Positions 1 through 64,000 of a DNA stretch of 64,000 nt are shown piece after piece. Source of the stretch: Maridesulfovibrio hydrothermalis AM13 = DSM 14728 (GTDB taxonomy: Bacteria > Desulfobacterota > Desulfovibrionia > Desulfovibrionales > Desulfovibrionaceae); the NCBI RefSeq assembly GCF_000331025.1, contig NC_020055.1, positions 62,001 through 126,000 on the forward strand, in the 5' to 3' direction. The position numbers and the translations under genes were made by a program. Position 1 is the first letter of the stretch, and each line of letters begins with the position of its first letter. Below the pieces are notes generated by a model that had not been told where the DNA came from, did no database searches, and saw only the letters and a list, made by a program, of their open reading frames with translations.

Positions 1-762
1 GTACGTCTCAGGAGTGCTCTTGTCGGCGGCATAATTGCCGGAACCATTTGGCAAATGGCCCAGTGGGCTTATATTAACTGGCAAGTGGGGGTCAGCAAAT
101 ATAACGCTATTTACGGTAGCTTTGCGCAGTTACCGTTATTTCTGCTCTGGCTTTATTTCAGCTGGATTATTGTACTTCTGGGTTCCGAGATCAGTTACGC
201 TGTGCAAAATGTTATGCTTTATCGTCAGCAGCGGTTCATGCCTGATGCCGGAGTAGAGGACATGCAGAAATTTTCGCTTCTGGCGTTAAGTCTGATGAGT
301 GTGCGTTTTGAGCGTGCTGAACCTCCCTTTAATATAGAGGAGCTTGCCGGGGAGATTGGTGTTCCGGTCAGTTTTATTTCACCCATGCTGGATAAGTTTG
401 TTGAAAACGGCGTTCTTGTACATGCCGGTGAGGATGATAAGGAAATTTATACCTTTGCACTTTCACCTCAGCATATCTCCATCTTGCGGATCATGAGTAT
501 CCTGTCAGGCAGCGGTAAAGAGGCCAGCGCAGCGGTGGACAGTCCGGGGATGGAATATGTTTCAGGGCTTATGAATGATATTAAAGAGGTCGTCAGGGAC
601 AGTGGAAAGGATATAACTCTTTCTGCCTGCGCCGATGGCCTTGCTGAAGTTATGAGCGTTGCCAGAGCTGAAGAAATGAAAGACTCTGCACCGGGAATGG
701 AAACTGAATCGGGGTTTGAAGGAAATGAGGGAAATGATACTCGTAAAGTCCTTGCAGAATAA
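1..762 (+). CDS. YihY/BrkB family inner membrane protein, C-terminal part (5' end outside window)
   Basis: The reading frame is open from base 1, so the N-terminus lies outside the window; the ATG at 55 is internal. The visible part starts in a membrane segment with the Gly-rich turn GGIIAGTIWQ, then the family-typical pattern of an aromatic-rich loop (YNAIYGSFAQLP) and the last hydrophobic helix ending LLGSEISYAVQN. About 150 residues of soluble tail follow, rich in Glu and Asp and winged-helix-like near residues 75-150, as in longer deltaproteobacterial members once annotated as ribonuclease BN. The molecular function of the family is not settled. It ends in front of a strong inverted repeat shared with the convergent symporter gene. 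Confidence 0.8.
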   Translation, partial: VRLRSALVGGIIAGTIWQMAQWAYINWQVGVSKYNAIYGSFAQLPLFLLWLYFSWIIVLLGSEISYAVQNVMLYRQQRFMPDAGVEDMQKFSLLALSLMSVRFERAEPPFNIEELAGEIGVPVSFISPMLDKFVENGVLVHAGEDDKEIYTFALSPQHISILRIMSILSGSGKEASAAVDSPGMEYVSGLMNDIKEVVRDSGKDITLSACADGLAEVMSVARAEEMKDSAPGMETESGFEGNEGNDTRKVLAE

Positions 763-829
763 TCTGTACTGCTTTTAAATTATTGCGCAAAATCTACGTG
801 CAAAAAAGCATAAAATTTTTGTCAGCAAT

Positions 830-874
830 CTGAGAATGCGGGCGACTTTATAATCAAGTCGCCCGCATTCTCAG
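830..874. terminator. Bidirectional intrinsic terminator between convergent genes
   Basis: Perfect 18-bp inverted repeat, 830-847 against 857-874 (CTGAGAATGCGGGCGACT and its complement), with a 9-nt loop. It lies between the convergent YihY-like and symporter genes. Flanks are A/T-rich on both sides but the U-tract is modest. Confidence 0.75.
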
Positions 875-882
875 GTAAAAAG

Positions 883-2481
883 TCAGATATTAGACCAGCA
901 TAATTTCAGATGTTCTCTTGCCATTTTCGGGGTGACCATAGCAACACCGATCGCAAGTGCAAGGGATACTGGAAGCGCAATTACGTTGGGGTCAACCCAT
1001 TGCAGCAGCCAGACCCATGAACCTTTGGCTGCACCTGATACCAGTGTATCCTGTCCGGTGAGCATTTTACACAGCCCGATTACTTTTGCTTCTTTCGCGT
1101 GTACGAAAAGCAGCCAGAACATGGACGCGCTGAATCCGCCGACAAGGGATACTTTTGCGGCTTTTTTGGTCATTCCTTTCCAGTACAGACCGAGCAGGTA
1201 GATAGGCAGAAAGGATGCCGCGCACAGACCGAAGAAGAATGCGGTGGCTCTGGCAATAATGGACGGGGGCAGAATCCATGCCCATGCGATTGCGGCGAGC
1301 AGGGTGATGGAAACACCGATCTTGGTAATCTTAACAGATTTTTCGCTGGATACTTTAACAAACCTTTCGAAGAAATCCCGTCCAAGTGCCGTTCCACCCA
1401 CGTGGTACTGGGAGGACAGGGTGGACATACCGGCTGCAAGCATTGCCAGCAGGAAAAGTGATGAAAACCATGACGGCATCATCTGTTCAATATACATGGG
1501 GATGATTTTATCCATGTTGCCGCCAGCCACTGCGATGGAAATCTTACCGGCTTCCTTGAAGAATACTGCGTTGGAGAGTGCGCCCACAGTGAAGGCTACT
1601 CCGGTCATGAGCGGAATGAAAAGTCCACCGTAAAGAACTGCGCGGTTTAGCTCGCGGTCAGAAGGAACGGTCATAAAACGAACAGCAAGCTGGGGCTGTG
1701 CCAGAACACCTATACCTACGCCGTAGACGATGGTGGTATAGATTACCAGCCATAGAGGTGTGCCGAATCTGGCTCCCTGTGTCCAGCCGATCATACCTCC
1801 TTTTTGCAGCTTGGCAGGCATGAGGTTGACCATATCGGTCAGGGCCTGATGAGCTTCGGTTACTCCGCCGAGCATAATATACGTTGAAACTATAAGGATA
1901 AGCATCATCACCGCCATGATCAATCCTTGAAAAGCGTCAGTGTACATTACAGCTTTCATTCCGCCTGAAACAACGTAAACAGCCAGAATCACGCTGATGA
2001 CAATAAGAGCTGCGCCATAAGGAATACCAAAGGAAATTTCCATCATGCGAGAAATACCGATCAGTACTGCCGCCGCATAAACAGGGATGAAAAGAAATAT
2101 GATGCCACCGGAAAAGCCTTGAATGAAGCGTGAATCATAACGCCTTCCCAACAGTTCCGGAAAGGTGTGACTGCCAAGTGCCAGCCCCATGCGTCTGGTG
2201 CGTTTGCCGAAAAAAACCATCGCAATAAATACACCGACCACAATTGTGGCAAGGGTGAGCCAGAGCAGCGGAAAACCAAAAAGTCCCGCTGCGCCGCCGA
2301 AGCCGATGATGGCAGAAGTTGAGACAAAAGTTGCACCGTAAGACATTGCCATGACGAATGGATTCATCTGGCGTCCGGCAAGCATGTAGTCAGTAGATTG
2401 TTTGCTGGATTTCCAGCCCTTGAAGCCGAGAAAAAGAATTACAGCAAGATAAATAGAGGTGATAGCAATTTTCGTAATCAT
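883..2481 (-). CDS. Sodium:solute symporter (SSS family), possibly an aromatic amino acid transporter
   Basis: A 532-residue polytopic protein of the SSS/PutP/PanF superfamily with about 13 predicted helices. It has the N-terminal stretch with DYMLAGRQMNPFVMAMSYGA and the ATFVSTSAIIGFGG sodium-site region, and the family hallmark GGMKAVMYTDAFQG near residue 175. The start overlaps the stop of the preceding small gene (TAATG), with AGGAAG as ribosome-binding site, so the two are translationally coupled. Sequence alone does not give the substrate. The upstream leader peptide with six consecutive Phe codons suggests control by charged tRNA-Phe and hence aromatic amino acid (or its 2-oxoacid) transport; this is inference. 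Pantothenate, proline or a monocarboxylate remain alternatives. Confidence 0.9.
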   Translation of the reverse strand: MITKIAITSIYLAVILFLGFKGWKSSKQSTDYMLAGRQMNPFVMAMSYGATFVSTSAIIGFGGAAGLFGFPLLWLTLATIVVGVFIAMVFFGKRTRRMGLALGSHTFPELLGRRYDSRFIQGFSGGIIFLFIPVYAAAVLIGISRMMEISFGIPYGAALIVISVILAVYVVSGGMKAVMYTDAFQGLIMAVMMLILIVSTYIMLGGVTEAHQALTDMVNLMPAKLQKGGMIGWTQGARFGTPLWLVIYTTIVYGVGIGVLAQPQLAVRFMTVPSDRELNRAVLYGGLFIPLMTGVAFTVGALSNAVFFKEAGKISIAVAGGNMDKIIPMYIEQMMPSWFSSLFLLAMLAAGMSTLSSQYHVGGTALGRDFFERFVKVSSEKSVKITKIGVSITLLAAIAWAWILPPSIIARATAFFFGLCAASFLPIYLLGLYWKGMTKKAAKVSLVGGFSASMFWLLFVHAKEAKVIGLCKMLTGQDTLVSGAAKGSWVWLLQWVDPNVIALPVSLALAIGVAMVTPKMAREHLKLCWSNI

Positions 2482-2645
2482 TACTTCCTGCCTTTGTCTT
2501 TGCCTACTTCGAGATTTAAAGCAGTAGCATCAGGTTTGCCTTTAGTGTTCCAGTTCAAAAGTCCATAAGCGACGCAACCGAGTGAAGCGAGCAGGCACAG
2601 CCAGAATACTGCCGCGATTTCCACACTTCCTAGTCCTAACATCAT
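2481..2645 (-). CDS. Small single-span partner protein of the symporter (54 aa)
   Basis: A 54-residue protein beginning MMLGLGSVEIAAVFWLC, with one hydrophobic helix (about residues 8-30) and a Lys/Gly-rich tail. It has a good ribosome-binding site (GGAGG, 6-7 nt upstream of tandem ATGs at 2645/2642), and its stop overlaps the symporter start by one base. Very small membrane proteins directly upstream of SSS symporters are common (YjcH with ActP, YhdT with PanF), and they are annotated elsewhere as symporter small accessory proteins. I infer that it stabilises or assists the symporter. No catalytic motif is present. Confidence 0.75.
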   Translation of the reverse strand: MMLGLGSVEIAAVFWLCLLASLGCVAYGLLNWNTKGKPDATALNLEVGKDKGRK

Positions 2646-2742
2646 CTGAAGCCTCCAGAATGTTAATTTTGTAAAAATACGTACTTAGTAAAAAAGAATG
2701 AGAATTTCAGGCAGAAGGCTGTTTGCAGAAAACCCGGGCGGT

Positions 2743-2776
2743 AAAAAAAAGGCCGCGGGCTTAGTGCCTGCGGCCT
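2743..2776 (-). terminator. Intrinsic terminator (attenuator) in the symporter leader
   Basis: On the minus strand AGGCCGCAGGC (2776-2766), loop ACTAA, GCCCGCGGCCT (2760-2750), one G-U pair, followed directly by seven more T. It sits about 100 nt before the small symporter partner gene and 24 nt after the stop of a short Phe-rich reading frame, the expected position of an attenuator rather than an end-of-gene terminator. Confidence 0.85.
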
Positions 2777-2799
2777 GTGGAAATTCTTTCAACTTTCGC

Positions 2800-2880
2800 T
2801 TACGCGAGTGAACACCACCAGACCACAGGGCTGGTAAAGTTAAAAAAGAAAAAGAAAAAATAAGTTTTTCTGGTGTTCAT
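2800..2880 (-). CDS. Phe-rich leader peptide (26 aa) controlling the symporter operon
   Basis: Minus-strand frame starting at ATG 2880-2878 and ending at TAA 2802-2800. It begins MNTRKTY, has six consecutive Phe codons (2859-2842, mixed TTT and TTC), then Asn-Phe, and later two adjacent Trp codons. Seven of 26 codons are Phe. Composition and position in front of a terminator match amino-acid leader peptides such as E. coli PheL and the pheST leader. The segment CCTGTGG (2829-2823) inside it is complementary to CCACAGG (2780-2774), which overlaps the terminator's 5' arm, giving an antiterminator. There is no clear Shine-Dalgarno; the predicted transcript start is only about 2 nt upstream of the ATG. 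Confidence 0.7.
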   Translation of the reverse strand: MNTRKTYFFFFFFNFTSPVVWWCSLA

Positions 2881-2888
2881 GAAGATAT

Positions 2889-2917
2889 TATCTATAGGAG
2901 TATTTACTCACTGTCAA
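2889..2917 (-). promoter_or_regulatory. Sigma-70 type promoter of the Phe leader / symporter operon
   Basis: Minus-strand TTGACA (2917-2912), 17-bp spacer, TAGATA (2894-2889). The predicted start near 2882-2883 would place the leader ATG (2880) almost at the mRNA 5' end. Confidence 0.65.
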
Positions 2918-4610
<1,693 letters not shown>

Positions 4611-4656
4611 AAAAGTATATTGAATAAAGTCTACCAAGACTGGAGTGCAACTTCTA

Positions 4657-4692
4657 AAGGCGGATCGCGATTTTTCGCTATCCGCCTTTTTT
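4657..4692 (+). terminator. Intrinsic terminator after gdhA
   Basis: Stem AAAGGCGGAT (4657-4666) with ATCCGCCTTT (4680-4689), internal partial pairing, followed by a run of T. Confidence 0.8.
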
Positions 4693-4762
4693 CAGATGCG
4701 CTATATATGCTTTTCCTCCGGCTTTCGTAGAATTGCCGGAGGCATAAAAAAGCGGGGGAGTT

Positions 4763-7750
4763 ATGGACGATAAGATGACTTTTTTGGGTGGGCAGACCAA
4801 TAAGTTCAACCTTTACCATGAGCTGATGCAGATTAAGGTGCGGGATATTCTGCTTATATCCAGTCCTTATGATGCGTGGGTTATGGAAGAGGACAGTCGT
4901 ATTTCAGAACGCATTGTCAGTGAATATCGCGGTTTGAATTTGAGTAGTCCTCCCCGTTTGACCTGGGTTTCTAATATTGAAGAGGCCCTTGAGCTGCTTG
5001 ATGTGCGTTTTTTTGATTTGGTTATTTTGATGCCGCATTTGACCAATATGAAATGCTGCAGCATGGGAAAAAAAATTAAGGAAAAGATTCCGGGAATTCC
5101 GGTTGTTATGCTGGCGCATAAGCAGGTTATGGCCTCTGATGAGGATTTGTGCGAGGGAACCGACCGGCAATTTGTATGGTCCGGAGATGCCGAACTGCTG
5201 GTGGCGATGGTTAAGAATCTGGAAGATCTTCTGAATGTTGAACATGACACTAAGGAAGTCGGCATCAGAGTTATTATCGTTGTTGAGGATTCTCCGCGAT
5301 ATCTGGCTTCATTCCTGCCGATTTTATATAAAGAACTGGTGCGGCAGACTCAGGCTCTTCTGGAAGAAGGGCTGAATTCTGAGCACAGGCTGCTTACTAT
5401 GAGGGCGCGTCCGAAAATTCTGACCGCCCGTACCTATGAGCAGGCCATTGATCTATTTGAAAAATATGAACCTTATATTCTGGGCGTTATTTCTGATGTG
5501 CGTTTTCCCCGTAATGGAAAACTGGATGGTAACTCAGGTATTGATCTGCTCAGGGAGATAAAAGCCCATCGTGATGATATTCCGCTTCTTCTTGCCAGTA
5601 ACGAGCCTGAAAATAAGGAGCGCGCTGCAACTGTTCCCGCATATTTTGTAGATAAAAATTCGCCGGAACTCATGACCATTGTGCGGAAGTTTGTGACTGA
5701 ACATCTTGGCTTCGGTGATTTTATTGTCAGAGATATTGATGGAAATGAAGTTAAACGGGCCGCCAGTTTATATTCACTGGAGCGGATTCTGCGTAATATC
5801 CCTGAAGATGTTTTTGTAACTCACTGTCAGCGTAATGATTTTTCCCGCTGGTTTTACGCCCGTACTGAAATTACCTTAGCCAATAAGATAAGACCCCTCA
5901 AGGGAGGTGATTTTCCGGACTGGGAATCGCATCGGCAGCATTTGCTGGGACTCATTAGAGAGAGAAGGATGCAGCGTCAGCAGGGGGTTATTGTTTCATT
6001 TAACCCTAAGGATTTTGATCCTGATACGGATTTTCTTAAAATAGGATCAGGATCACTTGGTGGAAAGGCCAGAGGGGTGGCGTTTATCTGTTCCATGCTG
6101 AACCGCAATCCGTGGCTGCATGAAAAATATAAAGATATGGTCATTGCTGCGCCGCGTACTTTGACCATCGCTACTTCCGGTTTTGATGACTTTATGGAAA
6201 TGAATGATCTTTCATATCTTGCAACGGCAGATATAGACGATGAAAAAGTTGCCGAAATTTTCAACGATGCTTTTTTCCCGGGGTGGATTGAAGCTCAGCT
6301 GTGGGCTTATTTGCAGGAAGTCAAATTTCCGCTCTCGGTAAGGTCGTCCAGCCTTCTTGAGGATGCGCAATATCAGGCGTATGCCGGACTTTATAGCACC
6401 TACATGATTCCTAATGATCATCCGGATCTTGAACGGAGGCTTCAACAGCTGGTTGCTGCAATTAAACTGGTCTGGGCTTCTACATACTACAAAGCACCCA
6501 AATCTTTTTCACAGCGTGTAAACCAGCGTACTGATGAAGAAAAAATGGCGGTAATTATTCAGGAAGTCGTGGGACAGCGTTACGGGAATCATTATTTTCC
6601 GGCCATTTCCGGCGTGGGGCAGTCGTATAATTATTATCCGTTTGGAAAAATGAAGCCTGAACACGGGGTGGCAACGATTGCTCTCGGCATTGGTAAATCT
6701 GTTGTTGACGGGGAGCAGTGCATTCGTTTTTCACCTCGTTACCCCAAAATCCTGCCTCAGTGCCCTACACTTAGTGATTCTCTTAAAAATGCCCAAACAA
6801 CATTTTACGGTTTGCATATGCTTGATGGCGAAATTAATGACATTCACGAGGATGCAAATCTTGAGAAGCTGAATATTGCTGACTTTGAAAATTCAGGTCC
6901 GGTGCGCATGCTCGCGTCCACCTTTGTTCCAGAGGAGGGTAGAATCAGGGATACTGCCCATATTCCCGGTCCTAAAGTAATACTTTTTGCTCCAGTTCTT
7001 AAACATAAGCTGATTCCGTTATCGGCAGTGCTGACTGATGTACTCAAACTGGCTGAAAAAGGGATGGGCGGCCCTGTTGAAATGGAGTTTGCAATCAATC
7101 TTTTTGAGGATGGGCGCAAGCCTGAATTCAACCTGTTGCAGCTTCGGCCGATGAGTGCCCGTGCCGATCTTAACCAGATAAGTATCAGTGACAGTGACGT
7201 AAAGAATGCCGTCTGTGTTTCCAGTCATGCTCTCGGCAATGCTGAGAAGAATGATATTGTAGATATACTTATCGTGCGTCCCGATTGTTTTGATGTGTCA
7301 AAGACCAGACAGATTGCTATGGAGATTTCAAAGATAAACGGACAGCTCATAAAACAGAAACGCAAATATATTCTGGCTGGTCCGGGACGCTGGGGGTCCG
7401 CTGACCACTGGCTGGGTATTCCTGTTGAGTGGCCGGATATTTCAGGGGTTTCGGCAATAATTGAGACTTCAACTGAATCTCTCAAAGTAGAGCCTTCGCA
7501 GGGGTCGCATTTTTTTCATAACATTACGACACTGGGAATTAATTATCTGATGGTACTTGATAAACCGGGAAATGTTATGAACTGGGATTGGTTTACTGCG
7601 CAGCCGCTTGTTGAAGAAGGTGAGTATGTAAGTCATTTACGTCTCCCTGTTCCAGTTATTCTCAAGGTGGATGGACGCAGTTCGCAGGGGGTTATTCTGC
7701 CTGCAAAAGGAAGTGATGATTACTGCTTGCTTCGTGAATGTGTTTATTAG
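4763..7750 (+). CDS. Receiver-domain / PEP synthase-like ATP-grasp fusion protein
   Basis: 995 residues. The N-terminus (about 10-140) folds like a response-regulator receiver, but the phosphoacceptor position (FDLVILMPHL) has no Asp. A second receiver (about 167-320) keeps the acidic pair (VEDSP), an Asp in ISDVRFPRNG near residue 243 and a Lys in FVDKNSP near 296, so it could be phosphorylated. Residues about 425-800 are a PPDK_N/PEP-pyruvate-binding ATP-grasp domain (IGSGSLGGKARGVAF; QLRPMSAR). The C-terminal part (PGRWGSADHW near 873) is unfamiliar. The phosphohistidine swivelling domain and the PEP/pyruvate barrel of real PEP synthases are missing, so it is unlikely to make PEP. A kinase or transferase role in signalling is inference. 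It starts at an ATG after GGGGGAG. Confidence 0.8.
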   Translation: MDDKMTFLGGQTNKFNLYHELMQIKVRDILLISSPYDAWVMEEDSRISERIVSEYRGLNLSSPPRLTWVSNIEEALELLDVRFFDLVILMPHLTNMKCCSMGKKIKEKIPGIPVVMLAHKQVMASDEDLCEGTDRQFVWSGDAELLVAMVKNLEDLLNVEHDTKEVGIRVIIVVEDSPRYLASFLPILYKELVRQTQALLEEGLNSEHRLLTMRARPKILTARTYEQAIDLFEKYEPYILGVISDVRFPRNGKLDGNSGIDLLREIKAHRDDIPLLLASNEPENKERAATVPAYFVDKNSPELMTIVRKFVTEHLGFGDFIVRDIDGNEVKRAASLYSLERILRNIPEDVFVTHCQRNDFSRWFYARTEITLANKIRPLKGGDFPDWESHRQHLLGLIRERRMQRQQGVIVSFNPKDFDPDTDFLKIGSGSLGGKARGVAFICSMLNRNPWLHEKYKDMVIAAPRTLTIATSGFDDFMEMNDLSYLATADIDDEKVAEIFNDAFFPGWIEAQLWAYLQEVKFPLSVRSSSLLEDAQYQAYAGLYSTYMIPNDHPDLERRLQQLVAAIKLVWASTYYKAPKSFSQRVNQRTDEEKMAVIIQEVVGQRYGNHYFPAISGVGQSYNYYPFGKMKPEHGVATIALGIGKSVVDGEQCIRFSPRYPKILPQCPTLSDSLKNAQTTFYGLHMLDGEINDIHEDANLEKLNIADFENSGPVRMLASTFVPEEGRIRDTAHIPGPKVILFAPVLKHKLIPLSAVLTDVLKLAEKGMGGPVEMEFAINLFEDGRKPEFNLLQLRPMSARADLNQISISDSDVKNAVCVSSHALGNAEKNDIVDILIVRPDCFDVSKTRQIAMEISKINGQLIKQKRKYILAGPGRWGSADHWLGIPVEWPDISGVSAIIETSTESLKVEPSQGSHFFHNITTLGINYLMVLDKPGNVMNWDWFTAQPLVEEGEYVSHLRLPVPVILKVDGRSSQGVILPAKGSDDYCLLRECVY

Positions 7751-7947
7751 GTATAAGGGTATGTATTGTATTAGTTTTCTGTTGCAATAAAGTACGCATT
7801 CATATTTATGTTTTGTTTTGCAAATCTGTTTGTTAACATTTCCTTCAAGGTACGCAGGCGAGGGGGAGGGAGCTGCTAATTGCAGACTCTTTTAGTTTTA
7901 TTCTTTTAATTTGGTAAAGATAAAATTGCATAACATGCAGGTATGGC

Positions 7948-8349
7948 ATGAAAAAAATAGATGAAATTCCGGATACCGACCCTGATAATTTATCAATTGC
8001 TGATTCTTTAAGTTTCGATTTTACCGAAGAAGAGATAGAAGGATATAAGGTTCTTTGTCCCAGGGGCAGTGTGAATAATGCTACGGTCAAGTTTATGAAG
8101 AATCGTCTTTATGATTTGAGTTGCGAAAATGGGTGCAAGCTTATTATGTCCATGAAGGAGGTTGACTCCATTGACAGTGTCGGTCTGGGAACCCTTATTT
8201 CCGCCCATAAAAAGTGTAATGATTGTGGTGGCAAGATTGTTTTTAGCGACTTAAATCCTATGATTTTAAGAAATATGAAAATGCTTTGCATGGATCGTTA
8301 TCTCAACATGACTCAGGACATACAGTCTGCGCAGGAGTTGTTTGACTGA
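7948..8349 (+). CDS. STAS-domain protein (anti-sigma antagonist type), first of a pair
   Basis: 133 residues: about 30 variable residues, then a STAS domain similar to SpoIIAA/RsbV. The phosphorylatable-Ser region reads VDSIDSVGLGTLISAHK (about residues 71-87), with Ser preceding the conserved VGLG. The family binds anti-sigma kinases and is switched by Ser phosphorylation; no partner kinase is in the window. It is followed by an intrinsic terminator and a paralogous STAS gene. The preceding gene is the receiver/ATP-grasp protein, 197 bp upstream, a possible functional neighbour. Confidence 0.85.
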   Translation: MKKIDEIPDTDPDNLSIADSLSFDFTEEEIEGYKVLCPRGSVNNATVKFMKNRLYDLSCENGCKLIMSMKEVDSIDSVGLGTLISAHKKCNDCGGKIVFSDLNPMILRNMKMLCMDRYLNMTQDIQSAQELFD

Positions 8350-8377
8350 TAATTTTTCTGGAGATGAACGGTGCAGC

Positions 8378-8409
8378 CGGATCTGAATATATTCAGGTCC
8401 GTTTTTTTT
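8378..8409 (+). terminator. Intrinsic terminator between the two STAS genes
   Basis: CGGATCTGA / TCAGGTCCG hairpin (8378-8401, one G-U pair) followed by eight T. Confidence 0.8.
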
Positions 8410-8456
8410 ATGCCTGCTTGGATTGATTGTGGTATATAAAATGCAAGTACTTCTAT

Positions 8457-8930
8457 ATGACTAACATTAATGAAAGCACAACTCATATTGGTCAAGGGCT
8501 TACTCCTCAGGATTTAAGGGGAAATTCTGAAGAACAAGATTTTGACGTTGATCAGATCCTTGATTCTGCGTTGAACCATGTTGTTGATTCCAGCTTTGAT
8601 CTTATCCATAAGCAAAGAGGGGAGTTTACTATTTTTGCGCCTAAGGGAAGAGTCAACAATGCAACCATCAAGCATCTTAAGGGCCGACTGTATCAGGCTG
8701 CTGATGAACCTGGCTGTAAGATTATTTTAAACCTTAGATATGTAGACTCTATCGACAGTGTCGGGCTGGGGGTACTTATCACAGCTCATAAGAATGCGGT
8801 TGCCAGAGGCGGTATGGTCGTATTTACCGACATGAATGATAGAATATTCAAGACCATGAAGATGTTGTATATGGATCGTTTTTTAAATATGGAATCTACT
8901 ATGAAAAGGGCTATAGAGCTGATGAGTTGA
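8457..8930 (+). CDS. STAS-domain protein, second of a tandem pair
   Basis: 157 residues from the ATG at 8457; a TTG at 8427 in frame is less likely and neither has a clear ribosome-binding site. An N-terminal variable region of about 50 residues is followed by a STAS domain with VDSIDSVGLGVLITAHK (about 96-112), almost identical to the preceding gene in this motif and in the NMKMLCMDRYLNM / TMKMLYMDRFLNM helix. The two clearly arose by duplication. Each has its own terminator, so they can be expressed separately. Confidence 0.85.
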   Translation: MTNINESTTHIGQGLTPQDLRGNSEEQDFDVDQILDSALNHVVDSSFDLIHKQRGEFTIFAPKGRVNNATIKHLKGRLYQAADEPGCKIILNLRYVDSIDSVGLGVLITAHKNAVARGGMVVFTDMNDRIFKTMKMLYMDRFLNMESTMKRAIELMS

Positions 8931-8957
8931 AAATAAAGTAATAAATACAAATAAGTT

Positions 8958-8995
8958 AACCCCGTGCTGAAATTATTCAGCACGGGGTTCTTTTA
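8958..8995. terminator. Bidirectional terminator between STAS gene and RND pump
   Basis: Perfect stem AACCCCGTGCTGA (8958-8970) with 8977-8989, then CTTTT on the plus side; lies between convergent genes. Confidence 0.8.
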
Positions 8996-9017
8996 AATGC
9001 TCAGCACGCCAGAAAAA

Positions 9018-12000
9018 CTACTTATCATGCTTGTGCGGGATGCCGAGTAATTCTCGTTTAGCTCTGCCGCGTTCGTACATCCACTTCTGGAACGAATCCA
9101 TGTAAGTGTACACAACCGGAGTCAGGTAGAGGGTCACCACCTGTGAAATAATCAGTCCACCTACGATTGCAAGCCCCATAGGCTGTCTTGCCTGCGCTCC
9201 TGCACCGAGTCCCAGTGCTATAGGCATGGCTCCGGCGATGGCTGCAATGGTGGTCATCATGATCGGTCTGAACCTTTCAAGTGATCCTTTCATTGCCGCT
9301 TCTGCAGGGGAGAGTTTTTCTTTTTCTTCAGCTTCAAGGGCGAAATCGACAACCATAATCGCATTTTTCTTAACTATCCCGATCAGCATAATAACTCCCA
9401 CAATGCCGAAAAGGTCGAGATCTTTTCCAAATAGCGTAAGAGTCAACAGCCCGCCGATTGCAGCTGACGGCAGACCTGATATAATAGTGATCGGATGGAT
9501 ATAACTTTCATACAGAATTCCCAGAATCATGTAGATAACGAATACCGCAATGACCAGCAGGAAAAAAACGCTGGACATGGATTTCTGGAATTCATCAGCT
9601 GTACCCTCAAAGTTTGAGACAATTGTATCAGGAAGAGTGTTCAGTGCAAGAGCGTTAATGGATGATGTAGCATCGCTTAAGGAATAACCGGGAGCTATAT
9701 TAAAGGAATAGGTAACTGAAGGCAGCATGCCGGTATGGTTTACCTGCATGGGGCCGGGTTTTTCTTCGAATGATGCAATTGCATCCAGCCGTATCAAAGC
9801 TCCATCTTTATTTGCCACATGGAGTTTCATGAGGTCGCGCGGATCACGCTGGTTGTAGGGCAGTACTTGCAGGATTACCCAGTACTGGTCAGTATCCCCG
9901 TAAATGGTAGAAGCTTTTCGTTCGGAGTAGGCCGAGTTGAGAGTGTTTTCGATGTCGTGGGCTGTGACTCCATAGAAGGAAGCTTTATCCCGATCAATCT
10001 TTACCCATAGTTCAGGGTTGTTATCCAGTAGATCCGAGGTCACTCCGGTGAGAAACGGAATCTGGCGCATGGCCATTTCAAATTTGGGCGCAATCGAAAA
10101 AAGTTCCATCTGATCAGGAGCCTGTATGGTGTACTGATAAAGGTTTTTAGATGATTTGGCGGTCAATCTGATCATGGGGGGATTTTGAATCCAGCACATA
10201 ATACCCGGATTATTGTTCAGCTTGTACATGAGTGAACGTGCGACTTCATCAGCAGTCATGTCTCGCTCTCCGGGCGGAACCAGCATGGGGAAGATATAGC
10301 CCTGATTCTTGATGGGGGCACCGGCAACCGTGATCAAGCTCTTGATGTTTTTATCAGCCATAAGGATCGGCTCAAGTTCTTTGATATGATCCTTCATGGA
10401 ATTGTATGATATTCCCTGCTTCGCCTGTGCAAATCCCTGACAATAACTCATATCATCAGTCGGTAGAAAGCCTTTCGGAATGGCCATGAAAAAGTGGATG
10501 GTTGCGATAAAAATAAGACCGGCAGCAACCATAGTCATCCTGCGGTGCCGCATGACGAAATGCAACGAGCGGCTGTACATCCGCAACAGGAGATCAAAGA
10601 ATGGATCAGAACCTGAAAGCTTGCTGCCCGGTTTTAAAATGCGGCTGGCAAGCATTGGAGTCATGGTCAGCGATACTAGTCCGGATGCAAGAATTGCTAT
10701 GGTTATGGTCATGGCGAATTCATGAAGGATTCGCCCGATGATACCGGACATATACATGAGCGGGATAAACACAACCGCCAGCGAAAGTGTCATGGAAATA
10801 ATGGTGAAGGTGATTTGTCTGGCTCCGTCAAGGGCTGCTTGATATGGTTTTTTACCCATCTCAAGGTGGCGGACAACGTTTTCAATCATGACCACGGCGT
10901 CATCGACCACAAATCCTACCGAAAGCGTTAAAGCCAGTAACGACAGGGTATCCAGCGAATAGCCCAGCACATACATTATGGCAAAAGTGAAAATGATAGA
11001 TACCGGAACCGCGATGCAGGCAATAAGCGTGGCAGAGAGGTTTTTAAGGAAAAAGAAAATAACGCAGATAACAAAGAAAACTGCCAGCAGCAGGGTGATC
11101 TGCACATCGTCCACAGCTTCTTTGATAGGTTCGGAACGATCATAGAGAACCTTCATATTGATGCCTGCGGGAATCTGCTGTCTGATGGTGGGCAGCATTT
11201 TGATAATTGTGTTGCAGACTTCTATTGTGTTGGATCCGGGCTGTTTTTGAATTGCAATAATGATTGCTCTTTTGCCATCAACCCATGAACCTGATTTGTC
11301 TGACTGGATAGAGTTGATAACCGAACCCACTTCTGAAAGGCGCACGGTTCTGCCGTTCTCGGATTCAAAAATCATGGGCATGAACTCTTCGGCACTTTTA
11401 AGCTGTCCGGTAGATTCAATGGTTACGGACTGTAGCTTATTATCGAGTGTTCCGACAGGTTCTTTAACGTTCTGGGCAGCTATTGCTTTGCGGATATTGT
11501 CAATATTGATGCCGCGTGCAGCAAGTTTCTCGGGATCGACCCGTACTCGTACCGCAAGCTTTGACTCCCCGTAGATTACGACTTTCGAAACTCCGTTGAC
11601 CATGGAAATGGAGTCGGTAAGAAAAGTGGTGGTATATTCATTAACTTTATAGATAGGCATGGAATCTGACCAGATAGCCATGTAAAGCACGGGGTCGTCA
11701 GCCGGATTGACTTTTTCATAATATGGAGGCTGGGGCAGGTCTGATGGTAGATTGCCGCTGGCGCGGGATATTGCAGCCTGCGTATCTGACGCTGCTCCGT
11801 CAATGTTGCGGTCCAGATCAAATTGTAATGTGATCAGAGTCTGGCCTTGAGAGTTTATCGAACTCATGGAGCGAAGTCCCGGAGTGGAGGTGAACTCTTT
11901 CTCAAGCGGGGTGGCAACAGAAGAAGCCATTGTCGAAGGGCTTGCCCCGGGCAGTGAAGCTGTGACTTGAAGCGTAGGAAATTCGACCGCCGGAAGATAG

Positions 12001-12104
12001 CTGACCGGGAGGTTGAAGTACCCGACAATGCCGAAGAAGACCATAGCGATGACTACCAGCATGGTCATTACCGGTCGTTTGATGAACAGTTCAGTAATGT
12101 TCAT
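9018..12104 (-). CDS. RND-family multidrug efflux permease (AcrB/MdtB-like)
   Basis: 1028 residues, the usual size of HAE-1 inner membrane RND pumps. It begins MNITELFIKRPVMTMLVVIA, typical of the MdtB/MdtC and AcrB lineage. The proton-relay pair is present in transmembrane helix 4 (SVGFVVDDAVVMIENVVRH, near residue 400). Twelve helices and two large periplasmic loops are evident. It exports hydrophobic compounds using the proton gradient, as a trimer with the adaptor encoded 2 bp upstream. No outer-membrane channel gene is next to it. Confidence 0.93.
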   Translation of the reverse strand: MNITELFIKRPVMTMLVVIAMVFFGIVGYFNLPVSYLPAVEFPTLQVTASLPGASPSTMASSVATPLEKEFTSTPGLRSMSSINSQGQTLITLQFDLDRNIDGAASDTQAAISRASGNLPSDLPQPPYYEKVNPADDPVLYMAIWSDSMPIYKVNEYTTTFLTDSISMVNGVSKVVIYGESKLAVRVRVDPEKLAARGINIDNIRKAIAAQNVKEPVGTLDNKLQSVTIESTGQLKSAEEFMPMIFESENGRTVRLSEVGSVINSIQSDKSGSWVDGKRAIIIAIQKQPGSNTIEVCNTIIKMLPTIRQQIPAGINMKVLYDRSEPIKEAVDDVQITLLLAVFFVICVIFFFLKNLSATLIACIAVPVSIIFTFAIMYVLGYSLDTLSLLALTLSVGFVVDDAVVMIENVVRHLEMGKKPYQAALDGARQITFTIISMTLSLAVVFIPLMYMSGIIGRILHEFAMTITIAILASGLVSLTMTPMLASRILKPGSKLSGSDPFFDLLLRMYSRSLHFVMRHRRMTMVAAGLIFIATIHFFMAIPKGFLPTDDMSYCQGFAQAKQGISYNSMKDHIKELEPILMADKNIKSLITVAGAPIKNQGYIFPMLVPPGERDMTADEVARSLMYKLNNNPGIMCWIQNPPMIRLTAKSSKNLYQYTIQAPDQMELFSIAPKFEMAMRQIPFLTGVTSDLLDNNPELWVKIDRDKASFYGVTAHDIENTLNSAYSERKASTIYGDTDQYWVILQVLPYNQRDPRDLMKLHVANKDGALIRLDAIASFEEKPGPMQVNHTGMLPSVTYSFNIAPGYSLSDATSSINALALNTLPDTIVSNFEGTADEFQKSMSSVFFLLVIAVFVIYMILGILYESYIHPITIISGLPSAAIGGLLTLTLFGKDLDLFGIVGVIMLIGIVKKNAIMVVDFALEAEEKEKLSPAEAAMKGSLERFRPIMMTTIAAIAGAMPIALGLGAGAQARQPMGLAIVGGLIISQVVTLYLTPVVYTYMDSFQKWMYERGRAKRELLGIPHKHDK

Positions 12105-12106
12105 GA

Positions 12107-13270
12107 CTATTCACCTTTTCCGGTTTGAGTTGTAGCATTCTGGGATTTAAGTTTCTTGATTGCTACGGGAGCGCCGGGGAAAAGCCTGAGCTGTCCATCA
12201 ATAATGATAGTCTCCTGATCCTTAAGACCTTCAGCTATGATATCAATTTTGCCCGATCTGCGGCTAATTGTGACCGGTCGCATTTCAACCGTCTTATTCT
12301 GATTCATAATCCATACGAATTTTCCGTCAGGTCCGGTGCATGTTGCCTGCATGGGAATCTGAACCGCATCTTCTTCAAAAAGTTTGAGTCTGATTTCAAC
12401 ATAATTTCCGGGCCAGAGAATACGGTCCTTATTCTTAAATGTTGCCTGCATCCAGATTGTTCCGGTTTTGGTGTTCACATTGTTATCTATGAAGGTGAGT
12501 TCACCTGTCTCCGGTTTATCAACTCCTTCGCTGATGGCCATGACTTGAAGTGTTGAATCAGCTGAGTATTTCTGTACTTCAGACAGAAATTTCTGCGGCA
12601 GGTAAAAATCAACGGCAATGGGGGAAATCTTATTTATTATAACAAGCTCATCTTTGTTTTCTTCGATGAGATTTCCGGCCGTCGGGTTGATATACCCGGC
12701 AAGGCCGTTGATAGGGGATTTTATGAAACAATAATTGAGGTCATTTTGAGCGTTTTTTAATTTGGCCTGAGTTACTGCAATGGCATCACTGGCGGTTTTC
12801 ATATCCAAACGTTTTTGTTCAAAATTTTCTTCGCTGACAACTTTGCGTTTCATCAAGTCGCGGTAACGGTCGTAGTCGCGTTTAGCCTGTGCATATTTTG
12901 TTACGTTTGAAGCAAGTTCGGCCTTAAGCTGTTCGATGCTTGCCTGGTATGGGGACGGGTCCATAGTAAAAATTTTCTGGCCCTTTTTAACATATTCGCC
13001 ATTGGTTATATATATTTTGCTTAAATATCCTGTGACTCTTGAACGGACAGTGATTGTATCAATTGCTTTAACAACACCGATGGCCGTCAGGTAGTAGGGA
13101 GTGTTTTTAAGTTCAGCCTTACCGATTGTTACCGGCGCCGGAGGTATTTGGTTTTCTACTTTTTTATCATCCCTGCATCCTTGGATATTTAAGCAGACAA
13201 ATATGATTATGGCGGCGTAACTAACAAGTCTGGAAAACTTTGATGCTGTAAACTGTGTGGATGAATTCAT
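12107..13270 (-). CDS. RND efflux periplasmic adaptor (HlyD/AcrA family), lipoprotein
   Basis: 387 residues. The signal segment ends in a lipobox-like NIQGC with Cys 32, so it is probably anchored by lipid like AcrA. It has the barrel-sandwich lipoyl motif VRSRVTGYLSKIYITNGEYV, a coiled-coil hairpin (about 100-170), the second lipoyl half INGLAGYINPTAGNLI, and beta-barrel and membrane-proximal domains. It is first gene of the pump operon, with AAGGAG upstream of its ATG. It bridges the inner-membrane pump to an outer-membrane channel encoded elsewhere. Confidence 0.92.
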   Translation of the reverse strand: MNSSTQFTASKFSRLVSYAAIIIFVCLNIQGCRDDKKVENQIPPAPVTIGKAELKNTPYYLTAIGVVKAIDTITVRSRVTGYLSKIYITNGEYVKKGQKIFTMDPSPYQASIEQLKAELASNVTKYAQAKRDYDRYRDLMKRKVVSEENFEQKRLDMKTASDAIAVTQAKLKNAQNDLNYCFIKSPINGLAGYINPTAGNLIEENKDELVIINKISPIAVDFYLPQKFLSEVQKYSADSTLQVMAISEGVDKPETGELTFIDNNVNTKTGTIWMQATFKNKDRILWPGNYVEIRLKLFEEDAVQIPMQATCTGPDGKFVWIMNQNKTVEMRPVTISRRSGKIDIIAEGLKDQETIIIDGQLRLFPGAPVAIKKLKSQNATTQTGKGE

Positions 13271-13565
13271 TAAAAAAGTCTCCTTGCGCAGCTGATTTTT
13301 GTATAATGTATAGCTTAAAAACTGTATCCTTTAAAGAATATACTACTATTAGAGAATAGATTGTTTTTTTACAGCATAATAGAGTGGATATGGTGAAAAA
13401 TAACTGTTTTTTATTTTGCAGTTTTAACTAAATGTGCATGTTGTTCTGGATTTCAAAAAGACATAAGTGTATTTATTTGTAAAATAACTTGCGTTAAGGG
13501 CTTTTAGAAGGCAAACAGAGGGGGCTTTTTCAATCAAAAACAAAATTCATACAATAGAAATATAT

Positions 13566-15368
13566 ATGCAAGCAGTAAATATAGCTAGAATTCAGTACGT
13601 TGACGGTGTGCGCTTCAGGCGCGGGGTTGTAGCTGCAGCGAGCAGATTAATTGCTAACTCGCCGCATCTTGACGAGATCAATGTTTTTCCTGTTCCTGAC
13701 GGGGATACCGGGGCCAATATGGCCGGAACAATGCGTAACATTGTTCGTTCCACCGGAAACTCGCTTGAGAAATCCATTGAGAAAATGAGCGCACTCATTG
13801 CAGAATCAGCTCTTGACGGAGCTAAAGGAAATTCCGGTGCTATTTTGGCCCAGTTTCTATGCGGTTTTGCCGAGGGGGTTAAAGATCTTCCGAGACTTTC
13901 GCCCGCAGAGTTCGCCAAGGCAGCCTCGCTTGCTGCGCGCAGGTCTTGCGAGGCGATTTCTGATCCCAAGGATGGCACTATTTTGAGCGTCATTAAGGAT
14001 TGGGCCAGCCATCTCCATGCTAATAGTAATAATTACAAAGACTTCCACCACCTCCTTTCTGATTCCCTAGAATACGCCCAGACATCTGTTAAAGCTACCA
14101 CTGAAAAACTTGCAGTACTTAAGACTGCCGGCGTTGTTGATGCCGGAGCACTTGGTTTTGTTTATCTTCTTGAAGGAATCGTCGACTTTCTTGAGAACGG
14201 AAAAATCGAAAAGTGTATTTTGTCTGATGAAAAATCTTCTAAATCATTTTCGGGCGTTCAGGCTAAAGTTGCAGTCGAGGAGCTTGAGTTCAGGTTTTGC
14301 ACCGAGTTTCTGATCAAAGGTGAAAGTATTGATAAAGATGCCGTACGCGGGGCCATAGCCCATATGGGTGACAGTCTTATTGTTGCCGGTATGCCAAATT
14401 CAGTTAAGATTCATATCCATACCAATGACCCTGATGCGGTTGAAAAGATTGTAGCCGGATTTGCTGATGTTGATACGCGTAAGGTTGACGATATGCTGGT
14501 ACAGCATAAGCGTCTTCTTGCAGACGGACGCAAGGTTGGGATCCTGACTGACAGTACATGCGACATTCCTGTTGATATTCAGAAAAAGTATGATATCCGT
14601 GTCGTTCCTATGAGACTTTCTATTGATGGTGAGGAGTTCATCGATCAGGTTACTCTATCATCAAGCGAATTTTATAAAATACTGCCCGGTGCTACCAAGG
14701 CTCTTACTTCACAGCCTTCTCCGGGGGATATGAAAAGAACATACGCAAGCGTCAGTTCTGATTATGAAGATGTTGTTTCGTTGCATGTGGCAAAGGTGCT
14801 AAGCGGAACATTTCAGAATGCTATTACGGTAAGCAGGCCTTTTGATAATGTCTGTGCTCTTGACACCAGACAGCTGTCTGTCGGACTTGGGCTTCCTGTT
14901 CTTGAAGCTGCCCGTGCGGCTCAGCAAGGTGCTACTGCGGCAGAGGTCCGACGCGTTGCTGAAAATGCTATTGCCAACGTTAAAATTTTTGTAACCATTG
15001 ACACTCTTGATTACGCTGTCAGAGGCGGACGCATGAGCAAAGGGCAAGGGTTAATTGCCAAGGTGCTCAACATCAAGCCTATTTTGCAGTTTGCAGAAGA
15101 AGGCAGTCCCCGCGTTGTAGCTAAATCCTTCGGCTACAAGCGTCAGGAGGATGCTCTTATCAAGCTGGTAAGAGAGAACGCATATGGCAAGGGAAATATG
15201 CGCTACGCAATATCCCATGCAGATGCTCCTGAGACTGCTGAAAAATTTACCCGGATTCTTAAAAATGAATTCGGTGTAGAGCCGGAATTCATTACTCAGG
15301 CTTCCCCTGTTCTGGGATTGCACAGCGGGCCTGGAGCATGCGCAGTGGCCTTTATTGTTGATGATTAG
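13566..15368 (+). CDS. Fused DhaL (DAK2) - DegV protein, fatty-acid-kinase-like
   Basis: 600 residues. The N-terminal third is a DAK2/DhaL nucleotide-binding domain with the metal-binding NVFPVPDGDTGANMAG (about 38-53) and SALDGAKGNSGAI. The middle region matches FakA-type proteins. The C-terminus from about 324 is a DegV fold (VGILTDSTCDIP, SGTFQNA, RGGRMSKGQG) that binds fatty acids in FakB. In Firmicutes, FakA and FakB are separate proteins that phosphorylate exogenous fatty acids; here both are in one chain. A role in acyl-phosphate production for phospholipid synthesis is inferred. There is no clear ribosome-binding site before the chosen ATG. A terminator follows. Confidence 0.88.
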   Translation: MQAVNIARIQYVDGVRFRRGVVAAASRLIANSPHLDEINVFPVPDGDTGANMAGTMRNIVRSTGNSLEKSIEKMSALIAESALDGAKGNSGAILAQFLCGFAEGVKDLPRLSPAEFAKAASLAARRSCEAISDPKDGTILSVIKDWASHLHANSNNYKDFHHLLSDSLEYAQTSVKATTEKLAVLKTAGVVDAGALGFVYLLEGIVDFLENGKIEKCILSDEKSSKSFSGVQAKVAVEELEFRFCTEFLIKGESIDKDAVRGAIAHMGDSLIVAGMPNSVKIHIHTNDPDAVEKIVAGFADVDTRKVDDMLVQHKRLLADGRKVGILTDSTCDIPVDIQKKYDIRVVPMRLSIDGEEFIDQVTLSSSEFYKILPGATKALTSQPSPGDMKRTYASVSSDYEDVVSLHVAKVLSGTFQNAITVSRPFDNVCALDTRQLSVGLGLPVLEAARAAQQGATAAEVRRVAENAIANVKIFVTIDTLDYAVRGGRMSKGQGLIAKVLNIKPILQFAEEGSPRVVAKSFGYKRQEDALIKLVRENAYGKGNMRYAISHADAPETAEKFTRILKNEFGVEPEFITQASPVLGLHSGPGACAVAFIVDD

Positions 15369-15414
15369 TATATAGGGCACTAAAACTCGTTTAAGAGTTC
15401 TCAGCACGTTATTT

Positions 15415-15451
15415 AAAACGGGATCAGGTTTTGCCTGATCCCGTTTTTTTT
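15415..15451 (+). terminator. Intrinsic terminator after the DhaL-DegV gene
   Basis: AAAACGGGATCAGG (15415-15428) pairs perfectly with 15434-15447, followed by T-run. Confidence 0.85.
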
Positions 15452-15991
15452 GTGTTTTGGTATGTCTGATTCAGTTTAATCAGGAATAATCGGAAGATTG
15501 TTTGGCCAATCAAAAAAAATGACAACAATGGCAATCTGCCTTCAGTGCAGTATACATTCGAATGTTGCTGGCTGCGGCCCTTGTTTAAAAGGCTGAGGAG
15601 TTCTGGAGTCTGATGGCCGGATGGATGGCTGGTCCGCATCGGGATAAAGAGTCGGTTTTTCATCACTAACACGCAGAATTTTTTATAAAAATGAAAAAAA
15701 ATATTTGTTTTTTATCTTTTGAAAAAATTATTTATCTTTTTTGTATATTTTGTACCCTCTGCTGAAGAAAGATGTTATATGAACCATCAGGCGGATAATG
15801 CTTGGTATTACTGGGTAAGTGTATGTAATTACTCCGGTGCAGGGTGCGTCAATAGAGCTTTTTATTCATTCTCGGAAAATGATTTAGCTAATTATACATA
15901 AATGGAAAAATAGCGTGAATTCCTTGACTTTTCTCTGTTTTAAGCTATGAATATCTCTCACTCTTGGATTCTGGTCGTTTTAACCGAGAAT
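15452..15991. other. Gene-poor intergenic stretch
   Basis: About 540 bp with no reading frame that has a credible start, ribosome-binding site and coding character. A 60-codon frame from TTG at 15719 is discarded as unsupported. There is no strong hairpin or terminator. Confidence 0.6.
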
Positions 15992-16020
15992 TTGAATCAA
16001 GGCTGTTGTATATCAATAAT
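15992..16020 (+). promoter_or_regulatory. Candidate promoter of the amino acid ABC operon
   Basis: TTGAAT (15992-15997), 17-bp spacer, AATAAT (16015-16020), about 70 bp upstream of the ATPase gene. Confidence 0.4.
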
Positions 16021-16088
16021 TCTGGCCTTTTTCACTATAAGAGCCCGTCCTTAGCAATAACCGGTGCGGGAGTTTGGAGTTAAGCATT

Positions 16089-16817
16089 ATGGCGATGATT
16101 GAAATTAAGAATCTCCACAAGTGGTACGGGGATTTTCATGTACTTAAAGGCATCAACGATCACGTAGACAAGGGAGAAGTTCTTGTTATCTGTGGTCCCA
16201 GTGGATCAGGCAAGAGTACTTTTATCCGCTGCATCAATAGACTTGAAGATTACCAGAAAGGTACAATTACTTTTGATGGTATTGACGTTCTTGACAAGAG
16301 TGTAAATATTAATGAGCTGCGTGCCGAAATCGGCATTGTTTTTCAGCAGTTCAACCTTTATCCCCACCTCAGCGTTCTGGAAAACGTCACTCTGGCCCCG
16401 TTAAAAGTCCGCAATACTCCCAAGGCAGAAGCCGAGGAGAGTGCTCTCTATCTTCTGGAGAGAGTCGGTATCCACGATCAGGCGCATAAATATCCAGCAG
16501 AACTTTCGGGTGGACAGCAGCAGCGCGTTGCTATCGCAAGAGCTTTGGCAATGAAACCCAAGGCCATGCTTTTTGATGAACCCACTTCCGCGCTTGATCC
16601 TGAAATGATCAACGAAGTTTTGAATGTAATGAAAGATCTTGCCCGTGAAGGCATGACCATGCTTTGTGTTACCCACGAAATGGGTTTTGCCCGTGAAGTG
16701 GCTGACCGCGTAATTTTCATGGATGGCGGTGAAGTCATTGAACAGGCTCCTCCCGAGGAGTTTTTCAAGAATCCCCGTCACGATAGAACTAAACAGTTTT
16801 TGAAGGAGATTTTGTAG
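16089..16817 (+). CDS. Polar amino acid ABC transporter ATP-binding protein (GlnQ-like)
   Basis: 242 residues from the ATG at 16089, preceded by GGAG; the frame extends upstream to a TTG at 16074 but conservation starts at [12 protein letters not shown]. Walker [10 protein letters not shown] (about 36-44), signature [15 protein letters not shown] (about 139), Walker [13 protein letters not shown] and the switch His in [15 protein letters not shown] are all intact. This is the PAAT class energiser. It is first in an operon with a binding protein and two permeases, importing probably glutamine, glutamate or another polar amino acid. Confidence 0.93.
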
Positions 16818-16871
16818 CTGTCATTTTAGATGACAGTGTAGATGATAACCTTAAATGCTTTGGAGGAACTG

Positions 16872-17687
16872 ATGAGAAGATTCTCAATCGTGGTTGCGAT
16901 GGTTTTGGCAATGGCTCTTTGCGCGTCTGCTGCAATGGCTGACAAACTGCAGGAAATTAAAGCTCGCGGCGTTCTTGTTTGCGGTGTTAAAGATGCAGTT
17001 GTTCCCTTCGGTTACATTGATGAAGACAGCAAGCAGCTCGTGGGTATGGACATTGATATCTGCAAATACATTGCTGAAAAAATCGGTGTAAAAGCAGAAT
17101 TCAAACCTGTGACTTCCGCTACACGTATCCCTATGATTGTTCAGGGGTCTATCGATCTTGCTGCTGCAACAATGACTCACAAGATTGCCCGTGACGATAC
17201 CATCGACTTCTCTATCACTTACTTCATGGACGGACAGAAACTTCTTGTCAAAAAAGGTTCCGCCATCAAATCTGTTGCTGACCTGAAAGGACATAAAGTC
17301 GGTACTGCAAAAGGTTCTACTTCCGAGCAGAACATCACTAATGTGCAGCCCGATTGTAGAGTTCTTTCTTTCGAAGGTTACCCTCAGGCATTTCTTGCTC
17401 TCAAACAGGGCAAGGTCAAAGCTGTAACAACTGACTCCACCATCCTTCTTGGTCTCAAGAACTCCGATCCTAATCCCGAAAACTGGGAGATCGTAGGTGA
17501 ATTTATTTCTCCTGAGCCTTACGGTCTCGGTCTTCCTGAAAACGAATCCAACTTTCGTGATGCTGTCAACGTGGCTCTCATGGAAATGTGGAAAAGCGGT
17601 GACTACCAGAAAATGTACAACAAGTGGTTCGGTAAAGATACCAATTACTACCTGCCTCTGACTTGGAATATGGAACTTTGGCCTTAG
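16872..17687 (+). CDS. Periplasmic polar amino acid-binding protein
   Basis: 271 residues from the ATG at 16872, chosen because GGAGG lies just upstream and a clean signal peptide (MRRFSIVVAMVLAMALCASA, then AMA-D cleavage) follows. The mature protein is a type-II periplasmic binding fold (SBP_bac_3): GVLVCGVKDAVVPFGYIDE, VGMDIDICKYIAEKIGVK, MTHKIARDDTIDFSITYF, GTAKGSTSEQN. The ARDDTIDFSxxY region is typical of glutamate/aspartate and glutamine binding proteins. Ligand identity is not certain. It sits between the ATPase and the first permease gene, followed by a strong hairpin. Confidence 0.92.
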   Translation: MRRFSIVVAMVLAMALCASAAMADKLQEIKARGVLVCGVKDAVVPFGYIDEDSKQLVGMDIDICKYIAEKIGVKAEFKPVTSATRIPMIVQGSIDLAAATMTHKIARDDTIDFSITYFMDGQKLLVKKGSAIKSVADLKGHKVGTAKGSTSEQNITNVQPDCRVLSFEGYPQAFLALKQGKVKAVTTDSTILLGLKNSDPNPENWEIVGEFISPEPYGLGLPENESNFRDAVNVALMEMWKSGDYQKMYNKWFGKDTNYYLPLTWNMELWP

Positions 17688-17720
17688 CAGGTTAGCTGTT
17701 CAGGGTTATATGAGTAGAAA

Positions 17721-17751
17721 CGGGAGGACTGTGCTTAGCATGGTCCTCCCG
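17721..17751 (+). promoter_or_regulatory. Intergenic hairpin between binding protein and permease genes
   Basis: CGGGAGGAC (17721-17729) pairs with GTCCTCCCG (17743-17751). There is no T-run, so it is not a full terminator. Such hairpins after binding-protein genes commonly protect mRNA or reduce downstream expression. Confidence 0.6.
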
Positions 17752-17770
17752 AAAACAACGGATAAAAGTC

Positions 17771-18472
17771 TTGAATTACCAGTTTGATTGGAATCTAGTT
17801 CTCAGCGGACAATACGGACAATGGATTATCGACGGGGTTAAAATGACCCTGCATATTTCAGCTGTATCTATTGTTTTTACCTTGCTTCTTGGGACTATTG
17901 TCGCTGTTATGCGTATGTCAAAGTTTAAACCGTTTGAGTGGTTCAGCTTTGCGTTTGTCGAATTTTTCCGAAATACACCTTTACTGATTCAGATATTTTT
18001 CTGGTATTTCGGCTCGTATTCAATTCTGCCGGATTCTGTAAATGAGTGGCTGTATGACCATGATTTTGAATTCGCAGCAGGAGTTATTTCTCTTACAGTT
18101 TATACTGCTGCATTCGTTGCAGAGGAAATAAGAGCCGGGATCAACTCAATTCCCAAGAATCAGTTGGAAGCTTCCCGTGCGACCGGGTTGTCTTTTTTGC
18201 AGGCTTACCGCTATGTAATTTTGCCGCAGGCTTTCAGAATTATTATCCCGCCACTTATTTCGCAGTCGCTTAACCTGATTAAGAATTCTTCATTGGTCAT
18301 GACCATCGGTGTTATGGATCTTACCTACATGGCACGTCAGATTGAATCCTATACCTTTCACGGTTTTGAGGCTTTCACTGTCGCTACGCTGATTTATCTG
18401 GCAATATCGTTGATCGTGTCTTTCACCATCAATGCGTATAATAAGCATTTCCTGCTGCAAATTAAATACTAG
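17771..18472 (+). CDS. Polar amino acid ABC transporter permease 1
   Basis: 233 residues from a TTG start (NYQFDWNLVL follows); no in-frame ATG occurs before the conserved region GQWIIDGVKMTLHIS. It is a BPD_transp_1 permease of the HisM/GlnP class with about five helices and the EAA loop EEIRAGINSIPKNQLEASRATG, which contacts the ATPase. FVEFFRNTPLLIQIFFWYF is typical of the family. It pairs with the next gene as a heterodimer, the stop being 12 nt before the following GTG. Confidence 0.92.
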   Translation: MNYQFDWNLVLSGQYGQWIIDGVKMTLHISAVSIVFTLLLGTIVAVMRMSKFKPFEWFSFAFVEFFRNTPLLIQIFFWYFGSYSILPDSVNEWLYDHDFEFAAGVISLTVYTAAFVAEEIRAGINSIPKNQLEASRATGLSFLQAYRYVILPQAFRIIIPPLISQSLNLIKNSSLVMTIGVMDLTYMARQIESYTFHGFEAFTVATLIYLAISLIVSFTINAYNKHFLLQIKY

Positions 18473-18484
18473 GAGTGGCGTCTC

Positions 18485-19180
18485 GTGCAATGGGATGTAG
18501 TTTGGAACAACTTTGATTATTTTCTCTGGGGCGCATTTCCCAATGGACCTTTAGGCGGTCTGGCTGTCAGTATTATTCTGGCTGTGCTCGGGATTTTCGG
18601 TGCGTTCTGGATTGGACTGGCAGCAGGACTTATGCGTCTTTCCCGCAACTGGATCATTAAGGCGATCTCTGTTGTGTATATTGAGGTTATACGCGGTATA
18701 CCTCTTTTGATGCTTATTTTCTGGTTTTATTTTCTGGCACCTGTTGTGCTCGGCTATCCTTTACCGGAATTTCACTGTGCTCTGGTCGCATTTATCGTTT
18801 TCACGGGTGCATACATCGGTGAGATTGTAAAAGCGGGTGTTGTGGCTCTGCCCAGCGGGCAGATGGAGGCAGCGCGCGGAACCGGTCTTTCTCACTATCA
18901 GGCTATGAGGTATATTATTCTGCCGCAAGCCCTGCGAAACATGATTCCGTCATTCGTGAATCAGTTCGTATCTCTGACAAAAGATACCTCGCTGGCTTAT
19001 ATTATCGGTGTTAACGAGCTGACCCGTACAGCTACTCAGGTCAACAACAGAACCCTTTCTGCTCCAACTGAGATTTTTATCACTATTGCGGTACTTTATT
19101 TCATCGTCTGTTACGTGCTGACTCATTTCAGCCGTAAAATGGAAATGCATCTTGCGAAGTATCAGGCTCGTGATCGCTAA
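18485..19180 (+). CDS. Polar amino acid ABC transporter permease 2
   Basis: 231 residues from a GTG start preceded by AGGAG. HisM/GlnP-class permease: VVYIEVIRGIPLLMLIFWFYF and the EAA loop GEIVKAGVVALPSGQMEAARGTG, followed by LSHYQAMRYIILPQALRNM. It is the last gene of the operon, followed by a strong terminator, and forms the membrane channel with the preceding permease. Confidence 0.92.
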   Translation: MQWDVVWNNFDYFLWGAFPNGPLGGLAVSIILAVLGIFGAFWIGLAAGLMRLSRNWIIKAISVVYIEVIRGIPLLMLIFWFYFLAPVVLGYPLPEFHCALVAFIVFTGAYIGEIVKAGVVALPSGQMEAARGTGLSHYQAMRYIILPQALRNMIPSFVNQFVSLTKDTSLAYIIGVNELTRTATQVNNRTLSAPTEIFITIAVLYFIVCYVLTHFSRKMEMHLAKYQARDR

Positions 19181-19211
19181 AATTATTTAAGTTTATTACT
19201 GCTGTTTACTC

Positions 19212-19242
19212 AGACCCCGGTTGTACCGGGGTCTTTTTTTTT
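19212..19242 (+). terminator. Intrinsic terminator of the amino acid ABC operon
   Basis: AGACCCCGG (19212-19220) with CCGGGGTCT (19226-19234), then nine T. Confidence 0.88.
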
Positions 19243-19407
19243 GAAAGGGGGCATTTAATAGGTGACTTTGTTTGACCCTGTTTCCATATTAACTTAATGT
19301 CGGTTAACTGGAAGATTTGCTCTTTTTGATAGAGTAAGTCTTTTCTGCTGTTGCGTGGAACCTGATGGCGCGGCAGATCCGATTTAATTTTTAACAGGGA
19401 GGCGGGC

Positions 19408-20061
19408 ATGGACAAAATAGAAAACTTGGCAGCTTACATCGACCACACACTTTTAGATGTTTCAGCAGGTGAATCTGAAATAGAACAATTGTGCCGCGAT
19501 GCTGTTGAATTCGGTTTTGCTTCTGTCTGCGTGCACCCCTGCCATATCGTTCATGCTTCGGAGCTTCTTTTTTCTGAAGAGACGATGGTCTGCTCGGTTA
19601 TCGGGTTTCCCTGTGGCGCAAGTATGTCTGAAGTGAAGATGCTTGAAGCTATGCGTGCTGTTGATAAAGGGGCGCAGGAGCTTGATATGGTGGTCAATAT
19701 AGGTGCGCTTAAAGCCGGGGATCGTAAAACTTTTTTGAATGATGTTTTTATGACTGTTGAGGGAGCAGGGCATGTTCCGGTTAAAGCAATTATTGAAACT
19801 GGATTACTAAATGATGATCAAAAAAAATTAGCCTGTGAATTAGCGGTGACTGCCGGAGCTTCATTTGTTAAGACCTGCACAGGGTTTGGCCCCGGCTGCG
19901 CAAACGTTGACGACATCAGACTCATGCGCTCGATTGTCGGTAATGCTGCCGGAGTTAAAGCCAGCGGCGGGATTAAAACATACGAACAGGCTTGTGAACT
20001 GGTTGCCGCCGGAGCCACTCGTCTGGGAACTTCCTCTTCCGTATCCATAGTAAGGAGATAG
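19408..20061 (+). CDS. deoC: Deoxyribose-phosphate aldolase
   Basis: 217 residues, full length for the bacterial short form. It splits 2-deoxyribose-5-phosphate into glyceraldehyde-3-phosphate and acetaldehyde. Motifs: ELDMVVNIGALKAGD, VKAIIETGLL, the Schiff-base Lys in ASFVKTCTGFGPG, and VKASGGIKTYEQA with the proton-relay Lys, then GATRLGTSS. GGGAGG precedes the ATG. cbiC begins 3 nt after its stop, so the two are co-transcribed although their pathways differ. Confidence 0.95.
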   Translation: MDKIENLAAYIDHTLLDVSAGESEIEQLCRDAVEFGFASVCVHPCHIVHASELLFSEETMVCSVIGFPCGASMSEVKMLEAMRAVDKGAQELDMVVNIGALKAGDRKTFLNDVFMTVEGAGHVPVKAIIETGLLNDDQKKLACELAVTAGASFVKTCTGFGPGCANVDDIRLMRSIVGNAAGVKASGGIKTYEQACELVAAGATRLGTSSSVSIVRR

Positions 20062-20064
20062 CAT

Positions 20065-20742
20065 TTGTCTGGAAAAGTTGAGCTGATTACCGTTGCTAAG
20101 CCCGGTGATATTGAAAAAAAATCTTTCGAAATTATTGATTCTGAAGTTCCTAAGCCCAGAAAATTTGATGGGATTGAATGGCAGATTGCAAGGCGTATGG
20201 TGCACACCACTGCTGATTTTGACCTTATTGATCTTGTCCGCTTTCATCCAGAGGCAATATCATCCGGGCTTGAAGCGCTACGCGCAGGCTGCACTATTGT
20301 TACCGATACGGAAATGGCTAGGTGCGGAATCCCTGTGCGCCGCATGAACCCGCTCGGCTGTACTGTACGCTGCCTTATGAATGATCCTGAAGTAATTGCC
20401 GCGGCGAAGAAAAATGAAACCACCAGAGCGCATGCCGCACTTGAACTTGCCGCAAATATTTTGAAACCCGCCGTGCACGTAATTGGTAATGCGCCTACAG
20501 CTTTGATCCGCCTTGTAAAGCTTATTGAAGAGGGCAGAATGAGTACTCCGGCTCTTGTGGTCGGTATGCCGGTCGGTTTTGTAAATGCAGCTGAATCAAA
20601 AGCGATGCTCATGAATTGCGGGAATATTCCATATATATCGATCGAAGGACGAAAGGGCGGATCTGCACTTGCGGCATGTGTCATCAACGCACTTGCAGAA
20701 GTTGTGCTAGCGGAGAAAGCTGTTTCAGGTGAAATAAGTTGA
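20065..20742 (+). CDS. cbiC: Precorrin-8X / cobalt-precorrin-8 methylmutase
   Basis: 225 residues from a TTG start with AAGGAG 7 nt upstream. CbiC/CobH moves a methyl group from C-11 to C-12 in the corrin ring to give (cobalt-)hydrogenobyrinate during cobalamin synthesis. The catalytic His is in ARRMVHTTADFD; further signatures are RAGCTIVTDTEMARCGI, NAPTALIRLVKLI, VVGMPVGFVNAAESK and GRKGGSALAACVINAL. Other cobalamin genes are not in the window; the anaerobic (cobalt-early) route is expected for a strict anaerobe. Confidence 0.95.
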   Translation: MSGKVELITVAKPGDIEKKSFEIIDSEVPKPRKFDGIEWQIARRMVHTTADFDLIDLVRFHPEAISSGLEALRAGCTIVTDTEMARCGIPVRRMNPLGCTVRCLMNDPEVIAAAKKNETTRAHAALELAANILKPAVHVIGNAPTALIRLVKLIEEGRMSTPALVVGMPVGFVNAAESKAMLMNCGNIPYISIEGRKGGSALAACVINALAEVVLAEKAVSGEIS

Positions 20743-20919
20743 ATTCGGTTTTAATTTTCCAGAGACCAACTGGCTATGAGTACTTACGTTAAGTGCTTAT
20801 AAATGTTGATAGTACCCTAATGGTGTAGACTTTGTCCGGAAAATGTGAATACTATACTTATAGCTTTTTTCTGAGTACTTATTTAATTATTACGGCTTAT
20901 ATCTGGGTAAAGTAAAAAT

Positions 20920-23739
20920 ATGTCCGATCAAAAGGCCGTTTCTAAAAGGTCGATATTTTTTTTTAAAAAAGGTGAAAGATCCATTTCAAGAGATCTTTCA
21001 GCCTGCCTTGTTTTTGCGCTGGCTATTATTATAGGGCTTGTTACCGCTTACGAATACTTCGGACGTTCTAAAATGCTTCGTCAGGAGTTTGAAGACAAAG
21101 CTGACACCTACATAGAACAGCTTACCAAATCAGTCACTTTTCCTATCTGGAACTTTGATATGGGCTCGCTCAAACATGTTTGCAGTGCCTATACTCAAAA
21201 TGAACAGTTCTCCAAACTTAAAATTACCGACTTCAATGGTGATGTGCTTTTCAATTTTGTGCGTCCCGGTGAAAAAGATGATAATCCCGTTGTGCGTACC
21301 CGCGATCTTTATATTGATAAAGAAAAAATCGGGACAATCAGGCTGGAGCTTACAAGCAGGATTTACCGCCGTAATCTGGAATGGATTCTTTTTGTCTCCA
21401 GTTTGACATTTTTGACTTCTGTTGCCGTTATTTACGTTATTACTGGATTTCTGCTTGATTATTTTATCCGTAATCCGCTTGCACGGCTGCGCAAGGGGAT
21501 GGATAAAGTAGCTATGGGGGATTTTTCTTATCGGTTTGAAGAGTTTCAATACATAGAACTGCTTGAAATAGGTTCGCGCTTTAACCGCATGACCGAGGAG
21601 ATAGCAAGCCGTGAAAGCAGGCTTGAAGAGGTCAATAAGGCTTTGCAGGGAGAAGTGCTGAAGCGTGAGAAGGCTGCAAAATCGCTGATCAAAAGTGAAA
21701 AACGCTATCGGGCGCTCGTTGAAACGACTTCGGAAGGCTTTTTCATGATTGATGACAATCAGGTGCTTCTTGATGTCAATCCTGCCTTCTGTCGTATGAT
21801 CGGACTTGCACGGGAGGATGTGCTCGGCGCAGGGGTGGCAAGCATTCTGGGCGAAGTTGCAGCTGCCAGATTCAGCGACCGTCAGAGCGGAGACTATCGT
21901 TTTGAACTAAGCTTTGAGAATAATGAGGGGCGTGAAATAGATATCTTTATCAATGCCACTCATCTTTATGAAAGCGACCTTGATACACTTACCTTTGCCT
22001 TTATTACCGATATTTCAAGCTACAAGCTTATGGAAAAGGCACTCCGCGGATCTGAAGAAGAGTACCGGACCATCGCTGAATATACTTTTGATTGGGAAAT
22101 GTGGATAGGCCCTACCGGTTCAGTAAAATATGTCAGCCCTTCATGCGAACGTATTTCAGGTTATCCTAAAGCATATTTCATGGAAGGCCCTATGCGGGTC
22201 GAAAATATACTCCATAAAAATGACCGTGAATACTGGCAGTCTGCCATGAGTGGGAATTTTCCTTCCGTTGACGGAACCGACATGCGTCTTTTCCGCCGTG
22301 ACGGGCTTTTGCGCTGGGTTTCTCTGACCGGCCATCAGGTGAATGCTGATGATGGAACTTCTCTGGGACTTAGAATTTCTTTACGAGATATCACCAAGCG
22401 TAAATTCATGGAAAAACAATTGCAGTATGAAGCGTTGCATGATCCGCTTACCGGACTTGCCAACAGGACTTTATGCTGTGATAGAATCCGGCAGGCGGTG
22501 GAGCGTTCACGCCGGCGGGATAATTATTTTTATGCTGTGGTTTTTATGGATCTGGACCGTTTTAAGATCATCAATGATAGTCTCGGCCACAATATCGGTG
22601 ATAAACTTCTGGTTGAAGTCTCGAAACGTTTATTACAGTCAGTCAGAGAACTTGATACAGTTTCACGATTCGGCGGTGATGAATTTATCGTTGTACTTGA
22701 GGAATCTGCCTCGCCGCGTGAAGGTGTCCGTATCGTCAGGCGGATTCGGGATAATCTCAGAGTGCCTATGATGATTGACGGTCATAAAATTAACGTGGCT
22801 GCCAGCTACGGAATTCTTTTAAGTCCAACAAATTACGACAAGCCCGAAGAAATTATTCAGAATGCTAATGTGGCTATGCATCAGGCTAAAGAAGCAGGGC
22901 GTGACAGAATTAAGGTTTTTAATAAGCGCATGCTTGATCAGGCTGTTAAGGCTATGCAGCTTGAGAGTGATTTGCGTGCTGCAATGGCTTCTGACGAACT
23001 TTTTCTGGATTACCAGCCGATTTATTCCATAGAGAATAATGAGACCGTCGGCTTTGAAGCATTGATTCGCTGGAATCATCCGCGGCGTGGACTGGTTATG
23101 CCCGGGGAGTTTATTCCTATGGCAGAGGAGTCCGGCCTGATTTTCGAACTGGGGAGCTGGGTTATCACTGAAGCCTGCCGCCAGATGAAGAGCTGGCTTG
23201 ACAGGTATGACAATGCTTCAAAGATGATGATGTCTATCAATATTTCAGGTCGCCAATTTTCACAGCCTACTTTAGTTGATAATATACTTTCAAATTTAAT
23301 GGATTTCGACCTTCCGCCGCATAATATAAAAGTCGAAATAACCGAAACTGCGATTATGGAACGGGCGCAACAGGCCGTTGAGATGCTACAGCGTTTGAAG
23401 ACCGCCGGAGTGCTGGTTTCGATTGATGATTTTGGTACGGGCTATTCATCTATGAGCAATTTGCAGGAATTTCCGCTGGATCAGCTTAAGATTGATCTTA
23501 GTTTTGTGCGTAAGATGCGCGATTCTGTTGAGAACGTGGAGATTGTGAAAGCTATTGTTAATCTGGCTCATAACCTCGGGCTTAATGTGGTTGCCGAAGG
23601 CGTTGAATACATGGAGCAGCAAGAACTTCTTAAAGATATGGGCTGCGAGTTCGGACAAGGGTATCTGTATTCCAGGCCCATGAGTGTTGAAAACGTGGAA
23701 GCCTTGTTTAAAGGGGATATCGTACTTGGTGATTATTAA
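20920..23739 (+). CDS. Membrane PAS-GGDEF-EAL cyclic di-GMP enzyme
   Basis: 939 residues. A first helix (about 28-45) and a second (about 155-180) flank a small periplasmic sensor domain; a HAMP-like segment and coiled coil follow (185-260), then two PAS domains (about 262-375 and 385-495). GGDEF is intact (SRFGGDEFIVVLEE, near 584), preceded by DPLTGLANRTL and FMDLDRFKIINDSLGH. EAL is intact (GFEALIRW near 712), with NISGRQF, EITETAIM, IDDFGTGYSS, LKIDLSFV, EGVE and FGQGYLYSRP, so all usual metal and catalytic residues are present. It could make and degrade cyclic di-GMP. It stands alone. Confidence 0.95.
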   Translation: MSDQKAVSKRSIFFFKKGERSISRDLSACLVFALAIIIGLVTAYEYFGRSKMLRQEFEDKADTYIEQLTKSVTFPIWNFDMGSLKHVCSAYTQNEQFSKLKITDFNGDVLFNFVRPGEKDDNPVVRTRDLYIDKEKIGTIRLELTSRIYRRNLEWILFVSSLTFLTSVAVIYVITGFLLDYFIRNPLARLRKGMDKVAMGDFSYRFEEFQYIELLEIGSRFNRMTEEIASRESRLEEVNKALQGEVLKREKAAKSLIKSEKRYRALVETTSEGFFMIDDNQVLLDVNPAFCRMIGLAREDVLGAGVASILGEVAAARFSDRQSGDYRFELSFENNEGREIDIFINATHLYESDLDTLTFAFITDISSYKLMEKALRGSEEEYRTIAEYTFDWEMWIGPTGSVKYVSPSCERISGYPKAYFMEGPMRVENILHKNDREYWQSAMSGNFPSVDGTDMRLFRRDGLLRWVSLTGHQVNADDGTSLGLRISLRDITKRKFMEKQLQYEALHDPLTGLANRTLCCDRIRQAVERSRRRDNYFYAVVFMDLDRFKIINDSLGHNIGDKLLVEVSKRLLQSVRELDTVSRFGGDEFIVVLEESASPREGVRIVRRIRDNLRVPMMIDGHKINVAASYGILLSPTNYDKPEEIIQNANVAMHQAKEAGRDRIKVFNKRMLDQAVKAMQLESDLRAAMASDELFLDYQPIYSIENNETVGFEALIRWNHPRRGLVMPGEFIPMAEESGLIFELGSWVITEACRQMKSWLDRYDNASKMMMSINISGRQFSQPTLVDNILSNLMDFDLPPHNIKVEITETAIMERAQQAVEMLQRLKTAGVLVSIDDFGTGYSSMSNLQEFPLDQLKIDLSFVRKMRDSVENVEIVKAIVNLAHNLGLNVVAEGVEYMEQQELLKDMGCEFGQGYLYSRPMSVENVEALFKGDIVLGDY

Positions 23740-24128
23740 TCCGTTAGTTGTTGACGGGTTCAAATTTTTTTGTAAACTTAGGTTTGTCAGCGTGGTTTTA
23801 TACTGTTTTTAATGCAATGCAGTGTGGGGTTGATGCGCTGTCTGGACAAGTAGAATTTGTCGGTATTTAGAAAGAGTCAATGTAGAATTGGCTCTTTTTT
23901 TATTTTCAGGAAGGTGATTGTGCGATCAATCAGTTCGTTTTGCAATAATATTGCCCACTCTTAACATAAGTTAGGTGTAAAGCATATTCATGTCAATTAA
24001 GTTGTTATTATTTTATAATATTATATAAAAAGTTTTAAATACTGTTGCATGTACTGTTCTGGCATGCTAGGGCCGAATTTATATCCTGTTGATGTTTAAT
24101 ATTTTAACAGGCTTTACGGCAAGGTTCG
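23740..24128. other. Intergenic region before the kor operon
   Basis: About 390 bp, very AT-rich in the middle (23990-24040). It contains one intrinsic terminator (23873-23901, listed separately) but no credible reading frame. A GGTTCAAAT stretch near 23758 resembles a tRNA T-loop but has no pairing arms. Confidence 0.55.
23873..23901 (+). terminator. Intrinsic terminator downstream of the GGDEF-EAL gene
   Basis: AGAGTCAAT (23873-23881) with ATTGGCTCT (23887-23895, one G-U), then a run of seven or more T. It is 130 bp past the stop codon, so a short untranslated tail or small RNA precedes it. Confidence 0.75.
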
Positions 24129-24188
24129 CCCGTTTTCCTCGGGAGAGAGGAGGCGGGTGGGTAAGTTATCCTCAACCTGGATCAGGTT
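24129..24188 (+). promoter_or_regulatory. Two hairpins in the kor leader, the second abutting the start codon
   Basis: Hairpin 1 pairs CCCG (24129-24132) and TCCTC (24136-24140) with GAGGA (24147-24151) and CGGG (24154-24157). Hairpin 2 is AACCTG-gat-CAGGTT (24174-24188), ending one base before the ATG of the ferredoxin subunit and covering the only AGG-like ribosome-binding sequence. This could control translation of the operon; no known riboswitch class was recognised. Confidence 0.4.
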
Positions 24189-24515
24189 ATGAGTGTCAAA
24201 CGCAAGGGAAATAGCACGGTTACGATTTTTCCGGATTGGTGTAAGGGATGCGGTATCTGCGCAGCCTTCTGTCCGGGCAAGGTCATGGAATTAAACGATC
24301 AAGGAAAGGCGGTAGTTGTAAGAGAGGAAGAGTGTATCAGTTGCGGATTTTGCGAACTGCACTGTCCTGATTTTGCAATTATGGTTCGCCCAAAAGTTGA
24401 TGCTGCCTCGGCGGTACACAGGGCGGTTCTTGAAAAAGCTGATCTTAAAACCGGCAAGCCTGATGCCACCGGCAAGGCTGCGGAAATAAACAGTTCCGGA
24501 AAGGAAAAGGGGTAG
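24189..24515 (+). CDS. korD: 2-oxoacid:ferredoxin oxidoreductase, ferredoxin (delta) subunit
   Basis: 108 residues with two 4Fe-4S motifs: CKGCGICAAFCP (about 19-30) and CISCGFCELHCP (about 52-63), then a Lys/Ala-rich tail. It is the small ferredoxin-like subunit that takes electrons from the catalytic subunits during oxidative decarboxylation of 2-oxoacids. It is the first gene of a four-gene operon. There is no clear Shine-Dalgarno apart from a sequence buried in a hairpin. Confidence 0.88.
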   Translation: MSVKRKGNSTVTIFPDWCKGCGICAAFCPGKVMELNDQGKAVVVREEECISCGFCELHCPDFAIMVRPKVDAASAVHRAVLEKADLKTGKPDATGKAAEINSSGKEKG

Positions 24516-24525
24516 GTGAACTTCC

Positions 24526-25677
24526 ATGGCCAGACCCAGAAAAAAGAAGAATAAAGAAATTTTCGCTTTAGGTAACGAGGCTGTTGTAGAAGGCGCGCTT
24601 TTGGCCGGATGTACTTTTTATGCCGGTTATCCCATCACTCCCTCATCGGAGATCATGGAGATCATGGCACAAAGGCTGCCGCTTATCCCCGATGGATCTT
24701 TTATCCAGATGGAAGATGAGATTGCAGGGCTGGGCGCAGTAATCGGTGGATCACTTGCGGGACGCAAAGCAATGACCGCGACATCAGGACCGGGGTTTTC
24801 TCTTATGCAGGAACACCTTGGATACGGCTGTATTACCGAGACTCCGCTGGTTATCGTAAATATTATGCGTGGCGGTCCCAGTACCGGTCTTCCTACTTCG
24901 CCTGCTCAAGGTGACGTACAGCAGGCCAGATGGGGAACCCACGGAGATCATTCTATCATCGTTCTTTCTGCTTCAAACGTTCAGGAATGTCTGGATAATA
25001 CTATTCAAGCGTTCAATATGGCAGAAAAATATCGCACACCGGTAATTCTGCTTATCGATGAAATTACTGCTCACACCCGTGAGAAAATTATCATCCCTAA
25101 TGAAGATGAGTTTGACGTTTTTGATCGTACTGTTCCAACCATGCCGCCAGAATGGTATAAGCCATATGAGGAGACGGTCAGAGGTGTTCCGCCTATGCCG
25201 GCCATCGGTACTGGATACCGTTTTCACGTTACCGGCCTTACCCACGACGTGAATGGTTTTCCCACCTCGCGGCCTGATGAGGTTCGTGAACTCAATGAAC
25301 GGCTGTTCCGCAAGATTGATCAGTTTCTGCATGATGTTCAGATTGTTGATGAGGTTGATACTGAAGATGCAGAGGTTGCTGTTATTGCATACGGGACTGT
25401 TGCCCGTTCGGCAGAGCTGGCAGTCAAACAGGCTCGTGACCTTGGTGTGAAAGCAGGGCTTCTTAAACTCTCGACTCTGTTTCCATATCCCAGAAAGGCT
25501 ACTGAAAAGCTTATGGTCAAGGCCAAGACTATCATTGTGCCTGAAATGAATATGGGACAAATCTCCAGAGAAGTGAAAAGGGTCAATAATGGTCAGGTAA
25601 GTGTGCGGACCATTAATAAGGTTGACGGGCAGATAATTACTCCCGCTGAAATCCTCAAAGTCATAACACGGGTATAG
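24526..25677 (+). CDS. korA: 2-oxoacid:ferredoxin oxidoreductase subunit alpha
   Basis: 383 residues. The pyrimidine-binding (POR_N) domain begins FALGNEAVVEGALLAGC, with YAGYPITPSSEIMEIMA, QMEDEIAGLGAVIGGSLAG, ATSGPGFSLMQEHLG and the family segment MRGGPSTGLPTSPAQGDVQQ. The C-terminal domain includes AYGTVARSAELAV. With korB it binds TPP. Layout and sequence suggest 2-oxoglutarate as the substrate, though branched-chain or other 2-oxoacids are possible. Start: ATG 10 nt after the korD stop, with GGGGTAGGTG upstream. Confidence 0.93.
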   Translation: MARPRKKKNKEIFALGNEAVVEGALLAGCTFYAGYPITPSSEIMEIMAQRLPLIPDGSFIQMEDEIAGLGAVIGGSLAGRKAMTATSGPGFSLMQEHLGYGCITETPLVIVNIMRGGPSTGLPTSPAQGDVQQARWGTHGDHSIIVLSASNVQECLDNTIQAFNMAEKYRTPVILLIDEITAHTREKIIIPNEDEFDVFDRTVPTMPPEWYKPYEETVRGVPPMPAIGTGYRFHVTGLTHDVNGFPTSRPDEVRELNERLFRKIDQFLHDVQIVDEVDTEDAEVAVIAYGTVARSAELAVKQARDLGVKAGLLKLSTLFPYPRKATEKLMVKAKTIIVPEMNMGQISREVKRVNNGQVSVRTINKVDGQIITPAEILKVITRV

Positions 25678-25679
25678 CC

Positions 25680-26516
25680 ATGGCTGATATGAAAGGAACA
25701 CAACTCATTCATGAGTATTTAAGGCATAATAAGAAGTTTCCGCATGTTTTTTGTTCAGGTTGCGGACATGGTATTGTGCTTGGATCGCTTATCAGGTCTA
25801 TCCACGGGCTTGGACTCTCCAAAGATGAAGTTTGCATTGTAGCCGGCATCGGCTGCTCCGGCAGACTCGCAGCTTATGTGGATTTCAATACTGTTCACAC
25901 CACCCATGGGCGTGCGCTTACTTTTGCTGCCGGAATAAAAATGGCTAAACCCGGCATGCATGTTATCGTGGTTATGGGGGATGGCGATTCCATGGCAATC
26001 GGCGGTAACCATCTGATTCATGCTGCGCGCAGAAATATCGGTGTGACTGCTTTGATCCTTAATAACAATATTTACGGCATGACCGGCGGGCAATGTTCGC
26101 CGACCACTCCGGCCGGTGCTTTCTCTATGACCACTCCTATGGGGCAGATGGAGCAGAGTTTTGACTGTGTAGAGCTTATGACCGCTGCAAAGGCCAATTA
26201 TGTTGCCCGCGGTAGCGTCTTCCATGTTAAAAAACTCGATAAAATGATCATGGGCGGAATCACCAACCCCGGCTTTGGTGTTATTGAAATCCTTACTCCG
26301 TGTCACACTCAGTTCGGACGTAAAAATAAATACAAATCCCCTGTGGAGATGTTTCAGAATCTTAAAAAGACGGTTATTTCGCGCGAGCGTTATGACCAGC
26401 TTAGCGACGAAGAGAAAGCTGACCGCGTTCCTTCCGGTGTGTTTGTACAAAAAGACACCCCCAGTCTGGAAGAGAAGTTTTATGAAATGGCTGCAAGATG
26501 TCAGGGAGGGGCGTAA
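25680..26516 (+). CDS. korB: 2-oxoacid:ferredoxin oxidoreductase subunit beta (TPP-binding)
   Basis: 278 residues, typical length. TPP pyrophosphate-binding motif VMGDGDSMAIGGNHLIHAAR (GDG...N type) with LNNNIYGMTGGQCSPTTPAG; the CSGCGHG segment near the N-terminus and GIGCSGR are family hallmarks and include cluster-related Cys residues. It starts 2 nt after korA, and its stop overlaps the next start (TAATG). Confidence 0.94.
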   Translation: MADMKGTQLIHEYLRHNKKFPHVFCSGCGHGIVLGSLIRSIHGLGLSKDEVCIVAGIGCSGRLAAYVDFNTVHTTHGRALTFAAGIKMAKPGMHVIVVMGDGDSMAIGGNHLIHAARRNIGVTALILNNNIYGMTGGQCSPTTPAGAFSMTTPMGQMEQSFDCVELMTAAKANYVARGSVFHVKKLDKMIMGGITNPGFGVIEILTPCHTQFGRKNKYKSPVEMFQNLKKTVISRERYDQLSDEEKADRVPSGVFVQKDTPSLEEKFYEMAARCQGGA

Positions 26517-27139
26517 TGAAAAATCAATATCTCGACAGATTTGAAATTCGTCTGTCCGGCCTCGGCGGTCAGGGTATACTTACTCTCGGTAAAGTTATGG
26601 GGTCCGGCCTTGCGCTGGGGCACAGCTATTTTGTTACCCAGACTCAGAGTTATGGTCCTGAAGCGCGTGGCGGAGCAAGTCGCTCCGATCTCGTTGTCAG
26701 TTCCAACGTGATCAGTTATCCCAAGGCTGAGTCTTTAGACCTGCTTATCGCCCTCAGTCAGGAAGCGTGTAATATGTACTACCGCAATCTGAAGTCCGGC
26801 GGTCTGCTGCTGATTGAAACTGATCTGGTAAAACAGCCTCCGGTGAATCAGTTTATCGGCCTGCCTTTTACCAAGCTTGCTAAAGAGAAGATCGGGCTGG
26901 TTCAGGCTATGAACACTATTGTTCTCGGCGCAGCAACTTATCTCCTGCCCTTTGCGCAGCAGCGGGTGATGCGTAAGAATCTTGAAGAGGTTCTTCCAGC
27001 GAAAATCAGAGACATCAACGTTAAAGCGTTCAACCTCGGATACAGGGAAGCCAAAAAGAATTTCGGTGACCCCGAAGAGCTTTGGAGAGCCAACGCTGTT
27101 ATCGTTGAAGAAGATAATGATGACTATGATTCTATTTAG
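26516..27139 (+). CDS. korC: 2-oxoacid:ferredoxin oxidoreductase subunit gamma
   Basis: 207 residues from the ATG at 26516, which overlaps the korB stop by one base and has GGGAGGGG upstream. POR (gamma) domain: IRLSGLGGQGILTLGKVMG, QTQSYGPEARGGASRSDLVVS and the ending KAFNLGYREAKK. It probably forms the CoA-binding part. Last gene of the operon, followed by a long perfect stem terminator shared with the opposing lipoprotein gene. Confidence 0.93.
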   Translation: MKNQYLDRFEIRLSGLGGQGILTLGKVMGSGLALGHSYFVTQTQSYGPEARGGASRSDLVVSSNVISYPKAESLDLLIALSQEACNMYYRNLKSGGLLLIETDLVKQPPVNQFIGLPFTKLAKEKIGLVQAMNTIVLGAATYLLPFAQQRVMRKNLEEVLPAKIRDINVKAFNLGYREAKKNFGDPEELWRANAVIVEEDNDDYDSI

Positions 27140-27158
27140 TCACTATTAGATCACAATT

Positions 27159-27195
27159 AAAAAGTCCTTCCGGATTATTCTGGAAGGACTTTTTT
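27159..27195. terminator. Bidirectional terminator between korC and the opposing lipoprotein gene
   Basis: AAAAAGTCCTTCCGGA pairs with TCTGGAAGGACTTTTT (27159-27195, one G-U), A-run before and T-run after, so it works in both directions. Confidence 0.88.
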
Positions 27196-27213
27196 AATTT
27201 GAGCGTCTATTTT

Positions 27214-27840
27214 TTATTGCTGGCCGGCTTTCAAAGCAGGCGGCGGCTCCGGTATGGGAAAATCGTAATCAAAAAAGGCATCGGAGATTTTGTTGAATTC
27301 ATCAACCTCCTCTTGCTGCGTAGAGGTCAGGTCGAGCGGATTCCACTTTTCGCATAGCTCCTGCGGTTCACGTGCTCTGTTACGCACCTTGATAACCGCT
27401 ATACTGCGTTTTCCCGTGGCGATGTAGGTCGTACGTACCAAATGACAATCAATGTGTGCAGTGAAGCATTTTACGGAACTTGAGTTGCTCAGGCAGTTGC
27501 CGGTTGAAACTGTGGACCATTGACCGATCTCAGGGACACTGAACTCTGCTTTGCGGTTCAGCAGCACTTGTACTTTGGCGGTGCAGTTGCCATTTTCAAA
27601 GAAATAATTTTCCTGAGTGATGGAAAGAAAATCGCGCGAATTGCTGCCGTCTGTTTTCAGCGAAGGAGCGACAGTAAGTTTCTTTTCAGTTGTTATGTAC
27701 TTTGAGTCAAAAGGAACAGCAAAGGGTTGCCCCGGTCCTTTAGGACCGGAACAACCCGTTAAAATCAATGCCAGCACGCAGATGATTGCGTAGAAGAAAG
27801 GTCGATAGGCAACCTGTCTGCTGATTATGGTTTTATACAT
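27214..27840 (-). CDS. Lipoprotein of unknown function
   Basis: 208 residues. Signal sequence with a clear lipobox, LILTGC, Cys 30. The mature part has six Cys besides the lipid anchor, several in the middle region (NGNC, TGNC, VKCF, IDCH), and a Pro-rich C-terminal end (PIPEPPPALK). I recognise no family. It starts 3 nt after the stop of the GAF/sigma-54 regulator, so the two share an operon; its relation to the neighbouring oxidoreductases is unknown. Confidence 0.7.
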   Translation of the reverse strand: MYKTIISRQVAYRPFFYAIICVLALILTGCSGPKGPGQPFAVPFDSKYITTEKKLTVAPSLKTDGSNSRDFLSITQENYFFENGNCTAKVQVLLNRKAEFSVPEIGQWSTVSTGNCLSNSSSVKCFTAHIDCHLVRTTYIATGKRSIAVIKVRNRAREPQELCEKWNPLDLTSTQQEEVDEFNKISDAFFDYDFPIPEPPPALKAGQQ

Positions 27841-27843
27841 CCG

Positions 27844-29412
27844 CTATTTCTTCTTTTTTGCGCCTGCGTATTTTTTTACGTCAATATTATATTTTTTGAC
27901 TTTGTAGTTCACAATACGGTAGCTGACCCGCAGATCTCTGGCAGCCTGAAGCATGTTGCCTCTTGCTTTTTTCAGCGAATCTACAAGTAGTTCCTGCTCA
28001 AACTTTGCAACTGCTTCACCAAATGACAGGGAGGTGTCAGTGGCGGTTGATTCTGCCGTCTGCAAGGTCGGAGGCAGATGGTAAGTCCTGATGACTTCCT
28101 CCTCGCAGATGAGAACCGCACGTTCGAGGCAGTTCTTAAGCTCACGCACGTTTCCAGGCCAGTGGTACTGGGTGAAAAGGTCAATGGCGGGGCTGGAAAT
28201 TCTTTTGATCGATTTTTCGTATTCACTGGCAAAGCTTTCCAGAAACTGTTCAGCCAATGGGAGTATGTCTTCACGGCGTTCGCGAAGAGGCGGAATAAAA
28301 ATGGGGAAAACATTGATGCGATAAAACAGGTCTTCCCGAAATCTGCCTTCACGAAGCAGTGTTTCAAGAGGCTGGTGCGTAGCGCAGATAAGGCGGACAT
28401 CAACAGCAATGGGCTGTTCGGAGCCGACTCGCTGGATCTCTTTTTCCTGAATAGCACGCAGCACCTTAGCCTGTGCATCCAGAGAAAGTTCGCCTATCTC
28501 ATCAAGGAACAGAGTTCCGTTGTTGGCTACTTCAAAAAGACCGCGCTTGTTTTGGTAAGCACCGGTGAATGCGCCTTTCTGGTGACCAAAAAGTTCGCTT
28601 TCAACAAGTTCGGCCGGCAAAGCAGCGCAGTTGAGTTTTACCAGCGGTTTATCACGTCTGGGGCTACAGGCGTGGATGGCTTCGGCAAGGAGCTCTTTAC
28701 CTGTACCTGATTCACCGCGCAGCAAAGCAGTTGCGCGGCTGGGGCCGACCTGTCGAGCCTGTCTGAGCACCTGTTTCATGCTTTTAGAGGTCGCAACAAA
28801 GTCTGCTGGCGGGGCTGCATCTACTCCGCCCGGGATCATTCCTTGCGAAAGCATCTGGGCCTGCATGGACATTTCTTCCTGCAGGCGGGAAACCTGATTG
28901 GAAATGAGAGCTGCTACAACTTCCAGAAACTGCATATGTTCCAGAAGGTTATCCATAGGCAGAATCGGGGAGTCTACGCTAAGTGTTCCGAGTACTTCCT
29001 GCTTTTCATCAGAGGTCGCGCTTTTGACGGGAACGCAGATGAAAGACAAGGTATTCAATTCTTCTTCAGATCTGTTGAAAGCCTTGTTCAGCAATTCAGT
29101 ATCTTCGGACATTCTGGGAATGACAACAGATTTACCTGTCTCGTAAACTCTGCCGACAACACCTTTACCCGGTGAATAAGTGGCTGAATAATCTTTAGCA
29201 GGGCTGTGGGTGATCGAAAGTTTCAGCTTTTCCGATTCCGGGTCCATAATTGCCAGAAATGCGCGCTGGAAGTGGAGATCTTTGGACAGAATTTCAAGAA
29301 TAGAATTGAGGCTCGGCTCCAGATCATTATGGGGAGCTACAGAATCAAGAATTTCATTCAAGGTTGAAAGATAAATATTGTCCACTCGTTCGTGCTGTCC
29401 GTTCATACTCAT
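27844..29412 (-). CDS. GAF / AAA+ / Fis-type sigma-54-dependent activator (NifA-like layout)
   Basis: 522 residues. GAF domain at about 20-175, linker, AAA+ domain with Walker A GESGTGKE (233-240), the sigma-54 contact loop GAFTGA (280-285), LFLDEIGELSLDAQ (Walker B) and the Arg-finger region FREDLFYRINVFPI. A C-terminal Fis-like helix-turn-helix (ARGNMLQAARDLRVSYRIVN) is followed by a Lys-rich tail. It should activate sigma-54 promoters in response to a small ligand or redox signal. It lies between kor and ior; regulation of either is a guess, since I found no clear -24/-12 element at those operons. Confidence 0.93.
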   Translation of the reverse strand: MSMNGQHERVDNIYLSTLNEILDSVAPHNDLEPSLNSILEILSKDLHFQRAFLAIMDPESEKLKLSITHSPAKDYSATYSPGKGVVGRVYETGKSVVIPRMSEDTELLNKAFNRSEEELNTLSFICVPVKSATSDEKQEVLGTLSVDSPILPMDNLLEHMQFLEVVAALISNQVSRLQEEMSMQAQMLSQGMIPGGVDAAPPADFVATSKSMKQVLRQARQVGPSRATALLRGESGTGKELLAEAIHACSPRRDKPLVKLNCAALPAELVESELFGHQKGAFTGAYQNKRGLFEVANNGTLFLDEIGELSLDAQAKVLRAIQEKEIQRVGSEQPIAVDVRLICATHQPLETLLREGRFREDLFYRINVFPIFIPPLRERREDILPLAEQFLESFASEYEKSIKRISSPAIDLFTQYHWPGNVRELKNCLERAVLICEEEVIRTYHLPPTLQTAESTATDTSLSFGEAVAKFEQELLVDSLKKARGNMLQAARDLRVSYRIVNYKVKKYNIDVKKYAGAKKKK

Positions 29413-29559
29413 GTTGTTACTCGTGCCGTCCAGGCTGTTTTTAGATTTCAGCTTTTGCGAACCGCCAGCAATTTAAATGCGGTTCGTGGTTCCGGCCTAA
29501 AATTTCTTGGTGCGCTTTTGAGGATCTTGACCATTTAGTTACAGTCGAAAGATCTGAAA

Positions 29560-29594
29560 TGTCAGCAGCCGCATACTGCATACAGCTGCTGACA
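29560..29594 (-). terminator. Possible terminator after iorB
   Basis: Perfect 10-bp stem TGTCAGCAGC / GCTGCTGACA (29560-29569 with 29585-29594) just past the iorB stop on the minus strand; only a short T-stretch follows. Confidence 0.5.
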
Positions 29595-29604
29595 GATTGT
29601 TCAT

Positions 29605-30192
29605 TTAAGATACAGCCTTAACTCCAAGCTCCAGAGCTTTGAGGTTGATATCCGCAATTTTCGGTTTCATGGCTGACTTGATAGTCGTGGCCAGTTCAGC
29701 CGGTTTCAGCGGTACACATCCTGTGGCGCAAAGAGCTGCGAGCAGGGCAATATTTCCGCTTTGTACAGCTCCGGCTTCAAGGCCGAGAGACTGACAAGGC
29801 AGGTAGTATGCCTTGCCCGCACAGGCGTTAATCTTCTCCTTGATGGTTTCAAGGGGAGTGTTTTCAGCTTTGCCTGTACAGACGCTAAGGGGAGGAATGT
29901 ATTCAGTGCTGGAAAGGACAATTCCTCCCGGTTTCAGATAGGGCAGTGCACGCAGGGTTTCCAGAGGCTCAAAGCCGAGGATTACATCTGCTTCGCCATG
30001 TCCGATCTTGGGCGAGGCCATTCCGATGAGCAGAGCTGACTCTACAACACCGCCGCGCTGGGCCATTCCGTGAATTTCACCGGCAGTTACGTCAATGCCG
30101 CAGTCAAGAATTGCCTGTGCAAGGAGGTTGGTGGCTGTCAGGGTTCCCTGTCCGCCGACCCCGGTCATGAATATACGCAATCTGGTACTCAT
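29605..30192 (-). CDS. iorB: Indolepyruvate:ferredoxin oxidoreductase subunit beta
   Basis: 195 residues, POR gamma-type fold: MTGVGGQGTLTATNLLAQA, GEIHGMAQRGGVVESALLIG and the closing NLKALELGVKA. It works with IorA to oxidise aryl-pyruvates (from Trp, Phe and Tyr transamination) to aryl-acetyl-CoA, reducing ferredoxin. Its ATG overlaps the iorA stop (TAATG), with AAAGGAG upstream. Confidence 0.93.
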   Translation of the reverse strand: MSTRLRIFMTGVGGQGTLTATNLLAQAILDCGIDVTAGEIHGMAQRGGVVESALLIGMASPKIGHGEADVILGFEPLETLRALPYLKPGGIVLSSTEYIPPLSVCTGKAENTPLETIKEKINACAGKAYYLPCQSLGLEAGAVQSGNIALLAALCATGCVPLKPAELATTIKSAMKPKIADINLKALELGVKAVS

Positions 30193-32036
30193 TAGCTGCT
30201 CCTTTTCCGGGCTTTAATATCTTTGGTGAGTTGCAGGCAGAGCATACAACCGGAACAAAGAATTTCGTTAACTCGGATGCCTTCCTCGGTTTTTTCAAAC
30301 GCAGGGCAGGCAAGCTCTTCCATAACGCGAACCACATCTTCAGTCTGGTTCTCGACATAAGCTGTGCGGCCGGGTTTTTTACCCAGAGTGCGGCGTGCGA
30401 AGAGCGGGCAGGGATCTTTGGCAATGAGAACCCTCACGCCGCTGATAGCCTTAAGCTCTTCAAGAGCTTTTGTGGTAGCCTTCAGATTGAGAGGGCTGAC
30501 GGTACGGATTTCACTGACTCCGCAACCTTTGACGATGCTTTCAATGTCAACCTGAGCTGGATTAGCCCCCAGCATTGTGGTTTCAACACCCGGGTGGGGC
30601 TGATGGCCTGTCATGGCGGTGGTTGAGTTATCGAGGATAACCAGAAGGATATTGTGCTGGTTGAAAACCGCATTGATCAGTCCGGTAATACCGGAGTGGA
30701 AGAATGTGGAGTCTCCGATGAATCCGATAACGGTCTGGCCTGATGCCTTGGATGCTCCTGAACCGGCAGAGATGGATGATCCCATGCAGAACAGGAAGTC
30801 CGCCGCATTGAGCGGAGGCAGGATACCGAGTGTGTAACACCCGATATCGGAGGAACAGATCGCGTCAGGGCCGAAAACTTTTTTCACTGCGTAGTAAGCT
30901 GCGCGGTGGGTACAGCCTGCGCAAAGGTTCGGCGGTCTCATCGGCAGACCTTCCTCAGCTTCACAACAGTTTACTGCCTCTGCTTCAAGCCCGAGAGCCT
31001 CGCGGATTACAGCAGTTACATTCAGTGTAGAATATTCACCGTTGAGCGGCAGGTGTTTGTTATCCTTGCCGATGACTTCAACAGTAATAGAGTTCTTTTG
31101 AGCAAGAACTCTGATTTCATTTTCAATGAAAGGCTCAAGTTCTTCAAGGATGATGACTTTATCCACAGAAGTAATGAAGTCAGTGACCATTTTGGTGGGC
31201 ATAGGAAAGGTGAAGCCCAGCTCAAGAACTTTGAATTTGTCAGTAAGGCCGCTGTCAGCCAGAGCGTCAATCAGGTACGCCCGGCAGATTCCGGAAGCTA
31301 CAATACCGATTTTTCCATTGCCGGAAATCTTATTGTACTCTGACTTTTCAGCCATTTCACGCAGTTCTTCAAGCTTGGCAAGAAGGTCCACATGCATTCT
31401 GCGGGCAAATGCCGGAATGGGAACAAACTGAGCGGGATTCTTTTTGAATCCGGCTACCGGAGGAAGTTTGACTATTTCGCCGTATTCGACCGGACCGCGC
31501 AGATGGTTTACTCTGGTAGTTGTTCTGAGCAGGAAAGGAGCAGAAGTTTCCCGGGACATGTTAAGAGCGTCGCGGGTCATATCTTTTGCTTCCTGAGCAG
31601 TCGCAGGTTCCATGCAGGGCATACCTGCAAGGCGTGCGTAGTAGCGGTTATCCTGTTCATTCTGACTGGAGTGACAACCTGGGTCATCAGCAGAAAGCAG
31701 AACCATACCGCCGGGAGTGCCTACATAAGCAAGGGTCATGAGCGGGTCAGCAGCAACGTTGACACCGACATGCTTCATGGTGGTTAAGGTCATGGCGCCG
31801 GATACAGCAGCTCCGCCGCCGACTTCCAGTGCAACTTTTTCGTTGACAGAATATTCAAAAGTGAAATCGCCTTCAGGGGACAGGCGGAAAAATGTGTCCG
31901 GAACTTCTGAGGAAGGGGTTCCGGGGTAACACGTCACCATCTGGACTCCGGCTTCAATAGCACCTCTGACAATGGCTTCATTGCCGAGAAGTAACTTTTT
32001 CATGCCCGGATTGTCCGCGAGAAGTGGGTGAGCCAT
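30192..32036 (-). CDS. iorA: Indolepyruvate:ferredoxin oxidoreductase subunit alpha
   Basis: About 614 residues from the ATG at 32036, chosen because AGGAG lies 7 nt upstream; an in-frame ATG at 32057 has no such site. Domains: POR_N (LLGNEAIVRGAIEAGVQ, YPGTPSSEVPD), a transketolase-C-like middle, and a TPP domain (CAGCTHRAAYYAVKK, SSDIGCYTLG, GDSTFFHSGITGL). The C-terminal ferredoxin-like part is short: CSGCMLCLQL is present, but the fourth Cys-Pro of that cluster and two Cys of the usual first cluster are absent, so it may bind one incomplete cluster or none. It acts in aromatic amino acid degradation. Confidence 0.93.
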   Translation of the reverse strand: MAHPLLADNPGMKKLLLGNEAIVRGAIEAGVQMVTCYPGTPSSEVPDTFFRLSPEGDFTFEYSVNEKVALEVGGGAAVSGAMTLTTMKHVGVNVAADPLMTLAYVGTPGGMVLLSADDPGCHSSQNEQDNRYYARLAGMPCMEPATAQEAKDMTRDALNMSRETSAPFLLRTTTRVNHLRGPVEYGEIVKLPPVAGFKKNPAQFVPIPAFARRMHVDLLAKLEELREMAEKSEYNKISGNGKIGIVASGICRAYLIDALADSGLTDKFKVLELGFTFPMPTKMVTDFITSVDKVIILEELEPFIENEIRVLAQKNSITVEVIGKDNKHLPLNGEYSTLNVTAVIREALGLEAEAVNCCEAEEGLPMRPPNLCAGCTHRAAYYAVKKVFGPDAICSSDIGCYTLGILPPLNAADFLFCMGSSISAGSGASKASGQTVIGFIGDSTFFHSGITGLINAVFNQHNILLVILDNSTTAMTGHQPHPGVETTMLGANPAQVDIESIVKGCGVSEIRTVSPLNLKATTKALEELKAISGVRVLIAKDPCPLFARRTLGKKPGRTAYVENQTEDVVRVMEELACPAFEKTEEGIRVNEILCSGCMLCLQLTKDIKARKRSS

Positions 32037-32185
32037 GAATGCGCTCCTATAGGTCATGAGGTTAACAGGATGTTCACAAGCGCACGATTTGTTCAGCGAA
32101 GTAAGTAACGTAAATTATGTTAAATCTTTCGGTCTGTTCATTCGTACACTTATGATCAGTCTGTATTTATCTATAACAAACTTAT

Positions 32186-32839
32186 TTAGAGCTTGGCCTT
32201 GAGTTCTTTGATCTTTCCTTCAAGGTACATTCTTTCGTTCGGGTTGCTGGCAAGCAGTCCCTGATAAGCCTGTACAGCCATCTGGATGTTGCCGGACTTT
32301 TCAGCCGCTTCAGCAAGCATTCTATTGATGGATGGAGCAAATGCAGCTCCGGTTTTGTTTTTGAGTGTCTGTAGAACTGTTACAGCTTCAGCAGATTTGT
32401 CAGCAAGCATCAGACATTTTGCTTTTCCCAGTTCAGCAACAGGTGTCAGTGAATTGTTATCTTTGGCTATGTCAGCCCATGCTGCTTCGGCTTTAACGTA
32501 GTCGGCTGCGTCCATCCATGCTTTAGCAAGGGCAAGCTGTACAGCCGGTTTCATTTCAGCCGGGACGCTTTTTTCAAATGCAGCCAGCTCTTGAGCTTGT
32601 TTTGCTCCGCTGTATTTGATCAGGATAACTCCAAGCTCATTTTGTGCTTTAAGCTGTTTTTGCTGATTCATGTACTGCATACCGGAGTACACGCCGGCAA
32701 TTACAATAATTGCAGCAATCCCGGCCGCGATCATCTTTCCATTTTTGAGGAGATAGTCGAGAAGAGGGTGGATGCTGTCGGGTGTAGATTCGTGAACCTG
32801 GTCTAAAACGTCTTGTGTGGAATTTTTGTTTTCTTCCAT
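32186..32839 (-). CDS. Membrane-anchored tetratricopeptide-like protein (YfgM type)
   Basis: 217 residues: an acidic N-terminus, one transmembrane helix (about 35-53, AAGIAAIIVIAGVYSGMQYM), then Ala-rich helical repeats of TPR type (AWADIAKDNNSLTPVAELGKAKC, YQGLLASNPNERMYLEGK). The topology matches the YfgM/TPR_21 family, which in E. coli associates with the SecYEG translocon and periplasmic chaperones. Same role here is inference. Single-gene unit divergent from proA. Confidence 0.7.
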   Translation of the reverse strand: MEENKNSTQDVLDQVHESTPDSIHPLLDYLLKNGKMIAAGIAAIIVIAGVYSGMQYMNQQKQLKAQNELGVILIKYSGAKQAQELAAFEKSVPAEMKPAVQLALAKAWMDAADYVKAEAAWADIAKDNNSLTPVAELGKAKCLMLADKSAEAVTVLQTLKNKTGAAFAPSINRMLAEAAEKSGNIQMAVQAYQGLLASNPNERMYLEGKIKELKAKL

Positions 32840-33155
32840 TTAAAGGAAAGCCTCCATGAAAATTGATGGATTTTGCACTAAGTTGAAGTGCGCTATATAA
32901 AGCAGTCTCACAAAAAGGTCAAAAGTCAAAAATAAAAGTAAGGTGTTGTAAAGTCAGGATAAATGCCAAAGTGCTTGAAAAAGATTACAAAAAAAGAAAA
33001 AATTAATTCATATATTTTTCAACAAATGCACCAAGCTGTCGGTGACAGTCGTAATTGTTAGTTGACTTTTTTGCAATATCCTTAGTAGCCAAATTGTATC
33101 AACCAATGGAAAAAACATATTTCAGTTAATATATTATGTGTTGAGGTAGATTAAA
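32840..33155. other. Divergent promoter region between the TPR gene and proA
   Basis: About 315 bp, strongly AT-rich, with no reading frame. It has a perfect-looking TTGACT at about 33062 but no well-spaced -10 I would defend. A small inverted element GCTGTCGGTGACAGTC lies near 33034-33049. Confidence 0.5.
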
Positions 33156-34415
33156 ATGAGTTTTTCAGAAGCAATGAAAAAGGTTGGCGTCAAAGCCAAA
33201 GAGGCTTCACGCAAGATGTCGTGTGCTGAAGGCACCGCTAGGAATGCCGCAATTATTGAATTGGCAAATCTGCTTGAGCAGGAAAAAGAATTTATTTTTG
33301 CAGAGAACCGCAAGGATCTTGATGCAGCAAATGAAAGAGGACTTGATCAGGCTCGTTTGCAGCGTCTTGAAATTACCCCAGCAGTCCTTGAATATATGAT
33401 TCAGGGGTGTAATGAAGTTGCCGGACAGACTGACCCCGTGGGTGGAATTGAAAAGTTGGAAAGACGGTCCAACGGTATGATGGTCGGCAAGATGCGCATT
33501 CCACTGGGCGTGATCATGATGATTTTCGAGTCACGTCCGAACGTTACTATCGATGCTGCGGTACTTTGTCTCAAAGCAGGCAATTCCGTTGTGCTGCGCG
33601 GTGGATCAGAGGCTATTCATTCTAATCTTGCTCTTGCATCATTGCTTCATAAAGCTCTTGAGAAAGCCGGACTTCCTGCCCAGGCTGTTCAGGTTGTATC
33701 AGTGACTGACCGTGAAGCTGTCAGCGAACTGCTCAAACTTGACGAATATATTGATGTCGTCATTCCCCGTGGCGGCGAAGGTCTTATTCGCGCCGTAGTG
33801 GAGCAGGCAACGATGCCTGTTCTTAAGCATTACAAAGGTGTTTGTCATATCTTTGTTGATAAGTTCGCCGAGATTCCGCAATCGGTTGATATTGTCAAAA
33901 ATGCCAAGACCCAGAAGCCCGGGGTTTGCAATGCTCTTGAGTGTCTCCTTGTTCATGAGGATATTGCCAGCGAATTTCTGCCTGCGCTCGGCACAATTTT
34001 AAGAGCCTGCGGGGTGACCATGAAAGGCTGTCCCCGCGCGATGCCTTTACTTGGTAAAACCGCTGTGGCGGCTGACTTTGATGACTGGGGGCAGGAGTTT
34101 CTTGATCTCACTTTAGCTGTGAAAGTTGTCAGCGGTCAGAACGAAGCTCAAGATCACATTGCCCGCTACGGTTCAAATCATACCGAAGTTATTCTGACTA
34201 AAGATCATGGCCGCGCTATGCGTTTTATCCGCGAAGTTGATGCTTCTTTGGTCGGGGTCAATGCTTCAACCAGATTCAACGATGGCGGGCAGCTGGGGCT
34301 GGGAGCAGAAATAGGAATATCCACTTCCAAACTGCATTCATACGGTCCTATGGGGGCCACTGAACTGACCAGCACTAAATTTGTGCTGCTCGGTGACTGG
34401 CAGGTCCGTAACTAG
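33156..34415 (+). CDS. proA: Gamma-glutamyl phosphate reductase
   Basis: 419 residues, normal length. It reduces gamma-glutamyl phosphate to glutamate-5-semialdehyde with NADPH, the second step of proline synthesis. Aldehyde-dehydrogenase-like fold with IPLGVIMMIFESRPNVTIDAA, GNSVVLRGGSEAIHSN, the catalytic Cys in KTQKPGVCNALECLLVH, and NASTRFNDGGQLGLGAEIGIS. GAGGT precedes the ATG. proB is not adjacent. A terminator follows. Confidence 0.96.
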   Translation: MSFSEAMKKVGVKAKEASRKMSCAEGTARNAAIIELANLLEQEKEFIFAENRKDLDAANERGLDQARLQRLEITPAVLEYMIQGCNEVAGQTDPVGGIEKLERRSNGMMVGKMRIPLGVIMMIFESRPNVTIDAAVLCLKAGNSVVLRGGSEAIHSNLALASLLHKALEKAGLPAQAVQVVSVTDREAVSELLKLDEYIDVVIPRGGEGLIRAVVEQATMPVLKHYKGVCHIFVDKFAEIPQSVDIVKNAKTQKPGVCNALECLLVHEDIASEFLPALGTILRACGVTMKGCPRAMPLLGKTAVAADFDDWGQEFLDLTLAVKVVSGQNEAQDHIARYGSNHTEVILTKDHGRAMRFIREVDASLVGVNASTRFNDGGQLGLGAEIGISTSKLHSYGPMGATELTSTKFVLLGDWQVRN

Positions 34416-34446
34416 GGCGTAATTTGTTTTTACCAAAGTAAATTTA

Positions 34447-34483
34447 TCCCGGCGATTGTTTAAGCTTTCGCCGGGACTTTTTT
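34447..34483 (+). terminator. Intrinsic terminator after proA
   Basis: TCCCGGCGA (34447-34455) with TCGCCGGGA (34468-34476), then CTTTTTT. Confidence 0.85.
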
Positions 34484-34550
34484 ACCTTTTTTGATTGCCG
34501 GAAACGAGTTTATCCATAAAGCGCACAGCGCACTTTGAAATAAGGTTTTT

Positions 34551-35207
34551 ATGAAAATCGGTTTATTTGGCGGTAGTTTTAATCCTGTCCACTCTACACA
34601 TATCGATGTTGCCAAGGCGGTGATGAATCGTCTGGGGCTTGATATGGTCCTGCTTGTGCCTGCTGGTAATCCATATCATAAGGGGCTTGAGCAGATGCTT
34701 TCTGCGGAAATGCGTTATGAGTTAACTCTTGAGGCTGTGCGAGATGAAGAAGGGCTTGAAGCAAGTGATATTGATATGCTTGCTGAAGGTCCGACCTATA
34801 CTGTGCGGACTTTGACCGAGGCGGCCCGTCGTTATCCGGATGCGCAGCTTTTTTTTATGATGGGACAGGATGCTTTTGAATCTTTTGATAAGTGGAAAGA
34901 CTGGCAGAAAATTCCACAACTTGCTAATATTGTTGCTGTTAGTCGCGCAGGAAGCGACCACGGGGAAATGGCGGAGCGGCTTAAAAAGATATTTCAGAGG
35001 GTGGAAGCTACAGGGGAAAACGTCTGGAAAATCGAAGGTGGCAAATCTGTTTACATTATCGGTGATTTTGATTTTGTAATCAGTTCAACTCTGGTGCGGG
35101 AGGCTTGGGAAAAGGGAGAGGACATTTCCAAATATGTTCCGCAGGCCGTTGCAGACTATATAGTGAAGCATAATGAAGAAATAAAAAGAAACTGGACTGG
35201 GGCATAG
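34551..35207 (+). CDS. nadD: Nicotinate-nucleotide adenylyltransferase
   Basis: 218 residues. It transfers AMP from ATP to nicotinate mononucleotide in NAD synthesis. Nucleotidyltransferase fold: GLFGGSFNPVHSTH (about 4-17), where the second His of the HxGH motif is kept but the Gly is Thr; FFMMGQDAFESFDKWKDW; and the C-terminal ISSTLVRE variant of the ISSTxIR motif. Length and motif order match NadD rather than CoaD. It ends 4 bp from the convergent glycosyltransferase gene. Confidence 0.93.
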   Translation: MKIGLFGGSFNPVHSTHIDVAKAVMNRLGLDMVLLVPAGNPYHKGLEQMLSAEMRYELTLEAVRDEEGLEASDIDMLAEGPTYTVRTLTEAARRYPDAQLFFMMGQDAFESFDKWKDWQKIPQLANIVAVSRAGSDHGEMAERLKKIFQRVEATGENVWKIEGGKSVYIIGDFDFVISSTLVREAWEKGEDISKYVPQAVADYIVKHNEEIKRNWTGA

Positions 35208-35211
35208 TTTT

Positions 35212-36222
35212 TTATAGAGTTAAAATTTTTTTCAGCACTTCTTCGGGTTTGATTCTCCGCAAACATTCCTGTTCTTTTTTACAGTTGCTTTTTCCATGCA
35301 GCGAGCAGGGACGGCAATCCATATCAGATTCCAGAACAACATCTTTGGGGCCGGCCGGATAGAATCCCCATGCCTTGGACGTAGGGCCGAACATGGCAAT
35401 GACCGGTGTCTGTACTCCTGCGGCAAGGTGCATTGGACCAGAATCTCCGCTGACCAGTAATTCAGCTTTGCTCAGCAGCGCGCAGGTTTCCCTCAGCGAG
35501 AGCTGGTTGGTGAAGTTACATTCCTGTTTTGTTGCTTCAAAAATACTATCGTCTTTACCTATTATGATCCATTTTATGTTGTTTTGGTCCAGCAGTGTGA
35601 TTAATTTACTCCAGTATTCACGGGGCCAGGCTTTATCCGGATGAGTTGCGTAGGGGTGCAGGGCGACAAATTTTTTGCTCAGATTATGTTCGTCTATCAG
35701 TAGTTGCGCGCAGTCAATTTCTGAGTCAGTAAGAAAAATGTGCGGCAAGAGCTTGTCGGCCGAGGGTGTGGTTGCCTCAAGTGCTGCAGAGTAGCGTTCG
35801 GTTACCCTCTTTCCTGATAATATTTTTTCAAGCCTGACAGAACGGGTAAGTTTGAATATTCTCCGTTCCATAGAAAATTTTTTATACTTTGAAATTTTAC
35901 CTTTCCATCTTGCAGCAAGGATCATGGAGCGCAAAGTTGCGTGCAGATCAATCAACTCACATCCTTCATACTCTTTTGCAATTTCACCAGATTTTTTAAT
36001 CCATGCCAAATCACCAAGGTCTTTTTTGTCGAGCCTGATGATATTTTTAATGTGAGGATTATTTTCTAAAATGGCTGCATTGCTTCTTTTAGTAATGACA
36101 GTAAACGTATAGCCGAATTTATCCGCCCAATATTGAATGACTCCGGTGGTCAGAACCACATCACCAAGTGCGCTCAGCCTGAATATAACTTTATGTTTGT
36201 TGTTATCAATCATTGCGCGCAT
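35212..36222 (-). CDS. Glycosyltransferase family 9 (heptosyltransferase-like)
   Basis: 336 residues with GT-B layout. The N-terminal FRLSALGDVVLTTGVIQYW is the ADP-heptose:LPS heptosyltransferase signature, and SGDSGPMHLAAGVQTPVIAMFGPT is the donor-binding motif of GT9. It should add a heptose or similar sugar to the lipopolysaccharide core at the inner face of the inner membrane. A C-terminal Cys cluster (DCRPCSLHGKSNCKKEQEC) occurs in many GT9 members. An alternative ATG lies three codons downstream of the chosen start. The stop lies 4 bp from nadD with no terminator between. Confidence 0.9.
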   Translation of the reverse strand: MRAMIDNNKHKVIFRLSALGDVVLTTGVIQYWADKFGYTFTVITKRSNAAILENNPHIKNIIRLDKKDLGDLAWIKKSGEIAKEYEGCELIDLHATLRSMILAARWKGKISKYKKFSMERRIFKLTRSVRLEKILSGKRVTERYSAALEATTPSADKLLPHIFLTDSEIDCAQLLIDEHNLSKKFVALHPYATHPDKAWPREYWSKLITLLDQNNIKWIIIGKDDSIFEATKQECNFTNQLSLRETCALLSKAELLVSGDSGPMHLAAGVQTPVIAMFGPTSKAWGFYPAGPKDVVLESDMDCRPCSLHGKSNCKKEQECLRRIKPEEVLKKILTL

Positions 36223-36381
36223 ATTCTAATTGCGAACCGTAAAGAGTCAATGTAAATTTTATCTCCGTTTTTGGGTGCAAAATGTGCAATTCTTTAAAAA
36301 AACTATGCAGCTAACTGTTTGAACTCTTGCATAATTTATATTTACATTTTAATTTGAACTGAACTTGTAGGGAATTAGGAT

Positions 36382-36485
36382 AATGCTTCCTATTTCAGTT
36401 GCACCCCTATCTGCCTTCTGATAATGATCCTATTATCAAAGTTGTTGCGGGGTGGTGCTTTTAGGGGCCGCCCTGAAACAGCATT
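36382..36485 (+). ncRNA. Candidate structured RNA upstream of the CNNM/CBS gene
   Basis: Nested complementary segments: AATGCT (36382-36387) with AGCATT (36480-36485); TTTCAG (36393-36398) with CTGAAA (36473-36478); GCAC+CCC (36401-36407) with GGG...GTGC (36450-36458); and an apical perfect hairpin TGATAAT / ATTATCA (36419-36425 with 36432-36438). This makes one long interrupted rod, as in 6S-type RNAs or a riboswitch, but no known consensus was recognised. Strand is assumed from the downstream gene. Confidence 0.35.
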
Positions 36486-36584
36486 CACTTCATTACTGCA
36501 TAAAGCCGGAAACCCGCATACGTGAAGTATGTATCATTCCTGCCTTTCTCATGGTATCCCGTGTCTTATTATATTGGGAACGGA

Positions 36585-36604
36585 CCGATTAATCGGGGTT
36601 TTGA
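36585..36604 (+). repeat. Palindrome ahead of the CNNM/CBS gene
   Basis: CCGATTAATCGG, a 12-bp perfect palindrome, followed by GGTTTT. It could be a weak terminator for the preceding RNA candidate or an operator. Confidence 0.35.
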
Positions 36605-36634
36605 AGTGTTTAAGTAACCTTAACAAAAAAATTA

Positions 36635-37696
36635 ATGCTGGAATTAATACTTGCCGTTAGTGTAGCCACACTTATTTCCGCTTACTGCTCAGTAAGCGAA
36701 GCTGTCTTTTATTCTTTTCCATGGAGTCGAATCGAAAAGCTCCGCAGGGAAGGGCATAAGTCAGGTGAAATTCTACACAATATGCGTTCCAATGTAGATC
36801 GGCCGATTACGGCTATTCTGACTTTGAACACAGTCGCCCATACCGCCGGAGCCGCTTTTGCCGGAGCCGCGTGGAGTACTGTGTACGGTGTGGAGACTCT
36901 GCCATGGTTTACCCTTGGATTCACTATTGTTATTCTGATTCTGTCTGAAATTCTGCCGAAAACGATCGGCATGGTATATTGCGAACCTCTGGGAAAGGTA
37001 CTTGCCCGTCCTCTGGAGATTCTTATTTGGATATTTCTTCCCGTTATCTGGGTATGCGGCTTTCTTTCCCGTCTTGTCAGCAAGTCGGGGGAAGGCCATC
37101 AGGCAACGGAAGATGATATACGTGCTATGGTCAGTCTGACTAGAAGGACCGGGGCGATTAAACCTTATGAAGCCCTCTCAATTGCTAACATCCTGTCGTT
37201 GGACGACAAGATTGTGGAGCAAATTATGACCCCCCGGACCGTTGTCTTCTCTCTTCCTGCAGAAATGACCGTAGCCGAGGCTCATGCCAAGTACAGCGCA
37301 TGGCCGCACAGCCGTATTCCCGTTTATGAAGGTGATGATCCCGAAGACATTGTCGGAGTTATCTACAGGCGGTTTGTTTTTGAAACGCTTGCAGATGATC
37401 ATGATGATGTCAGGCTTTCTGAATTGATGAAGCCGGTGCGTTTCGTGCTGGAGAATATCACTTTGGATAAGCTGCTTGTTAAATTCCTCGAAAGCCGCAT
37501 GCATCTTTTTGTTGTGCTGGACGAGTATGGAGGAATGTCAGGAGTTGTAACTCTTGAAGATGTAATGGAAGAAATTCTGGGTAGCGAGATCGTAGATGAA
37601 ACCGATCAGGTGGTCGATATGCGCGAACTCGCCCGCAGGAGACGAAAAGAACTTGTCGTCAGTAAGGAAGAGGCTTCCGCTGACGTTTCCAAATAG
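36635..37696 (+). CDS. CNNM (DUF21) and CBS-pair membrane protein, short HlyC/CorC-type
   Basis: 353 residues. CNNM/DUF21 membrane domain at about 1-160 (three to four helices, SEAVFYSFPWSRIEKL, LSEILPKTIGMVYCEPL), then a CBS pair (about 190-320: IMTPRTVVFSLPAEMTVAEA, SRIPVYEGDDPEDIVG, LFVVLDEYGGMSGVVTLED). The C-terminal CorC_HlyC transporter-associated domain of full-length relatives is absent. The family is linked to magnesium or cobalt export; substrate not known here. Start ATG lacks an evident ribosome-binding site but fits the conserved N-terminus. ccmE follows 14 nt later. Confidence 0.88.
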   Translation: MLELILAVSVATLISAYCSVSEAVFYSFPWSRIEKLRREGHKSGEILHNMRSNVDRPITAILTLNTVAHTAGAAFAGAAWSTVYGVETLPWFTLGFTIVILILSEILPKTIGMVYCEPLGKVLARPLEILIWIFLPVIWVCGFLSRLVSKSGEGHQATEDDIRAMVSLTRRTGAIKPYEALSIANILSLDDKIVEQIMTPRTVVFSLPAEMTVAEAHAKYSAWPHSRIPVYEGDDPEDIVGVIYRRFVFETLADDHDDVRLSELMKPVRFVLENITLDKLLVKFLESRMHLFVVLDEYGGMSGVVTLEDVMEEILGSEIVDETDQVVDMRELARRRRKELVVSKEEASADVSK

Positions 37697-37710
37697 AACG
37701 GAGAACGAGA

Positions 37711-38130
37711 ATGGCCAAGAAAGGCGGAAAAGGCGTATATATTGCAGCCTTAGTCCTATTTCTCGGTGGGCTGGGATACCTGATTTATTCAGGAGTATCT
37801 CAGGACAGCGTGTATTTTCTCAATGTTTCTGAAGCAATTGCCATGGAAGAAAGTGAACTGGGTCAGGCCAGACTCTTCGGCAAAGTATCACCACAGAATA
37901 TCCAGACTAAAGAAGGCGGACTGGGTGTCTCTTTTGATCTCAGAGATCAGGAGAAAAAGACTACCAAGACCATTCGTGTCGATTACAGCGGTGCTGTACC
38001 TGATACCTTCAAAGAAGGTGTGGAAGTTATTGTGGAGGGAAACTTTGTGAACGGGCACGAGCAGTTCAGAGCTACATCGCTGATCACCAAATGTCCTTCG
38101 AAGTATGAAAAGGAAAACCGCGAAGGTTGA
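37711..38130 (+). CDS. ccmE: Cytochrome c maturation heme chaperone CcmE, Cys-x3-Tyr variant
   Basis: 139 residues: one N-terminal helix (about 9-27) and an OB-fold beta domain (GQARLFGKVSPQNIQ, FDLRDQEKKT). In most bacteria heme is held by a His in an HxxxY motif; here the site reads KCPSKYE, with Cys 128 and Tyr 132. This C-x3-Y form is known from Desulfovibrio and archaeal Ccm systems that also lack CcmG and CcmH. It delivers heme to CcmF in the periplasm. GGAG lies upstream. It begins the ccm cluster. Confidence 0.93.
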   Translation: MAKKGGKGVYIAALVLFLGGLGYLIYSGVSQDSVYFLNVSEAIAMEESELGQARLFGKVSPQNIQTKEGGLGVSFDLRDQEKKTTKTIRVDYSGAVPDTFKEGVEVIVEGNFVNGHEQFRATSLITKCPSKYEKENREG

Positions 38131-38222
38131 TCCTTTATTCTGAAAAGTTGTCCTTGCCCTTTAAGTTTGGATAGTTTTTCTACTATTTAATAGATTATAT
38201 CCATTAATGGAGTAAATATAAT

Positions 38223-40100
38223 ATGCAGCTTTTTGCGAGCCTGATGCTTCTGATTGCCCTTTTGGGGGCACTTGGAGCAGGTGCTTATGCATGCTTGTCT
38301 CTGCTCACAGGCAGACGCAACGTACTGGCACTTATTGATAAAGCAAACATCGGTATAGCCGGACTCATTTCAATTGCGAGTGTTGTTCTCACAATTGCGC
38401 TGGTGAGTCGTGATTATTCATTTAAATACGTTTACGAATATGTAGATAATACGCTTCCCATTTTTTATACAGTTACAGCCTTCTGGGCAGGAGCTAACGG
38501 CTCTTTGCTCTTCTGGCTGCTTTCCATTGCTGTAATGGGTGTTATTTTTACAAGATTTGAATTATTTAATTCTTTCTCTGAAAAAACACGCCTTTATTAC
38601 TGGCTTTTCTACATGGTTATTCAGGCCTTCTTTCTGCTTCTTGTTACCTGCTGGTCCAATCCTTTTATGGAACTGGTTCCGACTCCTGCGGACGGACGCG
38701 GCCTCAACCCGCTTCTTAGAAACCCGGGCATGATTTTTCATCCGCCATTGCTGTTTCTGGGGTATGCTGGTTTTACCAGCCCCGCTGCACTGGCATTGGG
38801 TGCTTACCTTTCCGGTGAACTTAAATCATGGGTTGCATTTTGCCGTAACTGGAACATTCTTTCCTGGGTATTTCTTACCGCGGGCATTGTTCTGGGCTGC
38901 TGGTGGTCTTATATGGAACTCGGCTGGGGTGGTTACTGGGCATGGGATCCTGTAGAGAATGCTTCTCTTATTCCGTGGCTTAGTGCTACTGCATTTATGC
39001 ACACAGCTATTATTCAGATGAAAAGAAATGCTTTGCACAAAACAAATGTTTTTCTCATGAGTCTGACTTTGCTGCTTTGTGTTTTTGCTACCTACCTTGT
39101 CCGTAGCGGCGTTGTTCAGTCTCTGCATGCATATGGCGAAAATGAAGTTGCACTTCCTCTTTTACTCTTTATGCTTTCAAGTCTCGGTATGATGATTCTT
39201 GTGGTTGCAATCGGCCCCAAACCTGATTGCAAGGAACTTTCCGGACTTGGCAGCAGACAGGGGCTTCTTGTTATTGCCGCGTGGGCGCTTCTCGGCCTTG
39301 GGCTTGTTGTAGGTCTCGGAACCATGTGGCCTGTTATCAGTCAGACATGGAGTCCAAATCCGGTAGGACTTGATGCTAATTTTTATAACCGCGTCTGTCT
39401 GCCGCTGTTCAGTCTGATCATTTTGATCTTTACTGTTTGTCCGTGGTTTGACTGGAAAGAAGGCATTCGTGACAAACGTGGCCTTATGCTCTCGGGCGGC
39501 GCATTTATCGGCGGCGGGGTGATCAGTTACGCTATGGGACTTCATAATCCTCTGGCACTGATAACCAGCGCGGCTTCCATTGCTTCACTTGTAGGTATCA
39601 TCGGCGTTTTTATTTTTATGCCCCAGATGCGCAGGGTGACTTCAACTATCGGCGTCTACGGTCTGCATTTCGGTGTGGCTCTGATGTTTCTCGGTGTTGC
39701 ATGGTCCGGCCCGAACAAGGTTGAGCATGAATATGTAGTGAAGCAGGGCGAAAGCGTTCAACTTGGTTCCTACACAATGACTTTTAAAAAACTGACTGAA
39801 AGTCAGAATCCTGAAATATCCAGAATCGCTGCTATTATTGAAGTTACTGAAAATGGAAAATTCGTTGGGCTGCTCAGTCCTGAACGGAGAATCTACCGTA
39901 ACTTCCAGCAGCCTTTTGCAGAAGTATCTGTTATCCCCAGCCTTGGTAGTGAAATTTATTCTACCTTGCTGAGTGTTGATGCAAAGGGGACGGCAACGCT
40001 TAAAATGAGCATCAATCCTCTGATCAACTGGATGTGGATCGGTGGAACAATGATGTGCATTTTTGGTCTTGTGGCCTTTAGAAAGCCCCGTTTAAGCTAG
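38223..40100 (+). CDS. ccmF: Cytochrome c heme lyase subunit CcmF
   Basis: 625 residues, about 15 helices. The periplasmic WWD domain is clear (GCWWSYMELGWGGYWAWDP, about 222-240), with PADGRGLNPLLRNPGMIFHPP just before it, and conserved His residues in flanking loops. It attaches heme covalently to CxxCH motifs of apocytochromes. GGAG stands 9 nt before the ATG. No CcmH or CcmG partner is encoded here, so reductant and apocytochrome handling must differ from the E. coli system. Confidence 0.95.
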   Translation: MQLFASLMLLIALLGALGAGAYACLSLLTGRRNVLALIDKANIGIAGLISIASVVLTIALVSRDYSFKYVYEYVDNTLPIFYTVTAFWAGANGSLLFWLLSIAVMGVIFTRFELFNSFSEKTRLYYWLFYMVIQAFFLLLVTCWSNPFMELVPTPADGRGLNPLLRNPGMIFHPPLLFLGYAGFTSPAALALGAYLSGELKSWVAFCRNWNILSWVFLTAGIVLGCWWSYMELGWGGYWAWDPVENASLIPWLSATAFMHTAIIQMKRNALHKTNVFLMSLTLLLCVFATYLVRSGVVQSLHAYGENEVALPLLLFMLSSLGMMILVVAIGPKPDCKELSGLGSRQGLLVIAAWALLGLGLVVGLGTMWPVISQTWSPNPVGLDANFYNRVCLPLFSLIILIFTVCPWFDWKEGIRDKRGLMLSGGAFIGGGVISYAMGLHNPLALITSAASIASLVGIIGVFIFMPQMRRVTSTIGVYGLHFGVALMFLGVAWSGPNKVEHEYVVKQGESVQLGSYTMTFKKLTESQNPEISRIAAIIEVTENGKFVGLLSPERRIYRNFQQPFAEVSVIPSLGSEIYSTLLSVDAKGTATLKMSINPLINWMWIGGTMMCIFGLVAFRKPRLS

Positions 40101-40112
40101 GCGGAAGTTCGC

Positions 40113-40793
40113 GTGGATAACAATGAAAGTATAGCTCTTAAGGTGCGCAGTGCAGCCAAGTTTTTTGGAACACGGCTGATCTTTAAAAATGTCAGTTGCG
40201 ACGTGCATCGCGGGGAGATCCTCCTCGTGGTCGGGCGTAACGGTGCGGGAAAAACAACGTTATTAAAGATCATGTCCGGCCTTTCAAGGCCGTCGGCAGG
40301 GTCGGCAGAAGTTTTGACCGAGCCGGAAAAAACCGCATACCTTGGACACTCAACCTTTATTTATCCGCGCCTTAGCGGATTGAGTAATCTTTCATTCTGG
40401 GCTTCCATGTACGGTCTTTCACCTTCCCGTGATGAGCTGATGGTTCTTCTTCAAAGAGTAGGCCTTGAAAGGGCTGCTGAAGAAGAAGCCGGTGCATATT
40501 CAAGAGGTATGGCTCAAAGGCTCAATCTTGCCAGAGTTTTTCTGGTTAATCCGGATCTCCTCTTTCTTGATGAGCCGGGCACGGGTCTTGATCAGGCATC
40601 GCTTACTTTGCTGCGCGAGGAAGTTGTTTCTATGCGCGATCAGGGCACAGCGATTGTCTGGATCAGCCACGATGTAAATCATGATACAGCCCTTGCCGAC
40701 CGGGTCCTCGGACTTGCCGGACGTAAGATGGCTTACCTTGGTGAAGCGGCTGATTTTGATCCGCAGTCGGTGCTGGGAGGGGATAATGCTTAA
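40113..40793 (+). CDS. ccmA: Heme exporter ATP-binding protein CcmA
   Basis: 226 residues from a GTG start 12 nt after ccmF. ABC ATPase: Walker A VGRNGAGKTTLL (about 41), a short signature AYSRGMAQRLNLARVFL where the usual LSGGQ is YSRGM, as is typical for CcmA, and Walker B LLFLDEPGTGLD. With CcmB and CcmC it drives release of holo-CcmE. Its end overlaps the ccmB start by 8 nt (ATGCTTAA). Confidence 0.93.
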   Translation: MDNNESIALKVRSAAKFFGTRLIFKNVSCDVHRGEILLVVGRNGAGKTTLLKIMSGLSRPSAGSAEVLTEPEKTAYLGHSTFIYPRLSGLSNLSFWASMYGLSPSRDELMVLLQRVGLERAAEEEAGAYSRGMAQRLNLARVFLVNPDLLFLDEPGTGLDQASLTLLREEVVSMRDQGTAIVWISHDVNHDTALADRVLGLAGRKMAYLGEAADFDPQSVLGGDNA

Positions 40794-41463
40794 ACGAGGA
40801 CTTATAATTGCTTCAAAGGATTTGCGGCTTTCTATGGTTGGCGGGCAGGGACTTACGCAGGCGGTTCTTTTAGGATTGCTGCTGATCTTTGTTTTCAGCT
40901 TATCGCGCCCTGCCGGTCAGATAGTAGAGCCGCAGGCAGCCTCTGCCATCTTCTGGCTTGCTTCATCCTTCGGGCTGGTATTGGTCTTTAATACTTTGTT
41001 TTCAATGGAAGAATCAAACGAGGCACGGCTGGGGCTTTTGTCTTCGCCTGTGCCGCTTCATGCTGTTTGGTTCGGAAAAGGACTGGCCGGATTTGGACTG
41101 CTGCTGAGTTCTCAGCTGGTTTTCCTGCCGGCAACAATGGTCTTTTTGGGACAGGATATGAAGGGGTCATTTGCACTTTTTGCGGTGACTCTGCTTGCTG
41201 CGGACTGGGGGCTTGTCGCTTTGGGAGCACTGCTTGGTGCTATTTCTCAGGGACAGGCTGCACGGGAATCACTACTTTCAGTGATTCTTTTCCCATTGCT
41301 GCTGCCGATTCTGCTCGGAGCGATTCAATTGATGAATTCGGTTTTTTCCGGAATCACACTGATGGACGAAAGTTCGTGGATTGGAATTATTGTTTCCGCC
41401 TCGGCTTTGTTCAGCGGCGCTGGTCTGCTCCTTTTTCCCTTTATATACAGCGGCGAGCAGTAG
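40786..41463 (+). CDS. ccmB: Heme exporter permease CcmB
   Basis: 225 residues from the ATG at 40786, preceded by GGGAGGGG and overlapping ccmA. Six hydrophobic segments; begins MLKRGLIIASKDLRLS, followed by the typical LLIFVFSLSRP and FWLASSFGLVLVFNTLF. Forms the CcmABCD complex. Confidence 0.92.
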   Translation: MLKRGLIIASKDLRLSMVGGQGLTQAVLLGLLLIFVFSLSRPAGQIVEPQAASAIFWLASSFGLVLVFNTLFSMEESNEARLGLLSSPVPLHAVWFGKGLAGFGLLLSSQLVFLPATMVFLGQDMKGSFALFAVTLLAADWGLVALGALLGAISQGQAARESLLSVILFPLLLPILLGAIQLMNSVFSGITLMDESSWIGIIVSASALFSGAGLLLFPFIYSGEQ

Positions 41464-41508
41464 TATTTACTGCACGCCGATAACATATTGCTACTACGGA
41501 GCTTTTAA

Positions 41509-42174
41509 ATGAATCTTGCAATAGCGGCACTGATAACCGGCATTGCTTTATGTGTCGGGCAGTACTTCATCTGGATGTACGCTCCAGTCGAGATGACTAT
41601 GGGGTTGGTGCAGAAAATTTTCTACACCCACATGCCTATGGCGGTCTGGGCCATGATAAGTTTTTTCGTGGTCTTTTTATTCAGTGCGGCATACTTGCTT
41701 AAAAGAGATATCAAGTTTGATTATATTGCCGGAGCTGCTGCTGAAATCGGAGTCGTTTTCAGCGGACTTGCTCTTGTCACCGGTTCTCTTTGGGGAAGGG
41801 CGGCATGGAATGTCTGGTGGACATGGGATCCAAGGCTGACAACCACACTTATTATGTGGTTTGTCTACGCTGCCTATCTTGTCCTTCGTACTTCACCCAT
41901 GTCTGCTGAGCGCAGGTCTCTGGTGTGCGCAGTTCTCGGAATAGTCGCCTTTGTTGATGTCCCTCTCGTGTTTTATTCGGCGCGACTATGGAGAAGTGTT
42001 CATCCCAATGTACTGGGGGCTAAAGGTGGCGGAATGGCACCTGAAATGCTGACCGCACTTCTTGTAAGTGTCGCGGCATTCGGTTTGTTCTGGCTTGTTC
42101 TTCTGCTGGTCAGATATCGTCAGATCCGTCTTTCGGGAGAATTAGATGCCCGGATGGTCTGGGATAACGATTAA
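41509..42174 (+). CDS. ccmC: Heme-handling protein CcmC
   Basis: 221 residues, six helices, with a WWD-type periplasmic motif ([15 protein letters not shown], near residue 103) and flanking conserved His residues in [11 protein letters not shown] and RSVHPNVLG. It presents heme to CcmE. CGGAG upstream of ATG. The spacing to ccmB (45 nt) and to the small ccmD-like gene fits one operon. Confidence 0.95.
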
Positions 42175-42306
42175 TTTGATTACAAAGGCAGATTAGCTCA
42201 GGAAGTTGTGAAACCAGTTGAAAGGTTTTCATACGCCGAAGGCTAGATTATATAATCAAAAAGTGCCTCAGCGCATCAAATTGATAAAAATCAGGAGTAA
42301 TTATAT

Positions 42307-42447
42307 ATGAAAAGTGAAACATACCTGTTCATCGCAAATATCGCTGTCTGGGCCGTTATTGCCGGATATCTGGCATTTATTGCATCCAAAGGTGCAGCCA
42401 TGGACCGCCGTCTAAAGCAGATGGAGTTACTTGATAATGACAAATAA
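42307..42447 (+). CDS. ccmD: CcmD-like small membrane protein (46 aa)
   Basis: A 46-residue frame starting MKSETYLFIANIAVWAVIAG, with one transmembrane helix (about 6-26) and a charged C-terminal tail (DRRLKQMELLDNDK). Size, topology and position right after ccmC match CcmD, which stabilises CcmE association with CcmC. Sequence conservation in CcmD is weak, so identification rests on context. Its end overlaps the next start by 11 nt. Confidence 0.72.
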   Translation: MKSETYLFIANIAVWAVIAGYLAFIASKGAAMDRRLKQMELLDNDK

Positions 42448-43072
42448 TAAATCTGGATTATCCCTCACCGGCCCTCAGAAAACTATTGTGTGGCTGCTGG
42501 GCATGGCTCTGGTGGTTATTTTTATAGGTTCATTAGTCTATCGTATGAATCATCCGGGCAATAAGGTAGAATTTCAGCAGCAGGGCGGCTCCGCGTCCAG
42601 TGGTATGCCCGGTGGTGGTCCCGGCGGAATGGACGCCATGAATGAAGAAAGCATGAAGATGGTTCGTGAACTCATGGAGCGCATGGGCAAAGAACCGGAC
42701 AATATGGAAATCCAACTTGAACTTGCCAATTCATTTATGATGATCAGGGCTTATGACCGCGCCAAGACCTTTTTTGAAAGAGTTATCAAAAAAGAGCCTG
42801 AAAATGTGAGCGCACTTATGGGGCTTGGTATGTGTTACTATCAGGCTGAAAAATTTGCTGAGGCGGCTGCTTCATTTGATAAGATTCTGGCTTTTGAGCC
42901 GAATGATTCCATGGCCGAGTTTAACACGGGGATCATTAAAAAATATTATCTGCATGACCATGAAGTTGCTGACAAGCACTTCGAAAATATCATAGCCAAT
43001 CCGAATACACCGGAGGATATGAAAAAGCGTGCAGAAGAGGAACTTAAAAAAGATCCTCATCCTGAACAATAA
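42437..43072 (+). CDS. Membrane-anchored TPR protein of the ccm cluster (CcmI-like)
   Basis: 211 residues from the ATG at 42437, inside the end of the ccmD-like gene. One helix (about 14-34), a Gly/Met-rich linker (GMPGGGPGGMDAM), then TPR repeats (about 70-190: ANSFMMIRAYDRAKTFFERV, ALMGLGMCYYQAEKFAEAAAS). It resembles the TPR half of CcmI/NrfG, which holds apocytochrome c for heme ligation. The missing CcmH domain agrees with the reduced Ccm system. A terminator follows. Confidence 0.82.
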   Translation: MTNNKSGLSLTGPQKTIVWLLGMALVVIFIGSLVYRMNHPGNKVEFQQQGGSASSGMPGGGPGGMDAMNEESMKMVRELMERMGKEPDNMEIQLELANSFMMIRAYDRAKTFFERVIKKEPENVSALMGLGMCYYQAEKFAEAAASFDKILAFEPNDSMAEFNTGIIKKYYLHDHEVADKHFENIIANPNTPEDMKKRAEEELKKDPHPEQ

Positions 43073-43080
43073 ATAAGTGA

Positions 43081-43117
43081 AAGGGAGTTTGCGTGAAAGC
43101 AGACTCCCTTTTCTTTG
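43081..43117 (+). terminator. Intrinsic terminator of the ccm cluster
   Basis: AAGGGAGTTTGC (43081-43092) with GCAGACTCCCTT (43099-43110, one G-U), then TTTTCTTT. Confidence 0.85.
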
Positions 43118-43257
43118 GCCGGAAATTATTGTTGCGTTTGATGAGTAACTGCCCACGTGAAGTTTCCGTTTATTATTACTTAAAAGACTGTTTGAGAGAT
43201 GATATTTTTACGAGCGGGTTAAATTGCTTTACTTTATTCGTAATTAGCCGCCAAACA

Positions 43258-43287
43258 TTGACAAGTTTGCAAGGTCTTGGCTAATAA
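43258..43287 (+). promoter_or_regulatory. Candidate promoter of the liv operon
   Basis: TTGACA (43258-43263), 18-bp spacer, TAATAA (43282-43287). It would give a leader of about 230 nt with several small hairpins before livJ. Confidence 0.35.
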
Positions 43288-43379
43288 ATATTTTCGAGAT
43301 CTGAATTTTTTGCCAAAACGCTATGTTTGTTCATCTTGCCGGATCAGAACTTTAATAGCGGGCTTAATATCAGGTTTGC

Positions 43380-43525
43380 GCAGCTAGTGGTTTTCAATAG
43401 CTGCATGTACATGATAGGGTGTTTCACGTCTCATCTTGTGACTTTTTTAAAGCCGCGAGCTGTTACGCTAGTGAATATGGTAACTCGGGCGATCAGCCCA
43501 TAAATTAACGCAGTCAAGGAGTGTC
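43380..43525 (+). promoter_or_regulatory. Hairpin-rich livJ leader
   Basis: GCAGCTA (43380-43386) with TAGCTGC (43398-43404), GTTAC/GTAAC and GGGC-gatca-GCCC pairs further on. No reading frame rich in Leu, Ile or Val codons was found, so no leader-peptide attenuation is visible. Confidence 0.3.
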
Positions 43526-44701
43526 ATGATGAAACGTTCATTGCTGACTCTGTCGTTTGTACTGATGCTGACCATTGGTCTCATCGGTTGCAGCGGCGAG
43601 AAAAAGGAAGAGTCCCCGGCGAAAAAAGAAACCGCAGAAAAAGCTGCACCCGCTGCCGAGACAATCATTCTCGGAGTACCAGGTGCGCAGAGTGGTGACC
43701 TCGCTTCTTACGGTCTTCCTACAGTTGAAGCAGCGAAGCTTGTTGTAAAGGCCGTCAACGATGCCGGTGGTATCAACGGTGCACAGGTTGTAATTTCGAC
43801 TCAGGATGATCAGTGCAAACCTGAATTTGCGACTAATGCAGCTTTCAAGCTCGTTTCTGATAAGGCCACTGTTGTTCTTGGACATATCTGCTCCGGTGCA
43901 ACTAAAGCAGCTATGCCTATCTATAAAGAATCCAACATTGTCTGCATGTCTCCCTCCGCGACCAACCCTGCTCTGACTCAGAGCGGAGACTATCCAAACT
44001 TTTTCAGAACAATTGCTTCCGATGATGCTCAGGCCGCTTTGGCAAGCAAATTCGCTATGGAGAAACTCGGCCTTAAAAATATTGCTGTAATCCACGACAA
44101 AGGGGATTACGGTAAAGGTTTTGCTGAGTTCGCTAAAAAATACATCGAAGAATCCGGTTCCAGTAAAGTTGCTCTTTTCGAAGGCGTAACTCCCGGCGCT
44201 GTTGATTACTCCGCTGTTGTACAGAAAATTAAAGCTTCCGGTGCTGATGCCGTCATCTTCGGTGGTTATCATCCTGAAGCTTCTAAAATTGTATCCCAGA
44301 TGCGTAAAAAGAAAATGACCATCCCTTTCATCTCTGATGATGGTGTTAAAGCTAAAACCTTTATTGATGTAGCCGGCGCTGCTGCTGAAGGCGTATACGC
44401 AACCGGTCCCCGCGACATCACCGGCAACCCCATGTATAAGGTTGCTCTAGACCAGTACAAGGCTTCCAATGAAGGCGAGCCGGGTGCATTCTTTTTCGAA
44501 GCTTATTCCGCTGCTCAGGCATTGCTGAAAGCTATCGAAGTTGCCGGTTCAACCGACTATGACAAGATTGTTAACGCTCTGCGCACACACGAAGTTGATA
44601 CCCCGGTGGGTAAAATTAAATTCGATGCAAAGGGTGATGCAATCGGTGTCGGTTTCTCCATGTATCAGGTTAAAAACGGTGAGTACGCAGAAGTTAAATA
44701 A
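43526..44701 (+). CDS. livJ: Branched-chain amino acid ABC transporter substrate-binding lipoprotein
   Basis: 391 residues. Signal peptide with lipobox LIGC (Cys 22), then a Lys/Glu/Ala-rich tether. Type-I periplasmic binding fold of the LivJ/LivK family: VPGAQSGDLASYGLPTVEAA, VKAVNDAGGINGAQV, GHICSGATKAAMPIYKES and VIFGGYHPEAS. Binds leucine, isoleucine or valine, or related ligands. AAGGAG upstream; tandem ATGs at 43526 and 43529. A strong hairpin separates it from livH. Confidence 0.92.
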   Translation: MMKRSLLTLSFVLMLTIGLIGCSGEKKEESPAKKETAEKAAPAAETIILGVPGAQSGDLASYGLPTVEAAKLVVKAVNDAGGINGAQVVISTQDDQCKPEFATNAAFKLVSDKATVVLGHICSGATKAAMPIYKESNIVCMSPSATNPALTQSGDYPNFFRTIASDDAQAALASKFAMEKLGLKNIAVIHDKGDYGKGFAEFAKKYIEESGSSKVALFEGVTPGAVDYSAVVQKIKASGADAVIFGGYHPEASKIVSQMRKKKMTIPFISDDGVKAKTFIDVAGAAAEGVYATGPRDITGNPMYKVALDQYKASNEGEPGAFFFEAYSAAQALLKAIEVAGSTDYDKIVNALRTHEVDTPVGKIKFDAKGDAIGVGFSMYQVKNGEYAEVK

Positions 44702-44733
44702 ACTTCCACGTTCATTATAAAACGCAATTCCGG

Positions 44734-44764
44734 TTCAGGGGCGGGCTTACTGTCCGCCCCTGAA
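44734..44764 (+). promoter_or_regulatory. Hairpin between livJ and livH
   Basis: Perfect 11-bp stem TTCAGGGGCGG (44734-44744) with 44754-44764, no T-run. As in other ABC operons it probably stabilises or partly terminates the binding-protein mRNA. Confidence 0.6.
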
Positions 44765-44786
44765 TCATGATTCAGCAGGGATCTAA

Positions 44787-45689
44787 ATGGAATATTTTCT
44801 GGAACTATTTCTTAGCGGTCTGACCAGAGGAAGCATCTATGCGCTTATCGCTCTTGGTTACACCATGGTTTATGGTATCATTGAGTTGATTAACTTTGCG
44901 CATGGCGAAATCTACATGATCGGGGCCTTTGTAGGATTGACTGTTGCCGGTATTCTGACCAGTCTGGGCTTTCCCGCAGCATCTATCATGGTGATGGCTT
45001 CTATGGCTGCTGTTGTTTATGCAGCTGCTTACGGTTATACTTTGGAGAAGATTGCCTACCGCCCTCTTAGAGGTGCACCTAGACTTTCTCCGCTTATTTC
45101 CGCTATCGGTATGTCAATTTTTCTTCAGAACTATGTAATGCTTTCCCAGACTTCTGACTTCCTTTCTTTTCCCAGTCTGACTCCTGAGTTTGATTTTCTT
45201 GAAAATTATTCATCCATGATCGGATCTTCCGACTTTTTAATCATTGTCGTTGCGGGATTTGTTATGGTTGCTCTTAACCTTTTCATTAAATTCACAAGAA
45301 TGGGCAAAGCTATGCGCGCTACGGCTCAAAACCGTAAAATGGCCATGCTCGTCGGTATCAATGTGGATCAGGTTATTTCCGCAACTTTCGTTATCGGCTC
45401 GTCACTAGCTGCTGTCGGCGGGGTGCTCATTGCATCACACATCGGTCAGATCAACTTTTTTATCGGATTTATCGCAGGCATCAAGGCTTTCACGGCAGCT
45501 GTTCTCGGCGGCATCGGCTCCATTCCCGGAGCAATGCTCGGCGGACTGATTCTCGGCTGGACCGAGAGTTTCTGTACCGGATATGTTTCCAGTGATTACG
45601 AAGACGTTTTTGCTTTCGCACTGCTGGTGCTGATCTTGATTTTCAGACCTTCCGGACTTCTCGGCAAGGCTCCGATTCAGAAAGTTTAA
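44787..45689 (+). CDS. livH: Branched-chain amino acid ABC transporter permease LivH
   Basis: 300 residues, about eight helices. Characteristic LTRGSIYALIALGYTMVYG and INFAHGEIYMIGAF at the N-terminus, MRATAQNRKMAMLVGINVD (EAA-type loop), and KAFTAAVLGGIGSIPGAMLG near the C-terminus. Forms the membrane channel with LivM. Confidence 0.95.
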   Translation: MEYFLELFLSGLTRGSIYALIALGYTMVYGIIELINFAHGEIYMIGAFVGLTVAGILTSLGFPAASIMVMASMAAVVYAAAYGYTLEKIAYRPLRGAPRLSPLISAIGMSIFLQNYVMLSQTSDFLSFPSLTPEFDFLENYSSMIGSSDFLIIVVAGFVMVALNLFIKFTRMGKAMRATAQNRKMAMLVGINVDQVISATFVIGSSLAAVGGVLIASHIGQINFFIGFIAGIKAFTAAVLGGIGSIPGAMLGGLILGWTESFCTGYVSSDYEDVFAFALLVLILIFRPSGLLGKAPIQKV

Positions 45690-45769
45690 GCTGCACTTTT
45701 CTTTATATCAAGTCAGGATGTTTCTTTAATCCTGCTGATCAAAAATGATAAAAATGGAAAATTTGTAAT

Positions 45770-46993
45770 ATGGAAGGCTTGAAAAAATCAATACTGGCTG
45801 CATTGTGGTTCATGTTTTTGACCCTGCCCATTATGGGGGTCTTCGTGAACACAATTGATAAGTCCATTACCTGGCGTCTGGACCGTGTTCTGTATGTCGG
45901 TGTGGCTGCTTTTTTCCTCTCCTTTGCCTGGCGTTATATGATGAACAGGAAGGAGGTTGGTAAAAAGCAGGAAGAGGAATCCACCGAGGAACAGGTTACA
46001 GCTTATTCCAAGCTGATGACCAATCCGAAATTTTATTATCCGCTCATCATCGCCATTATGGCGTTTGCTCTTTTATTCCCTAAATTATTTTCCATGTATC
46101 AGGTCAATATCATGATCTCGGCACTTATTTATGTAGTGCTTGGACTTGGTTTGAATATTGTTGTCGGCCTTGCCGGTCTGCTTGATCTTGGGTACGTGGC
46201 TTTTTACGCCGTCGGTGCTTATTCGTACGCGCTGATGAATCTGTACTGGGGCGTAAGTTTCTGGATTGCTCTCCCTGTGGGCGCGCTGCTTGGCGCATTG
46301 TGCGGGATTTTGCTTGGTTTTCCAGTCCTGCGTCTGCGTGGTGACTATCTTGCAATTGTAACCCTTGGCTTTGGTGAGATTATTCGTCTTGTTCTTGAGA
46401 ACTGGGGCAGTTTTACTCACGGCCCATCCGGTATTGCAAATATCCCCCGCCCTGATTTTTTCGGACTGGCAAGCGGACTCTCAAACTCTATCTATTTCAT
46501 GTATTACATGATGCTGGTGATGGTGTTGTTTACGATTTTTATTGTCAATCGACTCAAAAACTCCCGTATCGGGCGTGCATGGCAGGCTCTTCGCGAAGAC
46601 GAAATAGCCTGTCAGGCTATGGGGATTGATAAGATGAAGACCAAGCTGCTGGCATTTTCGCTGGGAGCTACATGGGCCGGACTGGTTGGCGTCGTGTTTG
46701 CGGCTAAGACCTCATTTGTCAACCCTGCAAGCTTTACCTTTCTTGAGTCGGCAATCATTCTTTCGATTGTTGTCCTTGGCGGAATGGGATCGATTCTTGG
46801 AGTTATCCTCGGCGCTCTTGTTCTTATCCTGCTCCCGGAATACCTGAGGGCTTTTTCCGAATACCGCATGCTTGTTTTCGGAGCCACAATGGTTTTGGTT
46901 ATGGTCTTCAGGCCGCAGGGACTTATCAGGGATGTGCGCAAGAGAATTGATATAAGTGCAGTGAGGAAAGCTTTAGGTGGCGCCCATGAGTAA
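45770..46993 (+). CDS. livM: Branched-chain amino acid ABC transporter permease LivM
   Basis: 407 residues. An N-terminal extension of about 80 residues with two helices and a charged loop (RKEVGKKQEEESTEEQ), as in E. coli LivM, then the core: ALIYVVLGLGLNIVVGLAG, GDYLAIVTLGFGEIIRLV, ALREDEIACQAMGIDK (EAA loop) and VVLGGMGSILGVILGAL. The end overlaps the livG start by 8 nt (ATGAGTAA). Confidence 0.94.
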   Translation: MEGLKKSILAALWFMFLTLPIMGVFVNTIDKSITWRLDRVLYVGVAAFFLSFAWRYMMNRKEVGKKQEEESTEEQVTAYSKLMTNPKFYYPLIIAIMAFALLFPKLFSMYQVNIMISALIYVVLGLGLNIVVGLAGLLDLGYVAFYAVGAYSYALMNLYWGVSFWIALPVGALLGALCGILLGFPVLRLRGDYLAIVTLGFGEIIRLVLENWGSFTHGPSGIANIPRPDFFGLASGLSNSIYFMYYMMLVMVLFTIFIVNRLKNSRIGRAWQALREDEIACQAMGIDKMKTKLLAFSLGATWAGLVGVVFAAKTSFVNPASFTFLESAIILSIVVLGGMGSILGVILGALVLILLPEYLRAFSEYRMLVFGATMVLVMVFRPQGLIRDVRKRIDISAVRKALGGAHE

Positions 46994-47786
46994 TGAAAGA
47001 AGAACAGTTCTCGAAGTAAAAGGCGTCTGCAAGGACTTTGGCGGCCTTCGCGCGCTCGATGATGTTGATCTTGATGTTAAGGAAGGGGAGATTGTAGCCC
47101 TTATCGGTCCGAATGGAGCTGGTAAGACAACTTTTTTTAACTGCATCACTGGTATCTACTCGCCGACATTCGGAGATGTTAATATTGATCCTCTTGGCGG
47201 TGGATTTCAAAGAATCAACGGCTTGAAGACTAATAAAATTACGGAACTCGGCATGGCCCGTACGTTCCAGAATATCAGACTTTTTCCGTCAATGTCAGTT
47301 ATTGAGAATGTGATGATCGGCTGTCATTGCCGTACTAAGGCTACTTTTCTCGGCGCAATTTTCCGTGATCCCAGAACTAAAAGGGAAGAGCGGGAAACCA
47401 TACTCAAAAGCTATGAGCTGTTGAAAGAGCTGGGACTTGATCAGTTCTCAGATGAGCTTGCCTGTAATCTTCCTTATGGCGCACAGAGGCGTCTTGAGAT
47501 TGCAAGAGCACTGGCAACCGATCCTTTTTTGCTGCTTCTGGATGAGCCTGCCGCAGGTATGAATCCGCAGGAAACTCTGGAATTGGAAGATCTTATCGTT
47601 GCAATCAAGGAAAAACATAATATCTCTGTTCTCCTCATTGAGCATGATATGAAAATGGTCATGAGTCTTTCCGACCGTCTGTTCGTACTTGAATATGGTC
47701 GCGAAATTGCTCACGGAACGCCTCAGGAGGTCAGTGAAAATCCCGCTGTAATCAAGGCTTATCTTGGAGAAGACCTAGATGCTTAA
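46986..47786 (+). CDS. livG: Branched-chain amino acid ABC transporter ATPase LivG
   Basis: 266 residues from the ATG at 46986 (an in-frame GTG at 46977 lies inside livM). Walker A GPNGAGKTTFFN (about 43), signature region LPYGAQRRLEIARALAT, Walker B LLLLDEPAAGMNPQE and LLIEHDMKMVMSLSDR. Overlaps livF by 8 nt (ATGCTTAA). Confidence 0.95.
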   Translation: MSNERRTVLEVKGVCKDFGGLRALDDVDLDVKEGEIVALIGPNGAGKTTFFNCITGIYSPTFGDVNIDPLGGGFQRINGLKTNKITELGMARTFQNIRLFPSMSVIENVMIGCHCRTKATFLGAIFRDPRTKREERETILKSYELLKELGLDQFSDELACNLPYGAQRRLEIARALATDPFLLLLDEPAAGMNPQETLELEDLIVAIKEKHNISVLLIEHDMKMVMSLSDRLFVLEYGREIAHGTPQEVSENPAVIKAYLGEDLDA

Positions 47787-48486
47787 GCTAAATAACGTAA
47801 ATACCTTTTATGGTAATATTCAGGCTCTTCGCAATATTAATATCGAAGTGGAGCAGGGTGAAATTATTACTCTGATCGGAGCCAACGGTGCGGGAAAAAC
47901 TACAACACTTATGACTATCAGCGGTGTTGTGCCTCCACGCAGCGGTGAAGTTTTATATAATGGCAAGCCTATACAGAAGCTTAATCCGGATAAGATTGTT
48001 AAAATGGGGATTTCTCAAGTGCCGGAAGGGCGTCTTATTTTTCCTGATCTGACAATCACCGAAAATCTGGATATGGGAGCTTTTCTGCGTGACGATAAAG
48101 ACGGGGTTAAAGAAGATATGGATCATGTCTTCGAACTTTTCCCTATCCTTTGGGAACGCCGCAAGCAGGCCGGAGGTAATCTTTCCGGAGGGGAGCAGCA
48201 GATGCTGGCAATTTCAAGGGCGCTCATGGCCCGGCCTAAATTGCTTCTGCTTGATGAACCTTCACTGGGACTGGCTCCGCTTATTATTCGCCAGATTTTT
48301 GAAATTATCAAAAAAATCAACAAGGAAAGTGGAACCACTGTTTTTCTTGTGGAGCAGAACGCTAACCTCGCTCTCAAGACTGCTCATCGTGGTTATGTCA
48401 TGGAGAACGGGGAGATAATACTTTCTGACAGCAGTGAAAACCTGCTGGCCAACGAGGAAATTAAAAAGGCTTATCTAGGACTTTAA
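47779..48486 (+). CDS. livF: Branched-chain amino acid ABC transporter ATPase LivF
   Basis: 235 residues. Walker A GANGAGKTTTLM (about 35), the LivF-typical ISQVPEGRLIFPDLTI, signature NLSGGEQQMLAISRALM, Walker B LLLLDEPSLGLAP and VFLVEQNANLAL. Last gene of the liv operon. Confidence 0.95.
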   Translation: MLKLNNVNTFYGNIQALRNINIEVEQGEIITLIGANGAGKTTTLMTISGVVPPRSGEVLYNGKPIQKLNPDKIVKMGISQVPEGRLIFPDLTITENLDMGAFLRDDKDGVKEDMDHVFELFPILWERRKQAGGNLSGGEQQMLAISRALMARPKLLLLDEPSLGLAPLIIRQIFEIIKKINKESGTTVFLVEQNANLALKTAHRGYVMENGEIILSDSSENLLANEEIKKAYLGL

Positions 48487-48653
48487 TATGCCGCTTAAAA
48501 ACAGAAAACCGCTTTATAGCAGTGGAAAAGTCAACTTTTCGTGTAGATTTAACTATGCGTCAGAATTGAATTTTTGTTGCACCCTGCATTTTACTGTTTT
48601 TAAACGGTATGCGGGGAATGAGTTTTCTGCTGTAAGTTAATTGTTGACAAAAA

Positions 48654-48687
48654 TCGGCCCCGCATATAGGCGGGGCCGAATGCTTTT
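48654..48687 (+). terminator. Likely terminator of the liv operon
   Basis: TCGGCCCCGC (48654-48663) with GCGGGGCCGA (48670-48679), then ATGCTTTT; 168 bp after livF. The T-run is short. Confidence 0.55.
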
Positions 48688-48708
48688 AAATAACTTTTTG
48701 CTTTGGAC

Positions 48709-48736
48709 TTGAGTCCAGAGCGAAAAAGTATATACT
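48709..48736 (+). promoter_or_regulatory. Promoter of the guaB leader
   Basis: TTGAGT (48709-48714), 16-bp spacer, TATACT (48731-48736). A strong inverted repeat (CTTTGGAC / GTCCAGAG) overlaps the -35 region and could be an operator. Confidence 0.5.
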
Positions 48737-48742
48737 CAGTTC

Positions 48743-48882
48743 ATGCAATTTTTAAATTTCCGGCAGGAAAGCACCTGCTGTAAACCCGAATGCAACTGAC
48801 GGTGCCGTGGCTCTGCTGTATGCCAAAAGAGCGGTCCGGCCCCTTGAGAGGAATCATAATGTAATGATTTCTCTTTTCTTTT
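48743..48882 (+). promoter_or_regulatory. Structured guaB leader ending in an intrinsic terminator (attenuator or small RNA)
   Basis: About 140 nt from the predicted transcript start to a T-rich tract. Contains GCAGG/CCTGC (48763-48778), GCTCT/AGAGC (48810-48832) and a terminator stem AGAGGAATCAT (48847-48857) with ATGATTTCTCT (48864-48874), followed by TTTTCTTTT. guaB starts 35 nt later. The arrangement is that of an attenuator or riboswitch; a free small RNA is the alternative. No known riboswitch consensus was recognised. Confidence 0.5.
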
Positions 48883-48917
48883 AGATAATATTTCAAAAAT
48901 TACAATGCGAGGGCAAT

Positions 48918-50375
48918 ATGGAAAAGGTAGTTGGTCAGGCTCTGACTTTTGACGATGTTCTGCTTTTGCCCGCCTATTCGGAAGTTCTTCCCGATAAGGT
49001 GGACGTATCCGCCAAGCTCACCGAAGAGATCACTCTCGGAATTCCGCTTATCAGTGCAGCTATGGACACTGTAACCGAGTCCAAAATGGGTATCCAGATG
49101 GCACGTCACGGTGGCGCTGGAGTCATTCATAAAAATATGAGTGTCCGGGATCAGGTTCGCGAGGTTGAGAGGGTTAAAAAATCTGAGTCCGGCATGGTCA
49201 CCGATCCTATCGTTGTCCACCCGGACGATACCGTCGGTAAAGCTCTAGACCTTATGGCTGAGTTTAAGATTTCCGGTTTTCCGGTTGTCAAAGGTGAACA
49301 CCTTGTAGGTATTATCACCAACCGTGACGTCCGGTTTATCACTGATAGAAACGTATCTGTTTCCGAAGTAATGACCAGCCGCAATCTTGTGACTGTTCTG
49401 AAAGGAACGTCTTCCGAAGAAGCCAAACGTCACCTGCACACCAACCGCATTGAAAAACTGCTGGTTGTTGACGAAGAAAATAAATTGACCGGCTTGATTA
49501 CCATTAAGGATATCGACAAAGTCAAAAAATATCCCAATGCAACAAAAGATTCACAGGGTAGACTCCGCGTAGGCGCAGCAGTCGGCGTAGGCAGCGATCT
49601 TATGGAACGCAGTTCCGCGCTTATTAATGCCGGTGTTGACTTTCTTACTCTTGATTCTGCGCACGGTCACTCTAAAGGTATCCTTGATGCTATCAGAGAA
49701 CTCCGCTCATGCTACCCTGATGTTCAGATAATTGGCGGTAACATTGCAACTTACGATGGCGCGTGTGCTCTTATTGATGCCGGCGTTAATGCTGTTAAAG
49801 TAGGTATCGGCCCCGGTTCTATCTGCACCACCCGCGTAGTTGCAGGTGTAGGCGTTCCTCAGATAACTGCGATCATGGAAGCAGCCAGAGCATGCAGAGA
49901 ACGTGGGATCGGCGTAATCGGTGATGGCGGTATCAAGTTCTCCGGTGATGTTGTGAAGGCTCTTGTCGCCGGAGCAAATACTGTAATGATGGGGTCCATG
50001 TTTGCCGGAACTGACGAAAGTCCCGGTGAAAAAGTTCTTTATCAGGGACGCAGCTACAAACTATACCGCGGCATGGGGTCTATCGATGCCATGAAGAAAG
50101 GTAGCTCCGACCGTTATTTTCAGAAGGACACCAACAAACTTGTTCCTGAAGGGATTGTTGGACGTGTTCCTTATAAAGGGCCTGTTTCCGACAGCGTCTA
50201 TCAGATCATCGGTGGTCTGCGTTCCGGTATGGGCTATGTCGGTTGTGCAAATATCGATGAAATGGCTGAAAAAGCACAGTTCACCCGTATGTCGGCCGCC
50301 GGTTTTAAAGAAAGCCATGTACACGATGTAATCATCACCAAAGAAGCACCCAACTATCGGGTTGATTCTTATTAA
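48918..50375 (+). CDS. guaB: IMP dehydrogenase
   Basis: 485 residues, full length. It oxidises IMP to XMP with NAD, the committed step of GMP synthesis. TIM barrel interrupted by a CBS pair (about 95-205: [40 protein letters not shown]). Catalytic loop [20 protein letters not shown] with the active-site Cys, [16 protein letters not shown], and flap residues in [24 protein letters not shown] precedes the ATG. guaA follows 12 nt later. Confidence 0.97.
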
Positions 50376-50387
50376 TAGGGAGTCGTC

Positions 50388-51935
50388 ATGCAGCATAACA
50401 ATAAAGTAATAGTTTTAGATTTCGGGTCTCAGTTCACTCAGCTGATCGCACGAAGAATCCGTGAAGCAGGTGTTTATTCCGAAATTCACCCCTGCAATGT
50501 TGATCCGCAGAAGATTAAAGATCTCAAGCCCGGTGCACTTATCCTTTCCGGCGGCCCTTCATCTGTTCTTGAAGATGAGTCCCCGCAGCTTGATCCGTCT
50601 CTGCTGGAACTGGGCGTACCTGTTCTCGGCATTTGCTACGGCATGCAGCTTATGACTAACGATCTGGGCGGCAAGGTTGTTTCCTCTGAAGATCGCGAAT
50701 ATGGCCGTGCAGAATTCTGCGGTTCCGCGGAGTGCAGCCTTTTTGAAGGCATTGAAGATCTGGAGAAACTCACAGTTTGGATGAGTCATGGTGACCGTGT
50801 TGAGAAGATTCCCGAAGGCTTTAAAGTCTGCGGTACTACCGAATCCATTCCTTTCGCAGCAATGGCTGATGAAGAACGCAAAATGTACGCTATTCAGTTC
50901 CACCCCGAGGTGGCTCATACTGAGAGCGGAATTACCATGATTTCCAATTTTGTGTTTAAAATCGCCGGTCTTAAAGCTGATTGGTCTATGGCTTCTTTCG
51001 TGGAAAACAGCATCAAAGAAATGCGTGAGCAGATTGGCGACAATCAGGTTGTTCTCGGCCTTTCCGGCGGAATTGACTCTACTGTTGTTGCGGTACTGCT
51101 GCATAAAGCCATCGGCAAAAGACTGCATTGCATCTTTGTTGATAACGGTTTGCTGCGTATGCACGAGCGTGATGAAGTCATCGGCTTTCTTGAAGAGCAT
51201 TTTGAACTCAACGTGAAATGCGTTGATTCCGCAAAACTTTTTCTCGATAAGCTCAAAGGTGTTGAAGATCCTGAAAAGAAACGCAAGCTTATCGGTTACA
51301 CTTTTATTGACGTTTTCAACGAAGAGGCAACTGCTCTTGAAGATGTAAAATTCCTCGCACAGGGCACATTGTACCCAGATGTAATTGAATCTGAATCTTT
51401 CAAAGGCCCCTCAGCAGTGATTAAATCTCACCACAACGTTGGCGGGCTGCCCGAAGAAATGGATCTCAGTCTGGTTGAACCTCTGCGTGAACTTTTTAAA
51501 GATGAAGTTCGCAAAGTTGCTTATGAGCTAGGCCTTCCAGAGTTCATTATCTGGCGTCAGCCGTTTCCCGGTCCCGGTCTTGCTATCCGCATTCTCGGAG
51601 AAGTCACCGAAGAACGCCTTGAAATCCTGCGTCAGGCTGATAAAATTGTGCAGAATGAAATGCATGCAACCGGCTGGTATCGCAAGGTATGGCAGGGATT
51701 TGCTGTTCTGCTGCCTCTTAAAACTGTAGGCGTAATGGGCGATGACCGCACTTATGAGCACGTCATTGCACTGCGCATGGTAGACAGTCTTGATGCTATG
51801 ACAGCCGACTGGAGCCGTATCCCGAACGATATCCTTGCCCGTATGTCCAACCGGATTATCAACGAGGTTAAAGGGGTAAACAGGGTTGTTCTGGATATTT
51901 CCTCCAAGCCGCCGGCAACTATCGAATGGGAATAG
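50388..51935 (+). CDS. guaA: GMP synthase (glutamine-hydrolysing)
   Basis: 515 residues. N-terminal class I glutamine amidotransferase with catalytic Cys in [10 protein letters not shown] (about residue 84) and His/Glu in [14 protein letters not shown] pyrophosphatase domain with the P-loop [17 protein letters not shown] (about 221); C-terminal dimerisation domain with [17 protein letters not shown] and the ending [18 protein letters not shown]. Converts XMP to GMP. It forms an operon with guaB, with AGGGAG upstream. Confidence 0.97.
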
Positions 51936-51945
51936 TTTTAACATC

Positions 51946-51972
51946 CTGTTAAAGTGGATATTTTTAACAGGT
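51946..51972 (+). terminator. Hairpin just after guaA
   Basis: CCTGTTAAA (51946-51954) with TTTAACAGG (51964-51972). Perfect but without a T-run on the plus side. Confidence 0.4.
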
Positions 51973-52027
51973 ATAAGACGTAGAAAAAGTTTCTAAAATC
52001 AGTTACAAGACTTTAGCAATTCATGAA

Positions 52028-52095
52028 AAGCCTATGCCGGAGCCCTTTGGGGAGACCGGCATAGGCTTACAGCGTATACATGTTTTTTTTTGCCA
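52028..52095 (+). terminator. Long stem before tatB, probable end of the gua operon
   Basis: Perfect 13-bp stem AAGCCTATGCCGG (52028-52040) with 52056-52068, and a run of T from 52083. The 14-nt spacer makes it an atypical terminator. Confidence 0.5.
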
Positions 52096-52114
52096 CTTTG
52101 AATAAGGAAATAAT

Positions 52115-52450
52115 ATGTTCGGTATCGGTTCAACAGAACTTATCGTAATTTTGGTTGTTGCTGTCATTTTGATAGGCCCTCAGAAACTTCCTGAACTTAT
52201 CAAAACTCTCGGCAAAGGACTTTCTGAAGTCAAAAAAATGTCCAATGATGTGAAGAGCACGCTAGACGCTGAAATTTCTGCTGCTGATCTGGAAAGAAAA
52301 GCTAAAGAGGATGCTGAAAGAGAAGCTGCCCGCAAAAAAGCAGAAGCAGAAGCTATGGAAAAGGCCAGAAAGGCTGAAGCTGAAAAGCAGGAGTCTGAAA
52401 AGCCTGAAACCGTTGCCGAAGCACCAAAGACCGAAGGCGAGAAAGCATGA
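52115..52450 (+). CDS. tatB: Sec-independent translocase subunit TatB/TatA
   Basis: 111 residues: short N-terminal helix with MFGIGSTELIVILVVAVIL, the conserved GPQKLPEL hinge, an amphipathic helix (IKTLGKGLSEVKKM), then a long charged Glu/Lys/Ala-rich tail. The Glu at position 8 and the length favour TatB over TatA. It overlaps tatC by 4 nt. Needed for export of folded cofactor proteins such as QrcB at the right edge. AAGGA upstream. Confidence 0.9.
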   Translation: MFGIGSTELIVILVVAVILIGPQKLPELIKTLGKGLSEVKKMSNDVKSTLDAEISAADLERKAKEDAEREAARKKAEAEAMEKARKAEAEKQESEKPETVAEAPKTEGEKA

Positions 52451-53640
52451 GTTCAGCGGAGAAAGATTCGCATGAAGTAGGGCAGGAGAATCGCGAAGAG
52501 AAAGAGAAGGTCGAAGAGACCGCCGCTGACTCTACCGACACTCCTGAAGACGGATCTGCTCAATCGTCAGAGCAGTCCTCTGAAGAAAGCTCTGAGGCGA
52601 ACGATTCATTGCCGGCTGAAAAGGGCGAGATTGCTGAGTATGCAGACGACTCAGAAGAGCCGGATGATGATGAGCTGGATGAAGACGAAGAGCCTATGAC
52701 TTTTCTCCAGCATTTAGACGAACTGCGCAAACGTCTGCTTAGAATTCTTATTGCATGCGTTGTCGGTTTTCTGGCCTGCTACTCTTTTGCAAAGCCTCTT
52801 TTTGCACTGCTTATGGCGCCCCTTGTTGTTTATCTGCCTGAGAATTCCACACTTATTTTTACTTCCCTGCCAGAAGGTTTTGTCACCTATTTGAAAGTTG
52901 CTTTTGTGGCAGGATTTTTTGTTGTTTCGCCTTATATTTTTTCCCAGATTTGGGGGTTCATTGCGCCGGGGCTTTACGAGCATGAACGTAAATGGATGAT
53001 TCCGCTTGCGTTTCTGTCCGCATTTTTCTTTGTGGGCGGAGCTATGTTCGGATATTATGTAGTATTTCCATTCGGCTGCGAATTTTTTATGGGATTTGCT
53101 GATGAATTCATCCGGCCGATGCCGACTCTGCGCGAATATTTAGGGTTCTCGCTCAAATTATTATTTGCCTTCGGGGTGATATTTGAGTTGCCGTTATTCA
53201 TCTTTTTCCTTGCCCGTCTGGGCGTGGTTACCGCAGAAGGGCTGCGCAGCAAGCGCAAATATGCAATTCTCGTTTGCTTCATCTGCTCTGCAATCCTGAC
53301 TCCGCCGGACGTAATGACTCAGACTCTTATGGCTGGGCCACTTATTTTCCTGTACGAAGTAGGGATATGGGTTGCTTACTTTTTCGGTAAACGCGGTGGC
53401 CGTAAACTGAAAAAAGAACAGGAAATGGAAGGCGATAATGATCCGGATGATTCCGGTCCCGACGGCGGATCTGCCGGTGCAGAATCTGGTTCAGACGAGG
53501 GAGGCCCTTCATCTGATGAAAGCGTATCCAAAGCTGCTGACCCCAAAACATCTCAAAATGATGACACCGCTGGAAAAAAGAAAGATAAAAAGACTAAAGA
53601 TAAAGGTCCCGATTACGACGAGGACATGATTGAAATGTAA
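52447..53640 (+). CDS. tatC: Sec-independent translocase TatC with long acidic extensions
   Basis: 397 residues, against about 250 in the usual TatC. The core (about 83-320) has MTFLQHLDELRKRLLRIL, six helices, FSQIWGFIAPGLYEHERK and RLGVVTAEGLRSKRKYAIL, with the twin-arginine-binding Glu residues present. The first 80 residues are low-complexity Glu/Ser/Asp, and the last 75 are Asp/Gly/Ser then Lys-rich (KKKDKKTKDKG). Such cytoplasmic tails are probably unstructured; their role is unknown. Same reading frame and codon style throughout, so this is not a frameshift. Confidence 0.93.
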   Translation: MSSAEKDSHEVGQENREEKEKVEETAADSTDTPEDGSAQSSEQSSEESSEANDSLPAEKGEIAEYADDSEEPDDDELDEDEEPMTFLQHLDELRKRLLRILIACVVGFLACYSFAKPLFALLMAPLVVYLPENSTLIFTSLPEGFVTYLKVAFVAGFFVVSPYIFSQIWGFIAPGLYEHERKWMIPLAFLSAFFFVGGAMFGYYVVFPFGCEFFMGFADEFIRPMPTLREYLGFSLKLLFAFGVIFELPLFIFFLARLGVVTAEGLRSKRKYAILVCFICSAILTPPDVMTQTLMAGPLIFLYEVGIWVAYFFGKRGGRKLKKEQEMEGDNDPDDSGPDGGSAGAESGSDEGGPSSDESVSKAADPKTSQNDDTAGKKKDKKTKDKGPDYDEDMIEM

Positions 53641-53680
53641 CGGTTGCCCATTCGGCGACATGATTTAAGAGAGGCTTATT

Positions 53681-54268
53681 TTGTCACAGAGATCTGCAAC
53701 TATTGCCCGTACTACCAAGGAAACTGATATTGCCCTGAAAGTTAATATCGATGGCGAAGGCCGGACCGATATTTCCACTGGAGTAGGGTTTGCCGATCAT
53801 ATGCTGACTCTGATGAGTTTCTGGGCCGGTTTTGATCTTGATCTCAAGTGCAAGGGCGATCTTGAAATAGATTCACATCATACCCTTGAAGATATTGCCA
53901 TTGTCCTCGGGCAGGCTTTATCGGAAGCCGTGGGAGATAAAAAAGGTATCAACCGTATAGGTTTTGCCAAAGTACCTATGGATGAAGCACTTGTTGAAGT
54001 GGTGATTGACCTTTCAGGGAGAGCTTATCTTGTGTATGATGACGACATCCTGCCCCCGATTATTGCCGGGGATGAACGTGATGTCTGGCGTGAATTTTTC
54101 AAGTCGCTGGCGTTTAAGGCTGGCATGAATCTGCACATCAAGTTTGAATATGGTCGCAACGGTCATCATCTTTTAGAGGGTGCATTCAAAGCGCTTGGAT
54201 TGGCATTTAAACAAGCTCTGTCTGTAGAAAGACGGGGCCTACCTAGTACTAAAGGGAGTCTTGACTAA
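53681..54268 (+). CDS. hisB: Imidazoleglycerol-phosphate dehydratase
   Basis: 195 residues from a TTG start with AGAGAGG upstream. Sixth step of histidine synthesis. Metal-binding motifs [36 protein letters not shown] and [14 protein letters not shown] are all intact; it is the monofunctional form without the phosphatase domain. Its stop overlaps the next ATG (TAATG). Confidence 0.96.
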
Positions 54269-54924
54269 TGAAACGACTTGCCCCTCTACTTTTAATTTGT
54301 CTCTTTGCTGTTTTCAGTCTTGGCGGCTGCGCCAGTAAAAGTGAAATTGTTAAACTCCCCCGTCCTATAGGCACTATTGCTATTGCCGGATTTACCAATC
54401 CGGTATTTAACTGGGAGCTTCTGGCAGGGTATCTTCCGCAGGAAGGAAAGCCCATCAAGAAGAACGTCTTGCAGCAGCTTGATGATAAAATGGTTGGAGT
54501 TCTTTCCAGACATAATGTCACCGGCTATGCGCGACCTGCCATCACCCGTCAATGTCAGGAAATTGAAGTCTTTGAAAATATGGGGTCGAGGCGTGAAGCT
54601 GCTTTTGCCTACTGGTTAAAAGTCGGCGAATGCATGGCAGCAGATTATATTCTGGTTCCGCAGATTCTTTTCTGGCAGGATTTGCGTGGAATGCAGAAAG
54701 CTGATTTTAATATTCAGCCCGCATCTGTAGTTATTGATCTTTACTTCATCGATGTTAACAATAAGCGTATCGTTAGAAGATTTCATTTTGACGAAACCCA
54801 GCAGCCTTTATCTGAAAATATGCTTAATGCAGGCACATTCTTTAAGCGTGGAGGTAAGTGGGTAACTGCAATGGAACTTGCTGACGAAGCACTTGAGAAT
54901 GGACTTATGGAGCTTGGTTTATGA
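54268..54924 (+). CDS. Lipoprotein of unknown function inside the his operon
   Basis: 218 residues. Signal sequence with lipobox LGGC (Cys 21). The rest has no motif I recognise; segments such as [17 protein letters not shown] and [19 protein letters not shown] recall outer-membrane-facing lipoproteins that bind or assemble partners, but this is not evidence of function. It overlaps hisB by one base and hisA by four (ATGA), so it is tightly co-translated with histidine genes despite having no evident role there. Confidence 0.8.
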
Positions 54925-55649
54925 TTGTTTTTCCCGCTGTAGATATCAAAGACGGCGTATGCGTGCGCCTTTCACAGGGACAGGCTGATGCTGTCACAGT
55001 TTTTTCAAGTGATCCTGTTGCTCAGGCAAATTACTGGGAAAGTCAGGGTGCAAGGTATCTGCATGTAGTAGACCTTGATGGTGCATTCAGCGGAATGCCC
55101 AAGAATTTCGATCTTATCAAAGATATCTGCAATCAGCTCAGTATTCCAGTGCAACTTGGCGGTGGAATCAGAGACATCGAAACAGCCGCAAAGTACATTG
55201 AAGCTGGAGTTAAAAGACTCATCATCGGCACAATGGCACTTGAAGATGAAGAGACTTTTGCGGAACTTTGTGCAAAATTCCCCGGTCAGATCGGTGTATC
55301 GCTTGATGCCGTAGACGGACAGCTTAAATCCCGCGGCTGGGTTGAAGATGCCGGAATTTCGATTTTTGACATCATTCCCCGTATTGAAAAAGCCGGCGCA
55401 GCTTTTATCATCTATACTGATATCAGCAGAGACGGTATGCAGACTGGAGTGAATGTTAACGCCATGGCGGAGCTTTGCTCTAAAACCAAACTTCCAGTTA
55501 TTGCTGCCGGCGGTGTTGCAACACTTGAAGATATTATTAATCTGTATCCACTTGTGGACAAAGGTTTCGAGGGAGCAATATCCGGTCAGGCCATTTATAC
55601 CGGTACTTTAAATTTTGCTGAAGCCATAGAGTGGCTTGAGAATAACTAG
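54921..55649 (+). CDS. hisA: ProFAR isomerase (phosphoribosyl-formimino-AICAR-ribotide isomerase)
   Basis: 242 residues, TIM barrel. Begins [20 protein letters not shown], with the catalytic Asp in PAVDIKDG and the partner Asp in [16 protein letters not shown]; phosphate-binding loops [15 protein letters not shown] and [12 protein letters not shown]. Fourth step of histidine synthesis. Last gene of the tat-his cluster. Confidence 0.96.
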
Positions 55650-55757
55650 ACATAATGCGTTTTGCGCGTTTGATAGATGATCTCGCCTTCAGCGATCCGG
55701 GCTGAGCCTCTCTACACCTCCTGCCGGAGAAACAAAGGGCAACCAAGGGGATCTGTT

Positions 55758-55964
55758 ATGAAAACTATAGAAGTTAAAGGAATGAGCTGTATGCATTGCG
55801 TTGGTTCTGTTGAGAAGGCTCTCAGCGGTATAGAGGGCATCACTGAGGTGAATGTCAGCCTCGAAAATGCAAATGCCACATACAAAGAAACTTCTCCTGT
55901 TGATGCTGAAAAAATCAAAGAGGTAATAACCAAAATTGGTTTTGAGGCCGGCGAAGTTAAGTAA
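55758..55964 (+). CDS. Heavy-metal-associated (HMA) domain protein, copper-chaperone type
   Basis: 68 residues from the ATG at 55758 (AGGGGATC upstream), a complete HMA fold. Metal motif GMSCMHCVGSVEKAL (CxxC at about residues 11-14), ending ITKIGFEAGEVK. It resembles CopZ chaperones or detached P-type ATPase domains; copper is the usual ligand. No copper ATPase is nearby. A terminator follows. Confidence 0.9.
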   Translation: MKTIEVKGMSCMHCVGSVEKALSGIEGITEVNVSLENANATYKETSPVDAEKIKEVITKIGFEAGEVK

Positions 55965-55991
55965 AAATATTCCGAGTCGTCAGTTAAAATG

Positions 55992-56024
55992 AAATCCCGC
56001 ATTTATGTAATGCGGGATTTTTTT
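55992..56024 (+). terminator. Intrinsic terminator after the HMA gene
   Basis: AAATCCCGCAT (55992-56002) with ATGCGGGATTT (56010-56020), then T-run. Confidence 0.88.
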
Positions 56025-56126
56025 GTGCTGATGTAAAGCCTGAGAGGAAAATCATAGAGGTGTGCACGTTGATTTATATTAAAATTAGTGACGCACAGCT
56101 TCGACTTTGTCACAGGTAAATTAAAT

Positions 56127-56736
56127 TTTATTGACCATACCGATACGGATACCTCTTTTGAGTCTGCAACCTTTTAGCGGCAAGAAAAAGTGAGATGGGT
56201 CAAAACCCATACCGATATGGATACCTCTTTTGAGTCTTATGAAGGGCTGAGTGCACTTTTCGATTATTAGTCAAAACCCATACCGATATGGATACCTCTT
56301 TTGAGCAGTAACGCGTTTGGCGATATGAGGCTAAATGCGGTCAAAACCCATACCGATATGGATACCTCTTTTGAGAATGAGCGAAATGTATGCCAGAGGT
56401 TATCTGGTATTGTCAAAACCCATACCGATATGGATACCTCTTTTGAGTTCCAAGGGAGGGGAGGGAGCCATTCGCTTTGACAGAGTCAAAACCCATACCG
56501 ATATGGATACCTCTTTTGAGCTCTTACATAGACAGAGGAGTGAAAAACTCAATTATGTCAAAACCCATACCGATATGGATACCTCTTTTGAGGTCATGAC
56601 ATTCCGGCGTATATGAGTAACATCAAGGTCAAAACCCATACCGATATGGATACCTCTTTTGAGTTTATATTTATTTTGGCAATAATCTGCTTCTCTAGCC
56701 GTCAAAACCCATACCGATATGGATACCTCTTTTGAG
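56127..56736 (-). CRISPR. CRISPR array: nine 36-bp repeats, eight spacers, no cas genes nearby
   Basis: Eight identical 36-bp repeats start at 56199, 56270, 56340, 56412, 56485, 56557, 56628 and 56701; a ninth, degenerate copy is at 56127-56162 (5' third diverged, one further change). Read on the minus strand, a repeat begins CTCAAAAGAGGTATCC and ends GGTATGGGTTTTGAC. Spacers are 34-37 nt and all different. The minus-strand repeat holds a hairpin CCATA-tcgg-TATGG before the terminal GTTTTGAC, and the ends TCAAAA/TTTTGA are complementary. The degenerate repeat marks the left as the old end, so transcription should run right to left. Type cannot be assigned without cas genes. Confidence 0.92.
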
Positions 56737-57067
56737 GCTATGGTTTTTATCTACCCTATTTCCAACTACTTGCAAAGCTGTTTTCAGCTATGTCCGAAAA
56801 AAAATCACTTTTCCACACCCGTTTTTGGTACATAGCAAAACGTTTTGGGTTTTGCATTTTTTTGTATGTTATTTTAACGAGTTGTAAAATGCCGTAAAAT
56901 GGCAAAAAAAGTTTTCCACAGGATAAATGGCAAAATAAAGTTGAGGGGTCACTCAGTTTTGTTTTGAGTTACCTTTTCAATAAATATTTAATTGAAGGAT
57001 TGAAGATATTTTACAACGCTAACCACCTCTTGAGCAATTTGAGAGGTCCAATTCTTCACCAGAATGT
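56737..57067. other. AT-rich CRISPR leader region
   Basis: About 330 bp without a gene. Homopolymer-rich, with two TTTTCCACA nonamers (56809-56817, 56912-56920) that fit the DnaA-box pattern TTWTNCACA, a near-repeat GTAAAATGCC / GTAAAATGGC at 56884-56903, and a hairpin ACCTCT/AGAGGT (57025-57047) whose left side, ACCTCTTGAG, resembles the repeat's ACCTCTTTTGAG. Confidence 0.6.
56748..56775 (-). promoter_or_regulatory. Candidate CRISPR leader promoter
   Basis: Minus-strand TTGCAA (56775-56770), 16-bp spacer, TAGATA (56753-56748), placing the start a few bases before the first repeat at 56736. Confidence 0.45.
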
Positions 57068-57101
57068 AAAAAGGCTCTGACTTTTCAGCCAGAGCCTTTT
57101 T
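57068..57101. terminator. Bidirectional intrinsic terminator after rubrerythrin
   Basis: AAAAAGGCTCTG (57068-57079) with CAGAGCCTTTTT (57090-57101). It serves rbr on the minus strand and any plus-strand transcript arriving from the left. Confidence 0.85.
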
Positions 57102-57125
57102 GCTTTTAATTCGAGACAAATGTTA

Positions 57126-57623
57126 CTAATCTACTTTTACGTATGCCTTGGGGGCGGCGCCACAGATTGGGCATTTTTCTGTTGCTTCACCGTCCTGAGT
57201 GTGACCGCATACTGAACAGATGTAGAATTCAGCATCAGCGAAAGTGTCTCCGTCAGCTTTGAGGGCTGCGGTGTAAAGTTCAGCATGAATTTTTTCAGCC
57301 TCATTAGCGAATCCAAAGTAACGCAGAACAGCATTTTCACCTTCAGCTTTGGCATCTTCCATCATTTCAGGATACATGGCCTCAAATTCGTGGGTTTCAC
57401 CTTCTATGGCGGCTTTGAGGTTTTCCTCAGTGCTGCCGATCCCTTTCATGAGACGTAGATGTGCGTGTGCATGAATGGTCTCAGCTGCGGCTGCCGCACG
57501 GAAAAGCTTAGCTACTCCCGGCTTGCCTTCGGACTCAGCTTTATCAGCGAATGCGAGATATTTACGGTTAGCCTGAGATTCGCCTGCAAATGCATCTTGA
57601 AGATTCTTAAGTGTCTTGGTCAT
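57126..57623 (-). CDS. rbr: Rubrerythrin
   Basis: 165 residues. Ferritin-like four-helix part (about 1-130) with diiron ligands in AGESQANRKYLAFADKAE, GETHEFEAMYPEM and ANEAEKIHAELY; C-terminal rubredoxin-like site with CSVCG and CPICG near 133-152. It reduces hydrogen peroxide with electrons from rubredoxin in anaerobes. AAGGAG upstream of ATG. The promoter contains a Fur/PerR-like box, fitting peroxide or iron control. Confidence 0.95.
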   Translation of the reverse strand: MTKTLKNLQDAFAGESQANRKYLAFADKAESEGKPGVAKLFRAAAAAETIHAHAHLRLMKGIGSTEENLKAAIEGETHEFEAMYPEMMEDAKAEGENAVLRYFGFANEAEKIHAELYTAALKADGDTFADAEFYICSVCGHTQDGEATEKCPICGAAPKAYVKVD

Positions 57624-57697
57624 TGGAGTACTCCTTTATGTTTTAATTATGATATACAAAGTGATTCTTGGAGCGGATGACCCGCTGCTGAAAATAA

Positions 57698-57726
57698 ATA
57701 GTAATGGTTATCGTTATGGATAGCAA
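57698..57726 (-). promoter_or_regulatory. rbr promoter with embedded Fur/PerR-like operator
   Basis: Minus-strand TTGCTA (57726-57721), 17-bp spacer, TACTAT (57703-57698). The spacer and -10 contain CATAACGATAACCATTACT (57718-57700), matching 14 of 19 positions of the Fur consensus GATAATGATAATCATTATC. Confidence 0.45.
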
Positions 57727-58085
57727 GTATAAAAATTAAATTTTGTTAAAAAAAGTCTGCCTTTGCACAATTAGTACTATTTGTAGAAATATTTTGCTAA
57801 CATAGTAGACATTTTCATGCAGGACTTACATATTAAATACTGATGCTGGTTAAACTACATTCAGCCTAGCATAGTGCTCAGCTAAGCGAAACCAAAGCTG
57901 TTTCGAAAGCGGAAATAGTTTCAGGTTTCAAGTTGAAACAAGCTGAACTTTGCTGATCATCAAGGCAGTGGCTGGCATCAGAAAGAGGTTCGCTCCTTTG
58001 AGTGGTTTTTCTTTTTTTGTAATAGATAGATCTTTTAGAATTTGTTTAGTTCTAGCTGACTTGTAAATAAAATGGAGCGGCCATA
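57727..58085. other. Intergenic region with small hairpins, no gene seen
   Basis: About 360 bp. CGAAAC/GTTTCG around 57887-57905 and GTTTCA-agt-TGAAAC around 57926-57940 can form hairpins, and a T-rich stretch lies near 58003-58018; a small RNA is possible but not supported by a clear promoter plus terminator. Confidence 0.4.
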
Positions 58086-58574
58086 GTGGAAAAGAATTGG
58101 AAATATTATACGGGAATTTCACTTCTTTGGTTTAGTGTATTGCCATATCTATTTGTTTTTATGATTCTTCCTTTTTGGGAAATGAGTGCAGGCGAATCAC
58201 TTACAATTGCTTCATCTCTGCTGGTTTTTTCAGAAGTGTTATTTCTTTCTTCCATAGCTCTTCTGGGCAAACCGTTTATTAATTTATTGAAAGAAAAAGT
58301 ATTTGCGTTTTTTAAAAAAACTCCAGAACCAGTAAAGCCTATCGGGCGTGCGCGTCACGCTGTCGGAATTACCATGCTGTTATGCAGCCTCGTTTTACCG
58401 ACTTTGCTTATGGAATTTACTTTGCTTGTAAGTGATGATGCACTGAGTCATGATTTTACTTTATACATGCTTATTGCATTCGATGCACTCTTTGTAGCGA
58501 GCCTTTTTGTTCTGGGAGGCGTTTTCTGGGGAAAATTTAAAAAGCTTTTTGAGTGGCCTGACAAATCCAGTTAA
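58086..58574 (+). CDS. Small four-helix membrane protein of unknown function
   Basis: 162 residues from a GTG start with GGAGCGG upstream. Four hydrophobic segments arranged as two hairpins (about 10-30, 40-62, 93-115, 125-148), joined by a basic cytoplasmic loop (KTPEPVKPIGRARHA). The two halves look similar, suggesting internal duplication. It recalls the membrane domain sometimes found as a suffix of transporters, but I cannot name a function. Followed by a bidirectional terminator. Confidence 0.7.
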   Translation: MEKNWKYYTGISLLWFSVLPYLFVFMILPFWEMSAGESLTIASSLLVFSEVLFLSSIALLGKPFINLLKEKVFAFFKKTPEPVKPIGRARHAVGITMLLCSLVLPTLLMEFTLLVSDDALSHDFTLYMLIAFDALFVASLFVLGGVFWGKFKKLFEWPDKSS

Positions 58575-58680
58575 GACGATAAGCAAAGTCCTTATAAGTA
58601 CTGGTAAATCTGGTTTTACATTTGGTGTTGAGGACTTGCAGCGTAGGCAGTGCAGGCAATTCTCGCTGAAAATTGTTTAA

Positions 58681-58712
58681 AATAAAACCCGGCCGTAAAG
58701 CCGGGTTTTATT
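58681..58712. terminator. Bidirectional intrinsic terminator
   Basis: AATAAAACCCGGC (58681-58693) with GCCGGGTTTTATT (58700-58712), between convergent small genes. Confidence 0.85.
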
Positions 58713-58735
58713 CGTAAGGCGCGCAGACTACCCTG

Positions 58736-58945
58736 TTAAGTTTTAGTATTAGCAAGAGTTCCCTTACCCATATAATGGGCGCTGAGAACACTTTTTTGAA
58801 AGTCATAATCGGCATTTGTTGATGAACCTGATTGATCGGAATTCATGTAATCAAGTGTCTTAGTGACAACTTGCGCTCCGAACAGTTGCTTGTCAGTTGC
58901 TTTTTCAACGGCGGTGGCCGCTGCGCTGATTCCGGTTATGTCCAT
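58736..58945 (-). CDS. YjfB-like small protein (putative motility protein family)
   Basis: 69 residues from the ATG at 58945, selected because AGGAGGGG lies just upstream; an in-frame ATG ten codons earlier has none. Begins MDITGISAAATAVEKATDKQ, the N-terminal signature of the YjfB family, which is often annotated as putative motility protein, and continues with VVTKTLDYMNSDQSGSS. The true role of the family is not established, and no flagellar genes are in the window. Confidence 0.7.
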   Translation of the reverse strand: MDITGISAAATAVEKATDKQLFGAQVVTKTLDYMNSDQSGSSTNADYDFQKSVLSAHYMGKGTLANTKT

Positions 58946-59130
58946 AATACCCCTCCTGTGAAAAGGGTAATTCATGCGCCTATCAGTATGATCGGCATAA
59001 GCGTGAATTACTTTAGGGGTAAAATAATAAAAAGATAATATTTATTTGTTTAAATTAGTCAACGGGACAATGTTTATCGGCTGCGGCATATTTATTTTGT
59101 TTATGCGCGTAGAGGGGGGCAATATAAATA

Positions 59131-59167
59131 CAAAGCCCCCGTACCTTAATCGGCAACGGGGGCTTTG
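59131..59167 (-). terminator. Terminator after mazG
   Basis: CAAAGCCCCCGT (59131-59142) with ACGGGGGCTTTG (59156-59167), then TATTTATATT on the minus strand. Confidence 0.65.
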
Positions 59168-59190
59168 CATTACTTATTAATTGGCAGGGG

Positions 59191-59961
59191 CTATTTTTTT
59201 ACCTGATTCCAAAGCTTGTTCAGTTCAATAAGGTCCATGTCAGAAATATCTTTATCCTGTTTTTTTGCAAGATCTTCCATTTTTGAAAATCGATCAAGAA
59301 ATTTGCTGTTGGTGCTGTCCAGTGCAGTGTTGGCTTTGATTCCTTTCCTGCGTCCAAGTTCGATCAGGGTGAAAAGATAGTCGCCGAATTCTTCTTCACT
59401 GGCTTTAGAGTCGCCGGATTCCAAGGCCGTATTCCACTCTTTCCATTCGCTTTCAAGTTGCTGAATGCATTGCTCATCCGATTCAAATGTAAAACCGGTG
59501 CGGGCGGCTTTGGCGTTGATACGGTATGCCTTAAGGAGCGGTGGCAACCCTTTAGGCAGGGAGTCAAAAATCTTTTCAGATTTTTCTTTTTCGCTGCGTT
59601 TGATTTTTTCCCAGTTTTTTAGAAGTTCATCCTGATTTTCAACCTTGCAGTCTGCAAAGACATGAGGATGCCTGCGAATCATTTTGGCAGAACTGGAGTC
59701 TATTGCATCCGCCAAGGTGAAGCTGCCGTTTTTTTCGTATAACTCGGCAATGAAAAGAAGCAGGAACATCACATCGCCCAACTCTTCCATTGCTTCACGC
59801 TTGTCATCTGCGCGGATTGCTTCGACCAGTTCAAAGGCCTCTTCGATAACATAGTCGCAAAGAGAGGCCGGGGTCTGTTCTTTGTCCCAGGGGCATCCAT
59901 CGGGGCCGAGCAGGGTACTGATTACATTCCGCAGTTTTTTAAGAGATTCTGAACTATTCAT
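59191..59961 (-). CDS. mazG: Nucleoside triphosphate pyrophosphohydrolase MazG
   Basis: 256 residues with two MazG repeats. First: LGPDGCPWDKEQTPASLCDYVIEEAFELVEAI and EELGDVMFLLLFIAEL with the ExxE...ExxD metal ligands. Second, weaker: EWKEWNTALESGD and EEEFGDYLFTLIELGRR. It hydrolyses NTPs, including aberrant ones and regulators of the stringent response, to NMP and pyrophosphate. Its ATG overlaps the cvpA stop (TAATG). Confidence 0.94.
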   Translation of the reverse strand: MNSSESLKKLRNVISTLLGPDGCPWDKEQTPASLCDYVIEEAFELVEAIRADDKREAMEELGDVMFLLLFIAELYEKNGSFTLADAIDSSSAKMIRRHPHVFADCKVENQDELLKNWEKIKRSEKEKSEKIFDSLPKGLPPLLKAYRINAKAARTGFTFESDEQCIQQLESEWKEWNTALESGDSKASEEEFGDYLFTLIELGRRKGIKANTALDSTNSKFLDRFSKMEDLAKKQDKDISDMDLIELNKLWNQVKK

Positions 59962-60521
59962 TAAATTGTATCACTTATGGTGTTTGTCAGTTCTGAGTGG
60001 TCGGGAAACATTGACTTGATATCGAGTGAATCAATAACGTTATCCGGGGCAAAGCTGATAAAAAAGCTGGCCGTGGACATAACTTTCGGAGCAAGTTGTG
60101 ATTTAGTTAGGAATTCAGAGTTGGGAGTAAAACTGTTGAGGATAACAATTATGATACCACCGACAATTACAGATTCAACTAAACCTAAAATCCCGCCTAA
60201 AAGCTGATCTGCCCAGCCGAGCATGGAGATAGTCAGCAGTTTTTTAAGTGTTATCCCAACAATTACGGCCGCAAACAATGTCGCAATTATGATGGACAGA
60301 TAGCTGAAAGCTTTGACAGTTCCGGGGCCGTCAAAAAAGTTTGAAAAATAAGGAGCCAGTTCCTGATGATAGGTTGCGGCAAGGTAAAAGCCGAGAATCA
60401 ATGAAAAAACTGAGATGGCTTCTCTTACTATTCCGCGCAAAAGCCCCCTGAAAACCAGTCCGGCTGCGATGACAATTAATATGATGTCCAAAGAATTAAG
60501 TGCTAATTTTGCAGTTTCCAT
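59961..60521 (-). CDS. cvpA: CvpA family membrane protein
   Basis: 186 residues, four helices at about 12-28, 32-50, 68-92 and 103-125. Typical CvpA opening LDIILIVIAAGLVFRGLLRGIVREAIS and GWADQLLGGILGLVESV. In other bacteria CvpA supports envelope integrity and colicin V production; precise activity is unknown. First gene of the cvpA-mazG operon. Confidence 0.88.
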   Translation of the reverse strand: METAKLALNSLDIILIVIAAGLVFRGLLRGIVREAISVFSLILGFYLAATYHQELAPYFSNFFDGPGTVKAFSYLSIIIATLFAAVIVGITLKKLLTISMLGWADQLLGGILGLVESVIVGGIIIVILNSFTPNSEFLTKSQLAPKVMSTASFFISFAPDNVIDSLDIKSMFPDHSELTNTISDTI

Positions 60522-60781
60522 TCATTATGATCCGGGTAAAAAAATTACATTGTGAAATATGGAGCAAAGTCCGCATTAATCATGACCTTTATCCGATTTT
60601 CTGGAGGTTAACAGACCGCGGCAGAAATGTGAATAATAGGAACAACCTCAAAAATATTTAAAAATATTACATTCAAGTGAAAAATGAGGTTGTATCATTT
60701 TATGATCTCGGTTAATTCTCATTTAATTTTGGGGGAACGAGTTACAGTCAGGAGCTGGATGTCTTCTGACCGGAGGAATGT

Positions 60782-61333
60782 ATGGATTTGATTGAAACTG
60801 AATTTCCGGGGCTTCTGGTTATTGAGCCTATAGTTTACCGGGACAAGCGGGGATTCTTTCTGGAGAGCTTTAATAAAAAAGCCTTTGCAGACAAGGGATT
60901 GCCTACTGATTTTGTACAGGATAATCACGCATATTCGTCCGGGATCGGTGTTGTAAGAGGTCTTCATCTGCAACTGCCGCCGCATGCGCAGGCCAAGCTT
61001 GTCTGGGTAACCAGAGGGGCTGTAAGCGATGTAGTTGTTGATTTGCGTAAAGGGTCTCCTACTTACAAGAGGTCGTTCAGAATTGAACTATCGGCGGAAA
61101 ATTTCCGCAGGTTGTTTATTCCGAAAGGTTTCGCACATGGTTATGAAACTTTAACTGAAGAAAATGAGTTTATGTACAAAGTTGATGCCGGCTATGCGCC
61201 CGGCAGCGAGGCCGGAATCCGCTGGGACGATCCGGAGCTTGCAATCAGCTGGAAGACAGGCAATCCGGTACTTTCTGACAAAGACCGCGAGCTTCCATTA
61301 TTAGCTCAGTTTGATTCTCCGTTCGATTTTTAA
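60782..61333 (+). CDS. rfbC: dTDP-4-dehydrorhamnose 3,5-epimerase
   Basis: 183 residues, cupin fold, full length. GDKRGFF-like YRDKRGFFLESFN, active-site His in VVRGLHLQLPPHAQAKLVWVT, DLRKGSPTYKR, and FIPKGFAHGYETL with YAPGSEAGIRWDDPEL. Third enzyme of dTDP-L-rhamnose synthesis for surface polysaccharide. GGAGG is 4-5 nt before the ATG. rfbA, rfbB and rfbD are not adjacent. Confidence 0.95.
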   Translation: MDLIETEFPGLLVIEPIVYRDKRGFFLESFNKKAFADKGLPTDFVQDNHAYSSGIGVVRGLHLQLPPHAQAKLVWVTRGAVSDVVVDLRKGSPTYKRSFRIELSAENFRRLFIPKGFAHGYETLTEENEFMYKVDAGYAPGSEAGIRWDDPELAISWKTGNPVLSDKDRELPLLAQFDSPFDF

Positions 61334-61526
61334 TTTGATCTGCGGAAAATGGTCTAAGCCGTTTCGCCGCACCCCTTGGGCTGAAGATAGAGCCAGTTTC
61401 TATGTTAGTGAACTTTGTGAAAAGTTTCATATTCTCTTGACATGGAAAGAATCTCTATTTTAGAAGAAATGGCGTTAATTGGTTAGTTTATGTTTCACAA
61501 AACTTAAGGAGTAGTGGGGCGAGGTT

Positions 61527-62078
61527 ATGGAGGAAAAAAGAACATCGAAGCAATGTGGAGGAGTTCTTCCTTTCTTCATCGGTGTCCTTGCGAGCCTGAT
61601 CATCGGTTGGTGGGTTTTCCCGCAGGTTATTTATAGCCAGAAAACTCAGCCTATCGATTTCAGTCACAAGGTTCACGTTGAAGGTGAAGGTATGGACTGT
61701 GAGTCATGTCACATGTTTTTGGAAGATGGTTCCTTTGCAGGTCTTCCTTCCAATGAGCAGTGTGCTGATTGTCATGAAGATATTCTCGGCGATTCCAAAG
61801 CTGAAGAAATCTACGTGACCGAGTATCTGCAGAAGGGTGTAGAGGTTCCTTGGCTGGTCTACCAGTATCAGCCGGACAATGTATACTTTTCGCACATGGC
61901 GCACCAAGGCTTCGAGTGTACTAGTTGCCATCCCGACGTAGGCAACAGCGATACGCTGCCGACGTATTACGAAAACAGAATAAGCGGTTACAGCAAGCAG
62001 ACCATGAAGATGTGGCAGTGTGAACGCTGTCATGCGGAAGTTGGTACCAGCAACGCATGTTACGTCTGCCATAAGTAA
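61527..62078 (+). CDS. qrcA: Menaquinone reductase multiheme cytochrome c subunit QrcA
   Basis: 183 residues. An uncleaved N-terminal helix (about 13-32) anchors it, with the rest periplasmic. Five canonical CxxCH heme sites: residues 58-62, 79-83, 131-135, 165-169 and 178-182, plus additional His ligands (FSHKVH, FSHMAH). QrcA is described as carrying six hemes; I see only five complete motifs. It accepts electrons from periplasmic cytochrome c3 and passes them into the Qrc complex. A TTGACA lies at 61437-61442 but without a good -10. qrcB follows 13 nt later. Confidence 0.92.
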   Translation: MEEKRTSKQCGGVLPFFIGVLASLIIGWWVFPQVIYSQKTQPIDFSHKVHVEGEGMDCESCHMFLEDGSFAGLPSNEQCADCHEDILGDSKAEEIYVTEYLQKGVEVPWLVYQYQPDNVYFSHMAHQGFECTSCHPDVGNSDTLPTYYENRISGYSKQTMKMWQCERCHAEVGTSNACYVCHK

Positions 62079-62091
62079 GTGAGGGACTGCA

Positions 62092-64000
62092 ATGGGTATT
62101 GATCGCAGAACTTTTATTCAATTGGTCACAGGTGGTGTAGTTGGTTCACTCTTTACACCTGTCATTTGGAAATCTTTAGATGATGCAGCTATTTGGTCTC
62201 AGAACTGGTCCTGGATTCCCAGACTGAAATACGGTGCAATCACAGAACAGGCTTCATTGTCCAAATTTGGTGCTTCCCCATGTGCGGAGATTGTTAAATC
62301 CGTTGGTGGAAGTCCTTATCTGACACGAGGCAATGAAGGAAATGATATGAGCAAAGGCGGCGTTGATGCTATCAGCGCAGGAGGCCCTCAGCTCATGTAC
62401 AGTCCTTCCCGCATTAACGGCCCTATGAAGAAGGTCGGGGAAGGCAAATACGAATCCATTTCTTGGGAAGATGCTGAAAAAATGCTTTCCGAGAAACTCT
62501 CTGCCGTTAAAGGGCAGGCAGGTAAACTCGCTATCGTATCCGGTGACGCAACCGGTACTGCAAGCGAAGTTCTCTCCGGCTTTGCAGCTGAAATGGGAAG
62601 CAGTGACTGTTACCTTATGCCCGGCGAAGAGCAGGGCGCGGCTGTAGCACTCAGCAGCATGGGCGGCAAAGGTCAGATCGGCTACGATCTGGATAATGCT
62701 GACTTTGTTCTGTTTGTCGGTGCTGATGCTCTGGATTCCTGGGGTCCGGTTGTAAGAAACCAGCGTGTACTCGCTGACAACCGTCCTACCGGTGGTGATG
62801 TTACTGCACAGTACTTCTACGCCGGCCCTTTCCAGAACAACACAGCTGCTGCCAGTGACAAGTGGATTCCGATCGCACCGGGGTCCGGAGCGATTTTCTG
62901 TCTCGGTCTTGCATTCCATATGCTTAAAGCCGGTGCTTCCGCTTCTGTTACTGACTTTGCTGATTTTAAGACTCTGGTAATGTCCAGATTCACACCTGAT
63001 AAAGTAGAAAAAGCAATTGGTGTTGCTGGTGCTGATATGGCTGCCATTGCAAAACACCTGATGTCTGCTTCTGCTCCTGTTGTCATTGCCGGTTCCGAAT
63101 TCGGTCAGGGCGCAGGTGCTGCTGATGTTATTGCCGCTTCTGCTCTCAACATGCTGCTCGGACGCGTGAACAAGAAAGGCGGAATGAAAATTCTTCCCGA
63201 ACTGCCCACAGCGATCGAAGCGGCAGCTGGCCGTTCTGAACTGGCAGCTAAAGACTTCGCAGGTTATCTTGCAGGAGTTGCAGCCGGTAAAGTCGGTACT
63301 CCCGATGTCATGATGGTTTACGAAGCAAATCCGGTATACGCAATGCCACAGACAGGAACCTTGTCTCAGGCTATTGCGAAAGTACCTTTTCTCGTAAGCT
63401 TCAGCACATACATGGATGAGACAGCTTCTGTAGCTGATCTGATTCTGCCTAACCCCACCAGCTATGAGCGTTTTGACGATGCACAGACTCCTTATGGTCT
63501 TGGTGCTGCAATGCTCAGTGCTTGTGCTCCTGTTGCAGAGCCTATCTACAACAGCAAGGCAACTGTTGACGTCATCCTCGGCGTAGCTTCCGGACTGGGC
63601 ATTGATCTTGGATATGAATCCGCTGAAGCCGTTTTTCAGGCGAAAGCCGAGAAAGCCGGTGCAGACTGGGATTCCTTGATAGAAGGCGCAGCTTATGTTT
63701 CCGATTCTACTGAATCCGGTTCTATCAAGTTTGCTGCCTCTGTTCTGTCCAAGGCTGTATCAATGCCTAAAGGCGGCGAGATTGCTCTCGCTCCTTACTC
63801 CAAGCTTATTAATGGGTCTTCCACAATGGCGATTCCGCCTTTGAATGTTGCGCTCGTAAGCAAATTTGAACTGCAAGGTAGTAACCTTTTAGTTCAGGTG
63901 AACGCAAAGACTGCCAAGAAACTTGGCAAATCTGAAGGATCTATAGTCAAGCTGTCCGGAGCAGGCGGAGAGTGCGCCGTAAGAATCCACATCAATGAAG
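62092..64000 (+). CDS. qrcB: Menaquinone reductase molybdopterin-family subunit QrcB (3' end outside window)
   Basis: 636 codons are visible and the frame is open to the window's end. It starts with a twin-arginine signal, MGIDRRTFIQLVTGGVVG. The body follows the molybdopterin oxidoreductase family (KYESISWEDAEKMLSEKL, YDLDNADFVLFVGADALD, VYEANPVYAMPQTGTL, ATSYERFD-like NPTSYERFDDAQTPYG). The N-terminal 4Fe-4S Cys motif of true formate dehydrogenases is absent (only SPC remains), as known for QrcB, which lacks a bound metal cofactor. It is part of the QrcABCD complex linking periplasmic hydrogen/formate oxidation to menaquinone. Export should need the Tat genes at 52 kb. Confidence 0.93.
   Translation, partial: MGIDRRTFIQLVTGGVVGSLFTPVIWKSLDDAAIWSQNWSWIPRLKYGAITEQASLSKFGASPCAEIVKSVGGSPYLTRGNEGNDMSKGGVDAISAGGPQLMYSPSRINGPMKKVGEGKYESISWEDAEKMLSEKLSAVKGQAGKLAIVSGDATGTASEVLSGFAAEMGSSDCYLMPGEEQGAAVALSSMGGKGQIGYDLDNADFVLFVGADALDSWGPVVRNQRVLADNRPTGGDVTAQYFYAGPFQNNTAAASDKWIPIAPGSGAIFCLGLAFHMLKAGASASVTDFADFKTLVMSRFTPDKVEKAIGVAGADMAAIAKHLMSASAPVVIAGSEFGQGAGAADVIAASALNMLLGRVNKKGGMKILPELPTAIEAAAGRSELAAKDFAGYLAGVAAGKVGTPDVMMVYEANPVYAMPQTGTLSQAIAKVPFLVSFSTYMDETASVADLILPNPTSYERFDDAQTPYGLGAAMLSACAPVAEPIYNSKATVDVILGVASGLGIDLGYESAEAVFQAKAEKAGADWDSLIEGAAYVSDSTESGSIKFAASVLSKAVSMPKGGEIALAPYSKLINGSSTMAIPPLNVALVSKFELQGSNLLVQVNAKTAKKLGKSEGSIVKLSGAGGECAVRIHINE

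Follow-up and report, generated by a model that had tools for sequence, protein, structure and literature searches.

A 64,000-nt stretch of the Maridesulfovibrio hydrothermalis AM13 = DSM 14728 genome (GCF_000331025.1, NC_020055.1, forward-strand positions 62,001–126,000; hereafter the window) carries on its minus strand the genes for a sodium:solute symporter and a small accessory protein, preceded by a promoter, a short Phe-rich open reading frame (ORF) and a terminator (Table 1). The initial annotation had taken this arrangement for a phenylalanine leader-peptide attenuator, and its description of the frame proved exact: the encoded peptide holds seven Phe, six of them consecutive, one Tyr and a Trp-Trp pair. 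The GC-rich terminator it reported is also in place, with a stem (GGCCGCAGGC/GCCCGCGGCC, 2775–2751) interrupted by a single A-C mismatch and followed by eight T, while the promoter it called good has a perfect −35 box and a weak −10 box. By eye, we found no Shine-Dalgarno sequence upstream of the leader ATG. The leader RNA folds at −47.8 kcal/mol versus −28.5 kcal/mol for shuffled sequences (z −5.65). None of 4227 Rfam families, amino-acid leaders included, matched at gathering score anywhere in the 64-kb window, and a consensus scan of the window reported neither the leader promoter nor the leader terminator. Adjoining the leader, a divergent gene (3264–4610, plus strand) encodes an NADP-type glutamate dehydrogenase; at locus L100 a 448-codon ORF occupies the corresponding position.

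Table 1. Features of the leader and the downstream genes, with positions numbered within the window.
Feature	Position	Strand	Details
−35 box, TTGACA	2912..2917	−	Perfect; leader ATG 37 nt downstream
Operator-like palindrome, GAGTAAATACTC	2898..2909	−	Between −35 and −10 boxes; shuffle test
−10 box, TAGATA	2889..2894	−	Weak; 17-nt spacing from −35; predicted position
Leader peptide ORF	2880-2800	−	26 codons, MNTRKTYFFFFFFNFTSPVVWWCSLA
Segment 1, GAACACC	2872..2878	−	Partner GGTGTTC, 2816-2810; RNA folding/pairing
Control codons, Phe x6	2842..2859	−	Codons 8-13; ORF translation
Seventh Phe codon	2838-2836	−	Codon 15; ORF translation
Segment 2, CCTGTGGTCTGGTGGTGTTC	2810..2829	−	Within ORF; antiterminator strand and segment 1 partner
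Segment 3, CCACAGGCCGCAGGC	2766..2780	−	Terminator 5' arm (2775-2766) and five preceding nt
Segment 4, GCCCGCGGCC and U tract	2743..2760	−	Terminator 3' half; 2760-2751, U tract 2750-2743
Symporter small accessory protein	2481..2645	−	54 aa; own GGAGG; NF045580, 44.7 bits (cut-off 35)
Sodium:solute symporter	883..2481	−	532 aa; PF00474; TIGR00813, 188.8 bits (cut-off 184)

The symporter is present in 13 of the 17 genomes of the genus and in 71 of the 348 genomes of the order (E ≤ 1e-150). At 89 distinct symporter sites, drawn from all the loci retrieved, we scored as a leader any ORF with at least four Phe or Tyr whose ATG lies 33–40 nt after a −35 motif. Leaders stand at 65 of these sites, 58 of Phe type (mean 7.7 Phe) and seven of Tyr type, and a Phe-rich leader occupies the same place in all 13 symporter-holding genomes of the genus, the window's own included. 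An intrinsic terminator between the leader ORF and the regulated gene was detected automatically for 62 of the 65. Twelve leaders of the genus have 27 codons; among these, Phe is invariable at codons 8, 10, 14 and 16, codons 11 and 13 are Phe or Tyr, and codons 12 and 15 vary freely; the C-terminal half, FTSPV.W.CSLA, is strongly conserved within the genus. The surroundings are rewritten in other genera (e.g. NRFGFFFFFGFRFFRSACGLGVCE), with the Phe run kept and the RNA motif CCTGYGG largely kept. Phe codons are moreover concentrated in the ORF frame, where they make up 444 of 691 codons in the 58 Phe-type leaders versus 182 and 184 in the other frames. The comparison of orthologous upstream regions that the initial annotation had proposed came out in favour of its attenuator: Phe codons persist while neighbouring codons drift, the terminator is conserved, and we found no refutation.

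We placed the symporters in a tree of 87 rows, leaving out L008 and L089, which have no readable start. All 65 leader-bearing symporters fall into one group of 69 (support 94); the 24 sites without any leader divide into 18 outside this group, four inside it and two absent from the tree. Of the four inside, one follows another symporter gene as the second of a tandem (L098), one has its upstream DNA cut by a contig end (L084), and two, L064 and L071, belong to other families and are not separated by the tree from the leader-bearing rows. A strict clade of leader-bearing symporters was dropped on account of L064 and L071.

Promoter spacing sets the symporter leaders apart from ordinary genes. 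TTGAC lies 35–38 nt upstream of the ATG in 64 of 65 symporter leaders, counted by a script that took only ATGs 33–40 nt after the −35 motif, versus 9 of 490 control ORFs (at least 120 codons, from loci numbered 63 or higher minus two E. coli loci, the loci partly overlapping). An unrestricted search gave the same 35–38 nt in 52 of 59 symporter leaders; of the remaining seven, six are Tyr leaders for which an internal ATG had been taken as the start, at 57, 58 or 28 nt, and one, L079, lacks TTGAC. Shine-Dalgarno-like motifs precede 9 of the 65 leaders versus 204 of the 490 control ORFs, and the leader −10 boxes are weak, with TA at the first two positions in 34 of 65. With the usual promoter geometry, the first transcribed base would fall at or within a few nucleotides of the A of the leader AUG, and the spacing suggests that the symporter leader is probably leaderless.

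The leader RNA contains segments that can pair in alternative ways. We examined these in the 62 leaders whose terminator was detected automatically, a set from which L098, L058 and one L063 copy are absent. Segment 1, formed by the first codons, is able to pair with the last part of the ORF, as is segment 2, within the ORF, with the 5' arm of the terminator. Swapping partners among the 60 distinct leaders weakened both interactions, from a mean of −19.6 to −16.0 kcal/mol for 1:2 and from −24.6 to −22.9 kcal/mol for 2:3, with 0 of 5000 permutations as good in either case; this test takes no account of relatedness among the leaders, and for 1:2 only 10 of 60 leaders bind their own partner best of all. 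An alignment of 28 of the 62 leaders has 93.2% of terminator cells paired, with double changes at 6 of 11 pairs, and 97.2% of the cells of the nine-pair antiterminator paired, with a double change at one pair; covariation in 2:3 is by itself modest, 22 of 500 shuffles reaching its score. The leaders show the mutually exclusive 1:2, 2:3 and 3:4 pairings by which trp/phe-type attenuators are recognised.

The initial annotation had paired CCTGTGG, inside the frame, with CCACAGG at the base of the terminator. Both motifs are present and complementary in the window, and CCTGTGG occurs in all 13 genus genomes, but CCACAGG occurs in just one of them, that of the window, and we rejected this pair as the antiterminator. 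The predicted conserved antiterminator is instead CCTGTGG paired with the terminator 5' arm (CCGCAGG).

We next consider which ribosome positions permit this pairing. Masking a ribosome on the control codons leaves segment 2 largely free, and 2:3 forms as long as segment 4 is not yet made (mean probability 0.92 over stalls); in the window leader the probability is 1.00 with the ribosome on codons 8–13 and 0.50 on codon 15, and 2:3 is blocked only with the ribosome on about codons 16–24. The same protocol returned the textbook result for E. coli pheL and trpL, with 2:3 at 0.8–1.0 on the control codons and 0.03 at the stop codon, where the window leader reaches 1.00. Across the leaders, 2:3 averages 0.88 with the ribosome at the stop and falls below 0.5 in only 6 of 62, close to the mean of 0.87 with the ribosome absent. 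Contrary to the initial annotation, translation to the stop would not cover CCTGTGG: because the stop codon lies beyond segment 2, a ribosome there leaves segment 2 uncovered. The window leader would work like the pheL type without sharing the pheL/trpL geometry, in that a ribosome at the stop codon does not block 2:3, and we do not class it as a pheL-type member. Equilibrium folding of the whole attenuator under ribosome masks gave no discrimination, the full terminator winning in nearly every state, and does not explain termination in the fed state; folding at intermediate length and refolding barriers gave partial information. We infer that this termination is a matter of timing, with the ribosome still on segment 2, or 1:2 already closed, when segment 3 emerges. 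This is the weakest part of the model; of the 62 leaders, 27 have refolding barriers that favour it by at least 2 kcal and 9 have barriers that go against it, the others being neutral.

These observations suggest a model in which the RNA would begin at or next to the leader AUG and a ribosome would load despite the missing Shine-Dalgarno sequence. Under Phe shortage, this ribosome would stall in the Phe run and make either segment 1, at the 5' end, or the first part of the internal hairpin unavailable, and segment 2 would stay unpaired and capture the emerging segment 3, the 5' arm of the terminator. Antitermination would then let RNA polymerase continue through the genes for the accessory protein and the symporter. 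With ample Phe, the ribosome would cross segment 2 and depart, 1:2 would form early, and the 3:4 terminator would follow and end transcription.

Duplicated symporters supply a natural test of the control codons. In six of the ten symporter-holding genomes of another genus, the symporter is present as two adjacent paralogues, both preceded by an attenuator of their own (L093, L085, L094, L087, L088 and L086); the remaining four genomes have Phe leaders only. At L093, one copy carries the Phe leader MNKLNTNFFFAFFGFRGIQACGSVECVRA and the other the Tyr leader MNTINHHMNSYFYAYYGYRVIKTCGSVECV, so that FFFAFFGFR on one reads YFYAYYGYR on the other, with Tyr at five of the six Phe positions and a single Phe left in the Tyr leader. 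At the other five loci, the start of this motif varies in the Phe copies (e.g. FLFAFFGFR and IFYAFFDFR). An attenuator that keeps its RNA architecture while swapping its codons would be hard to explain unless the codons were the sensor. A seventh Tyr-rich leader, L083 (five Tyr, four Phe), belongs to another family, which implies that the change towards Tyr would have occurred at least twice on the tree. Tandem copies are also found at L063 (G278), where each has a Phe leader with no codon change, and at L098 (G021), where no leader was found on the second copy; these two tandems are possible intermediates towards a Phe/Tyr pair.

To survey the wider family of leaders we used a covariance model built from 28 symporter leaders. 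Its matches at E ≤ 0.01 fall in as many as 259 of the 288 family genomes, one to six in each, and among these genomes are the four of the genus that lack the symporter; across the phylum, 28 of 247 genomes matched at E ≤ 1e-4, eight of them in the family. These E-values are rough, and because the model contains the terminator some weak matches may be bare terminators, as is L138, one of the four matches in the window's genome. Two further matches in that genome are strong. One is the leader MQTFNTLGASLSYFYYFYFWCTHACGRVEVCSL, with four Phe, four Tyr and one Trp, which precedes a run of 12 ORFs that starts with an ADH synthase; the eight further ORFs checked in this run have DHQ synthase II, PheA, AroA, TyrA, TrpE, TrpD, TrpF and TrpA domains. 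The other is MLNHDFFTFFRFFFFWTIN, which precedes a PaaK-like ligase (630.5 bits, slightly below the cut-off of 646.3) and a protein with a pair of ACT domains. The initial annotation had seen the attenuation logic of biosynthetic genes applied to an uptake gene; the device does precede a symporter, but it is not isolated, since the same genome has it before the aro-trp operon and the PaaK-like gene.

At 20 further loci, model matches picked before their leaders were read, the control codons agree with the downstream aro genes throughout. All ten loci with ADH synthase, DHQ synthase II and PheA have leaders that hold Phe, Tyr and Trp codons, and all ten with ADH synthase and, over the stretch examined, neither DHQ synthase II nor PheA have Phe-rich leaders with no Trp and at most one Tyr. 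Outside these 20, L174 and L176–L179 combine DHQ synthase II with leaders containing Phe, Tyr and Trp, as expected, and L175, which lies outside the family, is a partial exception: it has ADH synthase and no DHQ synthase II in the stretch examined, and its leader has three Tyr and no Trp. By eye, three loci in other families of the phylum (L181, L182 and L184) have aromatic-rich leaders and terminators before genes for an aminotransferase, a DAHP synthase and a shikimate kinase, and attenuators of this sort may accordingly be widespread in the phylum.

An ATG lies 35–38 nt after TTGAC in 19 of the 20 sampled loci; L150, L161 and L164 each have a second ATG in the same frame. The exception, L166 (57 nt), resembles the aro leaders of one large genus (L177–L179) and L181, in all of which TTGAC stands 57–58 nt before the ATG, a distance that would accommodate a short 5' UTR. 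On account of these loci we rejected a leaderless start common to all leaders of the family. Leaderless spacing is a lineage trait, with leaderless and ordinary forms of one device apparently coexisting in the phylum.

Taking the aro, PaaK and symporter units together, we lean, with some reserve, towards a re-codable attenuator regulon, leaderless in most lineages read, that would govern aromatic amino-acid supply in the Desulfovibrionaceae. It would be retuned by rewriting codons in place: to Phe, Tyr and Trp for the common operon; to Phe for the private ADH synthase, the PaaK-like ligase and the symporter; and to Tyr for the duplicated symporter with its changed substrate. The start codon would then be both the 5' end of the RNA and part of the stem to be opened.

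A second layer of control, perhaps by a repressor, may act at the promoter. Palindromes occupy the place of the window's operator-like sequence in 12 congeners and are longer in several (e.g. CAGTAAGTAAACACTTACTG in L033 and AGTAATTGCTCAATTACT in L035); at most 11 of 200 shuffles match them in 10 of the 12, compared with 43 of 200 in the window. By eye, the promoter of the PaaK leader (L136 1456–1500; G000:C2, just before 2736991) has GTGAGTGTCTACTTA where the symporter promoter has GTGAGTAAATACTCC, and the two Phe-led units may on this basis share a regulator. A TetR-like ORF, recognised by eye at L071 (5268–5903; another family of the order) directly 5' of a symporter without a leader, is a candidate regulator for the palindrome operator.

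The named models nearest to the symporter are PutP (proline; 188 bits) and PanF (161 bits), both below their own cut-offs and nearer than ActP/MctC, the acetate and monocarboxylate models scoring 57–68 bits. The PutP-like score favours an amino acid, and the Phe-to-Tyr leader swap strengthens the case for Phe (or a precursor) as the substrate of the window symporter. Its most probable cargo is the amino acid that the control codons encode, Phe here and Tyr for the Tyr-led copies. A search of PDB sequences with the symporter returned only distant sodium symporters, and none of 20 proteins encoded by neighbouring genes at seven loci (L093, L099, L095, L101, L079, L065 and L063) had an above-cut-off match to aromatic amino-acid families. 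The six Tyr-led copies are set apart from the Phe-led symporters by four positions (190 A to V, 293 T to I, 297 F to Y and 420 C to S); all 58 Phe-led symporters have Phe at position 297 and all six Tyr-led copies have Tyr there, and the L083 symporter has the Phe-type residue at all four. Positions 293 and 297 are one helix turn apart, and the predicted structure has a mean pLDDT of 80.1. We regard the four positions as a lead towards specificity residues.

The alternative that deserves most attention leaves the attenuator as it is and changes the cargo: the symporter would import an aryl-acid precursor, phenylacetate or, in the case of the Tyr-led copies, 4-hydroxyphenylacetate, which carboxylation would turn back into the amino acid. 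The Phe leader before the PaaK-like phenylacetate-CoA ligase and the ACT protein in the same genome leaves room for such a precursor and would fit a response to Phe shortage if PaaK feeds Phe synthesis; because a Phe-starvation switch would turn the PaaK-like gene on, it suggests that the enzyme serves Phe synthesis. PaaL, a known phenylacetate permease, is a member of the symporter's superfamily, which also counts for aryl-acid import. Against it stands the ranking of model scores given above, with PutP and PanF ahead of the acetate and monocarboxylate models, and we judge aryl-acid import unlikely, though well worth keeping in view beside import of the amino acid itself.

Other explanations concern the leader rather than the cargo. 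TTT accounts for 322 of the 455 Phe codons, as it might if the Phe-rich ORF were a by-product of U-rich RNA before a merely constitutive terminator, but this idea is hardly credible in the face of the frame bias of the Phe codons, the fit of the stems to their own partners and the match of leader codons to downstream genes in all 20 sampled loci; Tyr codons at Phe positions in the duplicated copies already largely refute it. It is also very improbable that the nascent peptide, through FTSPV.W.CSLA, arrests the ribosome on binding free Phe, as the TnaC nascent peptide does with Trp, with the codons not sensing tRNA charging at all. Strong conservation of the C-terminal half within the genus would fit such an arrest, but other genera read RSACGLGVC or ACGSVEC there while CCTGYGG is largely kept, so that RNA pairing explains the conservation. 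A function of the short hydrophobic peptide as a small membrane protein or in trans would be compatible with attenuation in addition and finds a precedent in peTrpL of S. meliloti, another leaderless leader peptide, for which PMC7298713 describes trans roles; we give it very little credence, given that the sequence outside the control codons tracks base pairing and otherwise drifts. We consider it highly likely, judging from the conserved sequence features, that the window device is a ribosome-mediated transcription attenuator sensing charged tRNA-Phe and that the symporter likely imports the amino acid of the control codons.

Leader-peptide attenuation is a classical mechanism, of which pheST is another Phe example. 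The window leader shares with E. coli pheL-pheA a leader peptide with Phe codons and a choice between terminator and antiterminator before the regulated gene. Unlike pheL, it has no Shine-Dalgarno sequence, its spacing is leaderless, its target is a symporter and it has no Rfam match; segment 2, its antiterminator strand, is situated within the reading frame, before the stop codon, and its folding with a ribosome at the stop differs. In Gram-positive bacteria, Tyr- and Phe-specific T-boxes control genes, transporters among them, in response to tRNA charging, and one codon can change their specificity. T-boxes differ in binding the tRNA directly, with no leader peptide.

Precedents for single traits are found in other bacteria. 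The attenuator RNA of the S. meliloti leaderless trpL (rnTrpL/peTrpL) starts with the ATG of the leader peptide, according to PMC7298713; it differs from the window leader in its Trp codons, its biosynthetic gene and its bacterial class. C. glutamicum has an ilvB leader without a ribosome-binding site (known here from a reference title in PMC4046766) and an aroF leader with Phe-Tyr-Phe before an aromatic gene (PMC4046766), which resemble the present family in lacking a ribosome-binding site and in mixing Phe and Tyr residues before an aromatic gene, respectively. They differ in belonging to an actinobacterium and in preceding biosynthetic genes, and the section of PMC4046766 consulted describes no Tyr-dominated leader. 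A 2005 paper (PMC1262725) lists Phe among attenuator-controlled pathways and Tyr among T-boxes. In the portion of the open-licence literature covered, no description of leader-peptide attenuation in this group of sulfate reducers was found, and no open-licence paper on leader-peptide attenuation with tyrosine codons; both are weak evidence of absence. As far as that literature shows, the Tyr leaders with five Tyr and one Phe would be the first Tyr leader-peptide attenuators. New features of the family appear to be the leaderless spacing, the antiterminator within the ORF, the uptake gene as target and the Tyr version obtained by codon replacement after duplication.

The attenuator extends leader-peptide attenuation to a group of sulfate reducers and provides a concrete substrate prediction, Phe, or Tyr for the swapped paralogues, for uncharacterised sodium symporters with a small accessory protein. 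Within the family, leaderless and ordinary leaders of one kind offer a natural comparison, and the paralogue pairs would amount to an experiment of nature, in which a codon swap that followed duplication bears on attenuator specificity.
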